Made by a program: the position numbers and the translations under genes
The notes under the pieces: model-generated
Databases searched by the model: none
Seen by the model: the letters and a program-made list of their open reading frames with translations, nothing else
What the model was told of the DNA's origin: nothing
Shown here: positions 1 through 64,000 of the stretch, piece after piece
Layout: each line of letters starts with the position of its first letter
Numbering within the stretch: position 1 is the first letter of the stretch
Source of the DNA: an uncultured Veillonellaceae bacterium
Lineage (GTDB): Bacteria > Bacillota > Negativicutes > Veillonellales > Dialisteraceae
Reading direction: 5' to 3'
DNA length: 64,000 bases
Assembly (NCBI GenBank): GCA_927353735.1
Contig: CAKMIA010000001.1
Span: forward strand, 62,001 to 126,000

Positions 1-139
1 AGAAGAGAGAGATGAAGGGACAGGAACCGTATGCCTATGGGGACAGGAGCGGGGCTGTGCCATGGTGCGGGTTCATAATGTCCGGATGATAGCCCGTATG
101 GTGAAAATGATGAATGTGCTGATGCAGCGGAAAATATGA
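1..139 (+). CDS. folP: Dihydropteroate synthase, C-terminal end (partial)
   Basis: Only the last 45 codons are inside the window; the frame is open from base 2 to the TGA at 137-139. The tail reads as a typical FolP C-terminus: an acidic/glycine stretch, then CAMVRVHNVRMIARMVKMM, which matches the family's final 'G(C)xxVRVHDV' strand and helix. FolP condenses 4-aminobenzoate with hydroxymethyl-dihydropterin diphosphate in the cytoplasm. The stop lies 7 bases before folB, and folK follows, so the three sit in one folate operon, which supports the call. The start lies upstream of the window. Confidence 0.8.
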   Translation, partial: EERDEGTGTVCLWGQERGCAMVRVHNVRMIARMVKMMNVLMQRKI

Positions 140-146
140 GGCGGAA

Positions 147-515
147 ATGGATACAATTACTCTGACAGGAATGTCGTTTTACGGATATCACGGAGTCATG
201 CCGGAAGAACAGCGCATGGGACAGCGGTTTTACATTGACCTGGAACTTCATCTTCCACTGGAAAAAGCAGGAATGACAGACAGACTGGAAGATACGGTCA
301 ATTATGCTGAAGTATACGAAGTCGTCCGGAAAATTACAGAAGAACAACGATATGCGCTGATCGAGAAGTTAGCCGGTGAGATCGGGCGGCAGATGCTTTC
401 GGGATTTCCGGTGATAGATAGCGTATCTGTGACGGTACATAAGCCGTCAGCACCGGTATGTGGTACAATTCGTGATATTTCCGTAACTGTGGAGACAAAA
501 AGGGATCATGAATGA
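147..515 (+). CDS. folB: Dihydroneopterin aldolase
   Basis: A 122-residue protein, the usual size for FolB, which converts 7,8-dihydroneopterin to 6-hydroxymethyl-dihydropterin and glycolaldehyde in the cytoplasm. The N-terminus (ITLTGMSFYGYHGVMPEE) carries the family's F-x-G-Y/H-H-G-V-x-x-E-E signature with its conserved Glu. A later stretch (EKLAGEIGRQML) leads to the VHKPSAPV segment, where the catalytic Lys is expected. It follows folP by 7 bases and overlaps folK by 8, an arrangement that implies translational coupling. Confidence is high because both motifs and context agree. Confidence 0.95.
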   Translation: MDTITLTGMSFYGYHGVMPEEQRMGQRFYIDLELHLPLEKAGMTDRLEDTVNYAEVYEVVRKITEEQRYALIEKLAGEIGRQMLSGFPVIDSVSVTVHKPSAPVCGTIRDISVTVETKRDHE

Positions 516-1017
516 ATATTATGTGTCTCTCGGTTCCAACTTGGGACAGCGGGGAGATCTTCTGAGAAGTGCTGTGTGTGCGATGAGCCGGTATGGAATT
601 CAAGTGCAAAAAAAATCCGGCATATATGAAACTCTGCCCTGGGGGAAAGAGGATCAGGAGCTTTTTTTCAATGCAGTAATACTTGTATATTGGGAAGGAG
701 AGCCGGAAGAATTGCTGCGCCGGCTGCTGATGATTGAGCAGGAGCACGGCCGGAAGCGGATGATTCACTGGGGGCCGCGTACACTGGATCTTGATTTGAT
801 TTACGGAAAAAATATCACGCGGGACAGCGAATTTCTCAGGCTGCCGCATCCCTTTTTCTGGGAGCGGGCCTTTGTACTGGTTCCTTTGGCAGATATTGAT
901 CCGGATTTCACCTTTCAGGGGCAGCCTGTTTTGGAACGAATTGGGGAACTTCATGGCCTGGATTGTGTAAGGCGGACAGATGAACGATGGGAGGTCACCA
1001 ATCATGACGGAAACTGA
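508..1017 (+). CDS. folK: 2-amino-4-hydroxy-6-hydroxymethyldihydropteridine pyrophosphokinase
   Basis: A 169-residue HPPK that transfers pyrophosphate from ATP to hydroxymethyl-dihydropterin, giving the FolP substrate. Visible family features are the N-terminal YVSLGSNLGQR (pterin/ATP pocket), the ETLPWG-like loop, the IEQEHGRKR segment and the metal-binding GPRTLDLDLI motif, followed by LPHPFFWERAFVLVPLADI. It overlaps the end of folB by 8 bases, and the next gene (mfd) starts inside its last codons. It is a single-domain protein, not fused to folB or folP as in some bacteria. Confidence 0.96.
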   Translation: MNEYYVSLGSNLGQRGDLLRSAVCAMSRYGIQVQKKSGIYETLPWGKEDQELFFNAVILVYWEGEPEELLRRLLMIEQEHGRKRMIHWGPRTLDLDLIYGKNITRDSEFLRLPHPFFWERAFVLVPLADIDPDFTFQGQPVLERIGELHGLDCVRRTDERWEVTNHDGN

Positions 1018-4000
1018 GCAGCTGCCGACGGGACAGACTGGACGGCAGCTGATTGCGATATTGCGTAAGTCCGGGTTGACGCAATCCATTTCTGATGCTT
1101 TATCACAAGACAGGACGATTATGGTATGCGGTGCTGACGGGGCACAAAAAACATGGATTGAAGAAACCGTCCGGGATGCGGATAAACCTGCCATTATCAT
1201 TGTGCCGGAACATAAGGATGTGCAGCGGTGGGAAGAGGATCTTCAATTTTTCTGTCCGGAGCTTGAAATTTTTCCTTTTCCTGTTGTGGAAAAGGCGGAT
1301 TTTGCGGTCACTTTTACCGGTACGGAAGCACTGCGCGGAAGAATGCAGGCTTTATCTGCTCTTCTGAATGGAAAACATTGCATTGTTCTGGCAACGGCTG
1401 TAGAGGCAGCACAGAAACTGCCTGTGCCTTCAGCACTTCTGCGCCATAAAATTGATATTCATGTCGGGGATATCCTGGAGCGGGAACCTTTCCTGGCACA
1501 GCTTATAGCTTATGGATATGAACGGGTCGATCAGGTGGAACGGTGTGGTCATTTTTCGGTCCGTGGGGATATTATTGATATTTTTGCTGTCAATGAGGCA
1601 CATCCTTACCGCATTGAATTTTTTGATGATGAAGTGGATGGCATCCGACAGTTCAATGAGGACGATCAGCGCTCAATTCTGTCAGCCGACAGTTTTTCCC
1701 TGTTTCCGCTCAGAATGGAAAATGATGATGCGGCCAGTCTGTCCACCTATGCGTCCCAGGGGCTTTTGATATATGATGAGCCGCAGCGCGGTGGAGAAAA
1801 GCTCAGAGAATATCTGAGTGAGGAGAAGGAAAACCGTGCGCACTGCGTGGATTGGAGGGAAGTAACATCCCATCGGGGAAAGACACTTGTTTTTTTCCTA
1901 TTGAATCGTGGTCTGCCGGGAATGAATATCCGGCAGACTATGATGTGGAAAGGGCAGCCCGTCACAAATTTTCAGCGTCAGCTTCCTTTGTTTTGTGATG
2001 AAATTGCTTTTCGTCTTCAGGAGGGCTGGCAGGTAGGCATTGCGGTGCTGCGTCCGTCAGAAAAAGAGGAAATAAAGAATGCACTTCAGGAGCATGGAAT
2101 TCCTGTTTCGGATACGCTGACAGCAGGAAATCTTATTTTTACAGAAGGAATTCTCAGTAAGGGATTTGAACTGTCAGAACTGAAGCTGGCTGTTTTTGCG
2201 GCCGGAGACATTCTGGGAAGGACAAAAACAAGACGGTTCCGCTCATCAGGGAAAGGGCAGCCGATTCGTCTTTTCTCTGACCTGAATCAGGGAGATTATG
2301 TGGTACAGCGTGTACATGGCATCGGCCGGTATATCGGCATGCGAACGCTGGAAATTGACGGCATGCATCGGGATTATGTAACTATCCAGTATGCGGGCGG
2401 GGATAAACTGTATCTTCCGATGGAACAGATTTCCACACTGGAAAAATATATCGGTCCGGAAGGGCAGAGTCCAGTTTTGTCTAAAATGGGTGGTGCTTCC
2501 TGGGAAAAAATCCGGAGCAAAGCAAAGCAGTCCATTCAGGAACTGGCAGAACGACTTCTGGCGGTATATGCCAAAAGAGAAATTACTCCGGGCATTGCCT
2601 TTGATCCGGATACGCCGGAGCAGAGAGAATTTGAAGATTCCTTTCCTTACGTAGAGACGCCGGATCAGTTATCTGCGGTAGAAGCCATCAAAAGAGCCAT
2701 GGAAAAGCCGGAGCCGATGGACATGCTCCTTTGCGGAGATGTAGGATTTGGCAAAACGGAAGTGGCCATGCGTGCGGTATTCAAATGCGTAATGAGCGGG
2801 TATCAGGCTGTGGTCCTTGTGCCGACAACGGTTCTGTCTCAGCAGCATTATCAGACCTTCTGTGAACGGATGGAACGATTTGGCGTTCATATTGCCGTAT
2901 TGAACCGGTTCTGCACCGCAAAGGAGAAGAAGGCCATTCTAAAGGGAACGGCAGATGGGTCCATCGATGTGCTGATCGGGACGCATGCCATTTTATCAAA
3001 AAAAATCGAATGCAGGCGTCTGGGCCTTCTGGTAGTGGATGAGGAACAGCGCTTCGGGGTTGTACAGAAAGAAAAATGGAAATCACGGGACAGTGCAGTG
3101 GATGTGCTGACACTGTCGGCGACACCCATTCCCCGTACGCTGCATATGAGCCTGACCGGTGTGAGGGATATGGTGACCATGACGCAGCCGCCCTCTAACC
3201 GGCATGCCATTCAGACGTATGTCACGGAATATGATGACCGGATTGTACAGGAGGCACTGATAAGGGAAAAAGCCCGTGGAGGGCAGAGCTATTTTATATA
3301 CAATCGGATTGATTCCATTGATGCCATGGCGGCACATCTGAAAAGTCTTCTGCCGGAGGATATTACCATCGGGATTGCCCATGGCCGGATGAATGGTGAA
3401 CAGCTGGAACAGATCATGTTTGATTTCTTTGAGAAAAAATATGATGTTCTGCTATGCACCACTCTGATCGAAAACGGGGTGGACCAGCCGAATGCCAATA
3501 CCATGATTGTGTATGATGCAGATCGTATGGGGCTTTCACAGCTTTATCAGATGCGCGGCCGTGTCGGACGTTCTGATCGGATTGCCCGGGCATATTTCTT
3601 TTATCGCCGGGGCAGGGTGCTTTCGGAAGTCGCAGAAAAAAGGCTCGAATCCATCCGGGAATTTACGGAACTCGGATCCGGATTCAAGATTGCCATGCGG
3701 GATCTTGAGATCCGGGGAGCAGGAAATCTTCTTGGCGCCGCACAGCATGGAAATATTGCGGCAGTAGGTTTTGCGACGTACTGTACGATGCTGGATGATG
3801 CCATTCGTCGGCTGAAGGCGGAGAAAAATCATCAGCCGATGCCGAAAAAACTGCCGGATACAGTCATTGAATTTATGCAGGATGCCTATATCAATGATGA
3901 CTATATATCCAAGCCGGATCAGAAAATAGAAATCTACCGTCGACTGGCAGTCATAGCTTCGGAAAGGGAACTGGAAGATCTGATTGACGAGGTGATTGAT

Positions 4001-4333
4001 CGTTACGGGACTCCATCCAAATCGGTGGAGAAACTGTTTGACGTCACTCGTCTGCGTGTGCTGGCCCGCAGGATTGGTATAGGCAGCATTGTGACGGAAG
4101 GGGATGAATATCTGCTGACATGGGCAGCTCCGGAACTGGCCGAAGGGCTGGATATCATGAAGCTTCCGGCCCCGTGGCTGGCAAAACTGCGGGTTTTGCC
4201 GAACAATCCGGTGCGTGTTAAAATAAAAAAAGCTGCGGTTTCTGGCGATCCGGTGAAATGGTTGACGGAATTTATCCGCGTTTTATACCGGGAAATTGGC
4301 ACATTGTCTTCTGGGGGAAATGCACGTGCATAA
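1004..4333 (+). CDS. mfd: Transcription-repair coupling factor
   Basis: About 1109 residues, close to the family's usual 1100-1180. Mfd displaces RNA polymerase stalled at DNA lesions and recruits UvrA. In order: UvrB-like N-terminal modules (about 20-330), the CarD-like RNA-polymerase-interacting domain (about 430-520, QGDYVVQRVHGIGRYIGM), then a RecG-like SF2 motor with Walker A (LCGDVGFGKTEVAMRA), the VVDEEQRFGV Walker B box, LSATPIPRTL and QMRGRVGRSD, and a C-terminal TRCF domain. The ATG at 1004 is preferred over the in-frame one at 980 because GGGAGG lies 9 bases before it. The gene overlaps folK by 14 bases. Confidence 0.97.
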   Translation: MTETEQLPTGQTGRQLIAILRKSGLTQSISDALSQDRTIMVCGADGAQKTWIEETVRDADKPAIIIVPEHKDVQRWEEDLQFFCPELEIFPFPVVEKADFAVTFTGTEALRGRMQALSALLNGKHCIVLATAVEAAQKLPVPSALLRHKIDIHVGDILEREPFLAQLIAYGYERVDQVERCGHFSVRGDIIDIFAVNEAHPYRIEFFDDEVDGIRQFNEDDQRSILSADSFSLFPLRMENDDAASLSTYASQGLLIYDEPQRGGEKLREYLSEEKENRAHCVDWREVTSHRGKTLVFFLLNRGLPGMNIRQTMMWKGQPVTNFQRQLPLFCDEIAFRLQEGWQVGIAVLRPSEKEEIKNALQEHGIPVSDTLTAGNLIFTEGILSKGFELSELKLAVFAAGDILGRTKTRRFRSSGKGQPIRLFSDLNQGDYVVQRVHGIGRYIGMRTLEIDGMHRDYVTIQYAGGDKLYLPMEQISTLEKYIGPEGQSPVLSKMGGASWEKIRSKAKQSIQELAERLLAVYAKREITPGIAFDPDTPEQREFEDSFPYVETPDQLSAVEAIKRAMEKPEPMDMLLCGDVGFGKTEVAMRAVFKCVMSGYQAVVLVPTTVLSQQHYQTFCERMERFGVHIAVLNRFCTAKEKKAILKGTADGSIDVLIGTHAILSKKIECRRLGLLVVDEEQRFGVVQKEKWKSRDSAVDVLTLSATPIPRTLHMSLTGVRDMVTMTQPPSNRHAIQTYVTEYDDRIVQEALIREKARGGQSYFIYNRIDSIDAMAAHLKSLLPEDITIGIAHGRMNGEQLEQIMFDFFEKKYDVLLCTTLIENGVDQPNANTMIVYDADRMGLSQLYQMRGRVGRSDRIARAYFFYRRGRVLSEVAEKRLESIREFTELGSGFKIAMRDLEIRGAGNLLGAAQHGNIAAVGFATYCTMLDDAIRRLKAEKNHQPMPKKLPDTVIEFMQDAYINDDYISKPDQKIEIYRRLAVIASERELEDLIDEVIDRYGTPSKSVEKLFDVTRLRVLARRIGIGSIVTEGDEYLLTWAAPELAEGLDIMKLPAPWLAKLRVLPNNPVRVKIKKAAVSGDPVKWLTEFIRVLYREIGTLSSGGNARA

Positions 4334-5939
4334 AAATACTTTTGTACAGGGCGCATTGATTCTGACGGTAGCAGGGATCATTGTCAAATTTATTGGCGCT
4401 TTCAGCCGGATCTATCTGTCCCGTCTTCTGGGCGGGGAAGGGATCGGCCTTTATCAGATGGCATATCCGATTTATCTGTTATGCCTTGCGGTGTCTTCTG
4501 CGGGGCTGCCGGTGGCCATTTCCATCATGGTGGCGGAGAAAAATGCTGTCCATGATTATCTTGGCGGGCAGCGGGTTTTCCGTATTTCACTAATGGCGTT
4601 GACTGCGACCGGTCTCTTTTTCAGCGGCCTGCTTTATTTCGGCGCACAGTGGCTGATCGACAGCGGCATTGTACGCGATCCGAGAGCCTACTGGTCGCTG
4701 CTGGCTCTGTCGCCGGCCATTCTTATGGCCACCATTCTGGCGACTCTCCGCGGATATTTTCAGGGACTTCAGAATATGACACCCACGGCCGTATCGCAGA
4801 TTGTGGAGCAGCTCTTCCGCGTGGTGATCATGATCGGGCTGGCAGTGGTGCTGCTCCCGTATGGACTGGAGTATGGAGCAGCCGGAGCCACGTTTGGAGC
4901 AGCGCCGGGGGCCTTTGTCGGGATTCTCGTGCTGATTTTCTTTTATTACAAAAACAGAAGCTGGCGAAAGGCCATGATGGAATCCCGGGATACCTCAATT
5001 GTCCCGGATTCTACGGCGAAGATCATGAAACGTCTGCTGATTCTGGCGCTTCCTGTGTCTCTGGCCAATATCATGCTGCCCATCGTGTCAAATATTGATC
5101 TGTTTATTGTACCGCGTCGTCTGGAAGTTGCCGGATTTGCCGTAGAGGAAGCCACAACGCTCTTCGGATACCTCACCGGCATGGCTACAGCGCTGGTGAA
5201 CATGCCTACGATTATGACCGCTTCTCTGGCGGCCAGTCTGGTTCCCGTAATTTCAGAAGCCATGGCGCGAAATAATGGGGATGTGGTGTATCAGCGGACA
5301 GGGTTGGCAATGCGGATGGCTAATATTATTACGGTTCCGTCATTTGTTGGAATGTGCGTGATTGCCACTCCGATTTCCGCCATGCTGTATGCAACGCCGG
5401 AAGCGGGGCCCTGCATTGCAGTGATGAGCTTCGGCGTTTTTCTGCTTGGCGTGCAGCAGGTGACCACCGGAGTCCTGCAGGGGATGGGAAAAACTGCAAT
5501 TCCTTTTATTAATATGGTGGTCAGTGCCTGTGTAAAAATCATTCTGTCGTGGAATCTGACGGCGATTCCCAGCCTTGGCGTTATTGGGGCGGCCTGGGCG
5601 ACAAATGCCGATTTTGGCGTGGCAGCTCTGCTGAATCTGTATTTCCTGCACAAATATATGAAATATAAAATGGATATCGTACATACCCTGCGCTGCTTTA
5701 TTTCTGCCGGTGTTATGGGGGCCGCGGTTCTGGGTATTTATTCGGTGACCTATCCGGTACTGCACAGCAATACACTGGCTACACTGGCAGCCATTTGTGT
5801 GGGAATTCTGGTATATTCACTGGCCATTGTCGTTACGCATACTGTGCGGGCGGAAGATGTGGAAAGCGTTCCGAAAATTGGCGGCAAACTGGCTGCCGTC
5901 ATTCGGAAAATTGATGTATTTGGGGAAAAGGGAAATTGA
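4320..5939 (+). CDS. SpoVB/MurJ-like polysaccharide (lipid-linked) flippase, MOP superfamily
   Basis: An integral membrane protein of about 539 residues with roughly 14 hydrophobic segments, belonging to the SpoVB/RfbX branch of the MOP exporter superfamily. The N-terminus (TFVQGALILTVAGIIVKFIG) is the classic start of Firmicute SpoVB/YabM proteins. Family knowledge suggests it flips undecaprenyl-linked precursors such as lipid II; the substrate cannot be read from sequence. The mfd-flippase-mazG order matches mfd-(spoVT)-yabM-yabN in Bacillus. Starts at ATG 4320 or GTG 4326 are possible; the GGGGGA at 4312-4317 is spaced better for GTG 4326. The gene overlaps the end of mfd. Confidence 0.85.
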   Translation: MHVHKNTFVQGALILTVAGIIVKFIGAFSRIYLSRLLGGEGIGLYQMAYPIYLLCLAVSSAGLPVAISIMVAEKNAVHDYLGGQRVFRISLMALTATGLFFSGLLYFGAQWLIDSGIVRDPRAYWSLLALSPAILMATILATLRGYFQGLQNMTPTAVSQIVEQLFRVVIMIGLAVVLLPYGLEYGAAGATFGAAPGAFVGILVLIFFYYKNRSWRKAMMESRDTSIVPDSTAKIMKRLLILALPVSLANIMLPIVSNIDLFIVPRRLEVAGFAVEEATTLFGYLTGMATALVNMPTIMTASLAASLVPVISEAMARNNGDVVYQRTGLAMRMANIITVPSFVGMCVIATPISAMLYATPEAGPCIAVMSFGVFLLGVQQVTTGVLQGMGKTAIPFINMVVSACVKIILSWNLTAIPSLGVIGAAWATNADFGVAALLNLYFLHKYMKYKMDIVHTLRCFISAGVMGAAVLGIYSVTYPVLHSNTLATLAAICVGILVYSLAIVVTHTVRAEDVESVPKIGGKLAAVIRKIDVFGEKGN

Positions 5940-7033
5940 TGGACTTCCGTTTTTTAGAGGAACTTGGAGTGGATTGCAAGAGAGGCTTTACGGTTTGTCC
6001 GGCCTCTTCTTTTTCTATGTTGCCGGCCACTCTGTTTCAGCCTGTGATTTTGACCGGCATCCTGCATGAGGCTGGGATGCAGCGGGCTCGGAAGGAGCTT
6101 CTCAGACGAGTTTCGTCGGATTCAATCATTCTTTTGTGGGACATGCAGCAAAAAACTGCCAGGAAATATACAGTTCAGTCGCTTACATTTCCGGAGGGAA
6201 GTGGAGAGTTATGGGTGATTTTTGATCCAAGGCTCTGCAGCAGCAAGGAGGACGAGCGTTTTTCATTGGAGCGGCTGTGCCGGATCATGGAGGCCCTTCG
6301 GGCTCCGGATGGCTGTCCATGGGATTCTGTACAGACACATGAAACACTGAGGACGTATCTGATCCAGGAAGCCTATGAGGCTGTAGATGCCATTGATCAT
6401 GAAGATATGGAAAATCTGAAAGAAGAACTGGGAGATATTCTGTATCAGATCGTTTTCCATGCCAGAGTGGCAGAGGAAGAAGGTTTATTTTCCATGCAGG
6501 ATGTGATAGACGGCATTTCTGATAAAATGGTAAAACGTCATCCTCATGTATTCGGATCTATGACATCCAGAGAAACGGCGGAACTTCTGGGCAGCTGGGA
6601 GGAACGAAAGATGAGAGAAAAGCACCGGCAGCATCTGCTTTCCGGACTTTCGCGCAGCTTGCCAAGTCTACTCTTTGCGTGTATAATGCAAAAGAAAGTG
6701 AGCTCGATATGCGGGGAAAATGCCGAAAAAATGGAGTTTTTAAAGAACCATTTTGAGTTTTCCTGGAGACAAGCCATGGATAAGGCAGACTCCGGAGCCA
6801 GTGTCGGGGAAATGGAACACTGCTTTGGCAGAGCTCTTTTTGAAATGGCTGCAGCCATTCGTTTTTGGGGGGTGGAACCGGAGCTTGCCCTGCATCGGTT
6901 TAATCTCCTTTTTGCAGAACAGTTTGGTGAATGGGAGGATGCCCTGATTCAGGATGGCCGGTTGCCCACACAGGCAGAGGAGAAAGATCTCAGGATGCTG
7001 ACAGAGCAGCTGAGAAACAGCGGGCTCTGCTGA
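5939..7033 (+). CDS. mazG: MazG nucleoside triphosphate pyrophosphohydrolase with truncated methylase-like N-terminus
   Basis: A 364-residue protein. Residues from about 115 on form an all-alpha MazG NTP-PPase: the PDGCPWDSVQTHETL entry motif, metal-binding QEAYEAVDAI and EELGDILYQ, and KMVKRHPHVFG. A second, degenerate MazG-like repeat follows. MazG removes pyrophosphate from (often aberrant) NTPs. The first ~110 residues resemble only the C-terminal half of the tetrapyrrole-methylase domain fused to MazG in Firmicute YabN; the SAM-binding half is absent. ATG 5939 overlaps the upstream stop (TGATG), implying coupling. The MazG call is firm; the N-terminal interpretation is inference. Confidence 0.9.
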   Translation: MDFRFLEELGVDCKRGFTVCPASSFSMLPATLFQPVILTGILHEAGMQRARKELLRRVSSDSIILLWDMQQKTARKYTVQSLTFPEGSGELWVIFDPRLCSSKEDERFSLERLCRIMEALRAPDGCPWDSVQTHETLRTYLIQEAYEAVDAIDHEDMENLKEELGDILYQIVFHARVAEEEGLFSMQDVIDGISDKMVKRHPHVFGSMTSRETAELLGSWEERKMREKHRQHLLSGLSRSLPSLLFACIMQKKVSSICGENAEKMEFLKNHFEFSWRQAMDKADSGASVGEMEHCFGRALFEMAAAIRFWGVEPELALHRFNLLFAEQFGEWEDALIQDGRLPTQAEEKDLRMLTEQLRNSGLC

Positions 7034-7099
7034 ACTTATGAAAGTTCATGGATAAAATCCGGGAATGCCCTGGAAGGTATTGAAGGAGGATGTTTTAGG

Positions 7100-7375
7100 A
7101 TGAACAAAACGGAATTAATTAATGCAGTTGCACAGGAAGCAGAAGTCACTAAAAAAGATGCAGAAAAAACTGTTAAGGCAGTGATTGATGTCATCAGCGC
7201 AGCACTGGAAAAAGGCGAAAAGGTCCAGATTATTGGCTTTGGTACTTTCGAAGTTCGTCAGCGTAAAGCAAGAGAAGGACACAATCCTTCCAGCGGCAAT
7301 GTCATTCAGATTCCGGCTTCTAAAACTCCGGCTTTTAAGGTCAGCAAACAGCTGAAAGAAAGAGTCAATCAGTAA
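7100..7375 (+). CDS. hup: HU-family DNA-binding protein
   Basis: A 91-residue HU, the normal length. It has the N-terminal MNKTELINAVA helix, the dimer core, and the DNA-binding arm with GFGTFEVRQRKAREGHNP and the tip prolines of PASKTPAFK. HU bends and compacts DNA. A strong ribosome site (AAGGAGG) lies upstream. A mazG-hup order is common in Firmicutes. A strong intrinsic terminator follows within 15 bases, so this is the end of the transcript. Confidence 0.97.
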   Translation: MNKTELINAVAQEAEVTKKDAEKTVKAVIDVISAALEKGEKVQIIGFGTFEVRQRKAREGHNPSSGNVIQIPASKTPAFKVSKQLKERVNQ

Positions 7376-7387
7376 TTTCTGAAAGGC

Positions 7388-7418
7388 AAAGAGCATGGCT
7401 TGATCCATGCTCTTTTTT
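7388..7418 (+). terminator. Rho-independent terminator after HU
   Basis: A perfect 9-bp stem (AGAGCATGG / CCATGCTCT) with a 6-base loop is followed by six T residues. It closes the folP-to-hup transcription block. Confidence 0.93.
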
Positions 7419-7460
7419 ATTGATAGATCAAATTTCTCTTCTAGTACGGGGAAAATCCCT

Positions 7461-7473
7461 TTTATGATATAAT
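7461..7473 (+). promoter_or_regulatory. Extended -10 promoter for the glycosyltransferase gene
   Basis: A consensus TATAAT at 7468-7473 is preceded by TGA, giving the extended -10 form TGnTATAAT. No good -35 is visible, as is usual for this class. It sits after the HU terminator and about 70 bases before the next start codon. Confidence 0.55.
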
Positions 7474-7543
7474 TAAGCAAGTTATTATTTTTCCTTTTTG
7501 TTCATGTTGAAACAGGCTCTGAGGCATAGCAAAGGAATCACAT

Positions 7544-8662
7544 ATGAAACCGCACAGAAAATTTTTTATTCTTTCTGCTTCCATTGGAAGCGGACATTCG
7601 CAGGCGGCGCGGGCAGTTGCGGAGACAATCAGGATGAAGCATCCGGATGACAGTGCACGGGTGCTGGATTTTCTTTCCGGAGATTCTTTTTCACTGGATC
7701 AGCTGATAAAAAAAAGTTACCTGAAAATGCTGGATGTATTTCCCATTATTTACAACCGGTTGTACAGCAATTCACAGAATCGGTATCTGGGAAATGGCGT
7801 GCAGAGTCTTCTTTCCTGGAGTTTTCGCCGGCGGATGAAGCGGTTGAATGCAGCCTTGAAGCCGGATGCATTGATTTTTACCCATCCGTTTCCCGCCTGT
7901 GCGGCCAATCTTTTGAAAAAGGAAGGTGCCCTTTCTATCCCTCTTTTAGGGGTCATTACGGATTTTGACATTCATCAGCTCTGGATTTATAAACATCTGG
8001 ACGGCTATTGTGTTCCTACGGAGGAACTGGCGGAAAAGCTGGCAGCACATGGAGTACCCCGGTCTATTATTCATACAACTGGGATCCCCGTAAGACGCTC
8101 TTTTTATGAGGAACGGAAAAAGAAACCGGCCCGTCAGAAGGGAACGGTCCTTATCATGGGGGGCGGACTGGGGCTCGGATATATTACAGATACCCTGAAA
8201 CGTCTTGATCGGGTGAAGGAAATTCAAAATTTCATTGTGATCACCGGGCAGAATATTTCTGCTTATGAAGAAGTTGCTTCTTTAAGGGATAAACTGCTGC
8301 ATCCGGTGGAACTGCACAGCTACACGAATAAGGTAGCCCATTTTATGGGGATCAGCGATCTCATTGTGACCAAACCGGGGGCGCTTACCTGTACGGAGGC
8401 ATTGACTATGGGTCTTCCCATGGTTCTGGTCAATGCTCTTCCCGGACAGGAACAGGCCAATGCAGCTCATTTGCAGGAAAAAGGCTGTGCTATATGGGTA
8501 AAGCGGGGACAACTGGCGGCTACTGTAAGAGAGATTTTGCTCAACGATGAATGGCGGAATCGGATGGTTGCCCGATGCGGGCCGGTCATGGAAGACAGCA
8601 GCGGAAAAATTGTGGATATTTTATATAATATGCTGGAAATGGAAAAGAAGCAGCCTGAATAA
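7544..8662 (+). CDS. MGDG synthase/UgtP-like glycosyltransferase (GT28 family)
   Basis: A 372-residue protein with the MGDG-synthase-type N-terminal domain (SASIGSGHSQAARAVAETI, the glycine-rich acceptor loop) and a GT28-type C-terminal half with VTKPGALTCTEALTMGLPMV and PGQEQANAAHL, which bind the nucleotide sugar. Relatives such as UgtP and plant MGD1 move a hexose from a UDP-sugar to diacylglycerol at the inner face of the membrane. The substrate here is inferred, and other glycolipid or cell-wall acceptors remain possible. It is a single-gene unit between the HU terminator and a hairpin before the potassium genes. Confidence 0.82.
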   Translation: MKPHRKFFILSASIGSGHSQAARAVAETIRMKHPDDSARVLDFLSGDSFSLDQLIKKSYLKMLDVFPIIYNRLYSNSQNRYLGNGVQSLLSWSFRRRMKRLNAALKPDALIFTHPFPACAANLLKKEGALSIPLLGVITDFDIHQLWIYKHLDGYCVPTEELAEKLAAHGVPRSIIHTTGIPVRRSFYEERKKKPARQKGTVLIMGGGLGLGYITDTLKRLDRVKEIQNFIVITGQNISAYEEVASLRDKLLHPVELHSYTNKVAHFMGISDLIVTKPGALTCTEALTMGLPMVLVNALPGQEQANAAHLQEKGCAIWVKRGQLAATVREILLNDEWRNRMVARCGPVMEDSSGKIVDILYNMLEMEKKQPE

Positions 8663-8674
8663 TTATTGTGAGAT

Positions 8675-8701
8675 GAGTCGGGATTTTGAGCCCGGCTCTT
8701 T
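8675..8701 (+). terminator. Weak intrinsic terminator/hairpin after the glycosyltransferase
   Basis: An 8-bp stem (GAGTCGGG / CCCGGCTC, one G-T pair) is followed by only three T residues. It may attenuate rather than fully stop transcription. Confidence 0.5.
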
Positions 8702-8718
8702 GCATGTATGGAGAATTC

Positions 8719-8747
8719 TGGCAAAAACAGAATCAGGTGAATATAAT
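8719..8747 (+). promoter_or_regulatory. Probable promoter for ktrB-ktrA
   Basis: TATAAT at 8742-8747 lies 17 bases after a weak -35 (TGGCAA, 8719-8724), about 60 bases before the ktrB start codon. Confidence 0.5.
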
Positions 8748-8806
8748 AAAAGACATACTGATTCAAGCTGTCTGAATGGTAAGCATAAAAGTCTGAAGGA
8801 GCATGT

Positions 8807-10150
8807 ATGATACAGTCTTTACTTTTTGTTTTCGGCCGTTTTCAGAGGGGCATGCTGATTTTATGCGGATTTGCTGCCTTTATGCTGCTTGGCGCATTGC
8901 TTCTGATGCTTCCGGCTGCGCAGACGGGAACTAGGGAGATTGGTTTTATTGATGCTCTTTTTACATCGGTGAGCGCAGTCAGTGTTACCGGAATGAGCCT
9001 GATTAATATGAAAGAGGATCTGACTCTGTTCGGTCAGATTTTGATGTTGTTTATGATTCAGGTCGGCGGCCTAGGGATTATGACGATCATGGCGATTATG
9101 GGGATTTCAGCGGGGCGGAGGATCCGGCTGCAGGAAAGGCTTCTGATCCGTGATTCATTTAATCTGCAGACGCCGTCCGGTATGGTTCTTCTGGTTCGGA
9201 AGATCATTGCCATGACATTTTTTATAGAGTTTATTTCCGGGACACTGTTGTCTATTCATTTCTGGCAGGAAATGGGCTTTATGGGAATTTATTATGGATA
9301 CTGGCATGCCGTATCAGCTTTTTGCAACTGTGGGCTTGACCTTTTCGGGAACGGGGGATTTTCTCCTTTTGCAAGGGATCCTTTTGTATGCGCAGTGGTC
9401 ATTGTGACAATGGTTCTTGGTGGGATCGGTTTTGTCGTCATTGATGATGTGCTCAAAAAAAGATCGTGGGCCAGACTGTCCCTGAACAGTAAAATGGTGC
9501 TTTCGGCAGAACTGTTTTTCACCGTATTCGGGGCAATTGTTTTTTTTATCATGGACAGAAACAATCCACGGACAATGGGAGATATGAATCTCTTTATGGA
9601 AATACTGAATTCTCTGTTCATGTCCATTTCTTCCCGCCTTGCCGGCTTTACTACATTTGATATTGTGGATGTCAGCATCAGTACGCAGCTCATCGTTATG
9701 CTTCTGATGTTTACCGGATCGGCACCGGTATCTACCGGCGGCGGGGTACGAACAACAACCGTGTTTGTCATGTTTCTGTCCGTTTTATCATGGATTCGCG
9801 GGAAACAGGATGTCGTTATCTTTCATAAACGAATTGATGAGCGGTCCATATCAAAGGCGTTTCATATTTTCACGCTGTCTTTTGCACTGACATTCCTGAC
9901 TGTATTTTTGCTGCTCCTGTTCGATACGCGGGGATTTGGGCTCGAGGAAGTATTGTTTGAAGGGGTTTCTGCTTTCAGTACGGTAGGATTCAGTGTGGGA
10001 CTGACGGATAAATGGAATGATTTTTGCAAAATCATTTTAATCTTTGCCATGTTTATCGGGAGGATCGGGGTTATGACGCTGGTCCTGGCTTTTGCAGAAC
10101 GCCATCAGGGACAGATTCGGTACCCGACAGAAAATGTGGTTATAGGCTGA
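8807..10150 (+). CDS. ktrB: KtrB/TrkH-family potassium transport protein (membrane subunit)
   Basis: A 447-residue membrane protein of the SKT superfamily. Each of the four M1-P-M2 repeats should carry a filter glycine. Visible filter-like stretches are SVSAVSVTGMSL (repeat 1), HAVSAFCNCGLDL (repeat 2), SRLAGFTTFDI (repeat 3) and GVSAFSTVGFSVGL (repeat 4). It forms the ion path of a K+ (Na+-coupled) uptake system and pairs with the RCK subunit encoded 10 bases downstream. Its size and partner favour KtrB over TrkH. A GAAGGAG ribosome site lies before the ATG. Confidence 0.93.
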   Translation: MIQSLLFVFGRFQRGMLILCGFAAFMLLGALLLMLPAAQTGTREIGFIDALFTSVSAVSVTGMSLINMKEDLTLFGQILMLFMIQVGGLGIMTIMAIMGISAGRRIRLQERLLIRDSFNLQTPSGMVLLVRKIIAMTFFIEFISGTLLSIHFWQEMGFMGIYYGYWHAVSAFCNCGLDLFGNGGFSPFARDPFVCAVVIVTMVLGGIGFVVIDDVLKKRSWARLSLNSKMVLSAELFFTVFGAIVFFIMDRNNPRTMGDMNLFMEILNSLFMSISSRLAGFTTFDIVDVSISTQLIVMLLMFTGSAPVSTGGGVRTTTVFVMFLSVLSWIRGKQDVVIFHKRIDERSISKAFHIFTLSFALTFLTVFLLLLFDTRGFGLEEVLFEGVSAFSTVGFSVGLTDKWNDFCKIILIFAMFIGRIGVMTLVLAFAERHQGQIRYPTENVVIG

Positions 10151-10160
10151 GGTGCAGCAA

Positions 10161-10820
10161 ATGGAACAGAAATTACAGTTTTTTGTAGCAGGCTTGGGAC
10201 GTTTCGGAGAAAGTGTTGCTGTGACACTGGATCGAATGGGGTATGACGTGATGGCCATGGATAAGGATGAAGACGTTGTACAGGATCTGTCGGATCAGCT
10301 TGGGTATGTGGTCTGCGCAGATGCGTCCGATGAGAAAAATCTAAACGCCATTGGGGCAGGAAATGCAGATGTGGCCGTTGTTGCAATTGGTGATTTGTCA
10401 GCCAGCCTCCTGACGACGCTTCTGTTGAAAGATATGGGGGTCAAGCGCATTGTAGTAAAGGCACTGGATGAACTGCACGGAAAAATGCTGCAGAAAATTG
10501 GTGCGGACAAGATTGTTTATTCCGAAAAAGAAATGGGCATCCGGGTGGCACATAATCTGACGTCGCCGGGAATTGTTGATTATATTGAAATGAATAATAA
10601 TATTACAGTAGTCACTATTCATATTCCGGAAGAGTGGATAGGGAAGACACTGATTGATCTGGATGTACGCCGGAAATATCATATTACGGTAGTGGCCATT
10701 CGCCGGCAGACAGAAAATTTTATCAATCCCCGGCCGGATATGGTGATGCAGGCGGGAGATATGCTGGTCATACTGGGCGATACTTCCAGCATAAAAGAAA
10801 TTACAAGCCGACTTGACTGA
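10161..10820 (+). CDS. ktrA: KtrA/TrkA-type RCK regulatory subunit of the potassium channel
   Basis: About 220 residues. An N-terminal Rossmann RCK_N domain (FFVAGLGRFGESVAVTL, with the GxGxxG nucleotide loop and an acidic MDKDEDVV strand end) is followed by an RCK_C domain (about 140-215, ending AGDMLVILGDTSSIKEI). RCK rings gate KtrB in response to ATP/ADP or NAD(H). ATG 10161 is preferred over GTG 10152 because GAGGTG at 10149-10154 is the likely ribosome site. ktrB and ktrA form a two-gene operon. Confidence 0.94.
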   Translation: MEQKLQFFVAGLGRFGESVAVTLDRMGYDVMAMDKDEDVVQDLSDQLGYVVCADASDEKNLNAIGAGNADVAVVAIGDLSASLLTTLLLKDMGVKRIVVKALDELHGKMLQKIGADKIVYSEKEMGIRVAHNLTSPGIVDYIEMNNNITVVTIHIPEEWIGKTLIDLDVRRKYHITVVAIRRQTENFINPRPDMVMQAGDMLVILGDTSSIKEITSRLD

Positions 10821-10872
10821 CGGACAAGATAGATGATCCTTCTATTTTGTGTTATGATATTGTAGAATTTAC

Positions 10873-10914
10873 CGGAAATGACGAAGCTTCCCCGTGGGGA
10901 GGGCCGTATTTCCG
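10873..10914 (+). ncRNA. Structured leader upstream of murA (unassigned)
   Basis: Bases 10873-10880 pair with 10907-10914 (CGGAAATG / TATTTCCG, one wobble), enclosing a second hairpin (CTTCCC / GGGAGG around 10887-10902). No T-run follows, so this is not a terminator. It lies about 50 bases before the murA start in a 145-base gap. I do not recognise it as a known riboswitch. Confidence 0.4.
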
Positions 10915-10964
10915 TGCTGAAAATAGATGATAGAATTTCGGAATATTTACAGGTACTGGAGTGA

Positions 10965-12233
10965 ATGAATTTGGAGAAACTGGTTATTGAGGGAGGAACA
11001 CCGCTTCACGGTTCCGTTAGAATTTCCAGCGCAAAAAATGCCGTCCTTCCGATCATTGTTGCAACGCTGCTTCCGGAAACGCCGGCAACCATTGTAGATG
11101 CGCCTGAGCTGGATGATGTCAGAACCATATGCAGCGTTCTGGAGTCGCTTGGTGTTGTCATTCATCAGAATGGATCGGAAATGACATTTGATGCGTCTCA
11201 TGTAAACCGTACGGAAGCCTCTTATGAACTGATGAGCCGAATGAGAGCATCTTTCCTGGTTATGGGCCCTCTCCTTGCGAAAAAAAGACATGCCAAGATT
11301 GCACTTCCGGGGGGATGTATGATAGGAAGCCGGCCTATTGATCTGCATCTGAAAGCTTTTGAAGCGATGGGGGCGGAAATCCAGATTCATAATGGCTATG
11401 TGGAAGCCCATGCACCGAAGGGATTAAAAGGTGCGGAAATTTATCTGGATTTTCCCAGTGTAGGAGCAACGGAAAATGTATTAATGGCGGCTTCTCTGGC
11501 AGAAGGCCGGACGGTTATTGAAAATGCAGCGGAGGAACCGGAGATTGTAGATCTGGTGACCTTCCTGTCCGGTATGGGAGCCAATATTAAGGGCGCAGGG
11601 ACCAATGTCATCCGGGTGGAAGGCGTAAAACGGCTGGAGGGAGTAGCTCATACGGCAATTCCGGATCGGATTGAAGCAGGTACTTTTATGATTGCTGCGG
11701 CTATGGCAGGCGGAGATGTAGTGGTGGAAAATGTTCTGTCGGAACATCTGAAGCCGCTGCTGGCCAAGCTGACAGAAGCGGGGGTTAAAGTCGTCAAAGA
11801 GGATATCGACCGGATCCGGGTCATCAGTGACGGAAATATACGGGCGACAGACATCAAAACACTGCCTTATCCCGGTTTTCCCACGGATTTACAGGCACAG
11901 TTTATGGCACTGATGACAGTGGGCAAGGGCGTCAGTACCATTACAGAGACTGTTTTTGAAAACCGCTTCATGCATGCCGGAGAATTACAGCGCATGGGGG
12001 CCTCCATCCAGATTGAAGGCCGGAAGGCAATCGTGACAGGTGTTCCTTTCCTTCAGGGAGCATTTGTCAGAGCGACGGATCTGAGGGCAGGTGCGGCACT
12101 GACACTGGCGGGTCTGGCGGCTCATGGCACAACAGAAGTGGGGGATCTCCATCATATTGACCGCGGATACGATCATCTGGTAGAAAAACTACAGGGATTA
12201 GGAGCCCATATTTCCCGTGTCAACGCAAACTGA
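10965..12233 (+). CDS. murA: UDP-N-acetylglucosamine 1-carboxyvinyltransferase
   Basis: A 422-residue EPSP-synthase-fold enzyme catalysing the first committed step of peptidoglycan synthesis: transfer of enolpyruvate from PEP to UDP-GlcNAc. The substrate-binding SSAKNAVLPII at the N-terminus and the catalytic-loop PGGCMIGSRPIDLH are present. The loop keeps the Cys that fosfomycin alkylates and the following Arg. FPTDLQAQFMAL and the C-terminal RAGAALTLAGLAAHG are also typical. It is unlinked to the dcw cluster at 51.6 kb, and the next gene starts inside its 3' end. Confidence 0.97.
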   Translation: MNLEKLVIEGGTPLHGSVRISSAKNAVLPIIVATLLPETPATIVDAPELDDVRTICSVLESLGVVIHQNGSEMTFDASHVNRTEASYELMSRMRASFLVMGPLLAKKRHAKIALPGGCMIGSRPIDLHLKAFEAMGAEIQIHNGYVEAHAPKGLKGAEIYLDFPSVGATENVLMAASLAEGRTVIENAAEEPEIVDLVTFLSGMGANIKGAGTNVIRVEGVKRLEGVAHTAIPDRIEAGTFMIAAAMAGGDVVVENVLSEHLKPLLAKLTEAGVKVVKEDIDRIRVISDGNIRATDIKTLPYPGFPTDLQAQFMALMTVGKGVSTITETVFENRFMHAGELQRMGASIQIEGRKAIVTGVPFLQGAFVRATDLRAGAALTLAGLAAHGTTEVGDLHHIDRGYDHLVEKLQGLGAHISRVNAN

Positions 12234-13305
12234 GCAAAATAAAAAAACAGTGATTCGCCGGCCCGGATTCAGTTTTTTTGACTGGCTGGGTTCACTGGGG
12301 ACCGAGGATATAGGAATCGATCTTGGCACATCCAATGTAGTGGTTTATGTAAAGAAAAAACGTCTGGTTTATCCGGAATCTTCTGCTGTGGCAGTCCGTG
12401 TCCGGACCGGTGAAATGTTTGCTTACGGGACTCGTGCGGAAGCTATGGAGGGACGCACGCCGCAGAGCATTCGCATTGTACACCCGCTTCGGGACAGTGC
12501 CATTGTTGATTATGGAGCGACAGCCTATTTGCTGAATTCCATCATTAATCATTCCTATTTAAAAAGCATGCTTTTTCATCCACGGATGATAGTCTGTGTT
12601 CCGGCGGGGGTCTCTGGTGTACAGAGACGAGCGATTCTGGAAGCGGCCGTTACGATGGGGGTCAGAAAAGCGGTGCTGATTGACCAGCCTATTGCGGCTC
12701 TCATAGGAATGGGGGTCGATACGGAACGCATGCAGGGTGCTATGGTCGTGGATATTGGCGGCGGCTCTGTGAATGTATCTGTTGTATCACGCCATGGCAT
12801 GGTGGTCAGCGATTCCACATATGAAGGCGGACTGGCTATGGATCAGGCCATTATGACCCGGGTGCGTGAAAAGTACAAAGTACAGATCGGAAGACCGGCA
12901 GCGGAATCTTTGAAAAAGCAGCTGGGGATTTTGTGGGATATGTCCGGTGTATTGCAGGCTGGAGAAGCAGCAGGCAAATCACTGGAAAGCGGATTGCCTG
13001 TAAAAATCGGTGTTACCGGAGAAGATGTTTCTAATGCACTGCGGCCAATTATGCAGGTCATTTATAAAAAGGTGCTTGGTGTGTTGCAAAAAACCCCGCC
13101 GGCTCTTCTGGCTGATATTCGGGATCATGGCATTATGCTGAGCGGAGGCTGTGCACAGCTGTGGGGCCTGGATGCCATGATTACAAAGGTTACAGGGATT
13201 CCGGCGTATGTGGTGGAACAGCCGATGTATGTCAATGCCATCGGGGCGGGAGCCGCGCTGGATTATATGGATTATATGCGGGATTCTCTTCAGGATCTGC
13301 ATTGA
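12217..13305 (+). CDS. Divergent MreB/Mbl-like actin-family protein
   Basis: About 362 residues with the actin-fold signatures of MreB: phosphate-1 loop DIGIDLGTSNVVVYV, VCVPAGVSGVQRRAILEAA, IDQPIAALIGMG, phosphate-2 MVVDIGGGSVNVSVVS and adenosine motif LSGGCAQLWG. MreB-type filaments guide cell-wall synthesis at the membrane. Compared with standard MreB it has a charged N-terminal extension of about 25 residues and atypical residues (IVHPLRDSAIVDYG where MreB has RPLKDGVIADF). Placement after murA recalls the murA-mbl neighbourhood of Bacillus. The GTG start at 12217 overlaps murA and is uncertain; GTG 12250 is an alternative. Confidence 0.82.
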   Translation: MSTQTEQNKKTVIRRPGFSFFDWLGSLGTEDIGIDLGTSNVVVYVKKKRLVYPESSAVAVRVRTGEMFAYGTRAEAMEGRTPQSIRIVHPLRDSAIVDYGATAYLLNSIINHSYLKSMLFHPRMIVCVPAGVSGVQRRAILEAAVTMGVRKAVLIDQPIAALIGMGVDTERMQGAMVVDIGGGSVNVSVVSRHGMVVSDSTYEGGLAMDQAIMTRVREKYKVQIGRPAAESLKKQLGILWDMSGVLQAGEAAGKSLESGLPVKIGVTGEDVSNALRPIMQVIYKKVLGVLQKTPPALLADIRDHGIMLSGGCAQLWGLDAMITKVTGIPAYVVEQPMYVNAIGAGAALDYMDYMRDSLQDLH

Positions 13306-13307
13306 GT

Positions 13308-13345
13308 AAAACAGCAGAGAGCATGATTTCTCCCTGCTGTTTTTG
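13308..13345 (+). terminator. Rho-independent terminator after the mreB-like gene
   Basis: A stem AAACAGCAG / CTGCTGTTT with a further GAGA/TCTC inner pairing is followed by a T-run at 13340-13344. Confidence 0.85.
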
Positions 13346-13379
13346 TGTGGAAAGAACGGACTTCACATAAATTTCTCTA

Positions 13380-13388
13380 TGGTAGAAT
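13380..13388 (+). promoter_or_regulatory. Extended -10 promoter before the secreted BSH-domain gene
   Basis: TGGTAGAAT (TGn plus TAGAAT at 13383-13388) lies downstream of the 13.3-kb terminator and 54 bases before the start codon. The same TGGTAGAAT string occurs before mraZ. Confidence 0.45.
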
Positions 13389-13441
13389 ACATATATCAGA
13401 TATGGAATGGCTTTTGTGAAATATATTGGTGGAGGTTCGAA

Positions 13442-13747
13442 ATGATGATAAAAAAGCGGCTGGCAGTTCTTGCATGCATGGCGCTGATGGCGGCAGGAAG
13501 CATGGTGGCAGAAGCAGAGAATCGGCTCGATCAGAAAGCGGTCCTTGGCGGAACGATTCATTCCGTGGTCTCAAGCGGAGCCAGGGTGACAGAAGGTACT
13601 GTACTGGCAGAAGTGGGAACACTGGCTGGTGATGTGCCGGCTGCCAAGGCTTCGGCAGATGGCATTGTTGCGGAGGTGAGAGTCAAACCGGGACAGGACG
13701 TGAATCGGGGAGATATTATTGTGGTTCTTGAAATTGAAGATGAATAA
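13442..13747 (+). CDS. Secreted biotinyl/lipoyl-like (barrel-sandwich hybrid) domain protein
   Basis: A 101-residue protein starting at ATG 13442 after a GGTGGAGG ribosome site. Residues 1-24 are a signal peptide (MMIKKRLAVLACMALMAAGS, cleavage near AEA). The rest is a complete barrel-sandwich hybrid: GGTIHSVVSSGARVTEGTVL, a short hairpin, then SADGIVAEVRVKPGQDVNRG and IIVVLEIED. The hairpin, where biotin carriers have MKM, reads GTLAGDVP without a lysine, so it is probably not biotinylated or lipoylated. The fold resembles HlyD adaptor cores. It precedes the S55 gene by about 17 bases, suggesting a shared role. The function is unknown. Confidence 0.8.
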   Translation: MMIKKRLAVLACMALMAAGSMVAEAENRLDQKAVLGGTIHSVVSSGARVTEGTVLAEVGTLAGDVPAAKASADGIVAEVRVKPGQDVNRGDIIVVLEIEDE

Positions 13748-13764
13748 AGACATTGGAGTCGGTG

Positions 13765-15693
13765 ATGAAATATAAGATGTACAAAAAAAATATGATGGCA
13801 TTGGGGGCAGCTGTCTGCCTGATGTTGTCCTGCTGTGTGGGGCATATGGCTCATGCGGAAGACGTGACATTTATGCCGGTATCGGAAGTACAGGAAGGTA
13901 TGCATGGATATGCTGAGACGGTAGTACACGGACGTGACATTTCCCGCTTTGACGTAGAGGTGCTGGGGGTAATGAAAGGTCGTGGGCCTACTGGCGGGGA
14001 TCTGATCCTGGTTAAAGTTTCCGGTCCGGTTATTGACGAATCAAATGGCATAGCACAGGGAATGAGCGGAAGCCCTGTTTATATTGATGGGAAATTATTG
14101 GGCGCGGTGGCTTATGGCTTTCCACAGTCCGGGGGCAGAATTGGTATGGTGACGCCCATATCCGATATGATTCATTTATGGACACTGGAAGACAAGCGGG
14201 ATGTATCCTTTGTTTCTGCATCTGCAGATGGACTGGTTCCATTGGATACGCCGCTCATGGCATCCGGCTATACACAGGATGCCATGGGATATCTGACAGA
14301 TAAAATGCATAGTTTTCATATGACTCCTTATGCGGCGGCAGCGGAGGGGAATGAAAATCATGTCTACCCGCTGGAAGCCGGAGGTTCCGTGGCGGCATCT
14401 CTTGTGAGTGGAGATTTGAAACTGGGAGCTGTCGGGACGGTGACTTATGTGGACAAGGATCATATGGTGGCCTTTGGGCATCCTTTCATGAGTCGTGGGA
14501 AAAGCGGCTATTTTATGAATAACTCTTATATATTTACAGTGATTCCCAGTCAGAATATCCCCTTTAAACTGGGGTCTGTCGGGGCGGAAATCGGGGTTAT
14601 ACAGCAGGACCGCGGAGCAGGCATCAGCGGGGTAAGCGGTGAGGTACCTGCATTTACTTCATTGCAGGCAGCAGTAACAGATGAGGACCTTGGCATTGAA
14701 AAAACTTTGAATGTCCGTATGATCCAGGACGAAGCGCTGCTTCCGACATTAGCTGCAACTTCTGTGTATAATGCGGTCAGTCAGGTCATGAACCGCAGAG
14801 GGGAAGGCAGTGTGGAAATTTCCTATACCCTGTATCCGGAAAATGAAAATCAGCAGGCATTCTCAAGGAAAAATCTGTACTGGTCCTCTTCTGATATTGC
14901 AGAGCGCAGTGTGGATGAAATCTATAATGTAATACGGCTTCTGGTACAAAATCGTTTTGAAGACTATCCGCTTCGGCGGGTTCAGGTCGATATGAAGGTA
15001 ACGGAACAAAGGAGGACAGCTCAGCTTCTTGACGCTACGGCTTCTCCCATGATTGTAAGTCCGGGAGATACCATCTTTATTCGGGCCCGGCTGGAACCCT
15101 ATCGTGGAGAATGGTTTTATAAGGATTTGACTTTTAAAGTACCGGATAATCAGCCGTTAGGCGAAATGATGCTGGAAATTCGGGGTGGCGGAGTGGTGCC
15201 GCTGCCTTATCTGATTCAGCAGCAGAAATATAATTTGACCGATGAAATTTTAGAGCGTCTGCGTACATATAAGGATTTCAGGGATTTACAGGACAAGCTA
15301 AAAAAAGAAGATCAGAATAATCAGATCGTGGCAGAAATTCTGGACCCGGAAGTCAGTATGATTTCAAAGGAAGAGGATAAGCCGGGCGAAGCAAAGATTC
15401 AGAATCAAAAAAGTCCTGAAAAACCGAATTATCTGAAACACAGCACCGATAAGGAGGAACCGTCGAAAGAACAGGAAAATGCGGTAAGCCGGGTCGATAC
15501 TGGGTATGTTATTTATGGTGATGGGCAGTTTACTTTCCAGGTTATGAAACCTGCTGACCGTGACAGGGCGTTGGAAGCGTTGAAGAAAAAGAACGGAAAT
15601 CAGGAGCAGCTTAAGCTGGAAATGAAAAATCAGGAAAAAGAGGGAATGGAGGAAGCACAGTCTGCATCGACAAAAAAGAAGGTAGAAGCATAA
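13765..15693 (+). CDS. SpoIVB-type (S55) peptidase-like secreted protein
   Basis: About 642 residues with a signal peptide ending near CCVGHMAHA. The S55 region (about 30-260) carries the nucleophile motif GIAQGMSGSPVYIDGKLLGAV and, further on, DKDHMVAFGHPF, where the His is expected. In SpoIVB itself the His motif comes before the Ser; here it comes after, as in the non-sporulating S55-like proteins I know from other diderms. The C-terminal 150 residues are charged and probably flexible. It likely acts in the periplasm; no substrate can be inferred. ATG 13765 is chosen because GGAG lies 6 bases upstream. A terminator follows. Confidence 0.83.
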   Translation: MKYKMYKKNMMALGAAVCLMLSCCVGHMAHAEDVTFMPVSEVQEGMHGYAETVVHGRDISRFDVEVLGVMKGRGPTGGDLILVKVSGPVIDESNGIAQGMSGSPVYIDGKLLGAVAYGFPQSGGRIGMVTPISDMIHLWTLEDKRDVSFVSASADGLVPLDTPLMASGYTQDAMGYLTDKMHSFHMTPYAAAAEGNENHVYPLEAGGSVAASLVSGDLKLGAVGTVTYVDKDHMVAFGHPFMSRGKSGYFMNNSYIFTVIPSQNIPFKLGSVGAEIGVIQQDRGAGISGVSGEVPAFTSLQAAVTDEDLGIEKTLNVRMIQDEALLPTLAATSVYNAVSQVMNRRGEGSVEISYTLYPENENQQAFSRKNLYWSSSDIAERSVDEIYNVIRLLVQNRFEDYPLRRVQVDMKVTEQRRTAQLLDATASPMIVSPGDTIFIRARLEPYRGEWFYKDLTFKVPDNQPLGEMMLEIRGGGVVPLPYLIQQQKYNLTDEILERLRTYKDFRDLQDKLKKEDQNNQIVAEILDPEVSMISKEEDKPGEAKIQNQKSPEKPNYLKHSTDKEEPSKEQENAVSRVDTGYVIYGDGQFTFQVMKPADRDRALEALKKKNGNQEQLKLEMKNQEKEGMEEAQSASTKKKVEA

Positions 15694-15710
15694 TCGGATC
15701 ATGCATGAAA

Positions 15711-15733
15711 GGAGCGGGGAATCCGCTCTTTTT
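15711..15733 (+). terminator. Rho-independent terminator after the S55 gene
   Basis: Stem GAGCGG / CCGCTC with a 5-base loop and a run of five T residues (15729-15733). Confidence 0.88.
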
Positions 15734-15794
15734 CGCACGGTCAGATTATTAAAATAGTGGGATTAACCGCAGGCAGAAAAAGAATTTTGCTGGT

Positions 15795-15823
15795 TTGAAT
15801 TTCACTTACCTTTGATGTATTAT
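15795..15823 (+). promoter_or_regulatory. Probable promoter of the mla-tolC unit
   Basis: TTGAAT (15795-15800), a 17-base spacer and TATTAT (15818-15823); an overlapping TATAAT at 15821-15826 is an alternative -10. It lies between the S55 terminator and mlaE. Confidence 0.55.
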
Positions 15824-15861
15824 AATAATAATCATAATTTTTTTAGAAGGAGGAGCCGCTG

Positions 15862-16626
15862 ATGATAGGAATTTTGGAATCCCTGGGCCGAATTACAATC
15901 GGCATTTTTCATCAGCTTGGTGCGGTTCTGCTTCTGCTGGCTGCTACGATTCGCCAGTGTCACCGGATACAGCTGCATGAAACGGCAAAACAGTGTCTGG
16001 ATCTGGGCGTGAAATCGTTTCCCATTGTAGGGTTGACTCTTCTTTTTACCGGAATGGTGCTTTCCTTTCAAATTGCAGGGGAACTGATTAAATATGGTGC
16101 CGAATTTTCCATTGGCGGGATTGTAGCTATTGGAATGGGAAGAGAGCTTGGTCCGGTATTATGCGGCGTTGTTCTGGCTGGTCGTGTCGGCGCAGCCATT
16201 ACGGCGGAAATCGGGACGATGAGAGTGACAGAACAGATCGATGCACTGCGGTGCATGGCGGTAAACCCTGTTGCGTATCTGGTGGTGCCACGGTTTATTG
16301 CCTGTATGGCCATGCTTCCGATTTTGAATGTATTCGGAGTGGCCATTGGTATTTCTGGAGGAATGATGGTGGCTGCTTTGGCAGATAATGTATCTGCTTA
16401 TACCTTTCTTCATTCAATCGATGTGTTCTGTGGAGCGGCGGATATCTATATGGGAATGATTAAATCCGTCATTTTTGGGATGATTGTTGCACTGGTTGGC
16501 TGTGACCGTGGTATGACCTGTACGGCAGGGGCAGAAGGGGTAGGACGTGCAACGACGCAATCTGTTGTATATTCCATTGTTATGCTTTTTGCAGCAAATT
16601 ATATGTTGTCGGCGATTCTGTTCTGA
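15862..16626 (+). CDS. mlaE: MlaE-family ABC transporter permease (phospholipid transport)
   Basis: A 254-residue permease of the MlaE/YrbE family with about five membrane spans. The conserved core includes GRELGPVLCGVVLAGRVGAAITAEIGTM, given here only as a description of positions about 92-119, and the following VTEQIDALRCMAVNP. With MlaF it energises lipid movement between the inner membrane and the MCE channel. A consensus AAGGAGG ribosome site precedes ATG 15862. It is the first gene of mlaE-mlaF-mlaD-tolC, a gene order typical of Negativicutes. Confidence 0.95.
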   Translation: MIGILESLGRITIGIFHQLGAVLLLLAATIRQCHRIQLHETAKQCLDLGVKSFPIVGLTLLFTGMVLSFQIAGELIKYGAEFSIGGIVAIGMGRELGPVLCGVVLAGRVGAAITAEIGTMRVTEQIDALRCMAVNPVAYLVVPRFIACMAMLPILNVFGVAIGISGGMMVAALADNVSAYTFLHSIDVFCGAADIYMGMIKSVIFGMIVALVGCDRGMTCTAGAEGVGRATTQSVVYSIVMLFAANYMLSAILF

Positions 16627-16634
16627 GGTCACTT

Positions 16635-17396
16635 ATGATTGAACTAAAACAGGTCAGCAAATCATTTGGAAATCGTCATATATTAAACGGCGTGAATTTA
16701 TCTGTTGCAGATGGAGAGACACTGGTTATTCTCGGTGCGTCTGGTTCCGGTAAATCGACTATATTAAAGCTGATTATCGGATTATTACAGCCGGATGCCG
16801 GGGATGTTCTGATACATGGACAGAATGTCACTGCAATTACGGAGGATGCCTGGAATAAAGTACGCAGGCATATGGGGATGGTATTTCAGTATTCCGCGTT
16901 GTTTGATTCCATGACAATCGGAGAGAATGTAGCTTTCGGACTCCGGCAGCATGAGAATATGACAGAAGAACAGATTCAGACGGTCGTTCGCGAGAAACTT
17001 CATATGGTCGGACTGGATGGCATAGAATCACTGATGCCGAGCAGTTTATCCGGCGGCATGAAAAAAAGGGTCAGTCTGGCGCGGGCCATTGCTTTGAATC
17101 CGGAAATTATTTTGTATGATGAGCCTACAGCGGGGCTCGATCCTATCCGTTCCACAGCAATCAGTCATCTGATCCGGGATATGCAGGAAAAAATGCATGT
17201 CACAAGTATTGTGGTAACGCATGATATGAAATCCGCAGGGGAAATTGCTGACCGGATGGCCTTTTTATATGAAGGTTCATTTCTGGCAACAGGGACTCCG
17301 GATGAGTTGTATCAATCGCCTGATCCACGGGTACAGCAGTTTATTCATGGCTGGGAATTTCCTGAAATGCCGCAAAAAGAGGGTGAAATGGAATGA
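16635..17396 (+). CDS. mlaF: MlaF-type ABC transporter ATP-binding protein
   Basis: A 253-residue ABC ATPase with Walker A (LGASGSGKSTILKL), Q-loop (MVFQYSALFDSMTIGENV, typical of MlaF/Mkl proteins), the signature SLSGGMKKRVSLARA, Walker B (ILYDEPTAGLDP) and the H-loop VVTHDM. It powers the MlaE permease on the cytoplasmic side. Its last codons overlap the mlaD start (ATGA type), so the two are translationally coupled. Confidence 0.95.
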   Translation: MIELKQVSKSFGNRHILNGVNLSVADGETLVILGASGSGKSTILKLIIGLLQPDAGDVLIHGQNVTAITEDAWNKVRRHMGMVFQYSALFDSMTIGENVAFGLRQHENMTEEQIQTVVREKLHMVGLDGIESLMPSSLSGGMKKRVSLARAIALNPEIILYDEPTAGLDPIRSTAISHLIRDMQEKMHVTSIVVTHDMKSAGEIADRMAFLYEGSFLATGTPDELYQSPDPRVQQFIHGWEFPEMPQKEGEME

Positions 17397-18541
17397 AATA
17401 TTCAACAGAAGCCAAGGTAGGAGCCTTTGCTTTGGCAGGCATACTTATTTTTGCGGGAATCATTATGCATTTGTCCCATCTGGTTCTTTTCGGGAAAGAT
17501 GGATTTCACGTTACCGGGTATTTCCAGGAAGCCGAAGGAATTGAGCGGGGCAATCCGGTTCGATATGCTGGCGTTGAGGTAGGCCGCGTCGATGAGATTT
17601 CAGTGGAAAAAGGAGAAGCTGTTTTGTCTTTACGGTTTTATGAAGGGACAGAAGTTCCGAAAGACGCCTTGTTTTCCATACAAACCAGCGGTGTCATGGG
17701 CGGCATGTATGTACGGGTTTCCGGGGGAAAGCTGGAGAATGGCGTATTGGAAGATGGAATGTCCGTTCATGGATCGGCAGCTCCGGGATTTGAGTCGACG
17801 ATGAAAAAAATGGATAAACTGGCAGATTCGGCACAACAGCTTCTCAATGGAATGAATTCCGTTATATCCGATCGGGCTTCCCAGGAAAATGTAAAAAATA
17901 CACTGGCAAACATCAATGCGCTCACACAAAATCTGGCGGTTTTGACTGCACAGGGGATTCAGATTGCCGGAGATGTGGAAAATATGACGCAGCAGATGAA
18001 TGGATTTCTGACGGAATTCAATCGGGATGGACTGGCCGGAGCACAGGCCCGTACTATTTTGGATAATATGGCCGTTACCTCTGAAAATGCAAAAGAATTA
18101 TCCTTTAAAGCGAAAGATCTTTCCGGGAAACTGGATGGCGTTATGAATGATGTCCGTTTGTCCGGGGAAGGAGAATTGTTATATAATACCTCTGAAAAAG
18201 AATTTTCCCCGAATTTTTCCTTTACCTTCGGTAATGAAAAATTTGTCCGCCTTGGCGTGGAGTCTTTGGGAGAGGATTCTCTTGTAAATGCACAATATGG
18301 TGTTCATCGGAAACAGTGGAGCTTTTACGGGGGCATGGTTCGCGGAGAAGTAGGAGCCGGAGCGGCTTACGGAGCAGACCGGTGGCGTATTGGTGCAGAT
18401 ATTTATGATCCGAATGATTTGACATTCCGAATCAAAGGAGGATATGAAATCGTTCCGAATGTCTTTGCGACGCTGCAGACTATTCAGCCGGAAAAACGGC
18501 GCGGCGGCGGTAATTATATCGGTGTAAGCTATATGTATTAA
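17393..18541 (+). CDS. mlaD: MlaD-type MCE protein fused to a C-terminal beta-barrel-like domain
   Basis: A 382-residue protein, about twice the size of proteobacterial MlaD. Parts in order: membrane anchor (about 10-30), one MCE domain (about 38-118, with GYFQEAEGIERGNPVRYAGV and SGVMGGMYVRV), a long helical region (about 130-255) and a C-terminal segment (about 260-382) of alternating short strands rich in Tyr, Trp and Gly that ends in VSYMY, a terminal aromatic as in BAM substrates. This fits the published transenvelope MlaD of Veillonella, where one polypeptide spans from inner membrane to outer-membrane barrel. The barrel is a prediction from pattern. Confidence 0.92.
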   Translation: MKYSTEAKVGAFALAGILIFAGIIMHLSHLVLFGKDGFHVTGYFQEAEGIERGNPVRYAGVEVGRVDEISVEKGEAVLSLRFYEGTEVPKDALFSIQTSGVMGGMYVRVSGGKLENGVLEDGMSVHGSAAPGFESTMKKMDKLADSAQQLLNGMNSVISDRASQENVKNTLANINALTQNLAVLTAQGIQIAGDVENMTQQMNGFLTEFNRDGLAGAQARTILDNMAVTSENAKELSFKAKDLSGKLDGVMNDVRLSGEGELLYNTSEKEFSPNFSFTFGNEKFVRLGVESLGEDSLVNAQYGVHRKQWSFYGGMVRGEVGAGAAYGADRWRIGADIYDPNDLTFRIKGGYEIVPNVFATLQTIQPEKRRGGGNYIGVSYMY

Positions 18542-18578
18542 AAGGAATCCGGTACATGAAATGGAGAAGGGATGGGAA

Positions 18579-20039
18579 ATGATGAAAAAAAGAGAGTATC
18601 GTCTGCTGGGAGCAGCCATCATGGCAATGCTGACATTTTCCGCAGCGTTGCCGGCAGAGGCATCCGGTGTAGAGATCACAAAACCCGGGGAAGCTGCAGA
18701 GACTGTGCAGAAAGCATTGCAGCAGCCGGTCAAACAGGTAAACTTTGAAAATATGCTTCTTGCAGATAAATTGCCGGCTGCTTCCAATCCGCCGGAGGCG
18801 GAAACGCTGAAGATTGATCTGAAAGGAGCGGTTTCCACTGCTATTCAGAATAATCGGGATATTCGGATTTCGGAATATGCATTGACTGAAGCAGAAGCTT
18901 CTGTCAGTGAAGCGGCGGCTGCTAAAAACCCGAGTCTGGCCTATACATTTTCAGCAGGCCGTTCCAAGAGCGGCAGCGGAACCAGTGGAAGAGTCGCATC
19001 TATTCAGGAATCTTTTGGGAACGGTTTAAATGTGACCTGGCCGCTGTGGACCGGCGGACGGGTGGAAGGGCTGATTAATGCGGCCCGGTATCAGAGAGAT
19101 GCAGCAGAAGAAGCGGTCTATCTTTCTGAAGCGGAAACAAAGTTAAGTGCGACCAGTGCCTATTATCAATATCTGGAAGCCATCAATCTGGAAGACGTGA
19201 GCCGTGAATCCGTGGAAAATCTGAGCAGCCACCTTACAAATGTGCAGCAGCAGTACAATGCAGGGATTGTGGCCAAGCTGGATGTCCTGTCGTCCAATGT
19301 GTCGCTGGCCAATGCCAAGCAGGAGTATATCACGGCAAAAAATGCCAAAGATGTGGCGGAAGCCAATTTAAATAATATTATGCGCCTTCCCATGTCGACA
19401 AAGCTTATTCCCATAGACACAAGTTTTCCTGAACCGGAATTTACCATTACCATGGATCAGGCGCTGGCTGTAGCAGATCAGAATCGCTGGGAAATTTTGC
19501 AGGCTGAATATGCATATCGTGCAGCTAAAGAACAGGTGAAGGTGGCAAAGTCAGGCTATCTTCCGTCTGTTCAGGTAGGCGGCGGTTATAATTGGGAAGA
19601 TGATGATTTCCCTGGATTTGATCATGAGGGGTGGAGTATTACCGGCGGTTTGTCCTGGTCTTTGTGGGACGGCGGTGCCACCGATGCCAAAATCAAGTCA
19701 GCCAATGCTTCGATGCACTCTGCTGAAGAAACCTTGCAGCAGGTACGTGAAAGCGTAGCGCTGGAAGTTAAGCAGGATTATCTGAATATTCTGTCCGCGA
19801 AGGAAAAGATCCGTGCTACAGAGGCTGCGGTCGATGAAGCAGAGGAAGCTTATAAAATTGCAACGGTACGGTATAAGTCCGGTGTGGGAATTAATCTGGA
19901 CGTATTGGATGCACAGTATAATCTGAATTCTGCACGGACCAATTATATAACGGCATTGTATGATTATAATGTGGGACTGGCCACCTTGGAAAAGGCACTT
20001 GGCATTCCGGCAGTGATTCGTGAGGAAACACAGAAGTAA
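18579..20039 (+). CDS. tolC: TolC-family outer membrane channel protein
   Basis: About 486 residues with a signal peptide (ending ALPAEAS) and the two repeated outer-membrane efflux (OEP) domains: a helical coiled-coil repeat (AEASVSEAAAAKNPSLAYTF...) and its second copy (AKEQVKVAKSGYLPSVQVGG), each followed by short strands. It forms a trimeric outer-membrane duct for exporters; the MacAB-like pump at 38.9-41.9 kb could be a partner (inference). Start 18579 (or 18582) follows a purine-rich GGAGAAGGGATGGG; ATG 18561 would add six charged residues before the signal peptide. It closes the mla unit. Confidence 0.92.
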   Translation: MMKKREYRLLGAAIMAMLTFSAALPAEASGVEITKPGEAAETVQKALQQPVKQVNFENMLLADKLPAASNPPEAETLKIDLKGAVSTAIQNNRDIRISEYALTEAEASVSEAAAAKNPSLAYTFSAGRSKSGSGTSGRVASIQESFGNGLNVTWPLWTGGRVEGLINAARYQRDAAEEAVYLSEAETKLSATSAYYQYLEAINLEDVSRESVENLSSHLTNVQQQYNAGIVAKLDVLSSNVSLANAKQEYITAKNAKDVAEANLNNIMRLPMSTKLIPIDTSFPEPEFTITMDQALAVADQNRWEILQAEYAYRAAKEQVKVAKSGYLPSVQVGGGYNWEDDDFPGFDHEGWSITGGLSWSLWDGGATDAKIKSANASMHSAEETLQQVRESVALEVKQDYLNILSAKEKIRATEAAVDEAEEAYKIATVRYKSGVGINLDVLDAQYNLNSARTNYITALYDYNVGLATLEKALGIPAVIREETQK

Positions 20040-20057
20040 GAGAAACCAAATATGAAA

Positions 20058-20094
20058 GCGGGATTTGCTTTGACAGAGGCAGGTCCCGTTTTTT
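20058..20094 (+). terminator. Rho-independent terminator after tolC
   Basis: Outer stem GCGGGA / TCCCGT with an inner TTGC/GGCA-type pairing is followed by six T residues (20089-20094). Confidence 0.82.
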
Positions 20095-20127
20095 ATGTGA
20101 ACCGTTATGAAATGAGAATTTACCGAT

Positions 20128-20157
20128 TTGACATGGACATACGGAAGCCGGCATATT
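20128..20157 (+). promoter_or_regulatory. Probable promoter of the tamB-bamA-lpxD block
   Basis: A perfect TTGACA (20128-20133) with an 18-base spacer to CATATT (20152-20157). It follows the tolC terminator and lies about 100 bases upstream of tamB. Confidence 0.45.
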
Positions 20158-20254
20158 ACACTGTATATAAATAATGATGGCATAATGTAAATTATCTTCT
20201 GAACTCTTCCCAGTAGATTTGGGTTAAATTGTCCTTTGTTGAGGAAAAAAGTAC

Positions 20255-23200
20255 ATGAAAAAATCGGGGAAATGGCTTTATTGGGTGCTGTGTGTTCTGT
20301 GCCTTTTGTGTATAGCCATCTGGTTTCTGGGGCGGCCTATTGTAGAGGAACATCTGGAACCACTGTTGAAAGAAGCCGGGAAAGAACAAATTAATGGAAC
20401 ACTTACCTGGGAAACAGTTGAACTGGATCCTTTATATGATCTTGAATTCAGCAATATTGAATTGAGAGACCGCCAGGGAAAAGAAGTTTTTAAAGCCCCG
20501 TCTGTGAAAGTGACATGGACTATCGCAGGGGCTGTTTCCGCATGGAAAACCGGAAATGGTGTTTCAGGCATGATTCAGGATGTTATTTTGCAACAGCCGG
20601 AAGTTCACATTTCTGAAGAAAAGAATCAAACCTGGAATATTCAGTCTATACTGAAACCGCAGCCGGAAGAGACCTCCAGTCATTTTCAGGGACGCATTCT
20701 GATGAAAGACGGGGTGGCAAAGTTAAGCCTGAAGACGGCAGGAGAATATCAGTTCCAGAATCTGGAAGGACAATTTTCCTGGCAGAATAAAGATAATATC
20801 AGCGCGGCTGTAAGCGGCGTCTTTTCTGGTGCTCATTTTGATACTCGAATTTCGTACATAAATGAGAAAAATTTTCATGCAGAGGCTTCAACAGATGCGG
20901 TGGACTTAATTGCGGTTCAACCGTTTCTTTCCTATTTGCCGGATTCCGTACCTGCTGTTGATTTGCGGGGCGGTCATGCAATTGTTACAAAGGCTTCTAT
21001 CCGGCAGGAAAATGGAAGCTTGTCCTATGCTGTTTATGGCACGGTGGAAAAGGCGGATTTCTCTGTGGATCAGTATGAAATTACAGAAGGAAAATTCTCT
21101 TTTTCCATAGCAGATGGGACGGCATATCTGAATGATGTAAAGCTTCGTGTCAATGACCAGCCTGTCTCCGGGGAAATGCGGATCTCCTGGAATAAATCAC
21201 CCGAAATCCAGGGGAAGATACAGGCGGAACATGTAGATGTATCCAAATTTTCTCAGAATGAGGCGATGGCAGGCATTGGGTCCGGCTCTTTCAATATAAG
21301 TGGCTCGCCGGCTGATTTTGATACGCTGTTTATATCTGGTCATGTAGCGCTGGCAGATGGATCTGCTTATGGAATGCCTGTAAAAAGCGGAGAAGCGGCT
21401 TTTTCACTGAGGAAGGGAAGACTGACGTTGTCTTCTGCTGAAATACAAACGGTGGAAGGAAAAATGCAGGGGACTGGCTGGTATGACTTGCGTTCTGGTG
21501 AATTTGATATAAAGGCTGTTGCGGACAATTTCACGCTTTCGCCGTTGAAAGACAGTATGGGAGTTTCGGGTACAGTAAGCGGGACGATCAATGCTGCCGG
21601 ACATTGGAATGGCTCCTCAATCACTTTTTCTGCTCTTGACGGAGCAGCAGAGGGACGGAATTTGACTTATGAGGATTATAAGGCGGATGCGTTGACAACA
21701 GATTTTTATGGAAATAACGACACTATAAATGTACGGTTTTATGGGAATGGCCTGACTTACGGGGAGATCAAGATTGATTCTGCATCCGGAGATGTCAGCG
21801 GAAATAAAAATGTATGGAATGTGTCGTACTTAAACGGAACTATGGGGGATGGAGCCTTTTCACTGCGCGGTCATTGGAATCAGGGAGAGATGAAATTTTA
21901 TGTACAGGCGGGAGATATAGAGGTGTCTCCTCTGGCGGCGCTGGCCGGACAGGATTTGCATGGAAAGCTTTCTCTGGATGGAATGGTTTCCGGGACTCTG
22001 GAACATCCGGTATTTGATCTGACTGCATCCATGAATAACGGACGTTTTAAAAATGCTGATTTTCACGAATTGACTGGAGAATTGTCCTCTGATGGGGAAT
22101 GGATGACGATTCATCATGCCGAGATGACGACTATGACCGGACAGCATCAGCTTTCCGGACGTATTGCCCTTTCGGGAGATCATGAGCTGGATCTTAAAGA
22201 GGTGAGCGAACATACCAGGATTGAAAATATTCTGAATCTGGCAGGTATTCATGCGCCTCTGACCGGATGGATCCAGAATGAAAGTACCATTCGCGGAACT
22301 GTGAATATTCCGGAAATTACAGGGAGATTTATGGCATGGGACGGCTCTGTAACAGGAGAACTGTATCAGAGTGTTTCTGCAGATTATGCATTAAAAGAAG
22401 GCAGAGTCCTCCATGTTTCAAATGGCCTGGCTTATATATATGGTGGTGCGGCCACTTTGGAAGGAAATATTTCCGAGCAGGCGTTGGACCTCGATTTGGC
22501 TCTGGTGGATGTGGATATTGAACGAATTTTACGTCAGGGACCGGCGCAGGGAAGAGTGACTTTCCGGGGACATGTTTCCGGAGATATGGATTCACCGGTT
22601 TTTGAGGGAAATCTGATCAGCCGTCGGATTTCTGTCGATGGAGCGGAAATTGAACAGGTAGCGGCCGGGGTTTCGTATAAAGATAAGGTCTTTCAGATTA
22701 CAGATGGATTTTTCCGGCAAAAGGATGGAAGCTTCCGCTGGAGCGGTATGGCCAATGCAGAAACAGGAGCCGTTAACGGGCATCTGAACTTTTATGGCTG
22801 GAGTCTGGAAGAAGCCTTGAAATTTTTCCATCTGCCGGTCAGTCAGATCAAAGGGACCATGAATGGGGGCATGCTGCTGCAGGGGACACTGGACAATCCT
22901 GATGTATCACTGAATGTAAATCTGGACGGCGGAAGTCTTGGAAATACTGTTATGGGGGCAGGAAAATTTAATCTGTCTTATATTAATGGATTGTTGTCTA
23001 TTCAGGAATGTTATGTGCCCATTGGTAATGGCATACTTGCCGCTAAAGGAACCGTACAGAACGGAGGAGATATTCAACTTACTGCAGCAGCAACTCAGAT
23101 GGATATTTCCTGGATTCCGCAGGTCCTGGGGGTATCAGATTTGACGCTGGGGGGAAATTTAACGGCCGGGATTACGTTGTCGGGGAGCCTTTCTGATCCG

Positions 23201-24643
23201 GCAGCGGATATTTCGGTTACGGTAACGAACCCCAGGTACAATGAGTTTGGATTTGATGAGTTATCGCTTATGGGAAATGCACAGCAGGGCATTTTCAAGA
23301 TGGATCAGCTGCTGGCATCTAAAAATGGATACAAGGCATCCGCGCATGGAACCGTTCCTGTTAGTGCACTGACCCGAATTCCGGATGGACGAAATATCCC
23401 GTTTGATGTGGATGTGGATCTGGATCGGGCAGATCTGAATGCTCTGGTCTTTATGGCGGATGCAGTAACATCTGCTTCCGGACCGATTGAAGGGCATATA
23501 AAAGTGACAGGGCCCTGGAATGATCCTGTCATTCATGGCAATGCTATAGTAAGAAACGGACAAATGACACTGAAGGCTTTGTCAGAGCCGGTCAATGCAG
23601 TAAACGGGACGCTGACTTTTTCCGGAAAGCAGGCAAATCTTACAGGGAACGTAGCCCTTGGCGGCGGTACCATTTCTGCTGCATCACAGGTCAACTGGGA
23701 CCAAATGAAACTATCCGGATATGAGGGGGAGGCTCATGCACATATGCCAAACCTGAATTCCCTATATTATAAAGGACGTCTGGATGCGGATATGACACTG
23801 TCTGAATCCCGGGGACTGCCCAAAATTACGGGAGCGATCAATGTACAGGACGCGGTCGTGGATATACCTCTGAGTCTGGAATCCGGTGGAAGCGGTCCGG
23901 ATGTGCTGCTTGATGTTGGTGTTGCTCTTGGAGATAATGTGCGGCTGTATAACAGCCTGCTTTATGATCTGGCGATCAGGGGAAATATTCGGGCCATGGG
24001 GCTTCTTTCCCGGCCGGCTACGTCGGGAAGGGTAGTTGTGGAAAAAGGCGTGATCAAATATCTGTCCAATGAGTTTACTGTAACAGAAGGTTCGGCGGTA
24101 TGGGGAGGAATTCCGGATTCTTTCCTGCCTGTGGTGAATGTTAAGGCAGATACGGCAGTTGGCCATTATAATATTGGAATGGAACTGCAGGGACCACCTG
24201 GCAATTTCCGCTTTAATCTGCATAGCGAGCCGGCGTTGAATGATTCGCAGATTATGACCTTGTTGACACTGCGTCAGGCTCCCGGAAGTGCGGAGGAAGA
24301 TCATGCAGCAGGAGCGTTGTTTAATGCGGGCCTGTCAATGATTTTTTCCGGCGGTGTCCAGGATTTGATCCGCAATACTTTTGGGCTGGATATGATTTCG
24401 GTAACGTCCTCACTGACAGATTATTACAGCAGTGATTCCAGCATAAATAATAATGATAATTATTACATTAAAATCGGGAAATACCTTTTTAATGATTTTA
24501 TGCTGACAGCAACGATGGGCGTCAATAATGAGGATCAGAGTTATGGGTTCCGATACGAATTGAAATCGCGTGTCGGGCTTGCTGCGTGGTATAATAATGA
24601 TCATGACAGTTATGTGGGAGCTGATTATCAGTTCCAGTTCTGA
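20255..24643 (+). CDS. tamB: TamB/YhdP-like AsmA-superfamily envelope protein (DUF490 C-terminus)
   Basis: A 1462-residue protein with one N-terminal membrane segment (about 7-26) and then a very long series of short beta strands (repeating 'G.a..dG....l......d' units), the layout of bridge-like lipid transporters. The C-terminal ~350 residues form the DUF490/TamB domain (GLLSRPATSGRVVVEKG, LLTLRQAPGS, FGLDMISV), ending in a strand with terminal Phe (DYQFQF). TamB spans the periplasm and takes part in lipid supply to the outer membrane and in barrel protein assembly. A GAGGAAA site precedes ATG 20255. No tamA is adjacent, but bamA lies 1.4 kb downstream. Confidence 0.93.
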   Translation: MKKSGKWLYWVLCVLCLLCIAIWFLGRPIVEEHLEPLLKEAGKEQINGTLTWETVELDPLYDLEFSNIELRDRQGKEVFKAPSVKVTWTIAGAVSAWKTGNGVSGMIQDVILQQPEVHISEEKNQTWNIQSILKPQPEETSSHFQGRILMKDGVAKLSLKTAGEYQFQNLEGQFSWQNKDNISAAVSGVFSGAHFDTRISYINEKNFHAEASTDAVDLIAVQPFLSYLPDSVPAVDLRGGHAIVTKASIRQENGSLSYAVYGTVEKADFSVDQYEITEGKFSFSIADGTAYLNDVKLRVNDQPVSGEMRISWNKSPEIQGKIQAEHVDVSKFSQNEAMAGIGSGSFNISGSPADFDTLFISGHVALADGSAYGMPVKSGEAAFSLRKGRLTLSSAEIQTVEGKMQGTGWYDLRSGEFDIKAVADNFTLSPLKDSMGVSGTVSGTINAAGHWNGSSITFSALDGAAEGRNLTYEDYKADALTTDFYGNNDTINVRFYGNGLTYGEIKIDSASGDVSGNKNVWNVSYLNGTMGDGAFSLRGHWNQGEMKFYVQAGDIEVSPLAALAGQDLHGKLSLDGMVSGTLEHPVFDLTASMNNGRFKNADFHELTGELSSDGEWMTIHHAEMTTMTGQHQLSGRIALSGDHELDLKEVSEHTRIENILNLAGIHAPLTGWIQNESTIRGTVNIPEITGRFMAWDGSVTGELYQSVSADYALKEGRVLHVSNGLAYIYGGAATLEGNISEQALDLDLALVDVDIERILRQGPAQGRVTFRGHVSGDMDSPVFEGNLISRRISVDGAEIEQVAAGVSYKDKVFQITDGFFRQKDGSFRWSGMANAETGAVNGHLNFYGWSLEEALKFFHLPVSQIKGTMNGGMLLQGTLDNPDVSLNVNLDGGSLGNTVMGAGKFNLSYINGLLSIQECYVPIGNGILAAKGTVQNGGDIQLTAAATQMDISWIPQVLGVSDLTLGGNLTAGITLSGSLSDPAADISVTVTNPRYNEFGFDELSLMGNAQQGIFKMDQLLASKNGYKASAHGTVPVSALTRIPDGRNIPFDVDVDLDRADLNALVFMADAVTSASGPIEGHIKVTGPWNDPVIHGNAIVRNGQMTLKALSEPVNAVNGTLTFSGKQANLTGNVALGGGTISAASQVNWDQMKLSGYEGEAHAHMPNLNSLYYKGRLDADMTLSESRGLPKITGAINVQDAVVDIPLSLESGGSGPDVLLDVGVALGDNVRLYNSLLYDLAIRGNIRAMGLLSRPATSGRVVVEKGVIKYLSNEFTVTEGSAVWGGIPDSFLPVVNVKADTAVGHYNIGMELQGPPGNFRFNLHSEPALNDSQIMTLLTLRQAPGSAEEDHAAGALFNAGLSMIFSGGVQDLIRNTFGLDMISVTSSLTDYYSSDSSINNNDNYYIKIGKYLFNDFMLTATMGVNNEDQSYGFRYELKSRVGLAAWYNNDHDSYVGADYQFQF

Positions 24644-24723
24644 TGGCAAATTACATGGATATACGGTTCTGCAGGAGCAGGCAGGTCTGTTCCTGCAGAA
24701 TTGGTCTATTATGGGAGCAGAGT

Positions 24724-25347
24724 ATGCTGAAGGAATATATGCATTCCCTGCAGTCACTGCGAAAGTTGACTGCTGAAGATGAGCGTAGACTGTGGAAAAA
24801 ATATAAGAAAGACGGAAGTATAGATGCCCGACAGATATTGATTGAAAATTATCAGCTTTTAGTATGTCGGGAAGTCATGAGATTTCCTGTACAGGAAACA
24901 GTGAAGATGGATCTTATTCAGGAAGGCATGGTGGGGTTGCTGGAGGCAGCGGAACGTTATAATCCGTCTCTTCAGGTCGCTTTTTCATTGTATGCTGTTC
25001 ACCGGGTGCGGGGTCGGATGCTTGATTTTCTGAAAAAAGAAAATCGGGAGTTGCCCTGTGAAATGGATGAACCGGATGTGGAAAGGTCTTTGGGCATCCA
25101 GTCAGTTCCGGACGTGGCATTTGAAAGAGCGGATCGATTATCCCTGCATGAGGAAGTAGACAAGGCCATGCAACGTTTGCCCACAAGAGAACAGGATGTT
25201 CTCCGCAATGTATTTTTAAAAGAGTGCACTGCTGCAGAAACTGCCAGTAGGATGGAAGTCAGCACAGCATATGTATACCAGCTCGAAAAAAAAGGAATTC
25301 GCAGGCTTCGGGGGATGTTATCCCGGTTGCTCCACGACAGAAAATAG
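24724..25347 (+). CDS. Sigma-70 family RNA polymerase sigma factor (alternative, FliA/SigB-like size)
   Basis: About 207 residues from ATG 24724 (GGGAG 8 bases upstream). Region 2 is clear (ILIENYQLLV, DLIQEGMVGLLEAAERYN, FSLYAVHRVRGRMLDFL), and region 4 is a helix-turn-helix (LPTREQDVLRNVFL, TAAETASRMEVSTAYVYQLE). Region 1 is absent, so it is not the housekeeping factor (rpoD is at 47.4 kb). It lies between tamB and bamA with no terminator on either side, so it is probably transcribed with the envelope genes. Its regulon is unknown. A longer form starting inside the tamB 3' end is less likely. Confidence 0.88.
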   Translation: MLKEYMHSLQSLRKLTAEDERRLWKKYKKDGSIDARQILIENYQLLVCREVMRFPVQETVKMDLIQEGMVGLLEAAERYNPSLQVAFSLYAVHRVRGRMLDFLKKENRELPCEMDEPDVERSLGIQSVPDVAFERADRLSLHEEVDKAMQRLPTREQDVLRNVFLKECTAAETASRMEVSTAYVYQLEKKGIRRLRGMLSRLLHDRK

Positions 25348-25427
25348 AAAAAGAGATGAAAATAGGAGAACAGAAAAGAAATTGAAAGAAATTTAGCGAA
25401 AAAATGAAAAATAGACCGTTGTTTTAT

Positions 25428-25447
25428 GTTTGCTTTTGAAAGCAAAC
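25428..25447. promoter_or_regulatory. Palindrome (possible operator) between sigma factor gene and membrane protein gene
   Basis: A perfect 9-bp inverted repeat, GTTTGCTTT-TG-AAAGCAAAC, with a 2-base centre. No T-run follows on the + strand. The size and symmetry fit a dimeric regulator site or a small mRNA hairpin. Confidence 0.4.
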
Positions 25448-25458
25448 TTCCGATTATA

Positions 25459-25470
25459 TCCTATATAGGA
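25459..25470 (+). promoter_or_regulatory. Palindrome overlapping the ribosome binding site of the next gene
   Basis: TCCTATATAGGA is a 12-base perfect palindrome whose right arm is part of the AGGAGGG ribosome site (25467-25473) of the gene at 25482. Pairing could mask that site, although as an intramolecular hairpin it would be short. Confidence 0.3.
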
Positions 25471-25481
25471 GGGAAGTCGGT

Positions 25482-25970
25482 ATGACTACGGAAAAGCTGA
25501 AACGCGTTCAGTCAATCAGACGATGGCTGGAAAAAGCAGAGCAGTCTTATCTAAGACACCGGGAAGTGGCAGGAGAACTGAATCTGTTGATGGCGCAGGC
25601 TGAAATGCAGCGCCTGAAAGAGCGGGACTATACATGCCCAAAGCGAAGGCCTTGGAAAATGCGCATAATAGCTTTTATTGTCGCGGCGGGACTTTTCTCT
25701 GGACTTACCTTCTGGCAGAATCGCGAAACAGAAACAACGCAGTCTGTTCCAGTATCTGTAATACAGGAAATTCCGCCTGAAAATGGCGAAGACATTCATG
25801 CATTGGAAAATACGCCGGAAGATGTAACGGATGTGCCGGTGCAGAAGACGGAAAGTGCTCCTGTCTCAGCTACAAACGTAAGGGAACCGCTTTTATCAGA
25901 AATTGAAATACAAAGTGTAGTAGGAGAAGCTGGACGTGCTTTGCGCGGACAATCTCAATATACAAAATGA
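25482..25970 (+). CDS. Single-pass membrane protein of unknown function (candidate anti-sigma factor)
   Basis: A 162-residue protein I do not recognise as a named family. It has a basic, helical cytoplasmic segment (1-60), one membrane span (about 61-78, MRIIAFIVAAGLFSGLTFW) and a Pro/Glu/Val-rich tail of about 80 residues that should lie outside the membrane. This N-in/C-out topology, directly after a sigma factor gene in the same direction, is that of membrane-bound anti-sigma factors. No known anti-sigma motif is evident, so the role is inference; a TonB-like or structural protein is possible. A strong AGGAGGG site precedes ATG 25482, and bamA follows after 62 bases. Confidence 0.7.
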   Translation: MTTEKLKRVQSIRRWLEKAEQSYLRHREVAGELNLLMAQAEMQRLKERDYTCPKRRPWKMRIIAFIVAAGLFSGLTFWQNRETETTQSVPVSVIQEIPPENGEDIHALENTPEDVTDVPVQKTESAPVSATNVREPLLSEIEIQSVVGEAGRALRGQSQYTK

Positions 25971-26032
25971 AACAAGGAAGTATGTCTCTGACATATTTTG
26001 CATGAGTATTACCATGATATGAGGAGGTTTTT

Positions 26033-28027
26033 ATGGGTATCTGGCAGCATAGAAAGATCATCCTTTCATCTTTGATCGCCGCATCACTGTCGGGATTTTC
26101 TGTATACGCAGAACCGGCAGTAGGTTCGGAAGTCAATCAGGATTTAACAAGAGGCTTAAATGTAGCTTCTGCAGAATCTACTGGTATGACACAAAGTCAG
26201 ATGGTGAGCCTGCGGCCGGAACAGCCGGAAATGCCCGGCGGACAAATTGAGGATACGATGAAGCCGGCTTCCGAATCTGTAGATATCAGCCGTTCTGCAG
26301 AGGATGCCTCACTGTATTTATCTTCCAATGATGAAGCGGCTATAAAACCGTTTGAAGGGAAAACCGTGACATCTATTGATATTGTCAATGTTCCGGATCA
26401 GGTGAAATCAACGTTGATGCCTCTGATTCATACCAAACCGGGAGATGCTCTGACGCTGGAAGGCGTGAAGGCGGATGTATCTTCTCTGGGAAGTACAGGG
26501 GTATTTTCTCAGATTATTCCTTCCGTGGAATCTGTGCCTGAGGGTGTCCGGCTCAGCTATATTACCAAAGCCAATCCGGTTATTCACAGTGTGGAATTTT
26601 CGGGGAATACGGTTTTTGACAGCAAGCAGCTGACAGATATGCTGGGCATTCAGCCGAATAGTGTATTAAATACTACTCTGCTGGGGCAGAAGCTGCAGGA
26701 AATTGAAAAGCTGTACCTGCAGCAGGGATATCTTCTATATTCCGTTCCGGATATTCAGGTGACTCCCGATGGAATTCTGAAAATTGATATTGCGGAAGGT
26801 ATCGTGGAAGATATCACCATTGAAGGCAATGAAAAAACAAAGGACTATGTCATTCTCCGGGAACTTCGTTATAAAAAAGGACAACCCTTCAATAAGTTTA
26901 CGGCAAGCCGGAGTATGGAACGGCTGTATAATCTGGGATTTTTTGAAGATGTCAATATGAAACTGCTTCCGGGAACCAAGCCTCATGAAGTGATCACAGA
27001 AATTGACGTTGTTGAACAAAAAACTGGGGTTGTCTCTGTCGGTGCCGGTTATTCTGAATCGGACGGTATGGTAGGCATTCTGGAACTGGGAGAAAATAAT
27101 TTCCGCGGAACCGGGGATAAGGTCAATTTCCATTGGGAATTCGGCGGTTCTTCTGAAGGAAAGAACTATCAGATTTCCTACACGCGGCCATGGATCAATG
27201 ATAATGGGGACTCTCTCGGGGTATCTATTTTTGACCGCCGGTATGACTATGATGACTATGACTCCAATGGGGATACCATTGCCAGCTATGACCGCAGGAG
27301 AAAGGGATACAATCTGACCTGGGGCCATGTGAGCAGTGAATATAGGAAAAATTATTTCACGCTGGAAACGGTAAGAGAATCCTATGATGATCACGACGGC
27401 TGGGAATGGGGCAGTGCAGCTCCCAGCGATGATAATACAAAAGCTAAATGGCAACAGGCAATTATGGATAATTTCGGCCGCACCAACAGCTTTACCTTCA
27501 TGCACGTATTTGATAATCGTGACAATTATTTCAATGCCACGAAAGGCCGCCGCCTGTCCGCGTCTTTCCAGTATGGCGGCAACGGCCTGGGCGGTGACTA
27601 TGATTTTTATAAATTCACTACAGAAGGTCGTTTTTATAAGGGACTCAGCAATGGCCATGTACTGGCGCTTCGCGTAATGGCCGGTTATATCTCCGGAGAA
27701 ACCTCTTATAATCAGCTGTTTGAACTGGGGGGCTCCAATAACCTGCGCGGTTATGAAGATGATCAGTTCAAAGGGGAAAAAATGTATGCAGCTACACTGG
27801 AATATCGTATTCCGGTGGCCAAGAAAGTAGAAGCCGTACTCTTTACAGATGTAGGCAGTGCGTGGGATGTGGACATCAACCGTGTGCCGTGGTATACGGA
27901 TGATGATTCTATCCATTGGTCTGTTGGCGTAGGGCTTCGCCTCCAGACTCCAATTGGTCCGATCCGTCTGGATTATGGTCATGGGGACAGAAACAAATTC
28001 CACTTCAGCTTTGGCGCCCAGTTCTGA
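26033..28027 (+). CDS. bamA: Outer membrane protein assembly factor BamA
   Basis: A 664-residue Omp85 protein. A signal peptide (to about residue 26) and a low-complexity linker (30-105) lead to three POTRA domains (about 108-180, 185-255 and 260-335; the last holds EDITIEGNEKTKDYVILREL) and a 16-strand-type barrel with the conserved loop-6 motif LRGYEDD near residue 583 and the final FSFGAQF. BamA inserts beta-barrel proteins into the outer membrane. Three POTRAs, rather than the five of E. coli, fit other diderm Firmicutes. An acidic Tyr/Asp loop (RRYDYDDYDSNGD) in the barrel is unusual. A GAGGAGG site precedes ATG 26033. Confidence 0.95.
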   Translation: MGIWQHRKIILSSLIAASLSGFSVYAEPAVGSEVNQDLTRGLNVASAESTGMTQSQMVSLRPEQPEMPGGQIEDTMKPASESVDISRSAEDASLYLSSNDEAAIKPFEGKTVTSIDIVNVPDQVKSTLMPLIHTKPGDALTLEGVKADVSSLGSTGVFSQIIPSVESVPEGVRLSYITKANPVIHSVEFSGNTVFDSKQLTDMLGIQPNSVLNTTLLGQKLQEIEKLYLQQGYLLYSVPDIQVTPDGILKIDIAEGIVEDITIEGNEKTKDYVILRELRYKKGQPFNKFTASRSMERLYNLGFFEDVNMKLLPGTKPHEVITEIDVVEQKTGVVSVGAGYSESDGMVGILELGENNFRGTGDKVNFHWEFGGSSEGKNYQISYTRPWINDNGDSLGVSIFDRRYDYDDYDSNGDTIASYDRRRKGYNLTWGHVSSEYRKNYFTLETVRESYDDHDGWEWGSAAPSDDNTKAKWQQAIMDNFGRTNSFTFMHVFDNRDNYFNATKGRRLSASFQYGGNGLGGDYDFYKFTTEGRFYKGLSNGHVLALRVMAGYISGETSYNQLFELGGSNNLRGYEDDQFKGEKMYAATLEYRIPVAKKVEAVLFTDVGSAWDVDINRVPWYTDDDSIHWSVGVGLRLQTPIGPIRLDYGHGDRNKFHFSFGAQF

Positions 28028-28085
28028 TGGTGTGAGTCCGGTGCGATAAAAGCTGTGGTGGGTTGTCCGGGATTCGGAGGCATGC

Positions 28086-29381
28086 ATGAATCATCCTGTA
28101 CGGAGCATCCGGTGGATGAAGTACCTTTTATTTATTCCTCTACTGATGTCGGGCTCATTTTCCGTAGAAGCCTCTCCAGTACAAAAAGTAGAGGTGTCCG
28201 TTTGTGTAACGGAAGGAGACCTGGCCCCATCGGTTGCAAAAAGAATTCAGGCAAGTATTGAGGCTATCGGAAGCCGTATATTGACAGGAAAGGAAGATTC
28301 TCTTTTTCTGTCATCTTCAGAAAGATATAACCGGGTATTGGCGGATATTGTCAATCGAGTGGTTGTGGGCTATGTTGTGGCCGGAATCGATGTGGATTAT
28401 GGTCCGTCCACTTCGATTTCGGTGACCTTACAGCCGATTGGTCAAATCGTTCAATCCGTAGATACGGATATTCGATTTGGTAATCTGTCTCCGGAAGCAG
28501 AATCGATGGTCAGACAGGATCTGACCGGAGTGAAGGAGCGGATGTCAATGCTTCTGACCGGTCTTCCTGTAGATTCCATCGGATGGGCTGAAAGTGTTTC
28601 TCAGTCAGCGGGAAAAGAATATATGACGGCAGTTCTTCCGGAATTTCAGGCAAGCTTTGATGTGGAGCCGGGGGAGCATACAAAAGTTCATATCTATCTG
28701 CTTCCCCAGGGAGACATTATTCGGTCCGGGATTCTTAGTTTTCGGAATACGACAGTGCCTCGTATTTTTCTGTATCGGGCGGCGGACAGGACAGAACAAC
28801 AGCTTCAGAATCTGGAAGGATTGCCGGTGGCTTTTGTGAACCGTCACCAAAAGGAGATTGAAAATAATCTTCAGAAAAGTCTTCTTCAGGATTCCTTTAT
28901 TCGAAAATATGAAATAGGAATACAGACACAGCTGCTGGTCGGAAAAACGACCGAACTGAAAGTGGATGCCCTTACTGATCACTGGTATATTCGGACGGAA
29001 GCCTGGCTGGATGTCGGGCGGGACGGCGATAGGACGACTGCATTGGAGGGTATTCTGGGTCATTATGTTGGGCAGAATGATCTGATTTTCGGAGAGGCCC
29101 GGCTGTATCCGGGGCCGATGGATTGGAATCTTTATGCGGGATGGCTTCATCGGTTTGGCAGGGAATATCAACTGGGATATAAATATGATTTAGTGGACAA
29201 TAGCAGTCATGTGACCGCGGTCAAACAATTTGGTGATCGCTGGGCGGTGCGGTATGAGAGGGATTTTCGAAAAAAAGAGAATGAATATGGGCTTTCTTAC
29301 CGGATTCATAATTATATGACGCTGGAATATGTGTATAATGAAGAAGATGGCAAATGGCTTCGGCTGATTGCCAATTTATGA
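28086..29381 (+). CDS. Unknown secreted, probable outer-membrane barrel protein in the bam-skp cluster
   Basis: A 431-residue protein with a signal peptide (MKYLLFIPLLMSGSFSVEA, from residue 11) and no family I can name. The N-terminal ~200 residues are mixed alpha/beta with POTRA-like alternation. The C-terminal ~150 residues show short amphipathic strands rich in Tyr/Trp (NLYAGWLHRFGREYQLGYKY, RWAVRYERDF, YGLSYRIH, LEYVYN) ending in LRLIANL, which suggests a small outer-membrane barrel. It sits 58 bases after bamA and just before the OmpH/Skp genes, so an accessory role in outer-membrane assembly is plausible but inferred. ATG 28086 follows GGAGG; ATG 28116 is an alternative. Confidence 0.72.
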   Translation: MNHPVRSIRWMKYLLFIPLLMSGSFSVEASPVQKVEVSVCVTEGDLAPSVAKRIQASIEAIGSRILTGKEDSLFLSSSERYNRVLADIVNRVVVGYVVAGIDVDYGPSTSISVTLQPIGQIVQSVDTDIRFGNLSPEAESMVRQDLTGVKERMSMLLTGLPVDSIGWAESVSQSAGKEYMTAVLPEFQASFDVEPGEHTKVHIYLLPQGDIIRSGILSFRNTTVPRIFLYRAADRTEQQLQNLEGLPVAFVNRHQKEIENNLQKSLLQDSFIRKYEIGIQTQLLVGKTTELKVDALTDHWYIRTEAWLDVGRDGDRTTALEGILGHYVGQNDLIFGEARLYPGPMDWNLYAGWLHRFGREYQLGYKYDLVDNSSHVTAVKQFGDRWAVRYERDFRKKENEYGLSYRIHNYMTLEYVYNEEDGKWLRLIANL

Positions 29382-29400
29382 TAAGGAGTGATTTTCTATT

Positions 29401-29922
29401 ATGATGGCATCGTTGGGAAATAAGAAAAATGTAAAAATTTTTTCCTTTGCATTGGCGGGGGTGTTTATTGTTTCTATTGCAGGAATGGCGTTGATGTCCA
29501 TGGGAGATACAGCCAGTGCGGCCCCGACATCCAATATCGGAGTGGTTGATCAGCAGCAGGTTATTTCTGCGAATCCGGCCATTTCTGCTGAATATCAGCA
29601 GAAGATGCAGTCCACTGCACAGGAGATGCAGAAGGATTTTGATGAAAAGTCCAAGGATATGAGTGATGCGGAAAAGGAAAAGCTGTTTGCGGATATGCAG
29701 CAGCAGTTTAATGAAAAACGGATTGCTATTGAAAAAGAAATGCAGGACAAAGTCGATGCAGCAGTACAGTCCGTCGCATCGAAAAAGGGGCTTTCTCTTG
29801 TAGTTGAGAAAAATGCGGTCATTTATGGCGGAACGGATATTACAAAAGATGTAACAGCTTCCCTGGCGAAGAGCACGGCGCCTGCTGATGCGGGAGACGG
29901 AGCAGATTCCCAGAAGAAATAA
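29401..29922 (+). CDS. OmpH/Skp-family periplasmic chaperone (copy 1)
   Basis: A 173-residue protein with an N-terminal membrane or signal segment (about 13-35) and the OmpH pattern: a first strand (NIGVVDQQQVI), a charged coiled coil (about 60-120) and closing strands (LSLVVEKNAVIYGGTDITKDV) with the family's typical 'VxY.g.DiT' end. Skp/OmpH trimers hold unfolded barrel proteins in the periplasm on their way to BamA. It is the first of three tandem relatives. An AAGGAG site lies about 12 bases before ATG 29401. Confidence 0.88.
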   Translation: MMASLGNKKNVKIFSFALAGVFIVSIAGMALMSMGDTASAAPTSNIGVVDQQQVISANPAISAEYQQKMQSTAQEMQKDFDEKSKDMSDAEKEKLFADMQQQFNEKRIAIEKEMQDKVDAAVQSVASKKGLSLVVEKNAVIYGGTDITKDVTASLAKSTAPADAGDGADSQKK

Positions 29923-29934
29923 GGATGCATGGCC

Positions 29935-30864
29935 ATGGCAGGGCATCGAATCATTGGCGGTTTGACAGCCGTATGTCTGGCGTTTTCACTGGTTCTTGCC
30001 GGCGGCTGTGGAAAAACGCAGAAGACCGAGGCGCCGCAGGAGATGTACGGCGTTGTAGATCTGGAGACACTGGTCAAGGCTCATCCTTCGTATACTGAAT
30101 ATTTCAGGCTTCAGACAGAATATGAAGATTTACTGAATCATTATCAGGCGGAGCAGAAAAAAATGCTTCATCTGACATCTGCCCAGAAGAAGCTTAAGGA
30201 GGCACTTATTTCATCTGATGCACAGAAAGCTGCTGATGAGGAATATAAAGCCAGAGTTCGGATTCGGGAAAATGAACTGAATCAGAAACTGCAGAAGCTG
30301 TACGCTGAAATTGAAAATCGGCATAATGCACAGCCGGGACAACCGGTGATGGCTGGCGGCGGCGGAGAGGATAATACGCAAATCGCAAATCTGCATCTGA
30401 AGTTGAAGTTTCTTGGGATGAATGGAGAGGAAAAGACGCAGACGAAGCAGGCTCTTCAGGATCTTCTGAATAAACGATATGCAGAGATTCCGCAGGATCG
30501 TTGGACAGAGGAAGAGAAAAAGGAATTTATGGAAAAACGGACTGCGGCAAAAGCGGAACTGGATGCCTATGCAGCTCAGGTAGCTGAAGAGATTCATGAA
30601 CGGCAGAGACAAAGTCTGCAGGCAGCAGGATCTGTAAATCTGCCGGACGCGGATTCCTGGAACAGCCAGTGGGAAGAACGAGTAAAAGCCAAACAGAAAG
30701 AAATGGCGGCCGTAAAGGAAATCATTATGAATGATATTCGCGAAAAGGCAGCTGTTATTGGAGAGAAAAAACATCTGGATATTATTTTTACTTCATATCG
30801 GGCCAATATCAGTGCTGAAGATGTGACAAGTGATATCGTGAATGAATTAGTGCAGGGTACTTAG
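29935..30864 (+). CDS. OmpH/Skp-like lipoprotein with extended coiled coil (copy 2)
   Basis: About 309 residues with a lipoprotein signal (FSLVLAGGC; acylated Cys near residue 25). After the lipobox comes a Skp-like first strand (YGVVDLETLVKAHP), then a helical, highly charged region (60-260) about twice as long as in classical Skp and containing a Gly-rich break (MAGGGGED). It ends with a strand pair (HLDIIFTSYRANISAEDVTSDIV) matching the OmpH C-terminus. Probably a membrane-tethered holdase. ATG 29935 lies 9 bases after AAGGA; ATG 29929 is too close to it. Confidence 0.8.
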   Translation: MAGHRIIGGLTAVCLAFSLVLAGGCGKTQKTEAPQEMYGVVDLETLVKAHPSYTEYFRLQTEYEDLLNHYQAEQKKMLHLTSAQKKLKEALISSDAQKAADEEYKARVRIRENELNQKLQKLYAEIENRHNAQPGQPVMAGGGGEDNTQIANLHLKLKFLGMNGEEKTQTKQALQDLLNKRYAEIPQDRWTEEEKKEFMEKRTAAKAELDAYAAQVAEEIHERQRQSLQAAGSVNLPDADSWNSQWEERVKAKQKEMAAVKEIIMNDIREKAAVIGEKKHLDIIFTSYRANISAEDVTSDIVNELVQGT

Positions 30865-30879
30865 ACGGGAGGAAATGCA

Positions 30880-31323
30880 TTGAAATCCATATGGAAAAAA
30901 ACGGCCTGTGCAGGACTTTTAGCCGCAGCAGCTTTATTATCCGGCTGCGGCAGTGAAGATAAGGTAGCTGTTGTTGATTATCAGCAGCTTATGTTGAAGT
31001 CTGAGACGATTAAAGGCATCCAGCAGGAAATTGTAGATAAAAATAAAGAAATTTCCGAACGGCTTGCCAATCAGGAAGGAACTCTTTCCCCGGATGAAAT
31101 GAAGAAAAAAGTAGCGGATGCACAGCAGGAGAGAGCGATTTTTGTCCAGAGCAAGCAGCGGCAGATGCAGTCTATTGTGGAATCCCAGTGTGCTGCAATT
31201 GCACGGGAGAAAAACGTTGGAATCGTTATGCAGAAAATGGCGGTTCCGGCTGGTGCGGTTGATATTACAGATGAAGTGCTGGCCCGCATTGACGGTGGCG
31301 CTTCAGGGGATGCAAAAAAATAA
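30880..31323 (+). CDS. OmpH/Skp-like lipoprotein (copy 3)
   Basis: A 147-residue protein with a lipoprotein signal (AAALLSGCG, Cys near residue 23), a Skp first strand (VAVVDYQQLMLKS), a short coiled coil and closing strands (NVGIVMQKMAVPAGAVDITDEVLA) as in OmpH. The start is TTG 30880 with GGGAGG 7 bases upstream; no in-frame ATG fits. It is the third tandem Skp-like gene and precedes lpxD by 94 bases. Confidence 0.82.
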   Translation: MKSIWKKTACAGLLAAAALLSGCGSEDKVAVVDYQQLMLKSETIKGIQQEIVDKNKEISERLANQEGTLSPDEMKKKVADAQQERAIFVQSKQRQMQSIVESQCAAIAREKNVGIVMQKMAVPAGAVDITDEVLARIDGGASGDAKK

Positions 31324-31417
31324 TTGCAGCCCCGGTTGCAAATGACAAGCAAACCGTTATTGTGGCAGATAAGGCACAATCAGGCGATAGACGGCAGCCG
31401 GAAGATGAGGAGATAGT

Positions 31418-32428
31418 ATGAAAAAAACAGCAGCAGAACTGGCGGAAATGGTGGGGGGCACCGTATATGGCGATGCCGGTGCAGTCATTGAAGATGTACG
31501 CAGTGCGGAAATTGCAGGGCCTCATCATGTGACTTTTGCCAGGGGCATTTATGCAGAACATATAGAGGAAATGCAGGCAGGCGCTATTCTGGTAGATGAA
31601 CTGCCGGATCAGTATACCAAAACTCTGATTCTTGTAGAGGATTGCCGCAGGGCATTTGGGTATCTGATTGATGTATTTCATCCGGAGGTTAAATTTCCTG
31701 CAGGCATCCATCCCACAGCAATAGTCAGTGATAAGGCCGTCATCGGTAAAGACGTATGCATCATGGCATATGCTGTGATTGAGGACGGTGCGGAAATTGG
31801 TGACGGGACTGTGATTTACCCCTATTGCTATATCGGGCACAACGTAAAAATCGGGAAAGATTGTGAGCTGAATCCTGGCGCTGTCGTTCATGAAAACAGT
31901 ATTCTCGGCGATCGGGTGGTCCTGCGGGCGCATGCAGTGATCGGCGGACAGGGATTTGGTTTTTCCACGGATGCCGAGGGACATCATACACATATTCGCC
32001 AGTTGGGACGGGCAGTTCTGGAGGACGATGTAGAGGTCGGAGCAGGAAGTGCCGTGGATAATGGCGCCATGAATAATACGATTGTGCACCGTGGTACCAA
32101 GATTGATAATCTTGTGCATCTCGGTCATAATGTGGAAGTCGGCGAAGACTGCTTTATTATTGCGCAGGTGGGCATTGCGGGCAGCACAAAGGTCGGCAAT
32201 CACTGTATTCTTGCAGGCCAGACCGGTGTGACCGGACATATTCAGATTTGTGATAATGTGACACTGGGCGGGAAGACAGGAGTCACCGGGAATATTACAA
32301 AACCGGGTGTGTATGTAGGGTATCCGATGCGTCCTCATATTGAGTGGGGCAGGCTGGAAGCTATGATCGGACATTTGCCGGATCTTTTCAAACGAGTAAA
32401 AAAATTGGAAAAAAATCTGCAGAAATAA
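31418..32428 (+). CDS. lpxD: UDP-3-O-acylglucosamine N-acyltransferase
   Basis: A 336-residue LpxD that adds the second acyl chain to UDP-3-O-acyl-glucosamine in lipid A synthesis. It has an N-terminal uridine-binding domain (1-100) and a left-handed beta-helix of hexapeptide repeats (about 100-290, e.g. IHPTAIVSDKAVIGKDVCI). The catalytic-His region reads LVHLGHNVEVGEDCFIIAQ. It shows that the organism makes lipopolysaccharide. It is the last gene of the outer-membrane block; no lpxA, lpxC or fabZ follows, unlike many Negativicutes clusters. A terminator comes next. Confidence 0.96.
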   Translation: MKKTAAELAEMVGGTVYGDAGAVIEDVRSAEIAGPHHVTFARGIYAEHIEEMQAGAILVDELPDQYTKTLILVEDCRRAFGYLIDVFHPEVKFPAGIHPTAIVSDKAVIGKDVCIMAYAVIEDGAEIGDGTVIYPYCYIGHNVKIGKDCELNPGAVVHENSILGDRVVLRAHAVIGGQGFGFSTDAEGHHTHIRQLGRAVLEDDVEVGAGSAVDNGAMNNTIVHRGTKIDNLVHLGHNVEVGEDCFIIAQVGIAGSTKVGNHCILAGQTGVTGHIQICDNVTLGGKTGVTGNITKPGVYVGYPMRPHIEWGRLEAMIGHLPDLFKRVKKLEKNLQK

Positions 32429-32443
32429 TCAGATTTTATAAAT

Positions 32444-32470
32444 GGGCTGGACAAAGATCCGGCCTTTTTT
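32444..32470 (+). terminator. Rho-independent terminator after lpxD
   Basis: Stem GGCTGG / CCGGCC (one G-T pair) with an 8-base loop and six T residues (32465-32470). Confidence 0.85.
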
Positions 32471-32500
32471 ATGTTTAGGCATGGCATCCGCATCAGAAAA

Positions 32501-32528
32501 ATGAACGTATATAAATAAGTTCGTTCAT
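32501..32528. repeat. Inverted repeat upstream of the acyltransferase operon
   Basis: ATGAACG (32501-32507) and CGTTCAT (32522-32528) are perfect 7-bp arms around a 14-base AT-rich centre, about 20 bases upstream of the -35 of the next promoter. It may be an operator. Confidence 0.4.
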
Positions 32529-32545
32529 TGCTGATGGCAGGTGCA

Positions 32546-32574
32546 TTTTCAGAATAAGAAATTTCGTCTATAAT
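32546..32574 (+). promoter_or_regulatory. Promoter of the acyltransferase-hydrolase-MFS-xpt-pfkB operon
   Basis: TTTTCA (32546-32551), a 17-base spacer and a consensus TATAAT (32569-32574), about 59 bases before the start codon. Confidence 0.65.
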
Positions 32575-32632
32575 ATTTTTAATAAGAAAAATAAGGAAAT
32601 GCAGAATATATGCATAAGAAAAGAGGAATATA

Positions 32633-33535
32633 ATGAAGGGAACCTATGCACTTCTGAAATTGCTGAGCAAAATCTGCTGCCGGCTTTCACCGGAAGCGGC
32701 GGAAAAAGTTGGCAGAGGGCTGGGACAATTTTTCTGGATGTGTGTGCCGCCGAAACGAAAAAGACTGGCTGTGAATAATATTCTCCGTACCGGGATTGCG
32801 AATAATGAAAAAGATGCAAAGCGAATTGCAAAGGCATCCTCACTGCGCTTCGGCCCGCTGGGGGTCGCTATGTTTCGCTTTCCTCTCTTAAATAAAGAAA
32901 ATATCCGGGATCACGTGACAATTATCGGTTCAGAAAAGCTGGATGCTATCAAGGCGAGCGGGAAGGGCTGCATTCTTGCAGCCACTCATTGCGGCAACTG
33001 GGAGATGGAAGGTGCGGCATTGGCGCTTTATGGGTATCCACTCCTGTCCGTAGCCATGAAACAGGCCAATGAAGAATTCGACCGGTTTATTACGGAATAT
33101 CGTTCTATTCCGGGCCAGACTGTGGAGTATAAGACCGGTGTACGGGATATGCTGCGGAGACTCAGACAGGGATATTTTGTGGGACTGCTCTGTGACCAGG
33201 ATCCCGGGGATACCGGAATCCTGTCGCCATTTCTCGGTCAGAGGACACTGACCGCAACAGGGCCCGCTCATTTTTCAGTGACCTGCAAATTGCCGGTCAT
33301 GACCGCGCTGATTCATCAAACCGGACTGGAAACGTATACGATTATTATCGGAGATCCTATTACGGCGGATGAAGGCGTGAATAAAAAGGAAGCCATTCAG
33401 CAGATTACAGATCGGATCAATGCCAGACTGGAAGCCTGGATTCGAAAATATCCCGAAGAATGGTTCTGGCTTCATAATCGCTGGAAGTGGACAGACCGTA
33501 TGTATCCGGAGGAGCGGCATCATGATTCAGTTTGA
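32633..33535 (+). CDS. Lysophospholipid/lipid A (LpxL/HtrB-family) acyltransferase
   Basis: A 300-residue membrane-associated acyltransferase. The catalytic HX4(D/E) motif appears as THCGNWEMEG near residue 120. Further family blocks are LLCDQDPGDTG and PGQTVEYKTG, and the C-terminus has EEWFWLHNRWKW, the typical end of LpxL/HtrB proteins. These enzymes transfer secondary acyl chains from acyl-ACP to lipid A precursors at the inner membrane. The exact acceptor cannot be read. It leads a five-gene operon of otherwise non-envelope genes and overlaps the next gene by 14 bases. Confidence 0.9.
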   Translation: MKGTYALLKLLSKICCRLSPEAAEKVGRGLGQFFWMCVPPKRKRLAVNNILRTGIANNEKDAKRIAKASSLRFGPLGVAMFRFPLLNKENIRDHVTIIGSEKLDAIKASGKGCILAATHCGNWEMEGAALALYGYPLLSVAMKQANEEFDRFITEYRSIPGQTVEYKTGVRDMLRRLRQGYFVGLLCDQDPGDTGILSPFLGQRTLTATGPAHFSVTCKLPVMTALIHQTGLETYTIIIGDPITADEGVNKKEAIQQITDRINARLEAWIRKYPEEWFWLHNRWKWTDRMYPEERHHDSV

Positions 33536-34289
33536 CACTGAGTTGGTGAAAATTGGAGACATCCCGGTGCGCATTGTCCATCCAATCAGAAAGGACCGGA
33601 CCCGCTGTGTGGTCTTTTATCATGGATGGAGCAGCTGCAGTGAGCTTCAGATGACACGGGCGCTGGTGCTGGCTGCCCATGGTTATACGGTATTGTTGCC
33701 GGATTCTATCTTCCATGGTTCCCGGGGGATGCTGCCGGATTATTATTCGGTAGAGGTTTACGGAATCTTCTGGGAGACTATCTTTCGGAATATAGATGAA
33801 TTTTCAGAAATCGGGAAATGGCTGCATGAACACAGCTTTTCTGTGCCCTGGGTCATGGGACATTCGATGGGCGGCCTTACGGTCATCGGTCTGGCGGTGC
33901 AGTATCCAAATGGAATTCGGGGGGCTGTGAGTTTCAATGGTTCCGGAGACTGGCTGCTGACTCATCTTTTCATTCAGGCACGTTTTGGTGTGGCAGAACC
34001 AAGAGACTGGCCGGTCTACGAAGAAATTGACAAAAAATCACCGATGCATTGCTTACAGGAGTTGAAGAACGTTCCTGTTTTTATGACAAATGGAGAGGCT
34101 GATCCATCCATTGATCCGAGGGCGCAGGCCCATTTTGCCGAGGCGCTGTCCAAGGCTGGAGGACACGGAGTACATATAACCTATCCGGGACTGGCTCATT
34201 TTGTGACAACAAATATGCTGGATGATGCCTTGGCCTGGATGGCGTCACAGGAAAAGGAAGGACAAGAGTGGTCTCAAAAGGAGTACTAA
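33522..34289 (+). CDS. Alpha/beta hydrolase (YitV/dienelactone-hydrolase-like)
   Basis: A 255-residue alpha/beta-hydrolase. The oxyanion strand VVFYHGWSS lies near residue 38, the nucleophile elbow GHSMGG near residue 116, an acidic residue in TNGEADPSIDP (about 190) and the catalytic His in YPGLAHFV (about 226). This gives a full Ser-Asp-His set. The substrate is unknown; an esterase is the simplest call. ATG 33522 is chosen because GGAGGAG sits 6 bases upstream. It overlaps the acyltransferase gene and is followed after 3 bases by an MFS gene. Confidence 0.85.
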   Translation: MIQFDTELVKIGDIPVRIVHPIRKDRTRCVVFYHGWSSCSELQMTRALVLAAHGYTVLLPDSIFHGSRGMLPDYYSVEVYGIFWETIFRNIDEFSEIGKWLHEHSFSVPWVMGHSMGGLTVIGLAVQYPNGIRGAVSFNGSGDWLLTHLFIQARFGVAEPRDWPVYEEIDKKSPMHCLQELKNVPVFMTNGEADPSIDPRAQAHFAEALSKAGGHGVHITYPGLAHFVTTNMLDDALAWMASQEKEGQEWSQKEY

Positions 34290-34292
34290 ACG

Positions 34293-35474
34293 TTGAATAA
34301 AAGAAATGTTTATACGCTGATTATTGTAATGTTTTTTATTTCCGCCGCTTATACCATGCTGATTCCATTCCTGCCTTTATACCTGATGGAACTGGGGGTC
34401 ACAGGAAAAGACGTTAATTTCTGGACGGGCATGGTTTTTTCCATATGCTTTTTGGTGGCGGGTATCATGGGACCTGTCTGGGGGAAGCTGGCCGATACAA
34501 AGGGAAAAAAGAAAATGGTGCTTCGGGCCGCTTTCCTTATCGGTGTTTCTTACTTTATGGCGGGTCTTGTGCAGAATGAATGGCAGTTGTTTGGCGTGAG
34601 GGCCTTTCAGGGGTTTGCCAATGGATTTGTAGCAGCTGCACTGGCCATTATTTCTCAGAGTGTGGAAACGAGAAAACTGGGAACAACTCTGGGATTTGCC
34701 CAGACCGCACTGGTCGTAGGGGGAATATGCGGGCCGCTGATCGGTGGCGTCATTTCCCATGTATTCGGCATGCGGGCTTCCTTTTTTATTGGGGCGGTGC
34801 TGCTCTGGCTGGCAGGGATTGCCGTTTGGTATTTCGTGGAGGAAAAACCCGTAGCGGTAACGGATAAAAAAGATGGCTCTATCCTGGATGATCTCAGGTA
34901 TGCTGTAGGAAATCCCCATTTACGGGAACTGCTGATCTTTTTCTTTATTTTTCAGAGTGCCGTGCTTATGATTCAGCCGGTAACAGCTCTGTATATTGGT
35001 GAATTACAGGGCTCCATGGAAAATGTTGCAGTAACATCCGGGACTATCCTGAGCTGTGGCGGCATTGCCGGGGCAGTGACTACAGCATTCTGGGGGCGCT
35101 TCGGGCAGCAGAGAGGATATTTTTATGCGATGAGCATCACATTCTGCTGTGCCGGAATTCTCATGGCTTTGCAGGCAGTGCCCGGAACGGTTCTGGGCTT
35201 TGGTGTATTTCAGTTTCTCGTCGGGTGTTTTCTGATCGGTGTGAATCCGGCCATCAATGCGGCTTTTGTCAAATATACGCCGGAAAGTTTCCGGGGTCGT
35301 GTATTCGGACTGGCCAATACGGCGCAGCAGTTCGGTAATATGACCGGACCGCTGATTTCGGCAGGAGTGACCATGGTCATGCCAATTTTTACGGTATATG
35401 TACTTTCCGGTATTCTGCTTCTGCTGGTAGGGGTGTACATTATTCAGCGGCATGTATTGCGGGGAGAGCGATAA
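34293..35474 (+). CDS. MFS transporter, probable drug/metabolite exporter (DHA1-like)
   Basis: A 393-residue protein with 12 predicted membrane segments. The loop 2-3 signature reads GPVWGKLADTKGKKKMVL. The motif-C-like segment in helix 5 (ALVVGGICGPLIGGVIS) is found in drug:H+ antiporters of 12-segment type. The TTG start at 34293 has AAAAGGAG 9 bases upstream. The substrate is unknown; its place next to xpt and a PfkB kinase could mean a purine or nucleoside link, but that is only context. Confidence 0.85.
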   Translation: MNKRNVYTLIIVMFFISAAYTMLIPFLPLYLMELGVTGKDVNFWTGMVFSICFLVAGIMGPVWGKLADTKGKKKMVLRAAFLIGVSYFMAGLVQNEWQLFGVRAFQGFANGFVAAALAIISQSVETRKLGTTLGFAQTALVVGGICGPLIGGVISHVFGMRASFFIGAVLLWLAGIAVWYFVEEKPVAVTDKKDGSILDDLRYAVGNPHLRELLIFFFIFQSAVLMIQPVTALYIGELQGSMENVAVTSGTILSCGGIAGAVTTAFWGRFGQQRGYFYAMSITFCCAGILMALQAVPGTVLGFGVFQFLVGCFLIGVNPAINAAFVKYTPESFRGRVFGLANTAQQFGNMTGPLISAGVTMVMPIFTVYVLSGILLLLVGVYIIQRHVLRGER

Positions 35475-35475
35475 C

Positions 35476-36054
35476 ATGGAAGAATTGAAAAGAAGAATTC
35501 GTGAGGAAGGCATTGTGCTGCCAGGACAGGTACTGAAAGTGGATTCTTTTCTGAATCATCAAATTGACCCGATGCTGTCCATGGCTATGGGTCAGGAGCT
35601 GGCACATCGCTTTTCTGATGTGGAGATAGACCGTGTACTGACGGTGGAGGCTTCCGGTATCGCACTGGGACTGGCAGCCGCATATGCGCTGCATGTACCG
35701 CTCGTTTTTGCTAAAAAGTCGCAATCCGTTCTGATGCATGAGGATGCCTATGTAGCGGACGTTTATTCCTACACGAAGAAGGTCAAAAATTCCATTTTAG
35801 TTCTGAAGAAGTTTCTGCCGCCGGATGAATCCGTCCTGATTGTGGATGATTTTCTGGCTAATGGAGAAGCATCTCTGGGCATGGCAAGTCTGGTTCATCA
35901 GGCCGGTTCCCGGGTGGCGGGCATTGGAATTGCTGTGGATAAAGCTTTTCAGCGTGGCCATGATCGGCTGATTCAGGAAGGGTATCGGCTGGAGTCGCTT
36001 GCCGTTATAGCCTCACTGGAAGGAAATCGTGTACATTTCAGGGAGTCCATTTAG
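35476..36054 (+). CDS. xpt: Xanthine phosphoribosyltransferase
   Basis: A 192-residue type I phosphoribosyltransferase that converts xanthine and PRPP to XMP. The PRPP-binding loop is VLIVDDFLANGEASLGM (about 123-139). Family-specific segments include LNHQIDPMLSMAMGQELAHRF (described only by position, about 27-47) and VEASGIALGLAAAY. It starts at ATG 35476, one base after the MFS stop, and is followed 16 bases later by a PfkB-type kinase. No purine riboswitch is visible because the gene is internal to an operon. Confidence 0.93.
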   Translation: MEELKRRIREEGIVLPGQVLKVDSFLNHQIDPMLSMAMGQELAHRFSDVEIDRVLTVEASGIALGLAAAYALHVPLVFAKKSQSVLMHEDAYVADVYSYTKKVKNSILVLKKFLPPDESVLIVDDFLANGEASLGMASLVHQAGSRVAGIGIAVDKAFQRGHDRLIQEGYRLESLAVIASLEGNRVHFRESI

Positions 36055-36070
36055 ATCGGAGGGAAATACA

Positions 36071-36997
36071 ATGCCCTATGATATCTGCGGGCTGGGAACA
36101 CTGGCAACCGATGTGCTCATGATGCTCGATACATTACCTCAGAAAGACAGTTTCTGTCTGGTGCGTCATACGGAAATGCAGCCGGGAGGCAGCGGGACCA
36201 ACACGATTGTGCAGGCGGCACGGCTCGGAAGCTGCTGTGCGTATCTGGGAACGGTAGGAGATGACGCTGAAGGCCGCGTGGTGATATGTTCTCTGAAGGA
36301 AGAAGGGGTAGATGCTTCGCACGTATACATCCGACCTGGGGAAAGGACAACACGAACCGAGATTGCCGTGGATGCGCAGGGAAATAAATGTATTTTTTTG
36401 ATTATGGGGGATGCTTTCTTTAAGCTGCGTTTGAATCAGAAGGATCGTACACTGCTTCATGAGGCCAAGGTGTTTTTTACAGATCTGCTGCCCGGCTGGG
36501 CAGCTATGTCCGCCTTGCGGGAAGCCTTTTATAACGAGCAGAAAATTGCGGTATCTCTTGAGGTGGGAGTGAGTCTGTTTGCAGAGATGGGCGTTACTGC
36601 TGACCAGATCCGGGAATCACTGCGTATAGCGGATCTGGTTGTGCCCTGCCGGGATGCAGTGCGTGAACTTACCGGTACGGATGATCCGTTTGAAGCTGCA
36701 AAGAAAATGAGGCCGTATTGCCGGGGGATCATTGTATATACCCGCGGGAAAAAAGGCTCGGTGGCTTTTTTGCCGGATGGCCGTATAGTGGAAACACCGG
36801 CCTGCCCTGTAAAAGCAGTGGATACCACGGGCGCTGGAGATTCCTTTATGGGAGCTCTTATGCATGCATATCTCGTAAAAGAAAAGCCGATAGAAGAGGC
36901 ACTGCGTTTTGCTGCATCCTGCGCTGCGCTGACCTGTACCGGCGTAGGGGCACGATATTATCCGCCGCAGGGGTATCCGAATCTTGAAACAATTTAG
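36071..36997 (+). CDS. PfkB-family carbohydrate/nucleoside kinase
   Basis: A 308-residue ribokinase-fold enzyme. The N-terminal signature is GGSGTNTIVQAARLGSCCAYLG (about 38-59; described by position), and the C-terminal signature is DTTGAGDSFMGAL with the catalytic Asp and anion hole. It phosphorylates a sugar or nucleoside with ATP. The partner gene xpt hints at a ribose or purine nucleoside substrate, but the sequence does not decide. GGAGGG precedes ATG 36071. It is the last gene of the operon. Confidence 0.88.
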   Translation: MPYDICGLGTLATDVLMMLDTLPQKDSFCLVRHTEMQPGGSGTNTIVQAARLGSCCAYLGTVGDDAEGRVVICSLKEEGVDASHVYIRPGERTTRTEIAVDAQGNKCIFLIMGDAFFKLRLNQKDRTLLHEAKVFFTDLLPGWAAMSALREAFYNEQKIAVSLEVGVSLFAEMGVTADQIRESLRIADLVVPCRDAVRELTGTDDPFEAAKKMRPYCRGIIVYTRGKKGSVAFLPDGRIVETPACPVKAVDTTGAGDSFMGALMHAYLVKEKPIEEALRFAASCAALTCTGVGARYYPPQGYPNLETI

Positions 36998-37002
36998 CAA
37001 TT

Positions 37003-37027
37003 AACCGACAGAAATTGGCGGTTTTTT
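37003..37027 (+). terminator. Rho-independent terminator after the PfkB kinase
   Basis: Stem AACCG / CGGTT extended by CAG/TTG after one mismatch, followed by six T residues. Confidence 0.75.
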
Positions 37028-37050
37028 AGTTTCTATTGGAGAGGACTTAA

Positions 37051-37079
37051 GGGACAGAATGCCGAACCAGTGATATAAT
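37051..37079 (+). promoter_or_regulatory. Promoter of the phosphoglucomutase gene
   Basis: GGGACA (37051-37056), a 17-base spacer and TATAAT (37074-37079) with a TGn extension, 36 bases upstream of the start codon. Confidence 0.7.
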
Positions 37080-37115
37080 GACGAGAAATAAAGCATGAAA
37101 TGATGGGGGAATTTT

Positions 37116-38834
37116 ATGGGATACAGAGAGACCTATGAAGACTGGCTTTGCTGGGCGGATGAAGAGACAAAAAAAGAACTGCTTGCATTGCATGATGAAA
37201 AGGAAATTGAAGATCGGTTTTACAAATCTCTTGCATTCGGTACGGCCGGATTGCGGGGGATTATGGGGGCAGGTCCAAATCGGATGAACGGTTATACCGT
37301 GGCCCGCGCGACAAAAGGTCTGGCGGATTATCTGCATGGAGAATATCCGGAAAAGGCCGGTCAAGGTGTGGTTATTGCCTATGATTCCCGTCACCGGTCC
37401 CGGGAATTTGCCCTGGAGGCAGCTCATGTACTTTGTGCTGCGGGAATTCCGGTAAAATTTTTTCAGGAACTGGAACCGATTCCGGTATTATCCTTTGCAG
37501 TCAAGTATTATGGCGCACAGGCCGGAATCGTGATTACTGCAAGCCATAATCCCAAAGAATATAACGGATATAAGGTATATGGCCCCAATGGCGGGCAGCT
37601 GGTGCCGGAAGATGCGGACAGACTTACTGCTTATGTCAATGCAGTGACGGATCTGGCGCACATTGCAAGAGACGGCGGGGAAGAGCTTCTAAAATGGATC
37701 GGAGAAGAAACGGTGAATGCGTTCCTGGAAGCGGCTTTCCGGCAGTCCATATATAAAGGAAATCCGCCGGCACTGCGTATCGTCTATACGCCCCTGCACG
37801 GCTCTGGCAGCAAGCCGGTGCAGGCACTTCTGAAAAAAGCGGGCTTTCAGGATCTTCATGTAGTGAATGAACAGCAAGTACCGGACGGGAATTTTCCGAC
37901 GGTACGTTCACCCAATCCGGAAGACGGAGAGGCGCTGGCTATGGGTATCCGGGAAGCGGAGAAAATCGGGGCAGATATCGTAATCGGCACAGATCCGGAC
38001 AGTGACAGAATCGGAGCAGCTGTGCGTGACGGAGACCAATTTGTCCTGATTTCAGGGAATCAGATGGGGGCACTGCTGGTTCAGTTTCTTTTGACGATGA
38101 GAAAAGGATCGTTAACTCCGGCATCGACGATTATCAAGACCATCGTGACCGGTGAACTGGGAGCAGATATTGCGAGAAACTGCGGAGTACAGGTAGAAGA
38201 GACACTGACCGGGTTCAAATATATCGGAGAAAAAATCTCGCAGTATGCGGAGGATGTGTCTCATGATTTTCTGATGGGCTATGAGGAAAGTTACGGATAT
38301 CTGATAGGAACTCATGCACAGGATAAGGATGCAGTCAGCACGGCGATGATCATTTGTGAAATGGCTGCCTGGCACCGTACACAGGGAAGATCGCTGGCAG
38401 ATGCTCTGAGAGATTTGTATAAGAAATATGGCTATCGGCTGGATCAGATGGTTTCCTACACACTAAAAGGGAAAGAAGGACAGGAACTGATCGCCGGCAT
38501 TATGAAAGGGCTGCGGAGAGGAGACACCACCCGCGCTATTCCGGGTCTGAAAGAATGTCTGGATTATGAAGTTGGCATCGGCACACTGCCTAAAGAAAAT
38601 GTATTGAAATATGTACTGGATGATGGTTCCTGGATGGCGGTTCGTCCGTCTGGTACAGAACCAAAAATTAAATTTTATTATTCATTAAAAGGTAAAGATG
38701 AAACGGAAGCGGTAGCCAGATTCAGCGCACTGCGAGGATTCTGGGAAAAAACACGGGGGCTCCCAGCCAAAGGAAGCCCGCGGCAGAAGCCGCGGCCTTC
38801 TTTATTTTTAAGGAAGTGTCCGGAGAAAACGTAA
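37116..38834 (+). CDS. pgcA: Phosphoglucomutase/phosphomannomutase with terminator-bearing 3' end
   Basis: A 572-residue alpha-D-phosphohexomutase of the PgcA type. It has [20 protein letters not shown] at the N-terminus, the phosphoserine loop [17 protein letters not shown], the metal loop [13 protein letters not shown], the sugar-binding [11 protein letters not shown] and the phosphate-binding [13 protein letters not shown]. It interconverts glucose 1- and 6-phosphate for glycolipid and polysaccharide synthesis. The family domain ends around [10 protein letters not shown]. The frame then runs another ~30 codons through an intrinsic terminator (38772-38810) before TAA at 38832-38834, so much of the mRNA may lack a stop codon. 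Confidence 0.93.
38772..38810 (+). terminator. Strong intrinsic terminator inside the 3' coding end of pgcA
   Basis: A 7-bp GC stem (CCGCGGC / GCCGCGG) with an AGAA loop is extended after one mismatch by GAAG / CTTC and followed by TTTATTTTTA. It lies 22-60 bases upstream of the pgcA stop codon, in the coding frame. Confidence 0.88.
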
Positions 38835-38922
38835 TGGTAAGGGTTACAAGACGGGAAGGATTCAGTTATAATAATAATAAAGTTTGGGACAACAGGAAGA
38901 AAATGGAAAAGAGGTGGTTTCC

Positions 38923-40008
38923 ATGCAGAAAAAATGGCTGGGACTTTTGCTGGCAGCAGTCATTGCTGTTGGCGGAGGATATTACTGGTATTCGTCATCT
39001 CAAACAGAAACAAAAGAGAATTATACCCTGGGAGAAGTGACGAAAGGAGATATTGCCGTTACCATCGATGCAACAGGTACCATTGAGCCGGTCAACAGCG
39101 TTGATCTGTCGGCCACTGTATCCGGTACGCTGCAGCAGATGATGGTGAAACAGAATGAACAGGTATCCAAGGGGCAGCAGATTGCAGTGATTGAGTCTAA
39201 GGCTGCACAATCCACTTTGCAGCAGGCGAAAAATACTTTAGCTAATAAAGAGTCCTATTATTTCCGCATGCGTCGCCTCTATCGGCAGGGGGCCGTGTCT
39301 TATCAGGATATGGATGATGCACGGCTGGAATATTTGAACAGCCAGGCTGCTTATGATAAGGCAGAGGCGGATGTGAATGATACCATTGTTTTGTCTCCGA
39401 TGGACGGGACTATTATTGGCGAACCCATGAAAGAAGGTTCCACCGTTTCGCAGGGACTTTCCAGTCAGATGATCATTGCCACTGTGGCGGATCTCAGTTC
39501 CATGCAGATCGAATTGCTGGTGGATGAGACGGACATCGGAGAAGTAGCCGTCGGTCAGGATGTGACTTTTACTGTTGATGCGTATCCGAATCGTACTTTT
39601 CATGGCAGGGTGGAAAATATCTCCAAAAAAGAATATTCTTCCTCAAGCAGTACATCTTCTTCCTCTTCGGTCGTGTATTATACCGTGTATGTTCTCATTA
39701 ACAGCGATGAACTGGATGGGCTGTATCCGTCCATGACAGCGCGGGCAGAGATTCAGGGCCGTTCCGATAAGGATGCTCTGCTGATTCCGATTACAGCGGT
39801 TCGGAGCGATGCGTCCGGTTCCTATGTATATAGAAAGACTGCTTCCGGAGTGGAGAAAGCTTATATTGAAACAGGTATTACCACGAATACCCATGCAGAA
39901 GTTCTTTCCGGATTGTCTGATGGCGAAGAGATCGTAGTCAGCGGTACGGTCTCACAGGAAAAAGCGGAGGTTTCTGCGAAGAATACGCCCCGCGGCCCGA
40001 GGTTCTGA
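38923..40008 (+). CDS. macA: MacA/HlyD-type periplasmic adaptor of an efflux system
   Basis: A 361-residue membrane-fusion protein. Parts in order: an N-terminal anchor (about 5-22), a barrel-sandwich hybrid first half (IDATGTIEPVNSVDLSATVS), a short helical hairpin (about 85-140), the lipoyl second half (VLSPMDGTIIGEPMKEGSTV), a beta-barrel domain and a membrane-proximal domain. A Ser-rich insert (YSSSSSTSSSSS, near residue 245) interrupts the barrel. It links the MacB-type pump encoded directly downstream to an outer-membrane duct, possibly the TolC at 18.6 kb (inference). ATG 38923 follows GAGGTGG. Confidence 0.9.
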   Translation: MQKKWLGLLLAAVIAVGGGYYWYSSSQTETKENYTLGEVTKGDIAVTIDATGTIEPVNSVDLSATVSGTLQQMMVKQNEQVSKGQQIAVIESKAAQSTLQQAKNTLANKESYYFRMRRLYRQGAVSYQDMDDARLEYLNSQAAYDKAEADVNDTIVLSPMDGTIIGEPMKEGSTVSQGLSSQMIIATVADLSSMQIELLVDETDIGEVAVGQDVTFTVDAYPNRTFHGRVENISKKEYSSSSSTSSSSSVVYYTVYVLINSDELDGLYPSMTARAEIQGRSDKDALLIPITAVRSDASGSYVYRKTASGVEKAYIETGITTNTHAEVLSGLSDGEEIVVSGTVSQEKAEVSAKNTPRGPRF

Positions 40009-40010
40009 CC

Positions 40011-40724
40011 ATGAGCCCCGGCAGAAATCCGGATGCAGTCATTGAACTGACGCATATCGGGAAAAGCTATTATATCGGCCGGCAGCAGGAAGTGCCCGTT
40101 TTGACGGATATCAATCTTACCGTCATGAAGGGGGAATTTGTTTCCATTATGGGACCATCCGGGGCGGGGAAATCCACGCTGATGAATATCCTCGGCTGTC
40201 TTGACCGGCCAACCAAGGGTTCTTATAAACTGGATGGAAGTGAAGTGGCCAATTTGTCCGATGATAAACTGGCATACACAAGAAACAGAAAAATCGGTTT
40301 CGTATTTCAGTCATTTAATCTGCTGCCCCGCCTTTCTGCAGCAGACAATGTGATTCTGCCTATGATTTATGGCAATGTCTATAAAAGTGACCGCAGAAAG
40401 CGGGCTGTAGAGATATTGACGCATCTCGGGCTCGGTGAGCGGGTGGATCATATGCCCAATGAGCTGTCAGGCGGGCAGCGGCAGCGGGTGGCTATTGCCC
40501 GGGCTTTGGTCAATGATCCGGCCATTATTATGGCTGATGAACCGACAGGAAATCTGGACAGTAAATCGACCACGGATGTCATGGAGATTTTCTCTGAACT
40601 GTATCAGTCCGGGAAAACCATTATCCTTGTAACTCATGAACTGGACGTGGCTGGATATGCCACACGCCATGTCATTTTGTCTGATGGACATATCAGCAAA
40701 GACGTGAGGGGGCCGCTGCCATGA
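40011..40724 (+). CDS. MacB/LolD-type ABC transporter ATP-binding protein
   Basis: A 237-residue ABC ATPase with Walker A ([16 protein letters not shown]), Q-loop ([14 protein letters not shown]), the signature [15 protein letters not shown], Walker B ([13 protein letters not shown]) and the H-loop LVTHEL. These features place it in the MacB/LolD/FtsE group. It starts 3 bases after the adaptor stop and overlaps the permease start by 4 bases, so adaptor, ATPase and permease form one operon. Unlike E. coli MacB, ATPase and permease are separate proteins, which is common in Firmicutes. Confidence 0.94.
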
Positions 40725-41935
40725 CTAACATTTACATTGAAAGCATCCTCATGGCGTGGGAGTCCATTCTGGCAAGCAAGCTTCGCTCTCTGCTTACCAT
40801 GCTGGGCATCATTATCGGTGTGGCAGCTGTTATTGCACTCATGTCCATTGGTTATGGGGTACGTCAGGATATCGAGAATAATATTTCCAGTCTCGGCTCC
40901 AATCTTCTTACCGTTTCTCCGGGAACAAGCCGGCAGCCCGGTGTACGGCCCGCTGCCGGTTCCATGGAAACGCTGACTTACAAGGATTACCTTGCCATTA
41001 GAAATCTGCCGAACATTGCCTACAGCTCACCGATGGTTCGCTCCAGCTATGTCGTTGTCAATGGAAACAAAAACTGGACGACGCAGGTATACGGCGTTAA
41101 TTCTGAGTATCAGTATGTATCCAGCCTCGGCGTGGCGGAAGGACGGTACTGGACCAATCAGGAATTTGAAGGCCGGGAGCGTGTGGCGGTTATCGGGAAA
41201 ACCATAGCTACGAATCTTTTTGGTGAAGAGAGTCCGCTCGGGAAAAAAATTCGTATCAACAACAGTCCATTTACCGTTATTGGTGTTCTGGAGGAAAAAG
41301 GATATTCCTTCCAGGATCAGGATGACCGGATTCTTTGCCCATTCACGACCGTACAGGAACGAATGATGGGCATTACCTATGTTAATTCCATTTCTCTGAC
41401 TACGACATCCAATGATGTCATGTCTCAGGCAGAGACGGATATCACAAATCTTCTGCGGACCCGGCACCGTCTCACCGCAGGGGAGGAAAATGATTTCAGC
41501 ATCAGCAATTCTCAGGATATTCTGGAAACGATGGAATCAACCACACAGTCACTGACTATATTTTTGGGAAGCATCGCGGCCATTTCCCTGATTGTGGGCG
41601 GCATCGGGATCATGAATATCATGCTCGTTTCCGTAACGGAGCGTACCAAGGAAATCGGCATCCGAAAAGCGCTGGGAGCAACTTACCGGATGATCGTCAT
41701 GCAGTTTCTGATTGAAGCGGTGACCATCAGCATTGCCGGCGGCCTCATTGGTGTTATTGCAGGCATTGCCATTTCTCAGCTTATTCCTCATCTTATAGAG
41801 ATGTCTACGGTTATCACCGCAGAGCCGGTCATCGGTTCTTTCCTGTTCTCCGTGCTCATCGGTCTGATATTTGGCCTTTATCCGGCGCAGAAAGCGGCGA
41901 AACTCAATCCGATTGACGCACTTCATTACGAGTAA
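40721..41935 (+). CDS. MacB-type ABC transporter permease
   Basis: A 404-residue permease with an N-terminal membrane helix (SLLTMLGIIIGVAAVIALMS), a large periplasmic MacB_PCD domain (about 45-240) and three C-terminal spans within an FtsX domain (ISLIVGGIGIMNIMLVSVTERTKEIGIRKALGA, given by position about 287-319). It is a mechanotransmission-type exporter subunit acting with the adaptor and ATPase upstream. Likely cargo is peptides, siderophores or antibiotics; the sequence does not say which. A strong terminator follows. Confidence 0.94.
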   Translation: MTNIYIESILMAWESILASKLRSLLTMLGIIIGVAAVIALMSIGYGVRQDIENNISSLGSNLLTVSPGTSRQPGVRPAAGSMETLTYKDYLAIRNLPNIAYSSPMVRSSYVVVNGNKNWTTQVYGVNSEYQYVSSLGVAEGRYWTNQEFEGRERVAVIGKTIATNLFGEESPLGKKIRINNSPFTVIGVLEEKGYSFQDQDDRILCPFTTVQERMMGITYVNSISLTTTSNDVMSQAETDITNLLRTRHRLTAGEENDFSISNSQDILETMESTTQSLTIFLGSIAAISLIVGGIGIMNIMLVSVTERTKEIGIRKALGATYRMIVMQFLIEAVTISIAGGLIGVIAGIAISQLIPHLIEMSTVITAEPVIGSFLFSVLIGLIFGLYPAQKAAKLNPIDALHYE

Positions 41936-41940
41936 AAGAG

Positions 41941-41970
41941 ACAGCCTTCCTTTGGGAGGCTGCCCTTTTT
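41941..41970 (+). terminator. Rho-independent terminator after the MacB-type permease
   Basis: A 9-bp stem CAGCCTTCC / GGGAGGCTG (one G-T pair) with a TTT loop and a five-T tail. Confidence 0.92.
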
Positions 41971-42064
41971 GCATGGAGTTCGTCCGGCTTTCTTCTATGG
42001 AATGACGAAGTAAAAGTTGGAAGGCTGAATTTTTTACTCATTTTGCCGCATTTGAAAGCATAGC

Positions 42065-42093
42065 TTGACAGGCATTCCGGAGGAAGCAATAAT
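42065..42093 (+). promoter_or_regulatory. Probable promoter of the lipoprotein-nudix-uppP unit
   Basis: A perfect TTGACA (42065-42070), a 17-base spacer and AATAAT (42088-42093), about 50 bases before the start codon. Confidence 0.6.
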
Positions 42094-42141
42094 GATAAGA
42101 AAATCGGAACGTATTGCGGCTCCATCATGTGAGGGGGATAT

Positions 42142-43272
42142 ATGAACTATAAAGTAATGGCGGCTCTGGGACTGGCTGTATGGCTTATAACCGGAGGATG
42201 CACGGAGGCTGAAGGGACAATTCGGACAGCGGCTGCGGAAAATTTTCCGAAGATCCAGCAGGAAGAAACCAATAGAAATGTTACATCTATGGGAGAGATT
42301 GACGGCACTCCATTGACGAGTCAGGATTTTGTCATTGATGAGCTTCATCTTGGCGAATCGCTTTCGGAATGTATAGAACGTCTGGGGAATCCGATTTCCC
42401 GGAAGACTGGCAGCACAAGAGAGGATTGTCTCTGGTCTGATCTTCGGGTACAGTTCGTTCAGGATACGGCATATATCTATTCAAAACGGCCGGATCTGAC
42501 GATGAATCAGACATTTCCTTCTGCCGGTGCAGTCAAGATCGGTATTATGAATTCTGCTATATCGACGTCCCGTGGAATTCATGTGGGGGACAGCCGGGAA
42601 AAAGTAGTACGTTCTTACGGCCGGCCGGCCCAGATTGTCTGGAATGGTCCGCAGAAACAGCTGTATCTGATTTATGAAAAAGACGCAAAACAGTTGATTT
42701 TTACTATACAGGATAATCGGGTAAAAGAAATTCTGTTGTCTTTTGCGGGGGAGGAATTTCCTGTTTCTCATCCGGAAGCCATGACATCAGGTCTTCGATT
42801 TACCGATGAGGATTTCTGCATTGCAGGATACAGACCGGAAACCGATTTTCAGGAACATTCCTGGTTAATCTGGGAAAAAAAGGCGGCCAATCCGGAGGAG
42901 GAAATCTGGTATTTCCCGGGATTTGGTGTGCGTATGGACAGCAGGACCCGCAGGATCTCCTCTTTGTTTATTACGGATAACGGCATGGTGACACATCGGG
43001 GAATTTCCTTGGGAGATCAGCTGTCTACATTGGAATTCCTATATGGAGAACCGCAGAAACTGGAGATGAATCTGGCGGATACGCATCCGCAGAGCGCTTA
43101 TATCTATTTTTCAAAGGATAAGGAAACAGTGCTTGTTTTTTATATTAATGAAAAGGAAAAAACAATACAGAACATTGTATCCATGAAAAATCCGCAGATC
43201 CCGAATCCGCTGCAGCCGACGCTGGATCGAATTCGCAATGTACGTACAATCAATCAGCAGAGGGGAAAGTAA
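42142..43272 (+). CDS. Lipoprotein with repeated BamE/SmpA-like units
   Basis: A 376-residue protein with a lipobox (LITGGC, acylated Cys at residue 20). It contains at least three copies of a motif 'G-x-S/Q-x(4-5)-L/V-x(3)-[LY]-G-x-P': LHLGESLSECIERLGNP (about 68), IHVGDSREKVVRSYGRP (about 146) and ISLGDQLSTLEFLYGEP (about 288), each followed by beta-strand stretches. This motif is that of the SmpA/OmlA (BamE-like) fold, in which a helix pair precedes a small sheet. A part of residues 220-280 may be a fourth, decayed copy. The function is unknown; an envelope role is inferred. TAATG overlap with the next gene. Confidence 0.72.
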   Translation: MNYKVMAALGLAVWLITGGCTEAEGTIRTAAAENFPKIQQEETNRNVTSMGEIDGTPLTSQDFVIDELHLGESLSECIERLGNPISRKTGSTREDCLWSDLRVQFVQDTAYIYSKRPDLTMNQTFPSAGAVKIGIMNSAISTSRGIHVGDSREKVVRSYGRPAQIVWNGPQKQLYLIYEKDAKQLIFTIQDNRVKEILLSFAGEEFPVSHPEAMTSGLRFTDEDFCIAGYRPETDFQEHSWLIWEKKAANPEEEIWYFPGFGVRMDSRTRRISSLFITDNGMVTHRGISLGDQLSTLEFLYGEPQKLEMNLADTHPQSAYIYFSKDKETVLVFYINEKEKTIQNIVSMKNPQIPNPLQPTLDRIRNVRTINQQRGK

Positions 43273-43790
43273 TGGACAGTACCGGGAAACTGTATTGTGC
43301 ATGGTGCGGAGGGCCGCTGGAAAGAAAACTGGCACAGGGGGAATATCGTCTGTGCTGCCAGGGCTGTGGAAGGATTTCCTATGAAAATCCCATTACCGGA
43401 GTGGCTGGTATTATTCTTTCTCCGGCTGGAGAAATTCTGCTGGGGAGAAGAGCCGGCGGGGAAACCATGGAGGGGAAATGGTGTATTCCCTGTGGACATG
43501 TAGAGTATAATGAAGATATTCGTCAGGCGCTTGTTCGGGAAATGTGGGAGGAAACCGGGTTCTGGGTCAATCCGGTCTCTGTGTATACAGCGTATTCCAA
43601 TTTTCATGAACCGCAGGTGCATTCAACGGGAATCTGGTTTTTAACTGAAATTTGCGGAGGATGCTGCCGGAGCGGAGATGATATTTCCGAAGTCCGCTTT
43701 TTTACGGGAGGCTGTCTGCCGGAACTGGCGTTTGTGACGGATCGGCTGGTCATTGAACGGTTACGACAAGAAAATCTGCTGAAGGAGTAA
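43272..43790 (+). CDS. Nudix hydrolase with N-terminal zinc ribbon
   Basis: A 172-residue protein. Cysteines in CAWCGG and CCQGCGR form a likely zinc ribbon (residues 8-35) as in NudC/YjhB-type Nudix proteins. The Nudix box is complete: GHVEYNEDIRQALVREMWEE followed by TGF. Such enzymes hydrolyse nucleoside diphosphate-linked substrates, for example ADP-ribose, NADH or dNTPs; the substrate here is undefined. The start overlaps the upstream stop (TAATG), and uppP begins 3 bases after it, so all three are co-transcribed. Confidence 0.9.
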   Translation: MDSTGKLYCAWCGGPLERKLAQGEYRLCCQGCGRISYENPITGVAGIILSPAGEILLGRRAGGETMEGKWCIPCGHVEYNEDIRQALVREMWEETGFWVNPVSVYTAYSNFHEPQVHSTGIWFLTEICGGCCRSGDDISEVRFFTGGCLPELAFVTDRLVIERLRQENLLKE

Positions 43791-43793
43791 GAC

Positions 43794-44588
43794 ATGTACG
43801 AATATTTTTGCGCACTGATTGTGGGTATTGTAGAAGGGCTGACGGAATATATCCCGGTGTCCAGTACGGGACATTTGATCCTTGTAGGGCATATGCTGGG
43901 ATTTACCGGCACACTGGCGGACGTCTTTGATGTATTTATTCAGTTTGGGGCTATTTTGTCGGTTGTGCTGGTCTATAAGGGAAAGTTTGTCAGCATGCTG
44001 CAGAAAAGGAACTGGTTTCGCACACAGGGGGCGTCCTGCCTGAATATTGCCGTAGCGATGTTTCCTGCCTGTCTGGTAGGCCTGCTCTGCCACGGCCTGA
44101 TTAAAAACTATCTGTTCGGGCCGCTCACGGTTATCGGCGGACTGGTACTCGGCGGATTGTTTATGATCTTCGCAGAAAAAAGGCGCAAAGCTTTTGTCAT
44201 TGAAGATGTGGATGACATTACCATCGGGAAAGCATTGCAAATGGGCATTTTTCAGTGTCTGTCTTTATGGCCGGGATTTTCCAGAAGCGGAAGCACTATT
44301 GCAGGGGGACTTCTTCTGGGAATTTCCAGAAAGGCGGCAGCGGATTTTTCCTTTATTATGGCTGTGCCGCTCATGTTTCTGGCGTGTTCCTATGATCTTT
44401 TGAAGGTAGCGCCGTCGCTGTCCATGGAGGACTTCAGTATTCTGGCCTTGGGCTTTGTTACCTCCTTTGTCGTGGCGTATATTTCCATTCTGTGGTTTTT
44501 GAAATTTCTTAATAAATCCACGCTATCCGGATTTGCTTATTACCGTTTTGTCGTGGCTGCAATTTCCTACGCATATTTTTTCTTATAA
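43794..44588 (+). CDS. uppP: Undecaprenyl-diphosphatase (BacA family)
   Basis: A 264-residue membrane enzyme with about eight spans. The two catalytic motifs are present: EGLTEYIPVSSTGHLILVG (residues about 13-31, with the Glu pair region and the SSTGH box) and PGFSRSGSTIAGGLLLG (about 161-177). It removes one phosphate from undecaprenyl diphosphate, recycling the carrier used by MraY/MurG and by polysaccharide synthesis, and confers bacitracin tolerance. It is the last gene of the unit. Confidence 0.96.
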   Translation: MYEYFCALIVGIVEGLTEYIPVSSTGHLILVGHMLGFTGTLADVFDVFIQFGAILSVVLVYKGKFVSMLQKRNWFRTQGASCLNIAVAMFPACLVGLLCHGLIKNYLFGPLTVIGGLVLGGLFMIFAEKRRKAFVIEDVDDITIGKALQMGIFQCLSLWPGFSRSGSTIAGGLLLGISRKAAADFSFIMAVPLMFLACSYDLLKVAPSLSMEDFSILALGFVTSFVVAYISILWFLKFLNKSTLSGFAYYRFVVAAISYAYFFL

Positions 44589-44622
44589 ATCATTTTGCAT
44601 TTTACCGAGAATGCAAAATGAT
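44589..44622 (+). repeat. Long perfect hairpin directly after uppP
   Basis: A 13-bp perfect stem (ATCATTTTGCATT / AATGCAAAATGAT) with an 8-base loop starts at the base after the uppP stop. No T-run follows; it may protect the 3' end or be a decayed terminator. Confidence 0.7.
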
Positions 44623-44626
44623 ACAG

Positions 44627-44655
44627 ACTCTCTGTTAGCGGGCAGGGAGTTTTTG
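44627..44655 (+). terminator. Rho-independent terminator after uppP
   Basis: An 8-bp stem ACTCTCTG / CAGGGAGT (one G-T pair) followed by a five-T run, placed 5 bases after the preceding hairpin. Confidence 0.78.
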
Positions 44656-44710
44656 CATGCGGTTAATGGTTCCGCAGGAGTATAAAAGATAAAGCGAAAT
44701 TCCTTCTTTG

Positions 44711-44719
44711 TGATATAAT
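44711..44719 (+). promoter_or_regulatory. Extended -10 promoter of the ATP-grasp gene
   Basis: TGATATAAT: consensus TATAAT at 44714-44719 with TGn directly upstream; no clear -35. It is 50 bases before the start codon. Confidence 0.6.
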
Positions 44720-44768
44720 AAAAGACATAACGACAAAATCTATCATCATTTGCCAATGAGGTGGACAT

Positions 44769-45500
44769 ATGAAAGTATATATCCGGATAAAACACACAGG
44801 AGAATTTTTCAATCAGAATTGTTTTGATGTGTATACAGGATGTCTGTCTCTTGGTATACCGGTTGTTCCTTATAAGGCGGTTTATTCCATCGAGGATAAT
44901 GAACCGGAGGATCCGATCGTAGGAACGCTGGATGATGTGGAAGTGGCCATGGACAAGATGGGAATTCATCTGCTTCCTATGGATTATCCAGAGGAATTAC
45001 GGCCTTTCCTGGGACGGAAAATCTGGAAGTCCACTTTGTTCAGCATTACCAGCAATGCTGACAGCTGGCATATTTTTGTGAAGCCCATATGGGATGTCAA
45101 ACGTTTTTCCGGCACGGTGCTGGATAAATCTGAGGATCTGATCAAGCTGGGCGGCGGCCTGGAGGATATTCCGGTCTGGTGCAGTGAAAAGGTACATTTC
45201 CTTTCTGAATGGCGGCTCTGGGTATTGAATGGAGAGATCATAGGATTGAATCCCTATGCAGGCCGGTGGGATGTATTTCCTGATGCGGACAGATTGAAGC
45301 AGGCCGTAGCTGCTTTTCATAAGGCACCCTGTGGATATGCTTTGGATTTTGGGGTGACGGATGACGGACGGACTCTTCTTGTGGAGGCCAGTGATGGATA
45401 TGTTCTTCGCAGTTTCGGACTGGCGCCGGAAAAATATGTGCGGCTTCTGACTGCCCGGTGGCAGGAACTGACAAAGGGAATCGAACAGACGAGGGGATGA
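44769..45500 (+). CDS. ATP-grasp protein of the R2K type, function unknown
   Basis: A 243-residue protein whose C-terminal two thirds read as a compact ATP-grasp: HIFVKPIWDVKRFSGTV (the lysine strand), SEWRLWVLNGEIIGLNPY (first Arg) and GYALDFGVTDDGRTLLVEAS (metal-binding end, with DFGV and E), then DGYVLRSFGL (second Arg). These match the R2K clade (two Arg, one Lys) found mainly in phages, toxins and peptide-modifying systems. It is probably an amide- or peptide-ligating enzyme; substrates are unknown. It stands alone between two terminators, with its own promoter. Confidence 0.8.
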   Translation: MKVYIRIKHTGEFFNQNCFDVYTGCLSLGIPVVPYKAVYSIEDNEPEDPIVGTLDDVEVAMDKMGIHLLPMDYPEELRPFLGRKIWKSTLFSITSNADSWHIFVKPIWDVKRFSGTVLDKSEDLIKLGGGLEDIPVWCSEKVHFLSEWRLWVLNGEIIGLNPYAGRWDVFPDADRLKQAVAAFHKAPCGYALDFGVTDDGRTLLVEASDGYVLRSFGLAPEKYVRLLTARWQELTKGIEQTRG

Positions 45501-45521
45501 AGCACCTCTTTCAGAATGATG

Positions 45522-45558
45522 AACTGACAATTTCTATATGGGGTTTGTCAGTTTTTTT
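45522..45558 (+). terminator. Rho-independent terminator after the ATP-grasp gene
   Basis: Perfect 9-bp stem AACTGACAA / TTGTCAGTT with a 14-base loop and a seven-T run. Confidence 0.92.
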
Positions 45559-45608
45559 CATAGGTATGTGAGCGGTACGGGATTGACAGACAGTGGGAGT
45601 TACCGGCT

Positions 45609-47402
45609 ATGAAATATTTTGGACAGGATTTTTTACAGAGGGTATCTGACAGCCTGAATATTGCAGACGTGATCGGTTCCTATGTGCCGCTGAAAAAAAG
45701 AGGCAACCGGTACTGGGGATGCTGTCCGTTTCATCATGAAAAAACACCTTCCTTTTCCGTGTCTCCGGACAAGGGACTGTATTATTGCTTTGGATGCCAT
45801 GCGTCGGGAAATCTTTTTACCTTTGTACAGAAAATAGAAAATCTGACATTTCCGGAGGCAGTGGAACATCTGGCGGAAATCGCTCATATTGAGCTGCCGC
45901 AGGAGGAGATATCTGCGGAGGAACAAAAAAAACAGTCTGAAATGTCAGCTATGTATGAAGCGGCAAAACTGGCAGCGGATTATTTTCATAATTGCCTGAC
46001 AAAAACGCGTATGGGGGAGGCTGGAATGGCCTATTTCCGGCGCCGTCATCTAACCCCGGAACATATTGCCTATTTCAAACTGGGATTTGCACCACCGGAA
46101 TGGGACCGCCTGTTTCGTGATTTCACACAGAAAAAACAGATCAGACCGGAGATTCTGCGAAGCACAGGCCTCGTGGGATACAGCAATGGACGATATTTTG
46201 ATATGTTTCGAAATCGATGCATGTTTCCCATCCTGAATCTGAAAGGACATCCGGTGGCTTTCGGTGGACGAGTCCTGGATGACAGTAAACCTAAATATCT
46301 CAACTCGCCGGAGACTCCGATTTTCAACAAGAGACGGCTTCTGTTTGCTTTGTATCAGGCACTGCCCAAAATCCGGGAAACGCGGCAGGTCATCATGGTG
46401 GAAGGCTATATGGATGCCATTTCTCTGCATACTCATGGGGTGACCAATGTTGTGGCATCACTGGGAACGGCATTTACCATCGAACAGGCCCGGCTTCTGA
46501 AACGGTATGCGGATGAGGTGGTTTTCAGCTATGATATGGATTCTGCCGGACAGAATGCAACGCGAAGGGCTCTGGAAATCGCCGGAACAGTGGGCTTAAA
46601 AATCAGGGTCGCCCGTGTGGGGGAGGGAAAAGATCCCGATGAATTTGTCAATCTGCATGGGGGCGAAGCCTACCTGGAAGCAGTACGGCAGGCACAGCCG
46701 GCGATGGATTATCTGCTGGCTTCGCTGCTGCATCAATATGATGCGACATCCCTGGAAGGACAGCAGCATATTCTGCAGGAAATGTTTGCTGTGCTGACAA
46801 CTCGTGATGACTCCATGCTGATCAATTCCTATATCAGGAAAATGGCACAGGCCATGCGTCTGGACGAAGGGGTGATCCGGAGTGAGGCTACCCGTTATGT
46901 AAAAAAGAATCATATGCATATATATATTTCTCCGAAGGAGAATACAGAAAATGTGGTCAGTAGAGAGTCCCAGAAACTGCTGCGTCTGGAGGAGAGTTTT
47001 TTGAGATACTGCATGCAGGTTCGCCGGGCTCCATCGTTCTGGCCGGACATGAAAGGGTATGAATATCACTCTCCATTTTGCAGCCGGCTGGCATCGATTA
47101 TGGAGGAGTTTCAGGAATCCGGACAACCCTTGTCTGAAAAACTGGTGCAGCAAAAGCTGGAGCCGGAGGATATGGAAGCATTGGCAGCTCTTCTGATGCG
47201 TGAGGAGGATGACGTCTCTGTTCCATGGGAAGAGTTTATACGCCCTTTGAAACTGGGATCTCTCCAAAAAGCATATAAGGAACATACGGAAAAGGCCAAT
47301 GCACTGGCTCATGAAGATCCGGAGGCATCGAGGCAGGAAATGTTGACCTGCATCAGGTTGAACCGGGAAATTCAGGAGCTTCAGCAAAAGTCATCTGTCT
47401 GA
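45609..47402 (+). CDS. dnaG: DNA primase
   Basis: A 597-residue primase that makes RNA primers at the replication fork. The CHC2 zinc domain is at residues about 36-75 (CCPFHHEKTPSFSVSPDKG, then YYCFGCHASGN). The N-terminal catalytic domain follows (KYLNSPETPIFNK). The Toprim domain is next, with the VEGYMDAISLH glutamate and the FSYDMDSAG DxD motif. The C-terminal helicase-binding domain is poorly conserved, as usual. It lies 36 bases before rpoD, the classic Firmicute pair. Confidence 0.97.
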   Translation: MKYFGQDFLQRVSDSLNIADVIGSYVPLKKRGNRYWGCCPFHHEKTPSFSVSPDKGLYYCFGCHASGNLFTFVQKIENLTFPEAVEHLAEIAHIELPQEEISAEEQKKQSEMSAMYEAAKLAADYFHNCLTKTRMGEAGMAYFRRRHLTPEHIAYFKLGFAPPEWDRLFRDFTQKKQIRPEILRSTGLVGYSNGRYFDMFRNRCMFPILNLKGHPVAFGGRVLDDSKPKYLNSPETPIFNKRRLLFALYQALPKIRETRQVIMVEGYMDAISLHTHGVTNVVASLGTAFTIEQARLLKRYADEVVFSYDMDSAGQNATRRALEIAGTVGLKIRVARVGEGKDPDEFVNLHGGEAYLEAVRQAQPAMDYLLASLLHQYDATSLEGQQHILQEMFAVLTTRDDSMLINSYIRKMAQAMRLDEGVIRSEATRYVKKNHMHIYISPKENTENVVSRESQKLLRLEESFLRYCMQVRRAPSFWPDMKGYEYHSPFCSRLASIMEEFQESGQPLSEKLVQQKLEPEDMEALAALLMREEDDVSVPWEEFIRPLKLGSLQKAYKEHTEKANALAHEDPEASRQEMLTCIRLNREIQELQQKSSV

Positions 47403-47438
47403 TACAGTCAGCGGCAGAAAAGCCGGGGAGAAATATAT

Positions 47439-48593
47439 ATGGCAGTAAGAATTACAGCGGCAGCCAAACGGTGGGTGGAACTGCTAAAAAAACAAAAAAC
47501 AAAAGAAGGACTGATTCCCAATCGGGCCATTATTCAGCTGGTTCGTCAGAAAAAGCTGACAGCCAGGCAGCAGGATGCCATTTATGAGGCTTTGAATGCG
47601 CAGCGTCTTAAGGTGCTTTTTGAAGAAGAAGAGCCGGAGGACGAAGATCTGGAAGAACCGTTAGAGGAAGAAATCAAAAAAACATCCAAAAAGAAAAAGG
47701 CGGAAGAGGATGAGGAGGATATGGATGTACCGGAATCCGTAGCGGTAGAGGATCCGGTGCGCATGTATCTGAAGGAAATCGGTTCTGTGCCGCTTCTGAC
47801 TGCAGAGGAGGAGATTCTTCTCGCTATGTGGATTGAACAGGGAAGCCTGCCTTCCGCCAGCCCGGAAGACAAGATTCGTGCACAGCGGGCCAGAAGGAAG
47901 CTGTCTGATGCCAATCTTCGGTTGGTTGTTTCTATTGCAAAGAAATATCTGGGCCGGGGTCTTCAGTTTCTCGATCTGATTCAGGAAGGAAATCTTGGCC
48001 TTCTCAAGGCAGTGGATAAGTTTGATTATAAAAAAGGATATAAATTCAGTACCTATGCCACCTGGTGGATTCGTCAGGCCATTACACGAGCGATTGCTGA
48101 TCAGGCGAGAACAATTCGGGTGCCGGTTCATATGGTGGAGACCATCAACAAATTGAACCGGATCTCCAGACAGCTTCTGCAGGAAAACGGACGGGAGGCA
48201 ACCAATGAAGAACTGGCGGAACGTATGGGAGTGAATACGGAAAAGGTCAGGGAAGTGAAAAAGATTGCTCAGGATCCCATTTCTCTGGAAACGCCGATCG
48301 GTGAAAAGGAGGACTCTCATCTGGGAGATTTTATCGAGGATCAGAAGGCCATATCGCCGGATGATGCTGCCGGGTCTATTTTGATGAGAGAACAGATCGA
48401 AGATATGCTGCATGGGCTTTCTGAAAGAGAGCGCAGTGTACTGGAGCTTCGATTTGGTTTAAGAGATGGCAAACCGCGTACTCTGGAAGAAGTCGGACGG
48501 TATTTTGATGTGACCCGGGAAAGGATTCGCCAGATTGAAGGGAAAGCTCTTACGAAATTAAAAAAATCAGCCAAAAATTTGATGAATCAGTAG
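47439..48593 (+). CDS. rpoD: Housekeeping RNA polymerase sigma factor (sigma-70/SigA)
   Basis: A 384-residue primary sigma factor. Region 1.1 is at the N-terminus, followed by an acidic/lysine linker (about 65-100). Region 1.2 is [17 protein letters not shown]. Regions 2.1-2.4 hold [39 protein letters not shown] and [19 protein letters not shown]. Region 3 follows, then region 4 ([19 protein letters not shown]). It recognises -35/-10 promoters like those noted here. It is co-transcribed with dnaG and is followed by a tRNA gene with its own promoter. Confidence 0.97.
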
Positions 48594-48622
48594 AGAAGAA
48601 AGTGAGATTGCTGGTTTGTTTC

Positions 48623-48651
48623 TTGACGAAAGATTTTTTGATTGATAAAAT
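48623..48651 (+). promoter_or_regulatory. Promoter of the CAU tRNA gene
   Basis: TTGACG (48623-48628), a 17-base spacer and TAAAAT (48646-48651), 16 bases upstream of the mature tRNA 5' end. Confidence 0.75.
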
Positions 48652-48666
48652 GTTTTTGGCGATATT

Positions 48667-48741
48667 GGGCCTATAGCTCAGTGGCAGAGCCGCCGGCTCA
48701 TAACCGGTTGGTCCCAGGTTCGAACCCTGGTGGGCCCACCA
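48667..48741 (+). tRNA. tRNA with CAU anticodon (elongator Met or lysidine-type Ile2)
   Basis: A complete cloverleaf: acceptor GGGCCTA / TGGGCCC, D arm with TAGCTCAGTGG, anticodon stem CCGGC/ACCGG with loop CTCATAA (anticodon CAU), T arm CCAGG-TTCGAAC-CCTGG and an encoded CCA. The G1-C72 pair excludes initiator tRNA. Elongator Met and Ile2 (modified by TilS) cannot be separated firmly by eye; the GGGCCTATAGCTCAG start resembles isoleucine tRNAs. Confidence 0.93.
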
Positions 48742-48748
48742 GAGAGTA

Positions 48749-48777
48749 AAAGCAGAAGGAAATTCTTCTGCTTTTTT
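48749..48777 (+). terminator. Rho-independent terminator after the CAU tRNA
   Basis: Perfect 10-bp stem AAAGCAGAAG / CTTCTGCTTT with a GAAATT loop and a six-T run. Confidence 0.92.
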
Positions 48778-48900
48778 GTGTGGACTGAATAAATGGGCTG
48801 ATTGTAAAACAAGGCAATATCAACATAACATTGGGGATGTTAAGGCGTGATTGATTGAATTATATGAATTTTGGTAAACTACGGATGATCTGAAGAAATT

Positions 48901-48950
48901 AAAAACAAAAGATAGGCAGAGGAAAATATTCTGCCTATCTTTTGTTTTTT
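48901..48950. terminator. Bidirectional terminator at the end of the AcrVA2-like gene
   Basis: A perfect 19-bp inverted repeat (bases 48901-48919 with 48931-48949) with A-rich and T-rich outer arms works on both strands. On the minus strand it begins at the stop codon of the gene at 48949-49995. Confidence 0.9.
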
Positions 48951-49995
48951 AGAATTTTGAATCAGCTATTTCTTGGCCTGCAGCATCGACAAGGGCGGTA
49001 TGGGTCCATTTTAAGCGAATCAGTTTTCGGCCTGGTCCATAGCGATAGGACTGCCAGTAGGCACGCCGGATGCGTATGTCTGAAGAATGACTGTCCGGAT
49101 GTATGAATCCTTTGGCTTCAAAACGGTTGAGCTGCTTCAACCTGCATGCAATATTGGCACCGACATTAAATACAGTGATTTCTCTTGGGATGTCGTGAAT
49201 TTTAGATGTCTGCTTGGATTTCCAGCCAGGATCAGTTTGTATATCTGCATTATCGGCGGAAAGATAGACAAGCATAGTGGCAAGAAATGCAGTGAAAGGT
49301 CCCATGGTATTTCCATATTCTTCAAATGCGTCTTTATCCATGGACTCAAACTTGTCCATAATACTGACGTCCTGAAGAAGCATTTCCTCCAGGCTCTTAT
49401 AATCTATCGCTTTCGGACGCCGGGAACCATTGCAGATACACTGTTCAATTGTTTTTTCTTCACCGGGAATGTAGGGAAGAAACGGTGTACAGAGCGGAAG
49501 TCCATTTTTGGTAATGGGGGTGAAGCGGATTTCCATGATATTCCGGTCTGGATACTCGATATGGTTTTCATTCCTGTAAACAAAAAAACCGTCTATATTG
49601 CCGGGCATTTTAATTCCGGGCCGGATATAAATAACTTTTTTCGGGAGATGAATGGAAGAAATATCAATATTCAATATTTTACGGCAGGAAACTTCAAAAA
49701 GCTCTTTTGTTAATTCTGCAGAAAAATCATAAATGGATTTATCAAGTCTCCAGCTGGCGGCAGCGGCAATAACAGAAGCATCCAGTGCATCGGTACGGGA
49801 TATTTCTCTTTTGTATGATTTTTCCACGGCTGCATGGGCAACAGGAAGTGGCGCATATACCATGGAATGATCCCACATATCCGTAAAGTCTGCGGCGTTC
49901 GCAATTTCTTCCACATAGGAAATGGCTCCGGGATATTTTCGTTTGATTCTGTCCAGTGCAGCCATTGCTGCACATTTTTTAATATTAAAATTCAT
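48949..49995 (-). CDS. AcrVA2-like protein (anti-CRISPR family homologue)
   Basis: A 348-residue minus-strand protein. From memory of the Moraxella AcrVA2 sequence (322 residues), the C-terminus is strikingly similar: RIRRAYWQSYRYGPGRKLIR then LKW here (about 308-330), against an H-I-R-R-x-H-W-x-x-Y-W-x-G-x-G pattern ending in R-V-R-W there. A middle stretch, LPKKVIYIRPG...IDGFFVYR (about 117-140), also matches in layout. AcrVA2 lowers Cas12a production; whether this homologue does so is unknown. It has its own GGAGG site 8 bases before ATG and a terminator, and lies between two tRNA genes with no neighbour of related function. No alignment was run. Confidence 0.7.
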   Translation of the reverse strand: MNFNIKKCAAMAALDRIKRKYPGAISYVEEIANAADFTDMWDHSMVYAPLPVAHAAVEKSYKREISRTDALDASVIAAAASWRLDKSIYDFSAELTKELFEVSCRKILNIDISSIHLPKKVIYIRPGIKMPGNIDGFFVYRNENHIEYPDRNIMEIRFTPITKNGLPLCTPFLPYIPGEEKTIEQCICNGSRRPKAIDYKSLEEMLLQDVSIMDKFESMDKDAFEEYGNTMGPFTAFLATMLVYLSADNADIQTDPGWKSKQTSKIHDIPREITVFNVGANIACRLKQLNRFEAKGFIHPDSHSSDIRIRRAYWQSYRYGPGRKLIRLKWTHTALVDAAGQEIADSKF

Positions 49996-50245
49996 GCAAA
50001 AAACCTCCGTTACGCATTATAACAAAGAAGTGACGATTATGTATAATGTCGTAGTTTATTCTTTTTTTAGGCTAAGCCTGTATTTGAATTTTCTGAATGA
50101 CAGAACGCATTGAATGGAAATGATCTATCATGACTTTGGCTAAAAACGAGTAGCATAGAAAGCCTCGATACAAAAAAACGGCAGTTGGGGTAGAAATTTG
50201 AGTAGCAAAATCAGGTTATCAGAGGAAAATAAGGAAAAATAAAAA
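49996..50245. other. Gene-free stretch between the AcrVA2-like gene and tRNA-Ser
   Basis: About 250 AT-rich bases. On the minus strand it holds a likely -10 (TATAAT, reverse complement of 50008-50013) for the AcrVA2-like gene, and a small AGGCT-A-AGCCT repeat near 50070. I see no gene, tRNA fragment or direct repeat that would mark an integration site. Confidence 0.6.
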
Positions 50246-50279
50246 CCGGTAAATACTGGAAAAAGTCAGTATTTACCGG
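50246..50279 (-). terminator. Rho-independent terminator after tRNA-Ser (minus strand)
   Basis: A perfect 13-bp stem (CCGGTAAATACTG / CAGTATTTACCGG) with an 8-base loop; on the minus strand it is followed by TTTTTATTTTT. It ends the tadA-tRNA-Ser transcript. Confidence 0.9.
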
Positions 50280-50289
50280 CGCTTTTAGC

Positions 50290-50378
50290 TGGCGGAGACG
50301 GTGGGATTCGAACCCACGGTACCTCGCGGTACAACTGATTTCGAGTCAGCCTCGTTATGACCACTTCGATACGTCTCC
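50290..50378 (-). tRNA. tRNA-Ser (anticodon CGA)
   Basis: Read on the minus strand: acceptor GGAGACG / CGTCTCC, anticodon loop CTCGAAA (CGA, reading UCG), the long variable arm expected of tRNA-Ser, T arm GTGGG-TTCGAAT-CCCAC, and encoded CCA. Its 5' base is directly next to the tadA stop codon, so it is probably cut out of the tadA mRNA. Confidence 0.95.
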
Positions 50379-50831
50379 TCATGGTTTACGATGCAATAGG
50401 AAAAAGTCATTAACAATTCGACTGCATTCATCCGCTAAAATGCCGGAACAAATGGAAAGCCGATGGTTCATGACAGCATTTTCACAAATATGAAAATAGG
50501 AATCAATGCCGCCGGCACGGACATCTGCTGCGCCATAAACAAGGCGGTTGATCCGGGCATTCATAATGGCCCCTGCACACATCGCACATGGCTCTATGGT
50601 AACATAAAGGGTACATTCCGTCAAACGCCAGCGATTCAGACGGAATGCGCCGCGGCGGAGGACGAGGAGCTCGGCATGTGCGGTGGGATCATGGTCTGTT
50701 TCCCGGCGATTATGTCCAAGCGCAAGGATGGAATCGCGATAGACCAGGACGGCACCGATGGGGATTTCCCCTTCATTTTCTGCCTTTTGGGCTTCAAGGA
50801 GAGCCATGCGCATATATTCTGTATCTGTCAT
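50379..50831 (-). CDS. tadA: tRNA-specific adenosine deaminase
   Basis: A 150-residue zinc deaminase that converts A34 of tRNA-Arg(ACG) to inosine. Zinc ligands and catalytic Glu are in TAHAELLVLRRGA, and the PCAMCAGAIMNAR motif follows. The start is set at the minus-strand ATG 50831, preceded by TTAGGAGAAAC; an upstream in-frame start would add 25 hydrophobic residues without a ribosome site. The TGA stop abuts tRNA-Ser with no spacer. Confidence 0.95.
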   Translation of the reverse strand: MTDTEYMRMALLEAQKAENEGEIPIGAVLVYRDSILALGHNRRETDHDPTAHAELLVLRRGAFRLNRWRLTECTLYVTIEPCAMCAGAIMNARINRLVYGAADVRAGGIDSYFHICENAVMNHRLSICSGILADECSRIVNDFFLLHRKP

Positions 50832-50859
50832 AAAGTTTCTCCTAATTTTATATGTATAT

Positions 50860-50888
50860 ATTATAAGGTAAATCGTTGGAAATGTCTT
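50860..50888 (-). promoter_or_regulatory. Promoter of tadA (minus strand)
   Basis: On the minus strand AAGACA, a 17-base spacer and a consensus TATAAT (plus-strand 50860-50865), 29 bases before the tadA ATG. Confidence 0.6.
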
Positions 50889-50991
50889 TTGAATCAGCAG
50901 AAACATATGATTGTGGTGGATGGAAATGAAATAAATAGGTATAATAAAAATACATCTTTTATTTTATGCAAATATGATAGGAGGGATTTTC

Positions 50992-51444
50992 ATGGCCGAT
51001 ACGGAAATGAAACCAAATGTAAAGGCAGAAAAGTTTGACGCTTACTTGAAAGCCAATCAGCTGAAGTTCTTTTTGCGCGATCCTGTACCGAATGATCCCA
51101 ATGGGACCGTTGTATATAAGTCCAATATTGAAGCAGAAGGCCAGAAGCTGCCTGTGGGAATTATTGTTGATAACACGATTTATACGATTATTCGTGTACA
51201 GATCGGAACCGGATTGATTAAGGACAGCAACAGAGACCGGTTTAATGCGTTTCTGAACGAACTGAATCGCGGATATAAAGTGTTTAAATATGTAGCAGCA
51301 GATGACGGAACGGTCTATCTGGATTCCTGCATTCCCAGCAGCAATGAAATGTTTGATCCTCAGCTGGTGCGTGTCATTCTGGATGTCATCGTTAATCATC
51401 TGCAGCAGGAATACAAGACGATCATGAAGAAGGTCTGGGACTGA
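50992..51444 (+). CDS. YbjN-domain protein
   Basis: A 150-residue cytoplasmic protein of the YbjN-like fold (related to type III secretion chaperones). It has an N-terminal helix (VKAEKFDAYLKANQLKFF), a central sheet with LPVGIIVDNTIYTIIRVQIG, and the typical NRDRFNAFLNELNRGYKVFKY and DGTVYLDSCIP segments. YbjN proteins are linked to stress responses, but no biochemical function is settled. ATG 50992 follows a consensus AGGAGGG. It stands alone, with a terminator before the dcw cluster. Confidence 0.82.
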   Translation: MADTEMKPNVKAEKFDAYLKANQLKFFLRDPVPNDPNGTVVYKSNIEAEGQKLPVGIIVDNTIYTIIRVQIGTGLIKDSNRDRFNAFLNELNRGYKVFKYVAADDGTVYLDSCIPSSNEMFDPQLVRVILDVIVNHLQQEYKTIMKKVWD

Positions 51445-51469
51445 GACTTTTGTGTTACTGCCAATGAAA

Positions 51470-51505
51470 AGAGCCTGCCATGTATTATGGCGGGTTCTTT
51501 TTTTA
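51470..51505 (+). terminator. Rho-independent terminator after the YbjN-domain gene
   Basis: An 11-bp stem AGAGCCTGCCA / TGGCGGGTTCT (two G-T pairs) with a 7-base loop and a T-run. Confidence 0.9.
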
Positions 51506-51586
51506 TGAAATTTATTGAGTCCATGGTTTATCAGGCAAAGAAACAATGGGGGATTTTCATTTTTTCTGTCACTAAGTGGAAATTTA

Positions 51587-51595
51587 TGGTAGAAT
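51587..51595 (+). promoter_or_regulatory. Extended -10 promoter of the dcw cluster
   Basis: TGGTAGAAT (TAGAAT at 51590-51595 with TGn) lies 36 bases before the mraZ start. MraZ proteins bind repeats near their own promoter, but I could not find clear GTGGG-type repeats beyond a single GTGGG at 51596-51600. Confidence 0.5.
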
Positions 51596-51631
51596 GTGGG
51601 TAAAAGTGGTGAAATTAGAGGTGAGGAAGAA

Positions 51632-52069
51632 ATGTTCATGAATGAATATGCACATACGATTGATAGTAAAGGTCGTATGATTCTTCCTGCCAAATTCCGA
51701 GAGGAACTGGGAAATACTTTTGTGTTATCTCCCGGACTGGATACATGTCTGACCATTTATCCGCTGGACTGCTGGAAACAGATGCAGGAAAAACTGGAAA
51801 AACTGCCTCAGACGAGAAAAAATGTACGGGCCCTTCGCCGGTTTCTGATCGGGAAAAGTACGGAAATGGAATGTGACAGACAGGGAAGAATTTTAATTCC
51901 ATCCCATCTTCGTAACTATGCCCAATTGGGGAAAGATGCGAAGATTATCGGGGTGGGCGATACGATAGAGGTTTGGAGTCCTGCTGTGCTGGCAGCTTCG
52001 GAAGAGGAAAGCGGAGCCGTGGCAGATATTGCCGAATCACTGGATTTGCCTATGGATTTTAATTTATAA
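51632..52069 (+). CDS. mraZ: Transcriptional regulator MraZ
   Basis: A 145-residue protein with two SpoVT/AbrB-like (MraZ) swapped-hairpin repeats: MNEYAHTIDSKGRMILPAKF and ECDRQGRILIPSHLRNYA, each with the DxxGRxxxP core. MraZ rings bind DNA upstream of mraZ and control the dcw cluster. ATG 51632 (GAGGAAG upstream) is chosen over an earlier in-frame start. It is the first gene of the division and cell-wall cluster. Confidence 0.96.
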   Translation: MFMNEYAHTIDSKGRMILPAKFREELGNTFVLSPGLDTCLTIYPLDCWKQMQEKLEKLPQTRKNVRALRRFLIGKSTEMECDRQGRILIPSHLRNYAQLGKDAKIIGVGDTIEVWSPAVLAASEEESGAVADIAESLDLPMDFNL

Positions 52070-52078
52070 GAGGCCGTT

Positions 52079-53011
52079 ATGGAATTTCGTCACGTAAGCG
52101 TTTTGCTCCATGAGCTGGTGGATGGTGTCTTTACTATTCCAAATGGTATTTATGTCGACTGCACCCTGGGCGGCGGGGGGCATACTTTGGAACTGGCAAA
52201 AAAAGTAGGACCGGATGCTCTGCTTATAGGTGTGGACCAGGATGAGGAGGCAATTCAGGCGGCCGGAAAACGCCTGGAGAACATTGGCTGTCGTCATTGT
52301 CTGATTCATGAGAATTTTTCCAATATCGGGAAAATTCTTGATGAGAAACAGATTGATTCCGTAAATGGATTTCTGTTTGATCTGGGAGTGTCGTCATATC
52401 AGCTTGATGAAGGGGAGCGAGGCTTTTCCTACATGCATGACGGCAGGTTGGATATGCGCATGGATCAGAGGAATCCTCTTACCGCCTATGATGTTGTCAA
52501 TCGGTATAATGAAGATGAACTGGAAGAAATTATCCATCGTTATGGTGAGGAACGGTGGGCCCGGCGAATTGCGAAATTCATTGTTGAAGCGCGCAGGGAA
52601 AAGCCGATTGAATCTACGGGAGAACTGGTTCATCTGATAAAAGCAGCAATTCCGGCAGGCGCGCGTAAGGATGGTCCGCATCCGGCAAAACGGACATTTC
52701 AGGCAATCCGTATTGAAGTGAATGGGGAACTTCGTATTCTGGAAGAAACCATGAAGACTTGCGTAAAACGTCTGGCTTCCGGAGGAAGAATTGGAGTGAT
52801 TACGTTTCAGTCACTGGAGGACCGGATTATTAAGGATGTATTTCGTGAAATGGCACAGGACTGTATTTGCCCTCCGGAAGTGCCGGTATGTGTATGTGGT
52901 CATCATCGGGAGATTAAACGCCCGTTCAAGCCTGTTAAACCCTGTCGTGAAGAAATAGAGGCTAACCCGAGGGCTCGAAGTGCGATATTGAGGATTGTAG
53001 AAAAACTGTAA
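52079..53011 (+). CDS. rsmH: 16S rRNA (cytosine(1402)-N4)-methyltransferase
   Basis: A 310-residue SAM-dependent methyltransferase (MraW). It has [13 protein letters not shown] at the N-terminus, the SAM-binding [50 protein letters not shown] and [14 protein letters not shown]. It methylates C1402 of 16S rRNA in the ribosomal P site. It starts 9 bases after mraZ. Confidence 0.97.
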
Positions 53012-53032
53012 TTAGAGGGGATTGTGGTAAAT

Positions 53033-53431
53033 ATGGTATCGCAGGATATAAAGATGATGAATTATGCGCATACTGTACAGGAGTCCTATTTGTCTCAGAC
53101 GACAGATGTGACAGCGGGGAAAGACGTATTTTCCCTGAAAGAATTGCTGAAGAAACTTTGTGCCCCGATTTCGGCTGCGGTTGTTCTGATGACGATAATC
53201 TATGGGGTCAGCGGTTATATCACGCAGAAGAGCTATGAGATGCAGCAAATCCGTTCGGAAATCATTCTGCTGGAAAAACAGAATGCGGCAGATCATCTGG
53301 AAGTAGCCAGGCTGGAATCTCCGGCACGAATTCAGAAAATTGCAGAAACGGAATTGGGAATGACAGTTCCCAAACAGGCAATCTATGGTTCCAGTGATAT
53401 GTACGTAAATACAGAACGAATTCATGAATGA
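53033..53431 (+). CDS. ftsL: FtsL-like cell division protein
   Basis: About 132 residues: a variable N-terminus, one membrane span (about 48-70, SAAVVLMTIIYGVSGYITQ) and an extracytoplasmic leucine-zipper-like coiled coil (EMQQIRSEIILLEKQNA), then PARIQKIAETELGMTVP, a typical FtsL tail. FtsL joins FtsB/DivIC and FtsQ/DivIB to activate septal synthesis. FtsL proteins are poorly conserved; position after rsmH and topology carry the call. Start GTG 53024 or ATG 53033. Confidence 0.85.
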   Translation: MVSQDIKMMNYAHTVQESYLSQTTDVTAGKDVFSLKELLKKLCAPISAAVVLMTIIYGVSGYITQKSYEMQQIRSEIILLEKQNAADHLEVARLESPARIQKIAETELGMTVPKQAIYGSSDMYVNTERIHE

Positions 53432-53440
53432 AAAGAAAAG

Positions 53441-53491
53441 GCGGCTTTTATATCTCTCCTCCAGAGTGCAGCGGAGGGGGATAGAAGCCGC
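53441..53491 (+). repeat. Large hairpin between ftsL and murE
   Basis: An outer stem of about 11 bp (53441-53451 with 53481-53491) and an inner stem of about 8 bp (TCTCCTCC region with GGAGGGGG) enclose a 10-base loop. No T-run follows. It occupies the spot where ftsI/spoVD normally stands. Confidence 0.65.
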
Positions 53492-53567
53492 TATTGTAAC
53501 ATGGTCAGTTTTACGCTATGATAAGTGAGACTTCAGAAACGTGGAAGCATATTTCGAGGTGAATCAT

Positions 53568-55070
53568 ATGATGAAAAATTTGCAGGAACTGCTTCAGCAT
53601 ATAACTTATGAACGAATTGAAGGAAGCCTTGATGTGGAGGTGCAGGATATTACTGCAGATTCCAGAACAGTGAAACAGGGCAGTCTTTTTATTTGTCTTT
53701 CCGGAGCGCATGTGGATGGACATAAATTTGTCGGATCTGCTGTGGAAAAAGGAGCATCTGTCATTATTGCTGCTCAAAAGGTCAATGTGCCTTCCGGGGT
53801 AACGGTCATTTATGTGGGAGATACCAGAAAAGCTATGGAAGAAGTGACTCCCTATTTCTTTGACTATCCGGCGGGAAAAATGAGAATGCTCGCCGTAACG
53901 GGAACGAATGGGAAAACTACAGCGACTCATATCTGTGCACATATCCTGCACCATGCAGGATATAAAACAGGTGTCATCGGAACCATACACATGCTGATCG
54001 GCGATAAGGAGTATCCTACGCATAATACCACGCCGGACGTAGTGGATTTGCAGAAAATGTTGTATCAGATGGTACAGGAAGGTGTAACGCACGTCTGCAT
54101 GGAAGTATCCTCTCATGCACTGGTTATGGGGCGGGTAGAAGGCGTGGAATTTGATAATGCGTCTTTTACGAACCTGACAGAAGATCATCTGGATTATCAC
54201 AAGACTATGGATAATTATGCCGCTGCCAAGGCGATCCTCTTTCAAAAAGTTTCTGCAGCGGATCAGAAAAAGAGTAATAAGTCTGCACATATTAACATTG
54301 ATGTTCCATATGCAGATGTTATGGCTGATGCGGTATCTGATCGGCATGTTTGTCCGGTTTGCACTTATGGAATTGACAAAGCGGCTGATCTTCGGGCAGA
54401 AAATATTCGCTTTAATTCCAATTCTTCGGAGTTTACTGTGCGGTATCAGGGCAAAACCTATGATGTACATACCAATCTGATCGGAAGATTTAATGTTTAC
54501 AATGTACTGACTGCGATTTCCGCCTGCCTCAGTGAAGGCGTTTCCATGGAAACGATTCTTGAGGCATTGCGTGATTTTCATGCGGTCCCGGGACGGTTTG
54601 AGCTGGTCAATGAAGGGCAGCCCTTTACCGTAGTCGTGGATTATGCACATACGCCGGATGGACTGGAAAATATCTTAAAAACAGCCCAGGAAATCTGTAA
54701 GAATCGGATTATTGCTGTTTTTGGCTGCGGCGGAGATCGGGATAAAATGAAACGGCCCATCATGGGACGGATTGGCGCTGCATATGCAGATCTTGTGATT
54801 GTAACCAGTGATAATCCCAGGACGGAAAATCCGGATCAGATCGTCAGGGAAGTGGCTGATGGTGTAAAAGAAATGGCGGCGCAGAAAGGGAATACCCGTT
54901 ATGAGGTTATTGTAAACCGTCGGGATGCCATTCGCCGGGCTATTTCCTTGGCACAGCCGGGAGATATGGTTGTAATTGCCGGTAAAGGCCATGAAACCTA
55001 TCAGATCTTGAAAGATAAAACCATTCATTTTGATGATCGGGAGGAAGCGCGTAACGCGCTGAGAGGCTGA
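53568..55070 (+). CDS. murE: UDP-MurNAc-L-Ala-D-Glu:meso-diaminopimelate ligase
   Basis: A 500-residue Mur ligase. It has the ATP loop VTGTNGKTTATHI, the conserved EVSSHALVMGRV, the carbamylated-Lys region further on and the C-terminal VTSDNPRTENP. The DNPR sequence marks meso-diaminopimelate as the added amino acid, as in Gram-negative-type peptidoglycan. ATG 53568 lies 7 bases after GAGGT; a GTG at 53541 is less likely. It follows ftsL with no ftsI in between and precedes murF by one base. Confidence 0.96.
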   Translation: MMKNLQELLQHITYERIEGSLDVEVQDITADSRTVKQGSLFICLSGAHVDGHKFVGSAVEKGASVIIAAQKVNVPSGVTVIYVGDTRKAMEEVTPYFFDYPAGKMRMLAVTGTNGKTTATHICAHILHHAGYKTGVIGTIHMLIGDKEYPTHNTTPDVVDLQKMLYQMVQEGVTHVCMEVSSHALVMGRVEGVEFDNASFTNLTEDHLDYHKTMDNYAAAKAILFQKVSAADQKKSNKSAHINIDVPYADVMADAVSDRHVCPVCTYGIDKAADLRAENIRFNSNSSEFTVRYQGKTYDVHTNLIGRFNVYNVLTAISACLSEGVSMETILEALRDFHAVPGRFELVNEGQPFTVVVDYAHTPDGLENILKTAQEICKNRIIAVFGCGGDRDKMKRPIMGRIGAAYADLVIVTSDNPRTENPDQIVREVADGVKEMAAQKGNTRYEVIVNRRDAIRRAISLAQPGDMVVIAGKGHETYQILKDKTIHFDDREEARNALRG

Positions 55071-55071
55071 C

Positions 55072-56448
55072 ATGGCAGGTTTTACGCTGGCGGAAATTCT
55101 GGAAGCAACCGGAGGACATCTTCTTCAGAGGGGGATATCGGAATATTGCAGCCGTATCAGTACGGATACGAGAAGCCTGGAAAAGGGCGCGCTGTTTATT
55201 CCTCTTACGGGAGAGAATTTTAACGGACATCGATTTATAAATAAAGCAGTGGAAAAAGGGGCGGTTGCCGTTCTTATTTCCGAGCCTGCCGATGTTTCTG
55301 CTTTTGCAGCAGTATCTGTTATTGCAGTAGAAAATACGTTACATGCACTGGAGGCACTGGCTCGTTTTCATCGCCTCCGTTTTTCTATTCCTGTCATTGC
55401 CGTAACGGGCTCCAATGGAAAAACAACGACGAAGGATATGATTTCCTCTGTTCTGAAAAGAAAATATCGGGTGTGCCATACCAAGAAAAATTTTAATAAT
55501 GAAATCGGATTGTCCCAAACACTCCTGTCTTTGACTTCTGAGGATGAAGTTTGTGTGACAGAGATGGGGATGCGCGGGCTGGGACAGATAGAGGAACTTT
55601 GTCATGTTGCCTGTCCGACCATTGGCGTCGTTACCAATGTAGGGACATCCCATATTGGTATTTTGGGAAGCAGGGAAAATATTGCCCGGGCAAAAGGGGA
55701 ACTGATAGAAGCTCTGCCGGAGACCGGCACTGCTATTCTGAATGCAGATGATGACTTTGTCTGCCGGATGGCGGATCATTTTGGCGGGAAGTCATTATTT
55801 TATGGAATTCATCGGGGAAGGGATGTCTGGGCGGATGCCATTGAGGCAAAACCTGATGCCATGAATTTCCATATGCAGGCGTTGGGGGAATGTGCTTCTA
55901 TACACCTTCCCATGCTGGGAATTCATAATGTATACGATGCTCTGGCGGCGGCAGCAGCAGGGCGGCTCCTTGATATATCGGCTGATGAAATCAGCAAGGC
56001 ACTGGCTGAATTTGTGCCACAGGGAGACAGCCAAAAGCTGGAAAAGCTGGATGGTATTCTGGTTTTAAATGATGCGTACAATGCAAATCCTCTGTCTGTG
56101 GATATGGCATTTCGTGCGCTCAGACAACTGCCGGGGAAACGGCATATTGTGGTGCTTGGTGATATGCTGGAACTCGGGGCTTATGCGGAACAGCTGCATA
56201 GAGAAATAGGGAAAAAAGCAGCCGAGAATCAGTTTGATTTTATGATTACAGTGGGACCGCTGGCCAGAATCATGGCAGAATCAGCCAGACAGAATGGCCT
56301 TTCTGATGTAAAATCATTTGATGACTGCCAGGCGGCAGAAGTTTATCTAAAGCAGAAAGTGGTGCCGGGAGATACCGTGCTGATCAAGGGATCTCATGCC
56401 ATGCATATGGAAAAAATTCTGGATCTGTGGAAGGGAGCTGCGGAATAA
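55072..56448 (+). CDS. murF: UDP-MurNAc-tripeptide:D-Ala-D-Ala ligase
   Basis: A 458-residue Mur ligase adding D-Ala-D-Ala to the UDP-MurNAc-tripeptide. It has ATP loop VTGSNGKTTTKDM, EMGMRGLGQIEEL, TNVGTSHIGILGS and the C-terminal LNDAYNANPLSVDMA, all typical of MurF. It lies between murE and mraY in tight spacing. Confidence 0.96.
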   Translation: MAGFTLAEILEATGGHLLQRGISEYCSRISTDTRSLEKGALFIPLTGENFNGHRFINKAVEKGAVAVLISEPADVSAFAAVSVIAVENTLHALEALARFHRLRFSIPVIAVTGSNGKTTTKDMISSVLKRKYRVCHTKKNFNNEIGLSQTLLSLTSEDEVCVTEMGMRGLGQIEELCHVACPTIGVVTNVGTSHIGILGSRENIARAKGELIEALPETGTAILNADDDFVCRMADHFGGKSLFYGIHRGRDVWADAIEAKPDAMNFHMQALGECASIHLPMLGIHNVYDALAAAAAGRLLDISADEISKALAEFVPQGDSQKLEKLDGILVLNDAYNANPLSVDMAFRALRQLPGKRHIVVLGDMLELGAYAEQLHREIGKKAAENQFDFMITVGPLARIMAESARQNGLSDVKSFDDCQAAEVYLKQKVVPGDTVLIKGSHAMHMEKILDLWKGAAE

Positions 56449-56451
56449 ATC

Positions 56452-57408
56452 GTGGACAGTATGGAATTGATATATGCGGCAGAGGCGGCTGTAGTAACGG
56501 TGTTGCTGGGATTAGCTGCAATTCCGCTTGCACGAAAATACAAGGCCAGGCAATCCATTCGGGAAGAAGGCCCAAAATCTCATCGTATAAAAGCCGGGAC
56601 ACCTACCATGGGAGGGCTGTTCATGCTTTTGGCAGCATTGCTGGTTATCGGGGGCAATCACCTGTATGATCCGGCAGTACTGCTTCTTGTACTGATTACG
56701 TTTGGTCATGCATTGCTTGGATTTCTGGATGATTTTATCAAGGCCGAAAAAAAGCGCAATCTTGGACTGACCGCCCGGCAGAAACTACTGGGACAGCTCA
56801 TTTTATCCATCGTATTTTGTTTCGGATGTGTGGAATATCTGGGCCTGCCTACCTCTATATCCATACCGTTTATTGATACGGATATTTCCATTGGGGCTTT
56901 TTATTATCCTTTTGTGGTTCTGGTAGTGGTAGGCGCTTCCAATGCCGTCAATTTGACAGATGGTCTGGATGGTCTGGCTGCCGGATGCTGCATTATTGCT
57001 TTCGGGGCTTATGCACTATTCTGTTATTGGTCGGGAATGCCGGATCTGACAGCATTTGCTCTGATCATTGCCGGTTGTTGTGCAGGGTTTCTGGTTTATA
57101 ATTATCACCCGGCTAAAATTTTTATGGGAGATACTGGTTCACTTGCGCTGGGCGGAGCCATTGCAGGGATTGCGGTCATAACACGGACTGAGCTTTTACT
57201 TGTCTTTTTGGGACTGATCTTTGTTGTAGAAGCCCTATCAGTTATTCTTCAGGTGACATCTTTTCAGCTGACAGGAAAACGAATCTTTAAGATGAGTCCT
57301 ATTCATCATCATTTTGAACTCTGCGGATGGAATGAAGTACGTGTGGTCTGGACATTCTGGCTGGTGGAATTATTCGTTGCCGGAGGAACTCTTTTCCTTC
57401 TTTTCTAA
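56452..57408 (+). CDS. mraY: Phospho-N-acetylmuramoyl-pentapeptide-transferase
   Basis: A 318-residue membrane enzyme with about ten spans that transfers phospho-MurNAc-pentapeptide to undecaprenyl phosphate, making lipid I. It shows KAGTPTMGGLFML, the aspartates of GFLDDFIKAEKKRNLGLT, NAVNLTDGLDGLAAG and FMGDTGSLALGG, and the terminal HHHFELCGWNE with the conserved His cluster. The start may be GTG 56452 or ATG 56461. Confidence 0.97.
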   Translation: MDSMELIYAAEAAVVTVLLGLAAIPLARKYKARQSIREEGPKSHRIKAGTPTMGGLFMLLAALLVIGGNHLYDPAVLLLVLITFGHALLGFLDDFIKAEKKRNLGLTARQKLLGQLILSIVFCFGCVEYLGLPTSISIPFIDTDISIGAFYYPFVVLVVVGASNAVNLTDGLDGLAAGCCIIAFGAYALFCYWSGMPDLTAFALIIAGCCAGFLVYNYHPAKIFMGDTGSLALGGAIAGIAVITRTELLLVFLGLIFVVEALSVILQVTSFQLTGKRIFKMSPIHHHFELCGWNEVRVVWTFWLVELFVAGGTLFLLF

Positions 57409-57466
57409 ACGCAGGAATCTGTACGGTATGAGGTAAAGATACTGTATTCCAGAAACAGGAGAAATT

Positions 57467-58810
57467 ATGCAGAATATATTAATTATGGGAGCCGGAATCA
57501 GTGGACTGGGAGCAGCCCGTGTGCTGTCAGATCAAGGCTGTCATGTAGTGCTTTCAGATTTGCATGAGATTCAGGATGAGAAGAAAAGAAGTACACTCGA
57601 AAGCAGGGGAGTGCGGTTTTCCATCGGACCGCAGACAACCGGCCTTTTGGACGGGATCGACACTATGGTTGTCTCACCGGTCATTCCCCGGGAGAATCTG
57701 CTGGTTCAGGAGGCATTTAGCCGGCATATTCCGGTTATCAGTGAGATTGAGCTGGCTTATAGAGTGGCAAAAGCTCCCATTCTTGCCGTAACAGGAACCA
57801 ATGGGAAGACAACAACGACATCGTTATTGGGAAAAATTCTGGAAAAGGAAGGTGTCCCTTTTGCTGTTGCCGGTAATATTGGCTGTTCGCTCAGCCGGGT
57901 GGCAGAGACTGTTCCGGCGAATGGACTCATTGCGGCAGAAGTTTCCAGCTTTCAGCTTGAATTTGTGGATTCGTTTAAACCAGCTGCTGCGGTCATTCTG
58001 AACATTACTCCGGATCATATGGAAAGACATCACAGCATGGGAGCCTATGCAGCGGCAAAGGCGAGAATTTTTGAAAATATGGGACCGGAGAATGCACTTT
58101 TATTGAATGCAGAAGATACGTATACACCTAAATTCATGAATATGACGAAAGCGCATGTGTATCTGTTCAGCACGGAACATCCTGTTGCCGAGGGGGCCTG
58201 GCTGACGCAGGAAGGAATGCTGCAGTTATGCTGTGACGGAAAAACGATAGATATTGTCAATGAGTGGGAATTGCAAATCCGCGGGAAACATAATATGCAA
58301 AACTGTCTGGCCGCAGCATTCCTGGCTTACCGTGGCGGCTGTTCCCTGGATGCGATTCAGGACGGACTGCGGGATTATCATGCTTTAGAACATCGTATAG
58401 AGTTTGTGCGGACACTGCATGGCGTATCCTATTATAATGATTCCAAAGCAACCAATACGGACGCAGCAGAAAAGGCGTTGGGAGCTTTTCATGAACCAGT
58501 CATTTTGATTGCAGGTGGACATGATAAGGACACACCGCTGAATTCCTTTTTGCAGGTGGTAAAAGCACATGTGAAGCATCTGATACTTTTAGGAGAAGCG
58601 GCAGAACGTTTTAAGCGGGCTGCTCAGGAAGCGGGGATTACCCGGCTGACCATGGTAAGTTCTATGGAAGAGGCAGTAAAAACCGGTGCGGCGCTGGCGG
58701 ACTCTGGGGATGTCGTGTTATTATCGCCGGCTTGTTCCAGTTATGATATGTATCATTCCTATGAAGAACGGGGCTGTGATTTTAAAAAAATCGTTCAGGC
58801 ATTGGAATGA
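57467..58810 (+). CDS. murD: UDP-N-acetylmuramoylalanine--D-glutamate ligase
   Basis: A 447-residue Mur ligase adding D-glutamate. It has a Rossmann-like N-terminus (ILIMGAGISGLGAARVL), ATP loop VTGTNGKTTTTSL, AEVSSFQLE, LNITPDHMERH and YNDSKATNTDAAEKAL, all MurD marks. The expected next gene, ftsW, is missing; murG follows after 36 bases. Confidence 0.97.
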   Translation: MQNILIMGAGISGLGAARVLSDQGCHVVLSDLHEIQDEKKRSTLESRGVRFSIGPQTTGLLDGIDTMVVSPVIPRENLLVQEAFSRHIPVISEIELAYRVAKAPILAVTGTNGKTTTTSLLGKILEKEGVPFAVAGNIGCSLSRVAETVPANGLIAAEVSSFQLEFVDSFKPAAAVILNITPDHMERHHSMGAYAAAKARIFENMGPENALLLNAEDTYTPKFMNMTKAHVYLFSTEHPVAEGAWLTQEGMLQLCCDGKTIDIVNEWELQIRGKHNMQNCLAAAFLAYRGGCSLDAIQDGLRDYHALEHRIEFVRTLHGVSYYNDSKATNTDAAEKALGAFHEPVILIAGGHDKDTPLNSFLQVVKAHVKHLILLGEAAERFKRAAQEAGITRLTMVSSMEEAVKTGAALADSGDVVLLSPACSSYDMYHSYEERGCDFKKIVQALE

Positions 58811-58846
58811 AGTGAAATCGTTTTTGGAATCAAGGCAGGAGCCATT

Positions 58847-59959
58847 ATGAAAAAAGTCATTTTATCCGGCGGCGGAACCGGTGGGCATATTTATCCGGCC
58901 CTTACTATTGCAAGGGAAATTGCAAGAATTGAGGATGCGGAATTTTTGTTTGTCGGAACTCCAAATGGAATGGAAGCCAGAATTATACCCGGAGAAGGCT
59001 ATCGCTTTGCAGCACTGCCTGCTTCGGGATTGAAACGGCGTTTCACCGTAGAAAATCTGAAAATTCTTGTGAGAACGGCAGGAAGTCTCTGGAAGGCACG
59101 GAAAATTCTTTCTCAATTCAAGCCGGATGTTGTTATCGGGACTGGCGGATATGTATGTGGTCCTATTCTGATGGCCGCAGCACTTTCTCATATTCCGACG
59201 ATGATTCAGGAACAGAATGTAATTCCGGGAATTACAAATAAAATCCTGAGCCGGGTTGTTGATCGGGTGGCTCTGGGATATGAAGAGGCAAAGACAAGAT
59301 TTCCCCACCCTGAAAAATGTATCTATACAGGAAATCCGATTCGAAGAGAAATTTTGTTTGCCAAGCGGGCAGAATCAAGAAAGAAGCTGGGAATTTCTCC
59401 GGATGACTTTATGGTCCTGATTGCGGGGGGAAGCCGGGGGGCCAGGAGCATCAATACAGCGATGATTGGAGTCCATCAGCATTTTGCGGATACAGATGGA
59501 ATTTGCTTGTATCATGTAACCGGGACTGATGGCTATCAGGCTGTACGAACTGCTTTGGGAAATGTAACGGATGATGGGCATTTCGGGAAAGGCAGCCGGA
59601 TTGTCGATTATCAGAAGGATATGCCTACCGCTCTGGCAGCTGCGGATCTGGTTATTTACCGGGCAGGCGCCATCGGGTTGGCGGAACTGGGGGCAAGAGG
59701 AATTCCATCCATTCTTGTTCCATATCCCTATGCGGCAGAGGATCACCAGACTTATAATGCCCGGGTTTTTGTGGCTGGCGGCGCTGCCAAAATGATTGTG
59801 GATAAATACCTGACAGCTGAGGAGCTGATCCAGGATATTGCGGAACTCAAGGAAGATCCGGAGTTATTGATCAGCATGGCGGAAGCCAGCCGGAAACTTG
59901 GAAGAATTCATGCAGGGGAAGAGATCGCCCGTATGGCACTTGCATTAACGGACAGATAA
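58847..59959 (+). CDS. murG: Lipid I N-acetylglucosaminyltransferase
   Basis: A 370-residue GT28 enzyme making lipid II from lipid I and UDP-GlcNAc at the inner face of the membrane. It has the glycine loop SGGGTGGHIYPALTIA, the second G loop GTGGYVCGPILMAA, PTMIQEQNVIPGITN and the nucleotide-sugar site YRAGAIGLAELGARGIPSIL. A CAGGAG ribosome site precedes ATG. Confidence 0.97.
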   Translation: MKKVILSGGGTGGHIYPALTIAREIARIEDAEFLFVGTPNGMEARIIPGEGYRFAALPASGLKRRFTVENLKILVRTAGSLWKARKILSQFKPDVVIGTGGYVCGPILMAAALSHIPTMIQEQNVIPGITNKILSRVVDRVALGYEEAKTRFPHPEKCIYTGNPIRREILFAKRAESRKKLGISPDDFMVLIAGGSRGARSINTAMIGVHQHFADTDGICLYHVTGTDGYQAVRTALGNVTDDGHFGKGSRIVDYQKDMPTALAAADLVIYRAGAIGLAELGARGIPSILVPYPYAAEDHQTYNARVFVAGGAAKMIVDKYLTAEELIQDIAELKEDPELLISMAEASRKLGRIHAGEEIARMALALTDR

Positions 59960-59970
59960 GAGGAATTGTT

Positions 59971-61377
59971 ATGGACTTACAGAAATTTCAGAGACTGCAT
60001 TTTATTGGCATTGGCGGAATGGGGATGCGGGCACTGGCAGAAATCCTGATCGAAAAAGGCATGAAGATTTCAGGCTCTGATGTCCATAACTCCGATTATC
60101 TGCAGTTTATGAAAAAACAGGGAGCCGATATTTTTATCGGACATGAAGCCTCCCATGTAGATGGAGCGGATGGCATTGTCATTTCTTCGGCGATTCATTC
60201 GGATAATCCTGAATTATCAGCTGCACGAAAAAAGGGAATTCCGGTGTATCATCGCTCGGATGTTCTGGCAGCCATGTTTCAATGGGGAAAGGGAATTGCC
60301 GTTGCAGGCGCCCATGGGAAATCGACAACATCGGCAATGATCGGAAAAATTTTCCGGGATGCAGGGGTGGATCCTACCATTGTTCTTGGAGGTGCCGTTG
60401 ACTATCTTCATGGAAATTCCTGTCTCGGCAGTGGGGAATATGTCATCGCGGAAGCCGATGAAAGTGACGGTTCTTTCCTGAAATTTAAGAGCAGTGTGGC
60501 GGTCGTAACGAATATTGAAGATGATCATTTGGATCATTATGGCACGGTAGAAAATATCAAAAAGGCTTTTGTCAAATTTATCGGTCATATTTCTGATCCG
60601 GCTGGTGCGGCCATTGTATGTATTGACAGCCAGGGGGTACGGGAGGTTCTGCCAGATTTAAATCGGAAGGTTCTCACTTATGGAATGAGTGAAGAGGCAG
60701 AATATCGGGCAGTCAACAAGCATTATGACAAAAACCATATGATCTTTGACGTGCAGCACAAAGGGAAAATGCTGGGCAGTCTGAAGCTTCAGATTCCCGG
60801 GACGCATAATGTAAGAGATGCGCTGGCTGCTGCAGTGACTGGTTTGTATTGTGGAATTCCTTTTCGGTCCATTGCAAAATCTCTGTCAGAGTTCATCGGT
60901 GTGAAACGGCGTTTTGAGACAAAGGCTTATATTAACGATATCTGGATACTGGATGATTATGCTCATCACCCCACGGAAATTGAAGCTACTCTTCGGGCGG
61001 CCAAGGAAATTGGCGGGCATCGTGTGATCTGCGCATTTCAGCCGCATCGGTATTCCAGAACACAATTGCTGCAGGATGAATTTGCATCTGCTTTCGACAG
61101 CGCGGATAAGTTATATTTCACCGATATTTATGCGGCAGGGGAAAATCCCATTGCGGGGGTTGACGGACACTTGCTTCCGGAGAAGGTGCGGCAGCATGCA
61201 CCGGGAAAAGCGGTCCAGTATATAGACAATCTCAATGGGCTGGCAGAACAACTGTATCAGGAAGCACGGCCCGGAGACATGATTTTTACAATGGGGGCAG
61301 GAACCATTTATCAGGCGGGAGAACAGTTAATCCGGCTGATTCAGGATAAGGGACTGGCAAATGACAATAAAGAATAA
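59971..61377 (+). CDS. murC: UDP-N-acetylmuramate--L-alanine ligase
   Basis: A 468-residue Mur ligase that adds the first amino acid. It has HFIGIGGMGMRALAEIL at the N-terminus, ATP loop VAGAHGKSTTSAM, EADESDGSFLKF, TNIEDDHLDHYG and DDYAHHPTEIEATL, all diagnostic of MurC. It overlaps ddl by 17 bases. murB, often next, is not present. Confidence 0.97.
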   Translation: MDLQKFQRLHFIGIGGMGMRALAEILIEKGMKISGSDVHNSDYLQFMKKQGADIFIGHEASHVDGADGIVISSAIHSDNPELSAARKKGIPVYHRSDVLAAMFQWGKGIAVAGAHGKSTTSAMIGKIFRDAGVDPTIVLGGAVDYLHGNSCLGSGEYVIAEADESDGSFLKFKSSVAVVTNIEDDHLDHYGTVENIKKAFVKFIGHISDPAGAAIVCIDSQGVREVLPDLNRKVLTYGMSEEAEYRAVNKHYDKNHMIFDVQHKGKMLGSLKLQIPGTHNVRDALAAAVTGLYCGIPFRSIAKSLSEFIGVKRRFETKAYINDIWILDDYAHHPTEIEATLRAAKEIGGHRVICAFQPHRYSRTQLLQDEFASAFDSADKLYFTDIYAAGENPIAGVDGHLLPEKVRQHAPGKAVQYIDNLNGLAEQLYQEARPGDMIFTMGAGTIYQAGEQLIRLIQDKGLANDNKE

Positions 61378-62299
61378 AAAAATTGGAGTTCTTATGGGAG
61401 GCCCGTCCCGGGAAGCGGAAGTGTCCAGACATACTGGTCAGGCGATCGGAGCGGCCCTGAAGCAGCTTGGATATCAGGTCAGTTTAATTGAATATGATCC
61501 GCCCCGTATAGCTGCACAGCTGAAAGCGGAAAATATTGATATTGTCTTTATTGCATTGCATGGGAAATATGGAGAGGATGGTACGGTTCAGGGGGCATTG
61601 GAGCTTCTCGGTATTCCTTATACCGGATCTGGCGTTCTGGCCAGTGCGGTGACTATGGATAAGATCATGAGCAGTCATTTTTTCCCGGCGGCAGGCATTC
61701 GGATGGCATTGTCCAGACCTTATCGGCTGCAGGATGGGCTGGCTTTTGCAGAGGCGGATATCAGGAAACATTTTTCTTTTCCCGTCGTGCTCAAGCCCGC
61801 AAGAGAGGGGTCCACAATAGGAATTGAAATTGTAAAAACGGAAGAGCAGCTTCCTGATGCACTGAAACGGGTATTTTCCATAGAAGAACGGATCCTGGCG
61901 GAGGCATATCTGGATGGCGAAGAATTTACTGTTTCCGTTTTAAATGGAAAGCCGCTCCCGGTCATTCAGATTTGCCCTCACTCTGGTTCCTATGATTATT
62001 ATTCAAAATACACTAAAGGAGCGACCCAATATCTGGTGCCAGCTCCCATTTCAAGGGAGCTGGCAGAGGAAATGTCAGAGATGGCCGTTCATGGATATCG
62101 GGCGGCAGAATGTGCCGGGGCAGTACGTTTTGATTTTCGGACGGAGGCAGCGACCGGAATTCCCTATTTGCTGGAAGCCAACTCCATTCCCGGCATGACG
62201 GAAACCAGTCTGGTACCCAAGGCGGCTCGGGCGGCGGGTATGACCTTTGCCGAATTGTGTGAAGTCATTTTGCAGGGTGCATCTACAGGGAAGGTATAG
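61361..62299 (+). CDS. ddl: D-alanine--D-alanine ligase
   Basis: A 312-residue ATP-grasp ligase supplying MurF. It has the N-terminal MGGPSREAEVSRHTG, the ALHGKYGEDGTVQG serine/gly loop, PVVLKPAREGSTIGI, the YTKGATQYLVPAPI omega-loop and EANSIPGMTETSLVP. The loop Tyr (YDYYSKYTKG) suggests the normal D-Ala-D-Ala product rather than D-Ala-D-lactate. It is translationally coupled to murC. Confidence 0.96.
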   Translation: MTIKNKKIGVLMGGPSREAEVSRHTGQAIGAALKQLGYQVSLIEYDPPRIAAQLKAENIDIVFIALHGKYGEDGTVQGALELLGIPYTGSGVLASAVTMDKIMSSHFFPAAGIRMALSRPYRLQDGLAFAEADIRKHFSFPVVLKPAREGSTIGIEIVKTEEQLPDALKRVFSIEERILAEAYLDGEEFTVSVLNGKPLPVIQICPHSGSYDYYSKYTKGATQYLVPAPISRELAEEMSEMAVHGYRAAECAGAVRFDFRTEAATGIPYLLEANSIPGMTETSLVPKAARAAGMTFAELCEVILQGASTGKV

Positions 62300-62300
62300 G

Positions 62301-63161
62301 ATGTCGGACTTTAAAAGCTTTGATGATTTTCAAAAGGAACTTCATCACTTGGATCCGGAACAAACTGTAATTCGGGAATCGGAAGAAATACCGGAATCGG
62401 GACGACAAATTCCTCAAACTCCTAAATTGAAGAAAAAGCCCGGAAAGAAAAAGGCCCGTCGGAAATGGGAGCCGTATCTGATGGGAACCGCTGTTGGATT
62501 TCTCCTTCTTGCGGGGGCGGTGCCTTTCCTGCCGGTTCCGATGGGGGATATACGGCTTCAGGGAAATGAGGCCGTAACAAAGGAAGATATTCTTTTTGAT
62601 GGGGATATCAGGGAACCGGTCAACGTATTTCAGATCAGTACATCCCAGCTTCAGGAACGGCTAAAAAAGGATGTGCGGATTGCTGATGCGGAGGTAAGCC
62701 GGGCTTTCCCTTTTTATATTGATGTAGTTATTGCGGAAAGGAAACCCGTTGCGGTTATTCAGGAGGAATTTGGCTATGCCTTTCTGGATCAGGAGGGAAT
62801 GATTATTCAGACGGGCGATTCCATTCGAGGAATGGATGTTCCTGTCATTACCGGCGTAAAGCTGGATAATGTGCTGCTGGGGGATTTTACACAAAAGGAA
62901 AATGTAAAACTGGCTCTTCAGTTTCTCGGAGCTTTGTCTCCTGGCGGAATTCAGGTCTTTTCTGAAATTAATGTGGGAAATGCAGAAAGCATTGTGGCCT
63001 ATACAAGGGATGGAATTGCGGTCAGACTGGGAGATGGAAGCTCTATGGCGGAACGGGCTGCACTGGCCGAGAATATGGTTAATGATGTAAAAGTGCGGGG
63101 GCTTTCTGTAGAATACATAGATGCCAGTTTGTCTTCACCTTATATCAAGTTGAAGAAATAA
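62301..63161 (+). CDS. ftsQ: FtsQ/DivIB-type cell division protein
   Basis: A 286-residue bitopic protein. A charged cytoplasmic N-terminus (1-55, Lys-rich KKKPGKKKARRK) leads to one membrane span (about 60-78), a POTRA domain (about 80-150, MGDIRLQGNEAVTKEDIL) and the FtsQ domain. It bridges FtsL and other divisome parts in the periplasm. ATG 62301 follows ddl by one base, with AGG upstream. The usual ftsA does not follow; ftsZ comes after 139 bases. Confidence 0.9.
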   Translation: MSDFKSFDDFQKELHHLDPEQTVIRESEEIPESGRQIPQTPKLKKKPGKKKARRKWEPYLMGTAVGFLLLAGAVPFLPVPMGDIRLQGNEAVTKEDILFDGDIREPVNVFQISTSQLQERLKKDVRIADAEVSRAFPFYIDVVIAERKPVAVIQEEFGYAFLDQEGMIIQTGDSIRGMDVPVITGVKLDNVLLGDFTQKENVKLALQFLGALSPGGIQVFSEINVGNAESIVAYTRDGIAVRLGDGSSMAERAALAENMVNDVKVRGLSVEYIDASLSSPYIKLKK

Positions 63162-63300
63162 TTCTGTTTTCCGGAAATCGGCTTTCATGCAGAATATAGC
63201 GTATTTAGCGGAAATATTGTAAAATATGTAGTATGATTAATTGAAATAAAGGAATATCTCTACTTCTGAATAAAGCGGATACATCAAAGGAGGATTTGAC

Positions 63301-64000
63301 ATGGGAGATTTGGCAAGCATCAAAGTCATCGGTGTAGGCGGCGGCGGAAACAATGCTGTAGGACGTATGATCGATGCACAGGTACAGGGTGTTGATTTTA
63401 TTGCAGTCAATACAGAAGCACAGATTCTGGAAAAATCGGCAGCTGAAAATAAAATTCAGATTGGGGAAAAACTGACAAAAGGGCTCGGAGCCGGCGCTAA
63501 ACCGGAAGTTGGCGAACAGGCAGCTGAAGAATCAAAAGACGATATTCTTAAGGCGCTTCAGGGCGCGGATATGGTTTTTGTAACGGCCGGAATGGGCGGC
63601 GGTACAGGAACCGGTGCTGCGCCGGTGGTGGCACAGTGTGCGAAAGAACTGGGAGCACTTACAGTCGGTGTTGTGACAAAGCCTTTCAGCTTTGAAGGCA
63701 AAGTGCGGATGAGAAATGCAATGTCCGGCATTGAAAAGCTGAAGGCTAATGTGGATACGCTGCTGATTGTTCCTAATGACCGTCTGCTTCAGACAGTAGA
63801 TAAGAAGACATCTCTCAAGGATGCATTCAAGATTGCAGATGATGTTCTGAGACAGGGGATTCAGGGGATTTCCGATTTGATTACGGTCCCTGGAATTATC
63901 AATCTGGACTTTGCAGATGTAAAAACGATCATGAGTGATCAGGGTGAAGCACTGATGGGCATTGGCCTTGGCACGGGAGAGAATCGTGCCAGTGACGCTG
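63301..64000 (+). CDS. ftsZ: Cell division protein FtsZ (partial, N-terminal)
   Basis: The first 233 codons are in the window; the frame is open at the right edge. It is tubulin-like: [29 protein letters not shown], the GTP signature loop [29 protein letters not shown] and [17 protein letters not shown]. It forms the division ring. AAGGAGG sits 7 bases before ATG 63301. The 139-base gap upstream has no terminator and only weak -10-like sequences (TAAAAT near 63222, TATGAT near 63231). Confidence 0.97.

Follow-up and report, generated by a model that had tools for sequence, protein, structure and literature searches.

Why does the chromosome of an uncultured, gut-type member of the Negativicutes carry, between two tRNA genes, a gene resembling that of the anti-CRISPR protein AcrVA2, and what might the gene do there? 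AcrVA2 recognizes the N-terminus (LSKT) of nascent Cas12a, resulting in degradation of the mRNA, and has been called the first documented prokaryotic case in which a nascent peptide is read and its message destroyed; the Cas12a peptide in the AcrVA2 crystal (618-634) differs from the functional, N-terminal one (PMC13131331). An earlier note on the window (the whole 64,000-nucleotide stretch of DNA analysed here) had suggested that the gene could be either a domesticated anti-CRISPR or a member of a broader family that originally served in translation-linked control of mRNA.

The gene and its chromosomal site

The features of the locus, by position in the window, are the following.

48667..48741, plus strand: tRNA-Met, left flank, conserved in genomes G009 and G010
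48781..50184: species-specific stretch of ~1.4 kb that holds the gene (from alignment to G010 locus L019)
48901..48949: terminator at the 3' end of the gene, a 20-bp perfect hairpin with T-runs on both strands (inverted repeat I1)
48949..49995, minus strand: gene of the AcrVA2/FinQ family (PHROG 6160), a divergent member of 348 aa (from the open reading frame and its translation)
49006..49080, minus strand: C-terminal signature block, residues 306-330 (DIRIRRAYWQSYRYGPGRKLIRLKW), with conservation counted against 81 members and against 36 motif-unbiased members
50004..50008, minus strand: ribosome-binding site GGAGG, 8 nt before the ATG (from the sequence)
50016..50045, minus strand: promoter-like TATACA-18-TATAAT with a TG extension (extended -10; from its match to consensus)
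50290..50378, minus strand: tRNA-Ser(CGA), right flank, conserved in G009 and G010

The open reading frame is real: it lies on the minus strand with exactly the boundaries given in the earlier note and runs for 348 codons without a stop or a frameshift. The longest open frame in the insert has 355 codons, compared with at most 183 in 500 shuffles. The codon score is 0.19 in the frame of the gene, within the 0.18-0.32 of its neighbours, and negative in every other frame; codon use is like that of the host. The ribosome site and terminator that had been ascribed to the gene are also present.

The gene is flanked by bacA, a gene for an R2K ATP-grasp protein, dnaG, and rpoD, and then by tadA, mraZ, and mraW. 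Its site is chromosomal, on a housekeeping contig of 549 kb and not on a plasmid. Among the neighbours tested there are no phage or mobile-element genes and no defence island. Thus, with tRNA-Met and tRNA-Ser as flanks and housekeeping genes as neighbours, the initial description of a chromosomal site beside tRNA genes and free of phage genes holds. The R2K-clade ATP-grasp protein (PF18299/PF14243), which is peptide-ligase-like, is encoded at 44769-45500, between bacA and dnaG. A conserved protein of 156 aa with no Pfam match is encoded at 50974-51444, adjoining tadA and mraZ, in a stretch common to G009 and G010.

In the sister species (G010), the order rpoD, tRNA-Met, tRNA-Ser, tadA is the same, but the window gene is missing. 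Homology between the window and this genome ends at 48780 and restarts at 50185, and where the window has 1.4 kb, G010 has 0.15 kb of unrelated DNA; in G009 the two tRNA flanks lie apart. The family is absent from all 379 other genomes of the class (1 positive in 380). Given the empty site in the sister species, this absence elsewhere in the class, and the phage or plasmid home of its relatives, the gene was most likely acquired horizontally by this species, from mobile DNA. Repeated loss in the other genomes of the class is the alternative, and acquisition is the simplest reading. No convincing target-site duplication or att repeats were found at the insert. At its ends lies a 20-bp imperfect inverted repeat (48765-48784/50165-50184, 75%); it overlaps the terminator of tRNA-Met, and chance probably accounts for it.

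Homology to AcrVA2 and FinQ

The window protein is without doubt a homologue of AcrVA2, if a remote one. The profile phrog_6160 matches it along its full length, residues 15-336 (E 5.9e-13, ~50 bits), and PHROG 6160 represents the AcrVA2 family, since AcrVA2 of Moraxella phage Mcat1 (AKI26968.1) scores 358 bits on it. On a leave-one-out family profile the window protein scores 111 bits, compared with 9.2 for the best of 500 shuffles and -1.8 for the reversed sequence. On such profiles, the members of the AcrVA2 clade score 147-197 bits, and FinQ scores 203 bits on a profile that excludes both FinQ and the window protein. The narrow profile of the AcrVA2 clade gives the window protein just 14.6 bits. 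Alignment (hhalign) of the window protein to a profile of three AcrVA2-clade proteins covers 226 columns, residues 80-338, with E 3.4e-5 and a probability of 72%. A four-member profile has AcrVA2 (7ci1) as its sole PDB match (E 2.7e-25), with the RR-x-x-W...G...W block aligned, and a 37-member family profile matches 7ci1 with E 8.8e-59. The homology proposed in the earlier note is thus borne out by a significant profile match that extends beyond 200 residues and in which the C-terminal Arg/Trp cluster is aligned.

By pairwise similarity, Moraxella AcrVA2 lies below BLAST/phmmer detection for the window protein; the link requires profiles or structure. Identity of the window protein across the family reaches at most 26%, and in the structural alignment with AcrVA2 it is ~15%. 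When the single sequence of the window protein is used in tblastn against phages and plasmids, the only matches are Lactobacillus phage JCL1032 and a Thioflavicoccus plasmid, and a related-locus search of genomes and viruses with the single protein found no relatives. A phmmer match of the single sequence in PDB and a match to a Pfam IS110 transposase (E 0.028, below cut-off) were rejected as chance. None of Pfam, NCBIfam, or PADLOC has such a family.

The predicted structure points to the same protein. The AlphaFold model of the window protein, built with 45 aligned sequences, has a pLDDT of 83.7 and a pTM of 0.84. In a Foldseek search of PDB, its sole significant matches are the AcrVA2 structures 7ci1 and 7ci2 (E ~1e-11, prob 1.00, TM 0.56-0.66), the next having E 1.1; an earlier model with 19 sequences likewise matched these two alone. 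The overall rmsd is large (5.5-6.7 Å), indicating that the model does not reproduce the orientation of the domains. When viral models are searched, the matches are uncharacterised phage proteins, including those of Erwinia jumbo phages. Taken together, the window protein shares with AcrVA2 the fold, the domain order, the W82/Y89/P118/G136 blocks, the C-terminal RR-x-x-W...G...W, and the PHROG.

A second characterised protein, the fertility inhibitor FinQ of IncI1 plasmids, belongs to the same family. Searching (tblastn) with the Thioflavicoccus member reaches 538 plasmids, mostly enterobacterial conjugative ones, and matches FinQ with E ~1e-8. FinQ scores 164 bits on PHROG 6160 (E 9.3e-48) and aligns to the AcrVA2 clade over 299 columns (hhalign, 99.7%, E 8e-27). 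Its C-terminal end, KRPHIRRGHWHTYWTG, resembles that of AcrVA2 in 7ci1 (KRPHIRRGHWHGYWQG). On an Escherichia coli IncI1 plasmid (NZ_CP145638.1, L043:2746-3834), the open frame of FinQ reaches upstream of the annotated start, giving 363 rather than 259 aa, and this extra part adds to the AcrVA2 alignment. FinQ is found on conjugative plasmids beside trbA and its known target is the F tra operon, whereas the window gene is chromosomal.

FinQ lowers target transcripts. It has been reported to end F tra transcription prematurely at multiple sites in a Rho-independent manner, an effect described as transcription termination and not as mRNA decay (PMC8744291). Since both of the characterised members, AcrVA2 and FinQ, lower target mRNA, the family may act as a general silencer of rival genes, and a single mechanism could be common to the two proteins; fertility inhibition and anti-CRISPR activity would then be one trick. 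FinQ also gives the family a second member suited to tests of the mechanism, one that works in E. coli K-12, where the F plasmid is the classical model. Among the PMC papers searched, none names both AcrVA2 and FinQ; on that scope, priority cannot be claimed.

Other relatives are borne by phages. The nearest detectable one, ORF32 of the Lactobacillus delbrueckii phage JCL1032, is 25-26% identical over its whole length and sits in a temperate phage between the lysis genes and attP/integrase. The 'AcrVA2' of Shewanella phage vB_SbaS_Y11 is phage-borne and belongs to the family, as checked with the profile; the paper on this phage names a type I-E system, rather than Cas12a, in a Shewanella (PMC10846135). 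Huge phages are reported to carry proteins that cluster with AcrVA2 (PMC7162821).

The C-terminal signature and its lost histidines

The earlier note had drawn attention to a C-terminal block, RIRRxYW...GPG...RLKW, as matching AcrVA2. The block is indeed present, with Arg310, Arg311, Trp314, Gly320, and Trp330 retained. However, the hallmark of the family at this site, as defined from the present alignment rather than from any official family criterion, is P-H-x-R-R-[AG]-H-W-H, and here the window protein reads R-x-R-R-x-Y-W-Q. The three histidines of the hallmark are replaced by Arg308, Tyr313, and Gln315. Among 36 members that had not been selected by the motif, these histidines are present in 36, 36, and 35, respectively, and Arg310 and Gly320 in all 36; 45 further members, which had been found by means of the motif, do not enter this count. 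All three histidines are kept in FinQ (KRPHIRRGHWHTYW) and in the Shewanella phage protein, while in JCL1032 ORF32 the third is also missing (Gln) but the first two are kept, unlike in the window protein. The conservation of the block suggests that it is an effector or contact site.

Changes are not confined to the block: other conserved Trp and Cys residues are altered as well (W44S, W276F, W318R, and C246S in P0001 numbering), while the scaffold residues W82, Y89, P118, G136, R310, R311, W314, G320, and W330 are retained. In a tree, the window protein lies on a very long branch (2.76 changes per site), and its place is unsure; the nearest members are those of Lactobacillus phage JCL1032 and gut phages, away from Moraxella and Shewanella. 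Judged by its signature, the window protein is an outlier of the family, either re-worked or failing, and the lost histidines and the long branch are as compatible with decay or a new function as with a retained one.

In the first case the gene would be a remnant, decaying or neutral, of a lost prophage or plasmid, still open and no longer functional. The changed residues and long branch, together with the single occurrence in 380 genomes of the class and the lack of mobile-element genes beside the gene, would be expected of such a remnant. Nevertheless, 348 codons remain intact with promoter-like sequence, a ribosome site, a terminator, and host-like codon use; the scaffold residues are retained; and the fold is predicted with confidence. 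A remnant is considered unlikely. Whatever its state, the window gene is a natural variant in which the three most conserved residues are changed, and it points at residues to study.

Target and possible role

No cas12a was found near the gene, in its own genome (94% complete), or in the 61 genomes searched in the order, with a cas12a model that as a positive control placed 2 of 398 genomes of the phylum over the cut-off. The remark in the earlier note that no Cas12a lies nearby can thus be extended to the genome and the order. Consequently, Cas12a is not the target at home, and anti-Cas12a action in this host can be excluded to the extent that the assembly is complete (94%). Nor does the gene share the situation of either characterised relative: it lies on no recognisable mobile element in a Cas12a-bearing lineage, as AcrVA2 proper does; its protein does not cluster with the Moraxella AcrVA2 clade (tree; 14.6 bits); and it is chromosomal rather than on a conjugative plasmid, the location of FinQ.

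Members of the family are carried by phages and plasmids that belong to Pseudomonadota, Spirochaetota (Leptospira), Deinococcota, and Bacillota; others come from genomes labelled Nitrospirota, Planctomycetota, Acidobacteriota, Myxococcota, Synergistota, Bacteroidota, and Actinomycetota, among others. Of 398 Bacillota genomes, six give a match to the family and three a match to cas12a (one weak), and no genome has both; in these small numbers there is no sign that the family tracks Cas12a. The upstream and downstream ORFs of family members form no shared family that would constitute a common partner. Of the two readings in the earlier note, that of a wider family with translation-linked mRNA control is favoured, because family members are spread over many phyla and sit on many phages and plasmids, their distribution does not follow that of Cas12a, and FinQ is one of them; a domesticated anti-CRISPR acting on Cas12a is not supported.

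The protein might instead be a true anti-CRISPR directed, by the same mRNA-directed route, against Cas9 or another effector, either the host's own nuclease or that of an invader. The family contains a proven anti-CRISPR, and the genome has a type II cas9 locus (L052, G000:C13:1-14000), assigned from reading its ORFs: a Cas9-like protein of 1354 aa, cas1, cas2, csn2-like ORFs, and an array. In addition, a conference abstract states that an N-terminal tag can direct AcrVA2 to other nucleases (PMC12908700). However, a chromosomal gene that shut off the CRISPR system of its own host would be counter-selected, the window gene is now on no recognisable mobile element, the cas locus is on a different contig, and nothing ties the specificity of the window protein to Cas9. 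This explanation is regarded as quite improbable. The repeats of the host array can be read through as IYHYQELHHSQT.

The results above show that the window gene belongs to the AcrVA2/FinQ family and stands alone on the chromosome, where it was very probably acquired horizontally. The explanation we prefer, which we would give about an even chance of being correct, is that it acts as a nascent-peptide-directed silencer of a target other than Cas12a. By analogy with AcrVA2, the protein would bind a short peptide of a single, specific protein that is emerging from the ribosome, and this binding would lower the corresponding mRNA. In nature the family would target genes that belong to rival mobile elements or to host defence, as AcrVA2 does with cas12a and FinQ with F tra; in this host, the protein would most likely control a gene brought in by a phage or plasmid, or one of the host's own. 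With three near-invariant histidines gone from the C-terminal block and its Arg/Trp scaffold intact, the step that this block performs (contact with RNA or the ribosome, or cleavage) is probably altered; the window copy could bring about silencing in another way, bind its target peptide and do no more, or be on the way to losing function.

A narrower form of this explanation makes the gene host-protective: it would serve in defence or fertility inhibition by silencing a gene that is essential to phages or conjugative elements entering the cell, in the way that FinQ acts on F. FinQ, which acts against a rival plasmid (PMC8744291), and the stand-alone chromosomal location are consistent with such a role, as is another family member that lies directly behind brxL on a BREX plasmid. 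On the other hand, there is no defence island around the window gene, no family member tested has a PADLOC match, and the gene occurs in a single genome. This version seems somewhat unlikely. The BREX case is that of Thioflavicoccus plasmid pTHIMO01 (L006:5956-6999), where the family gene ends a BREX run (pglZ, brxL, a small ORF, and the gene, with a 4-nt overlap); its position hints at a connection with defence on this conjugative plasmid.

More broadly and more tentatively than the preferred explanation, AcrVA2 and FinQ may be specialised members of one large family, spanning more than 10 phyla, of nascent-peptide-directed mRNA silencers that serve in conflicts between mobile elements and hosts. 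The 'Rho-independent termination' described for FinQ in 1989 would then be translation-coupled loss of mRNA, and the window gene would be a member that the chromosome has adopted, its C-terminal effector site re-worked and aimed at a target other than Cas12a.

Family genes can also occur in more than one copy. Two different AcrVA2-family genes lie within a ~3-kb stretch of a single viral contig (L026:5968-6951 and 8087-9034), and a Bacillota genome (G440; L129, L133, L136) has two family copies, one of them interrupted.
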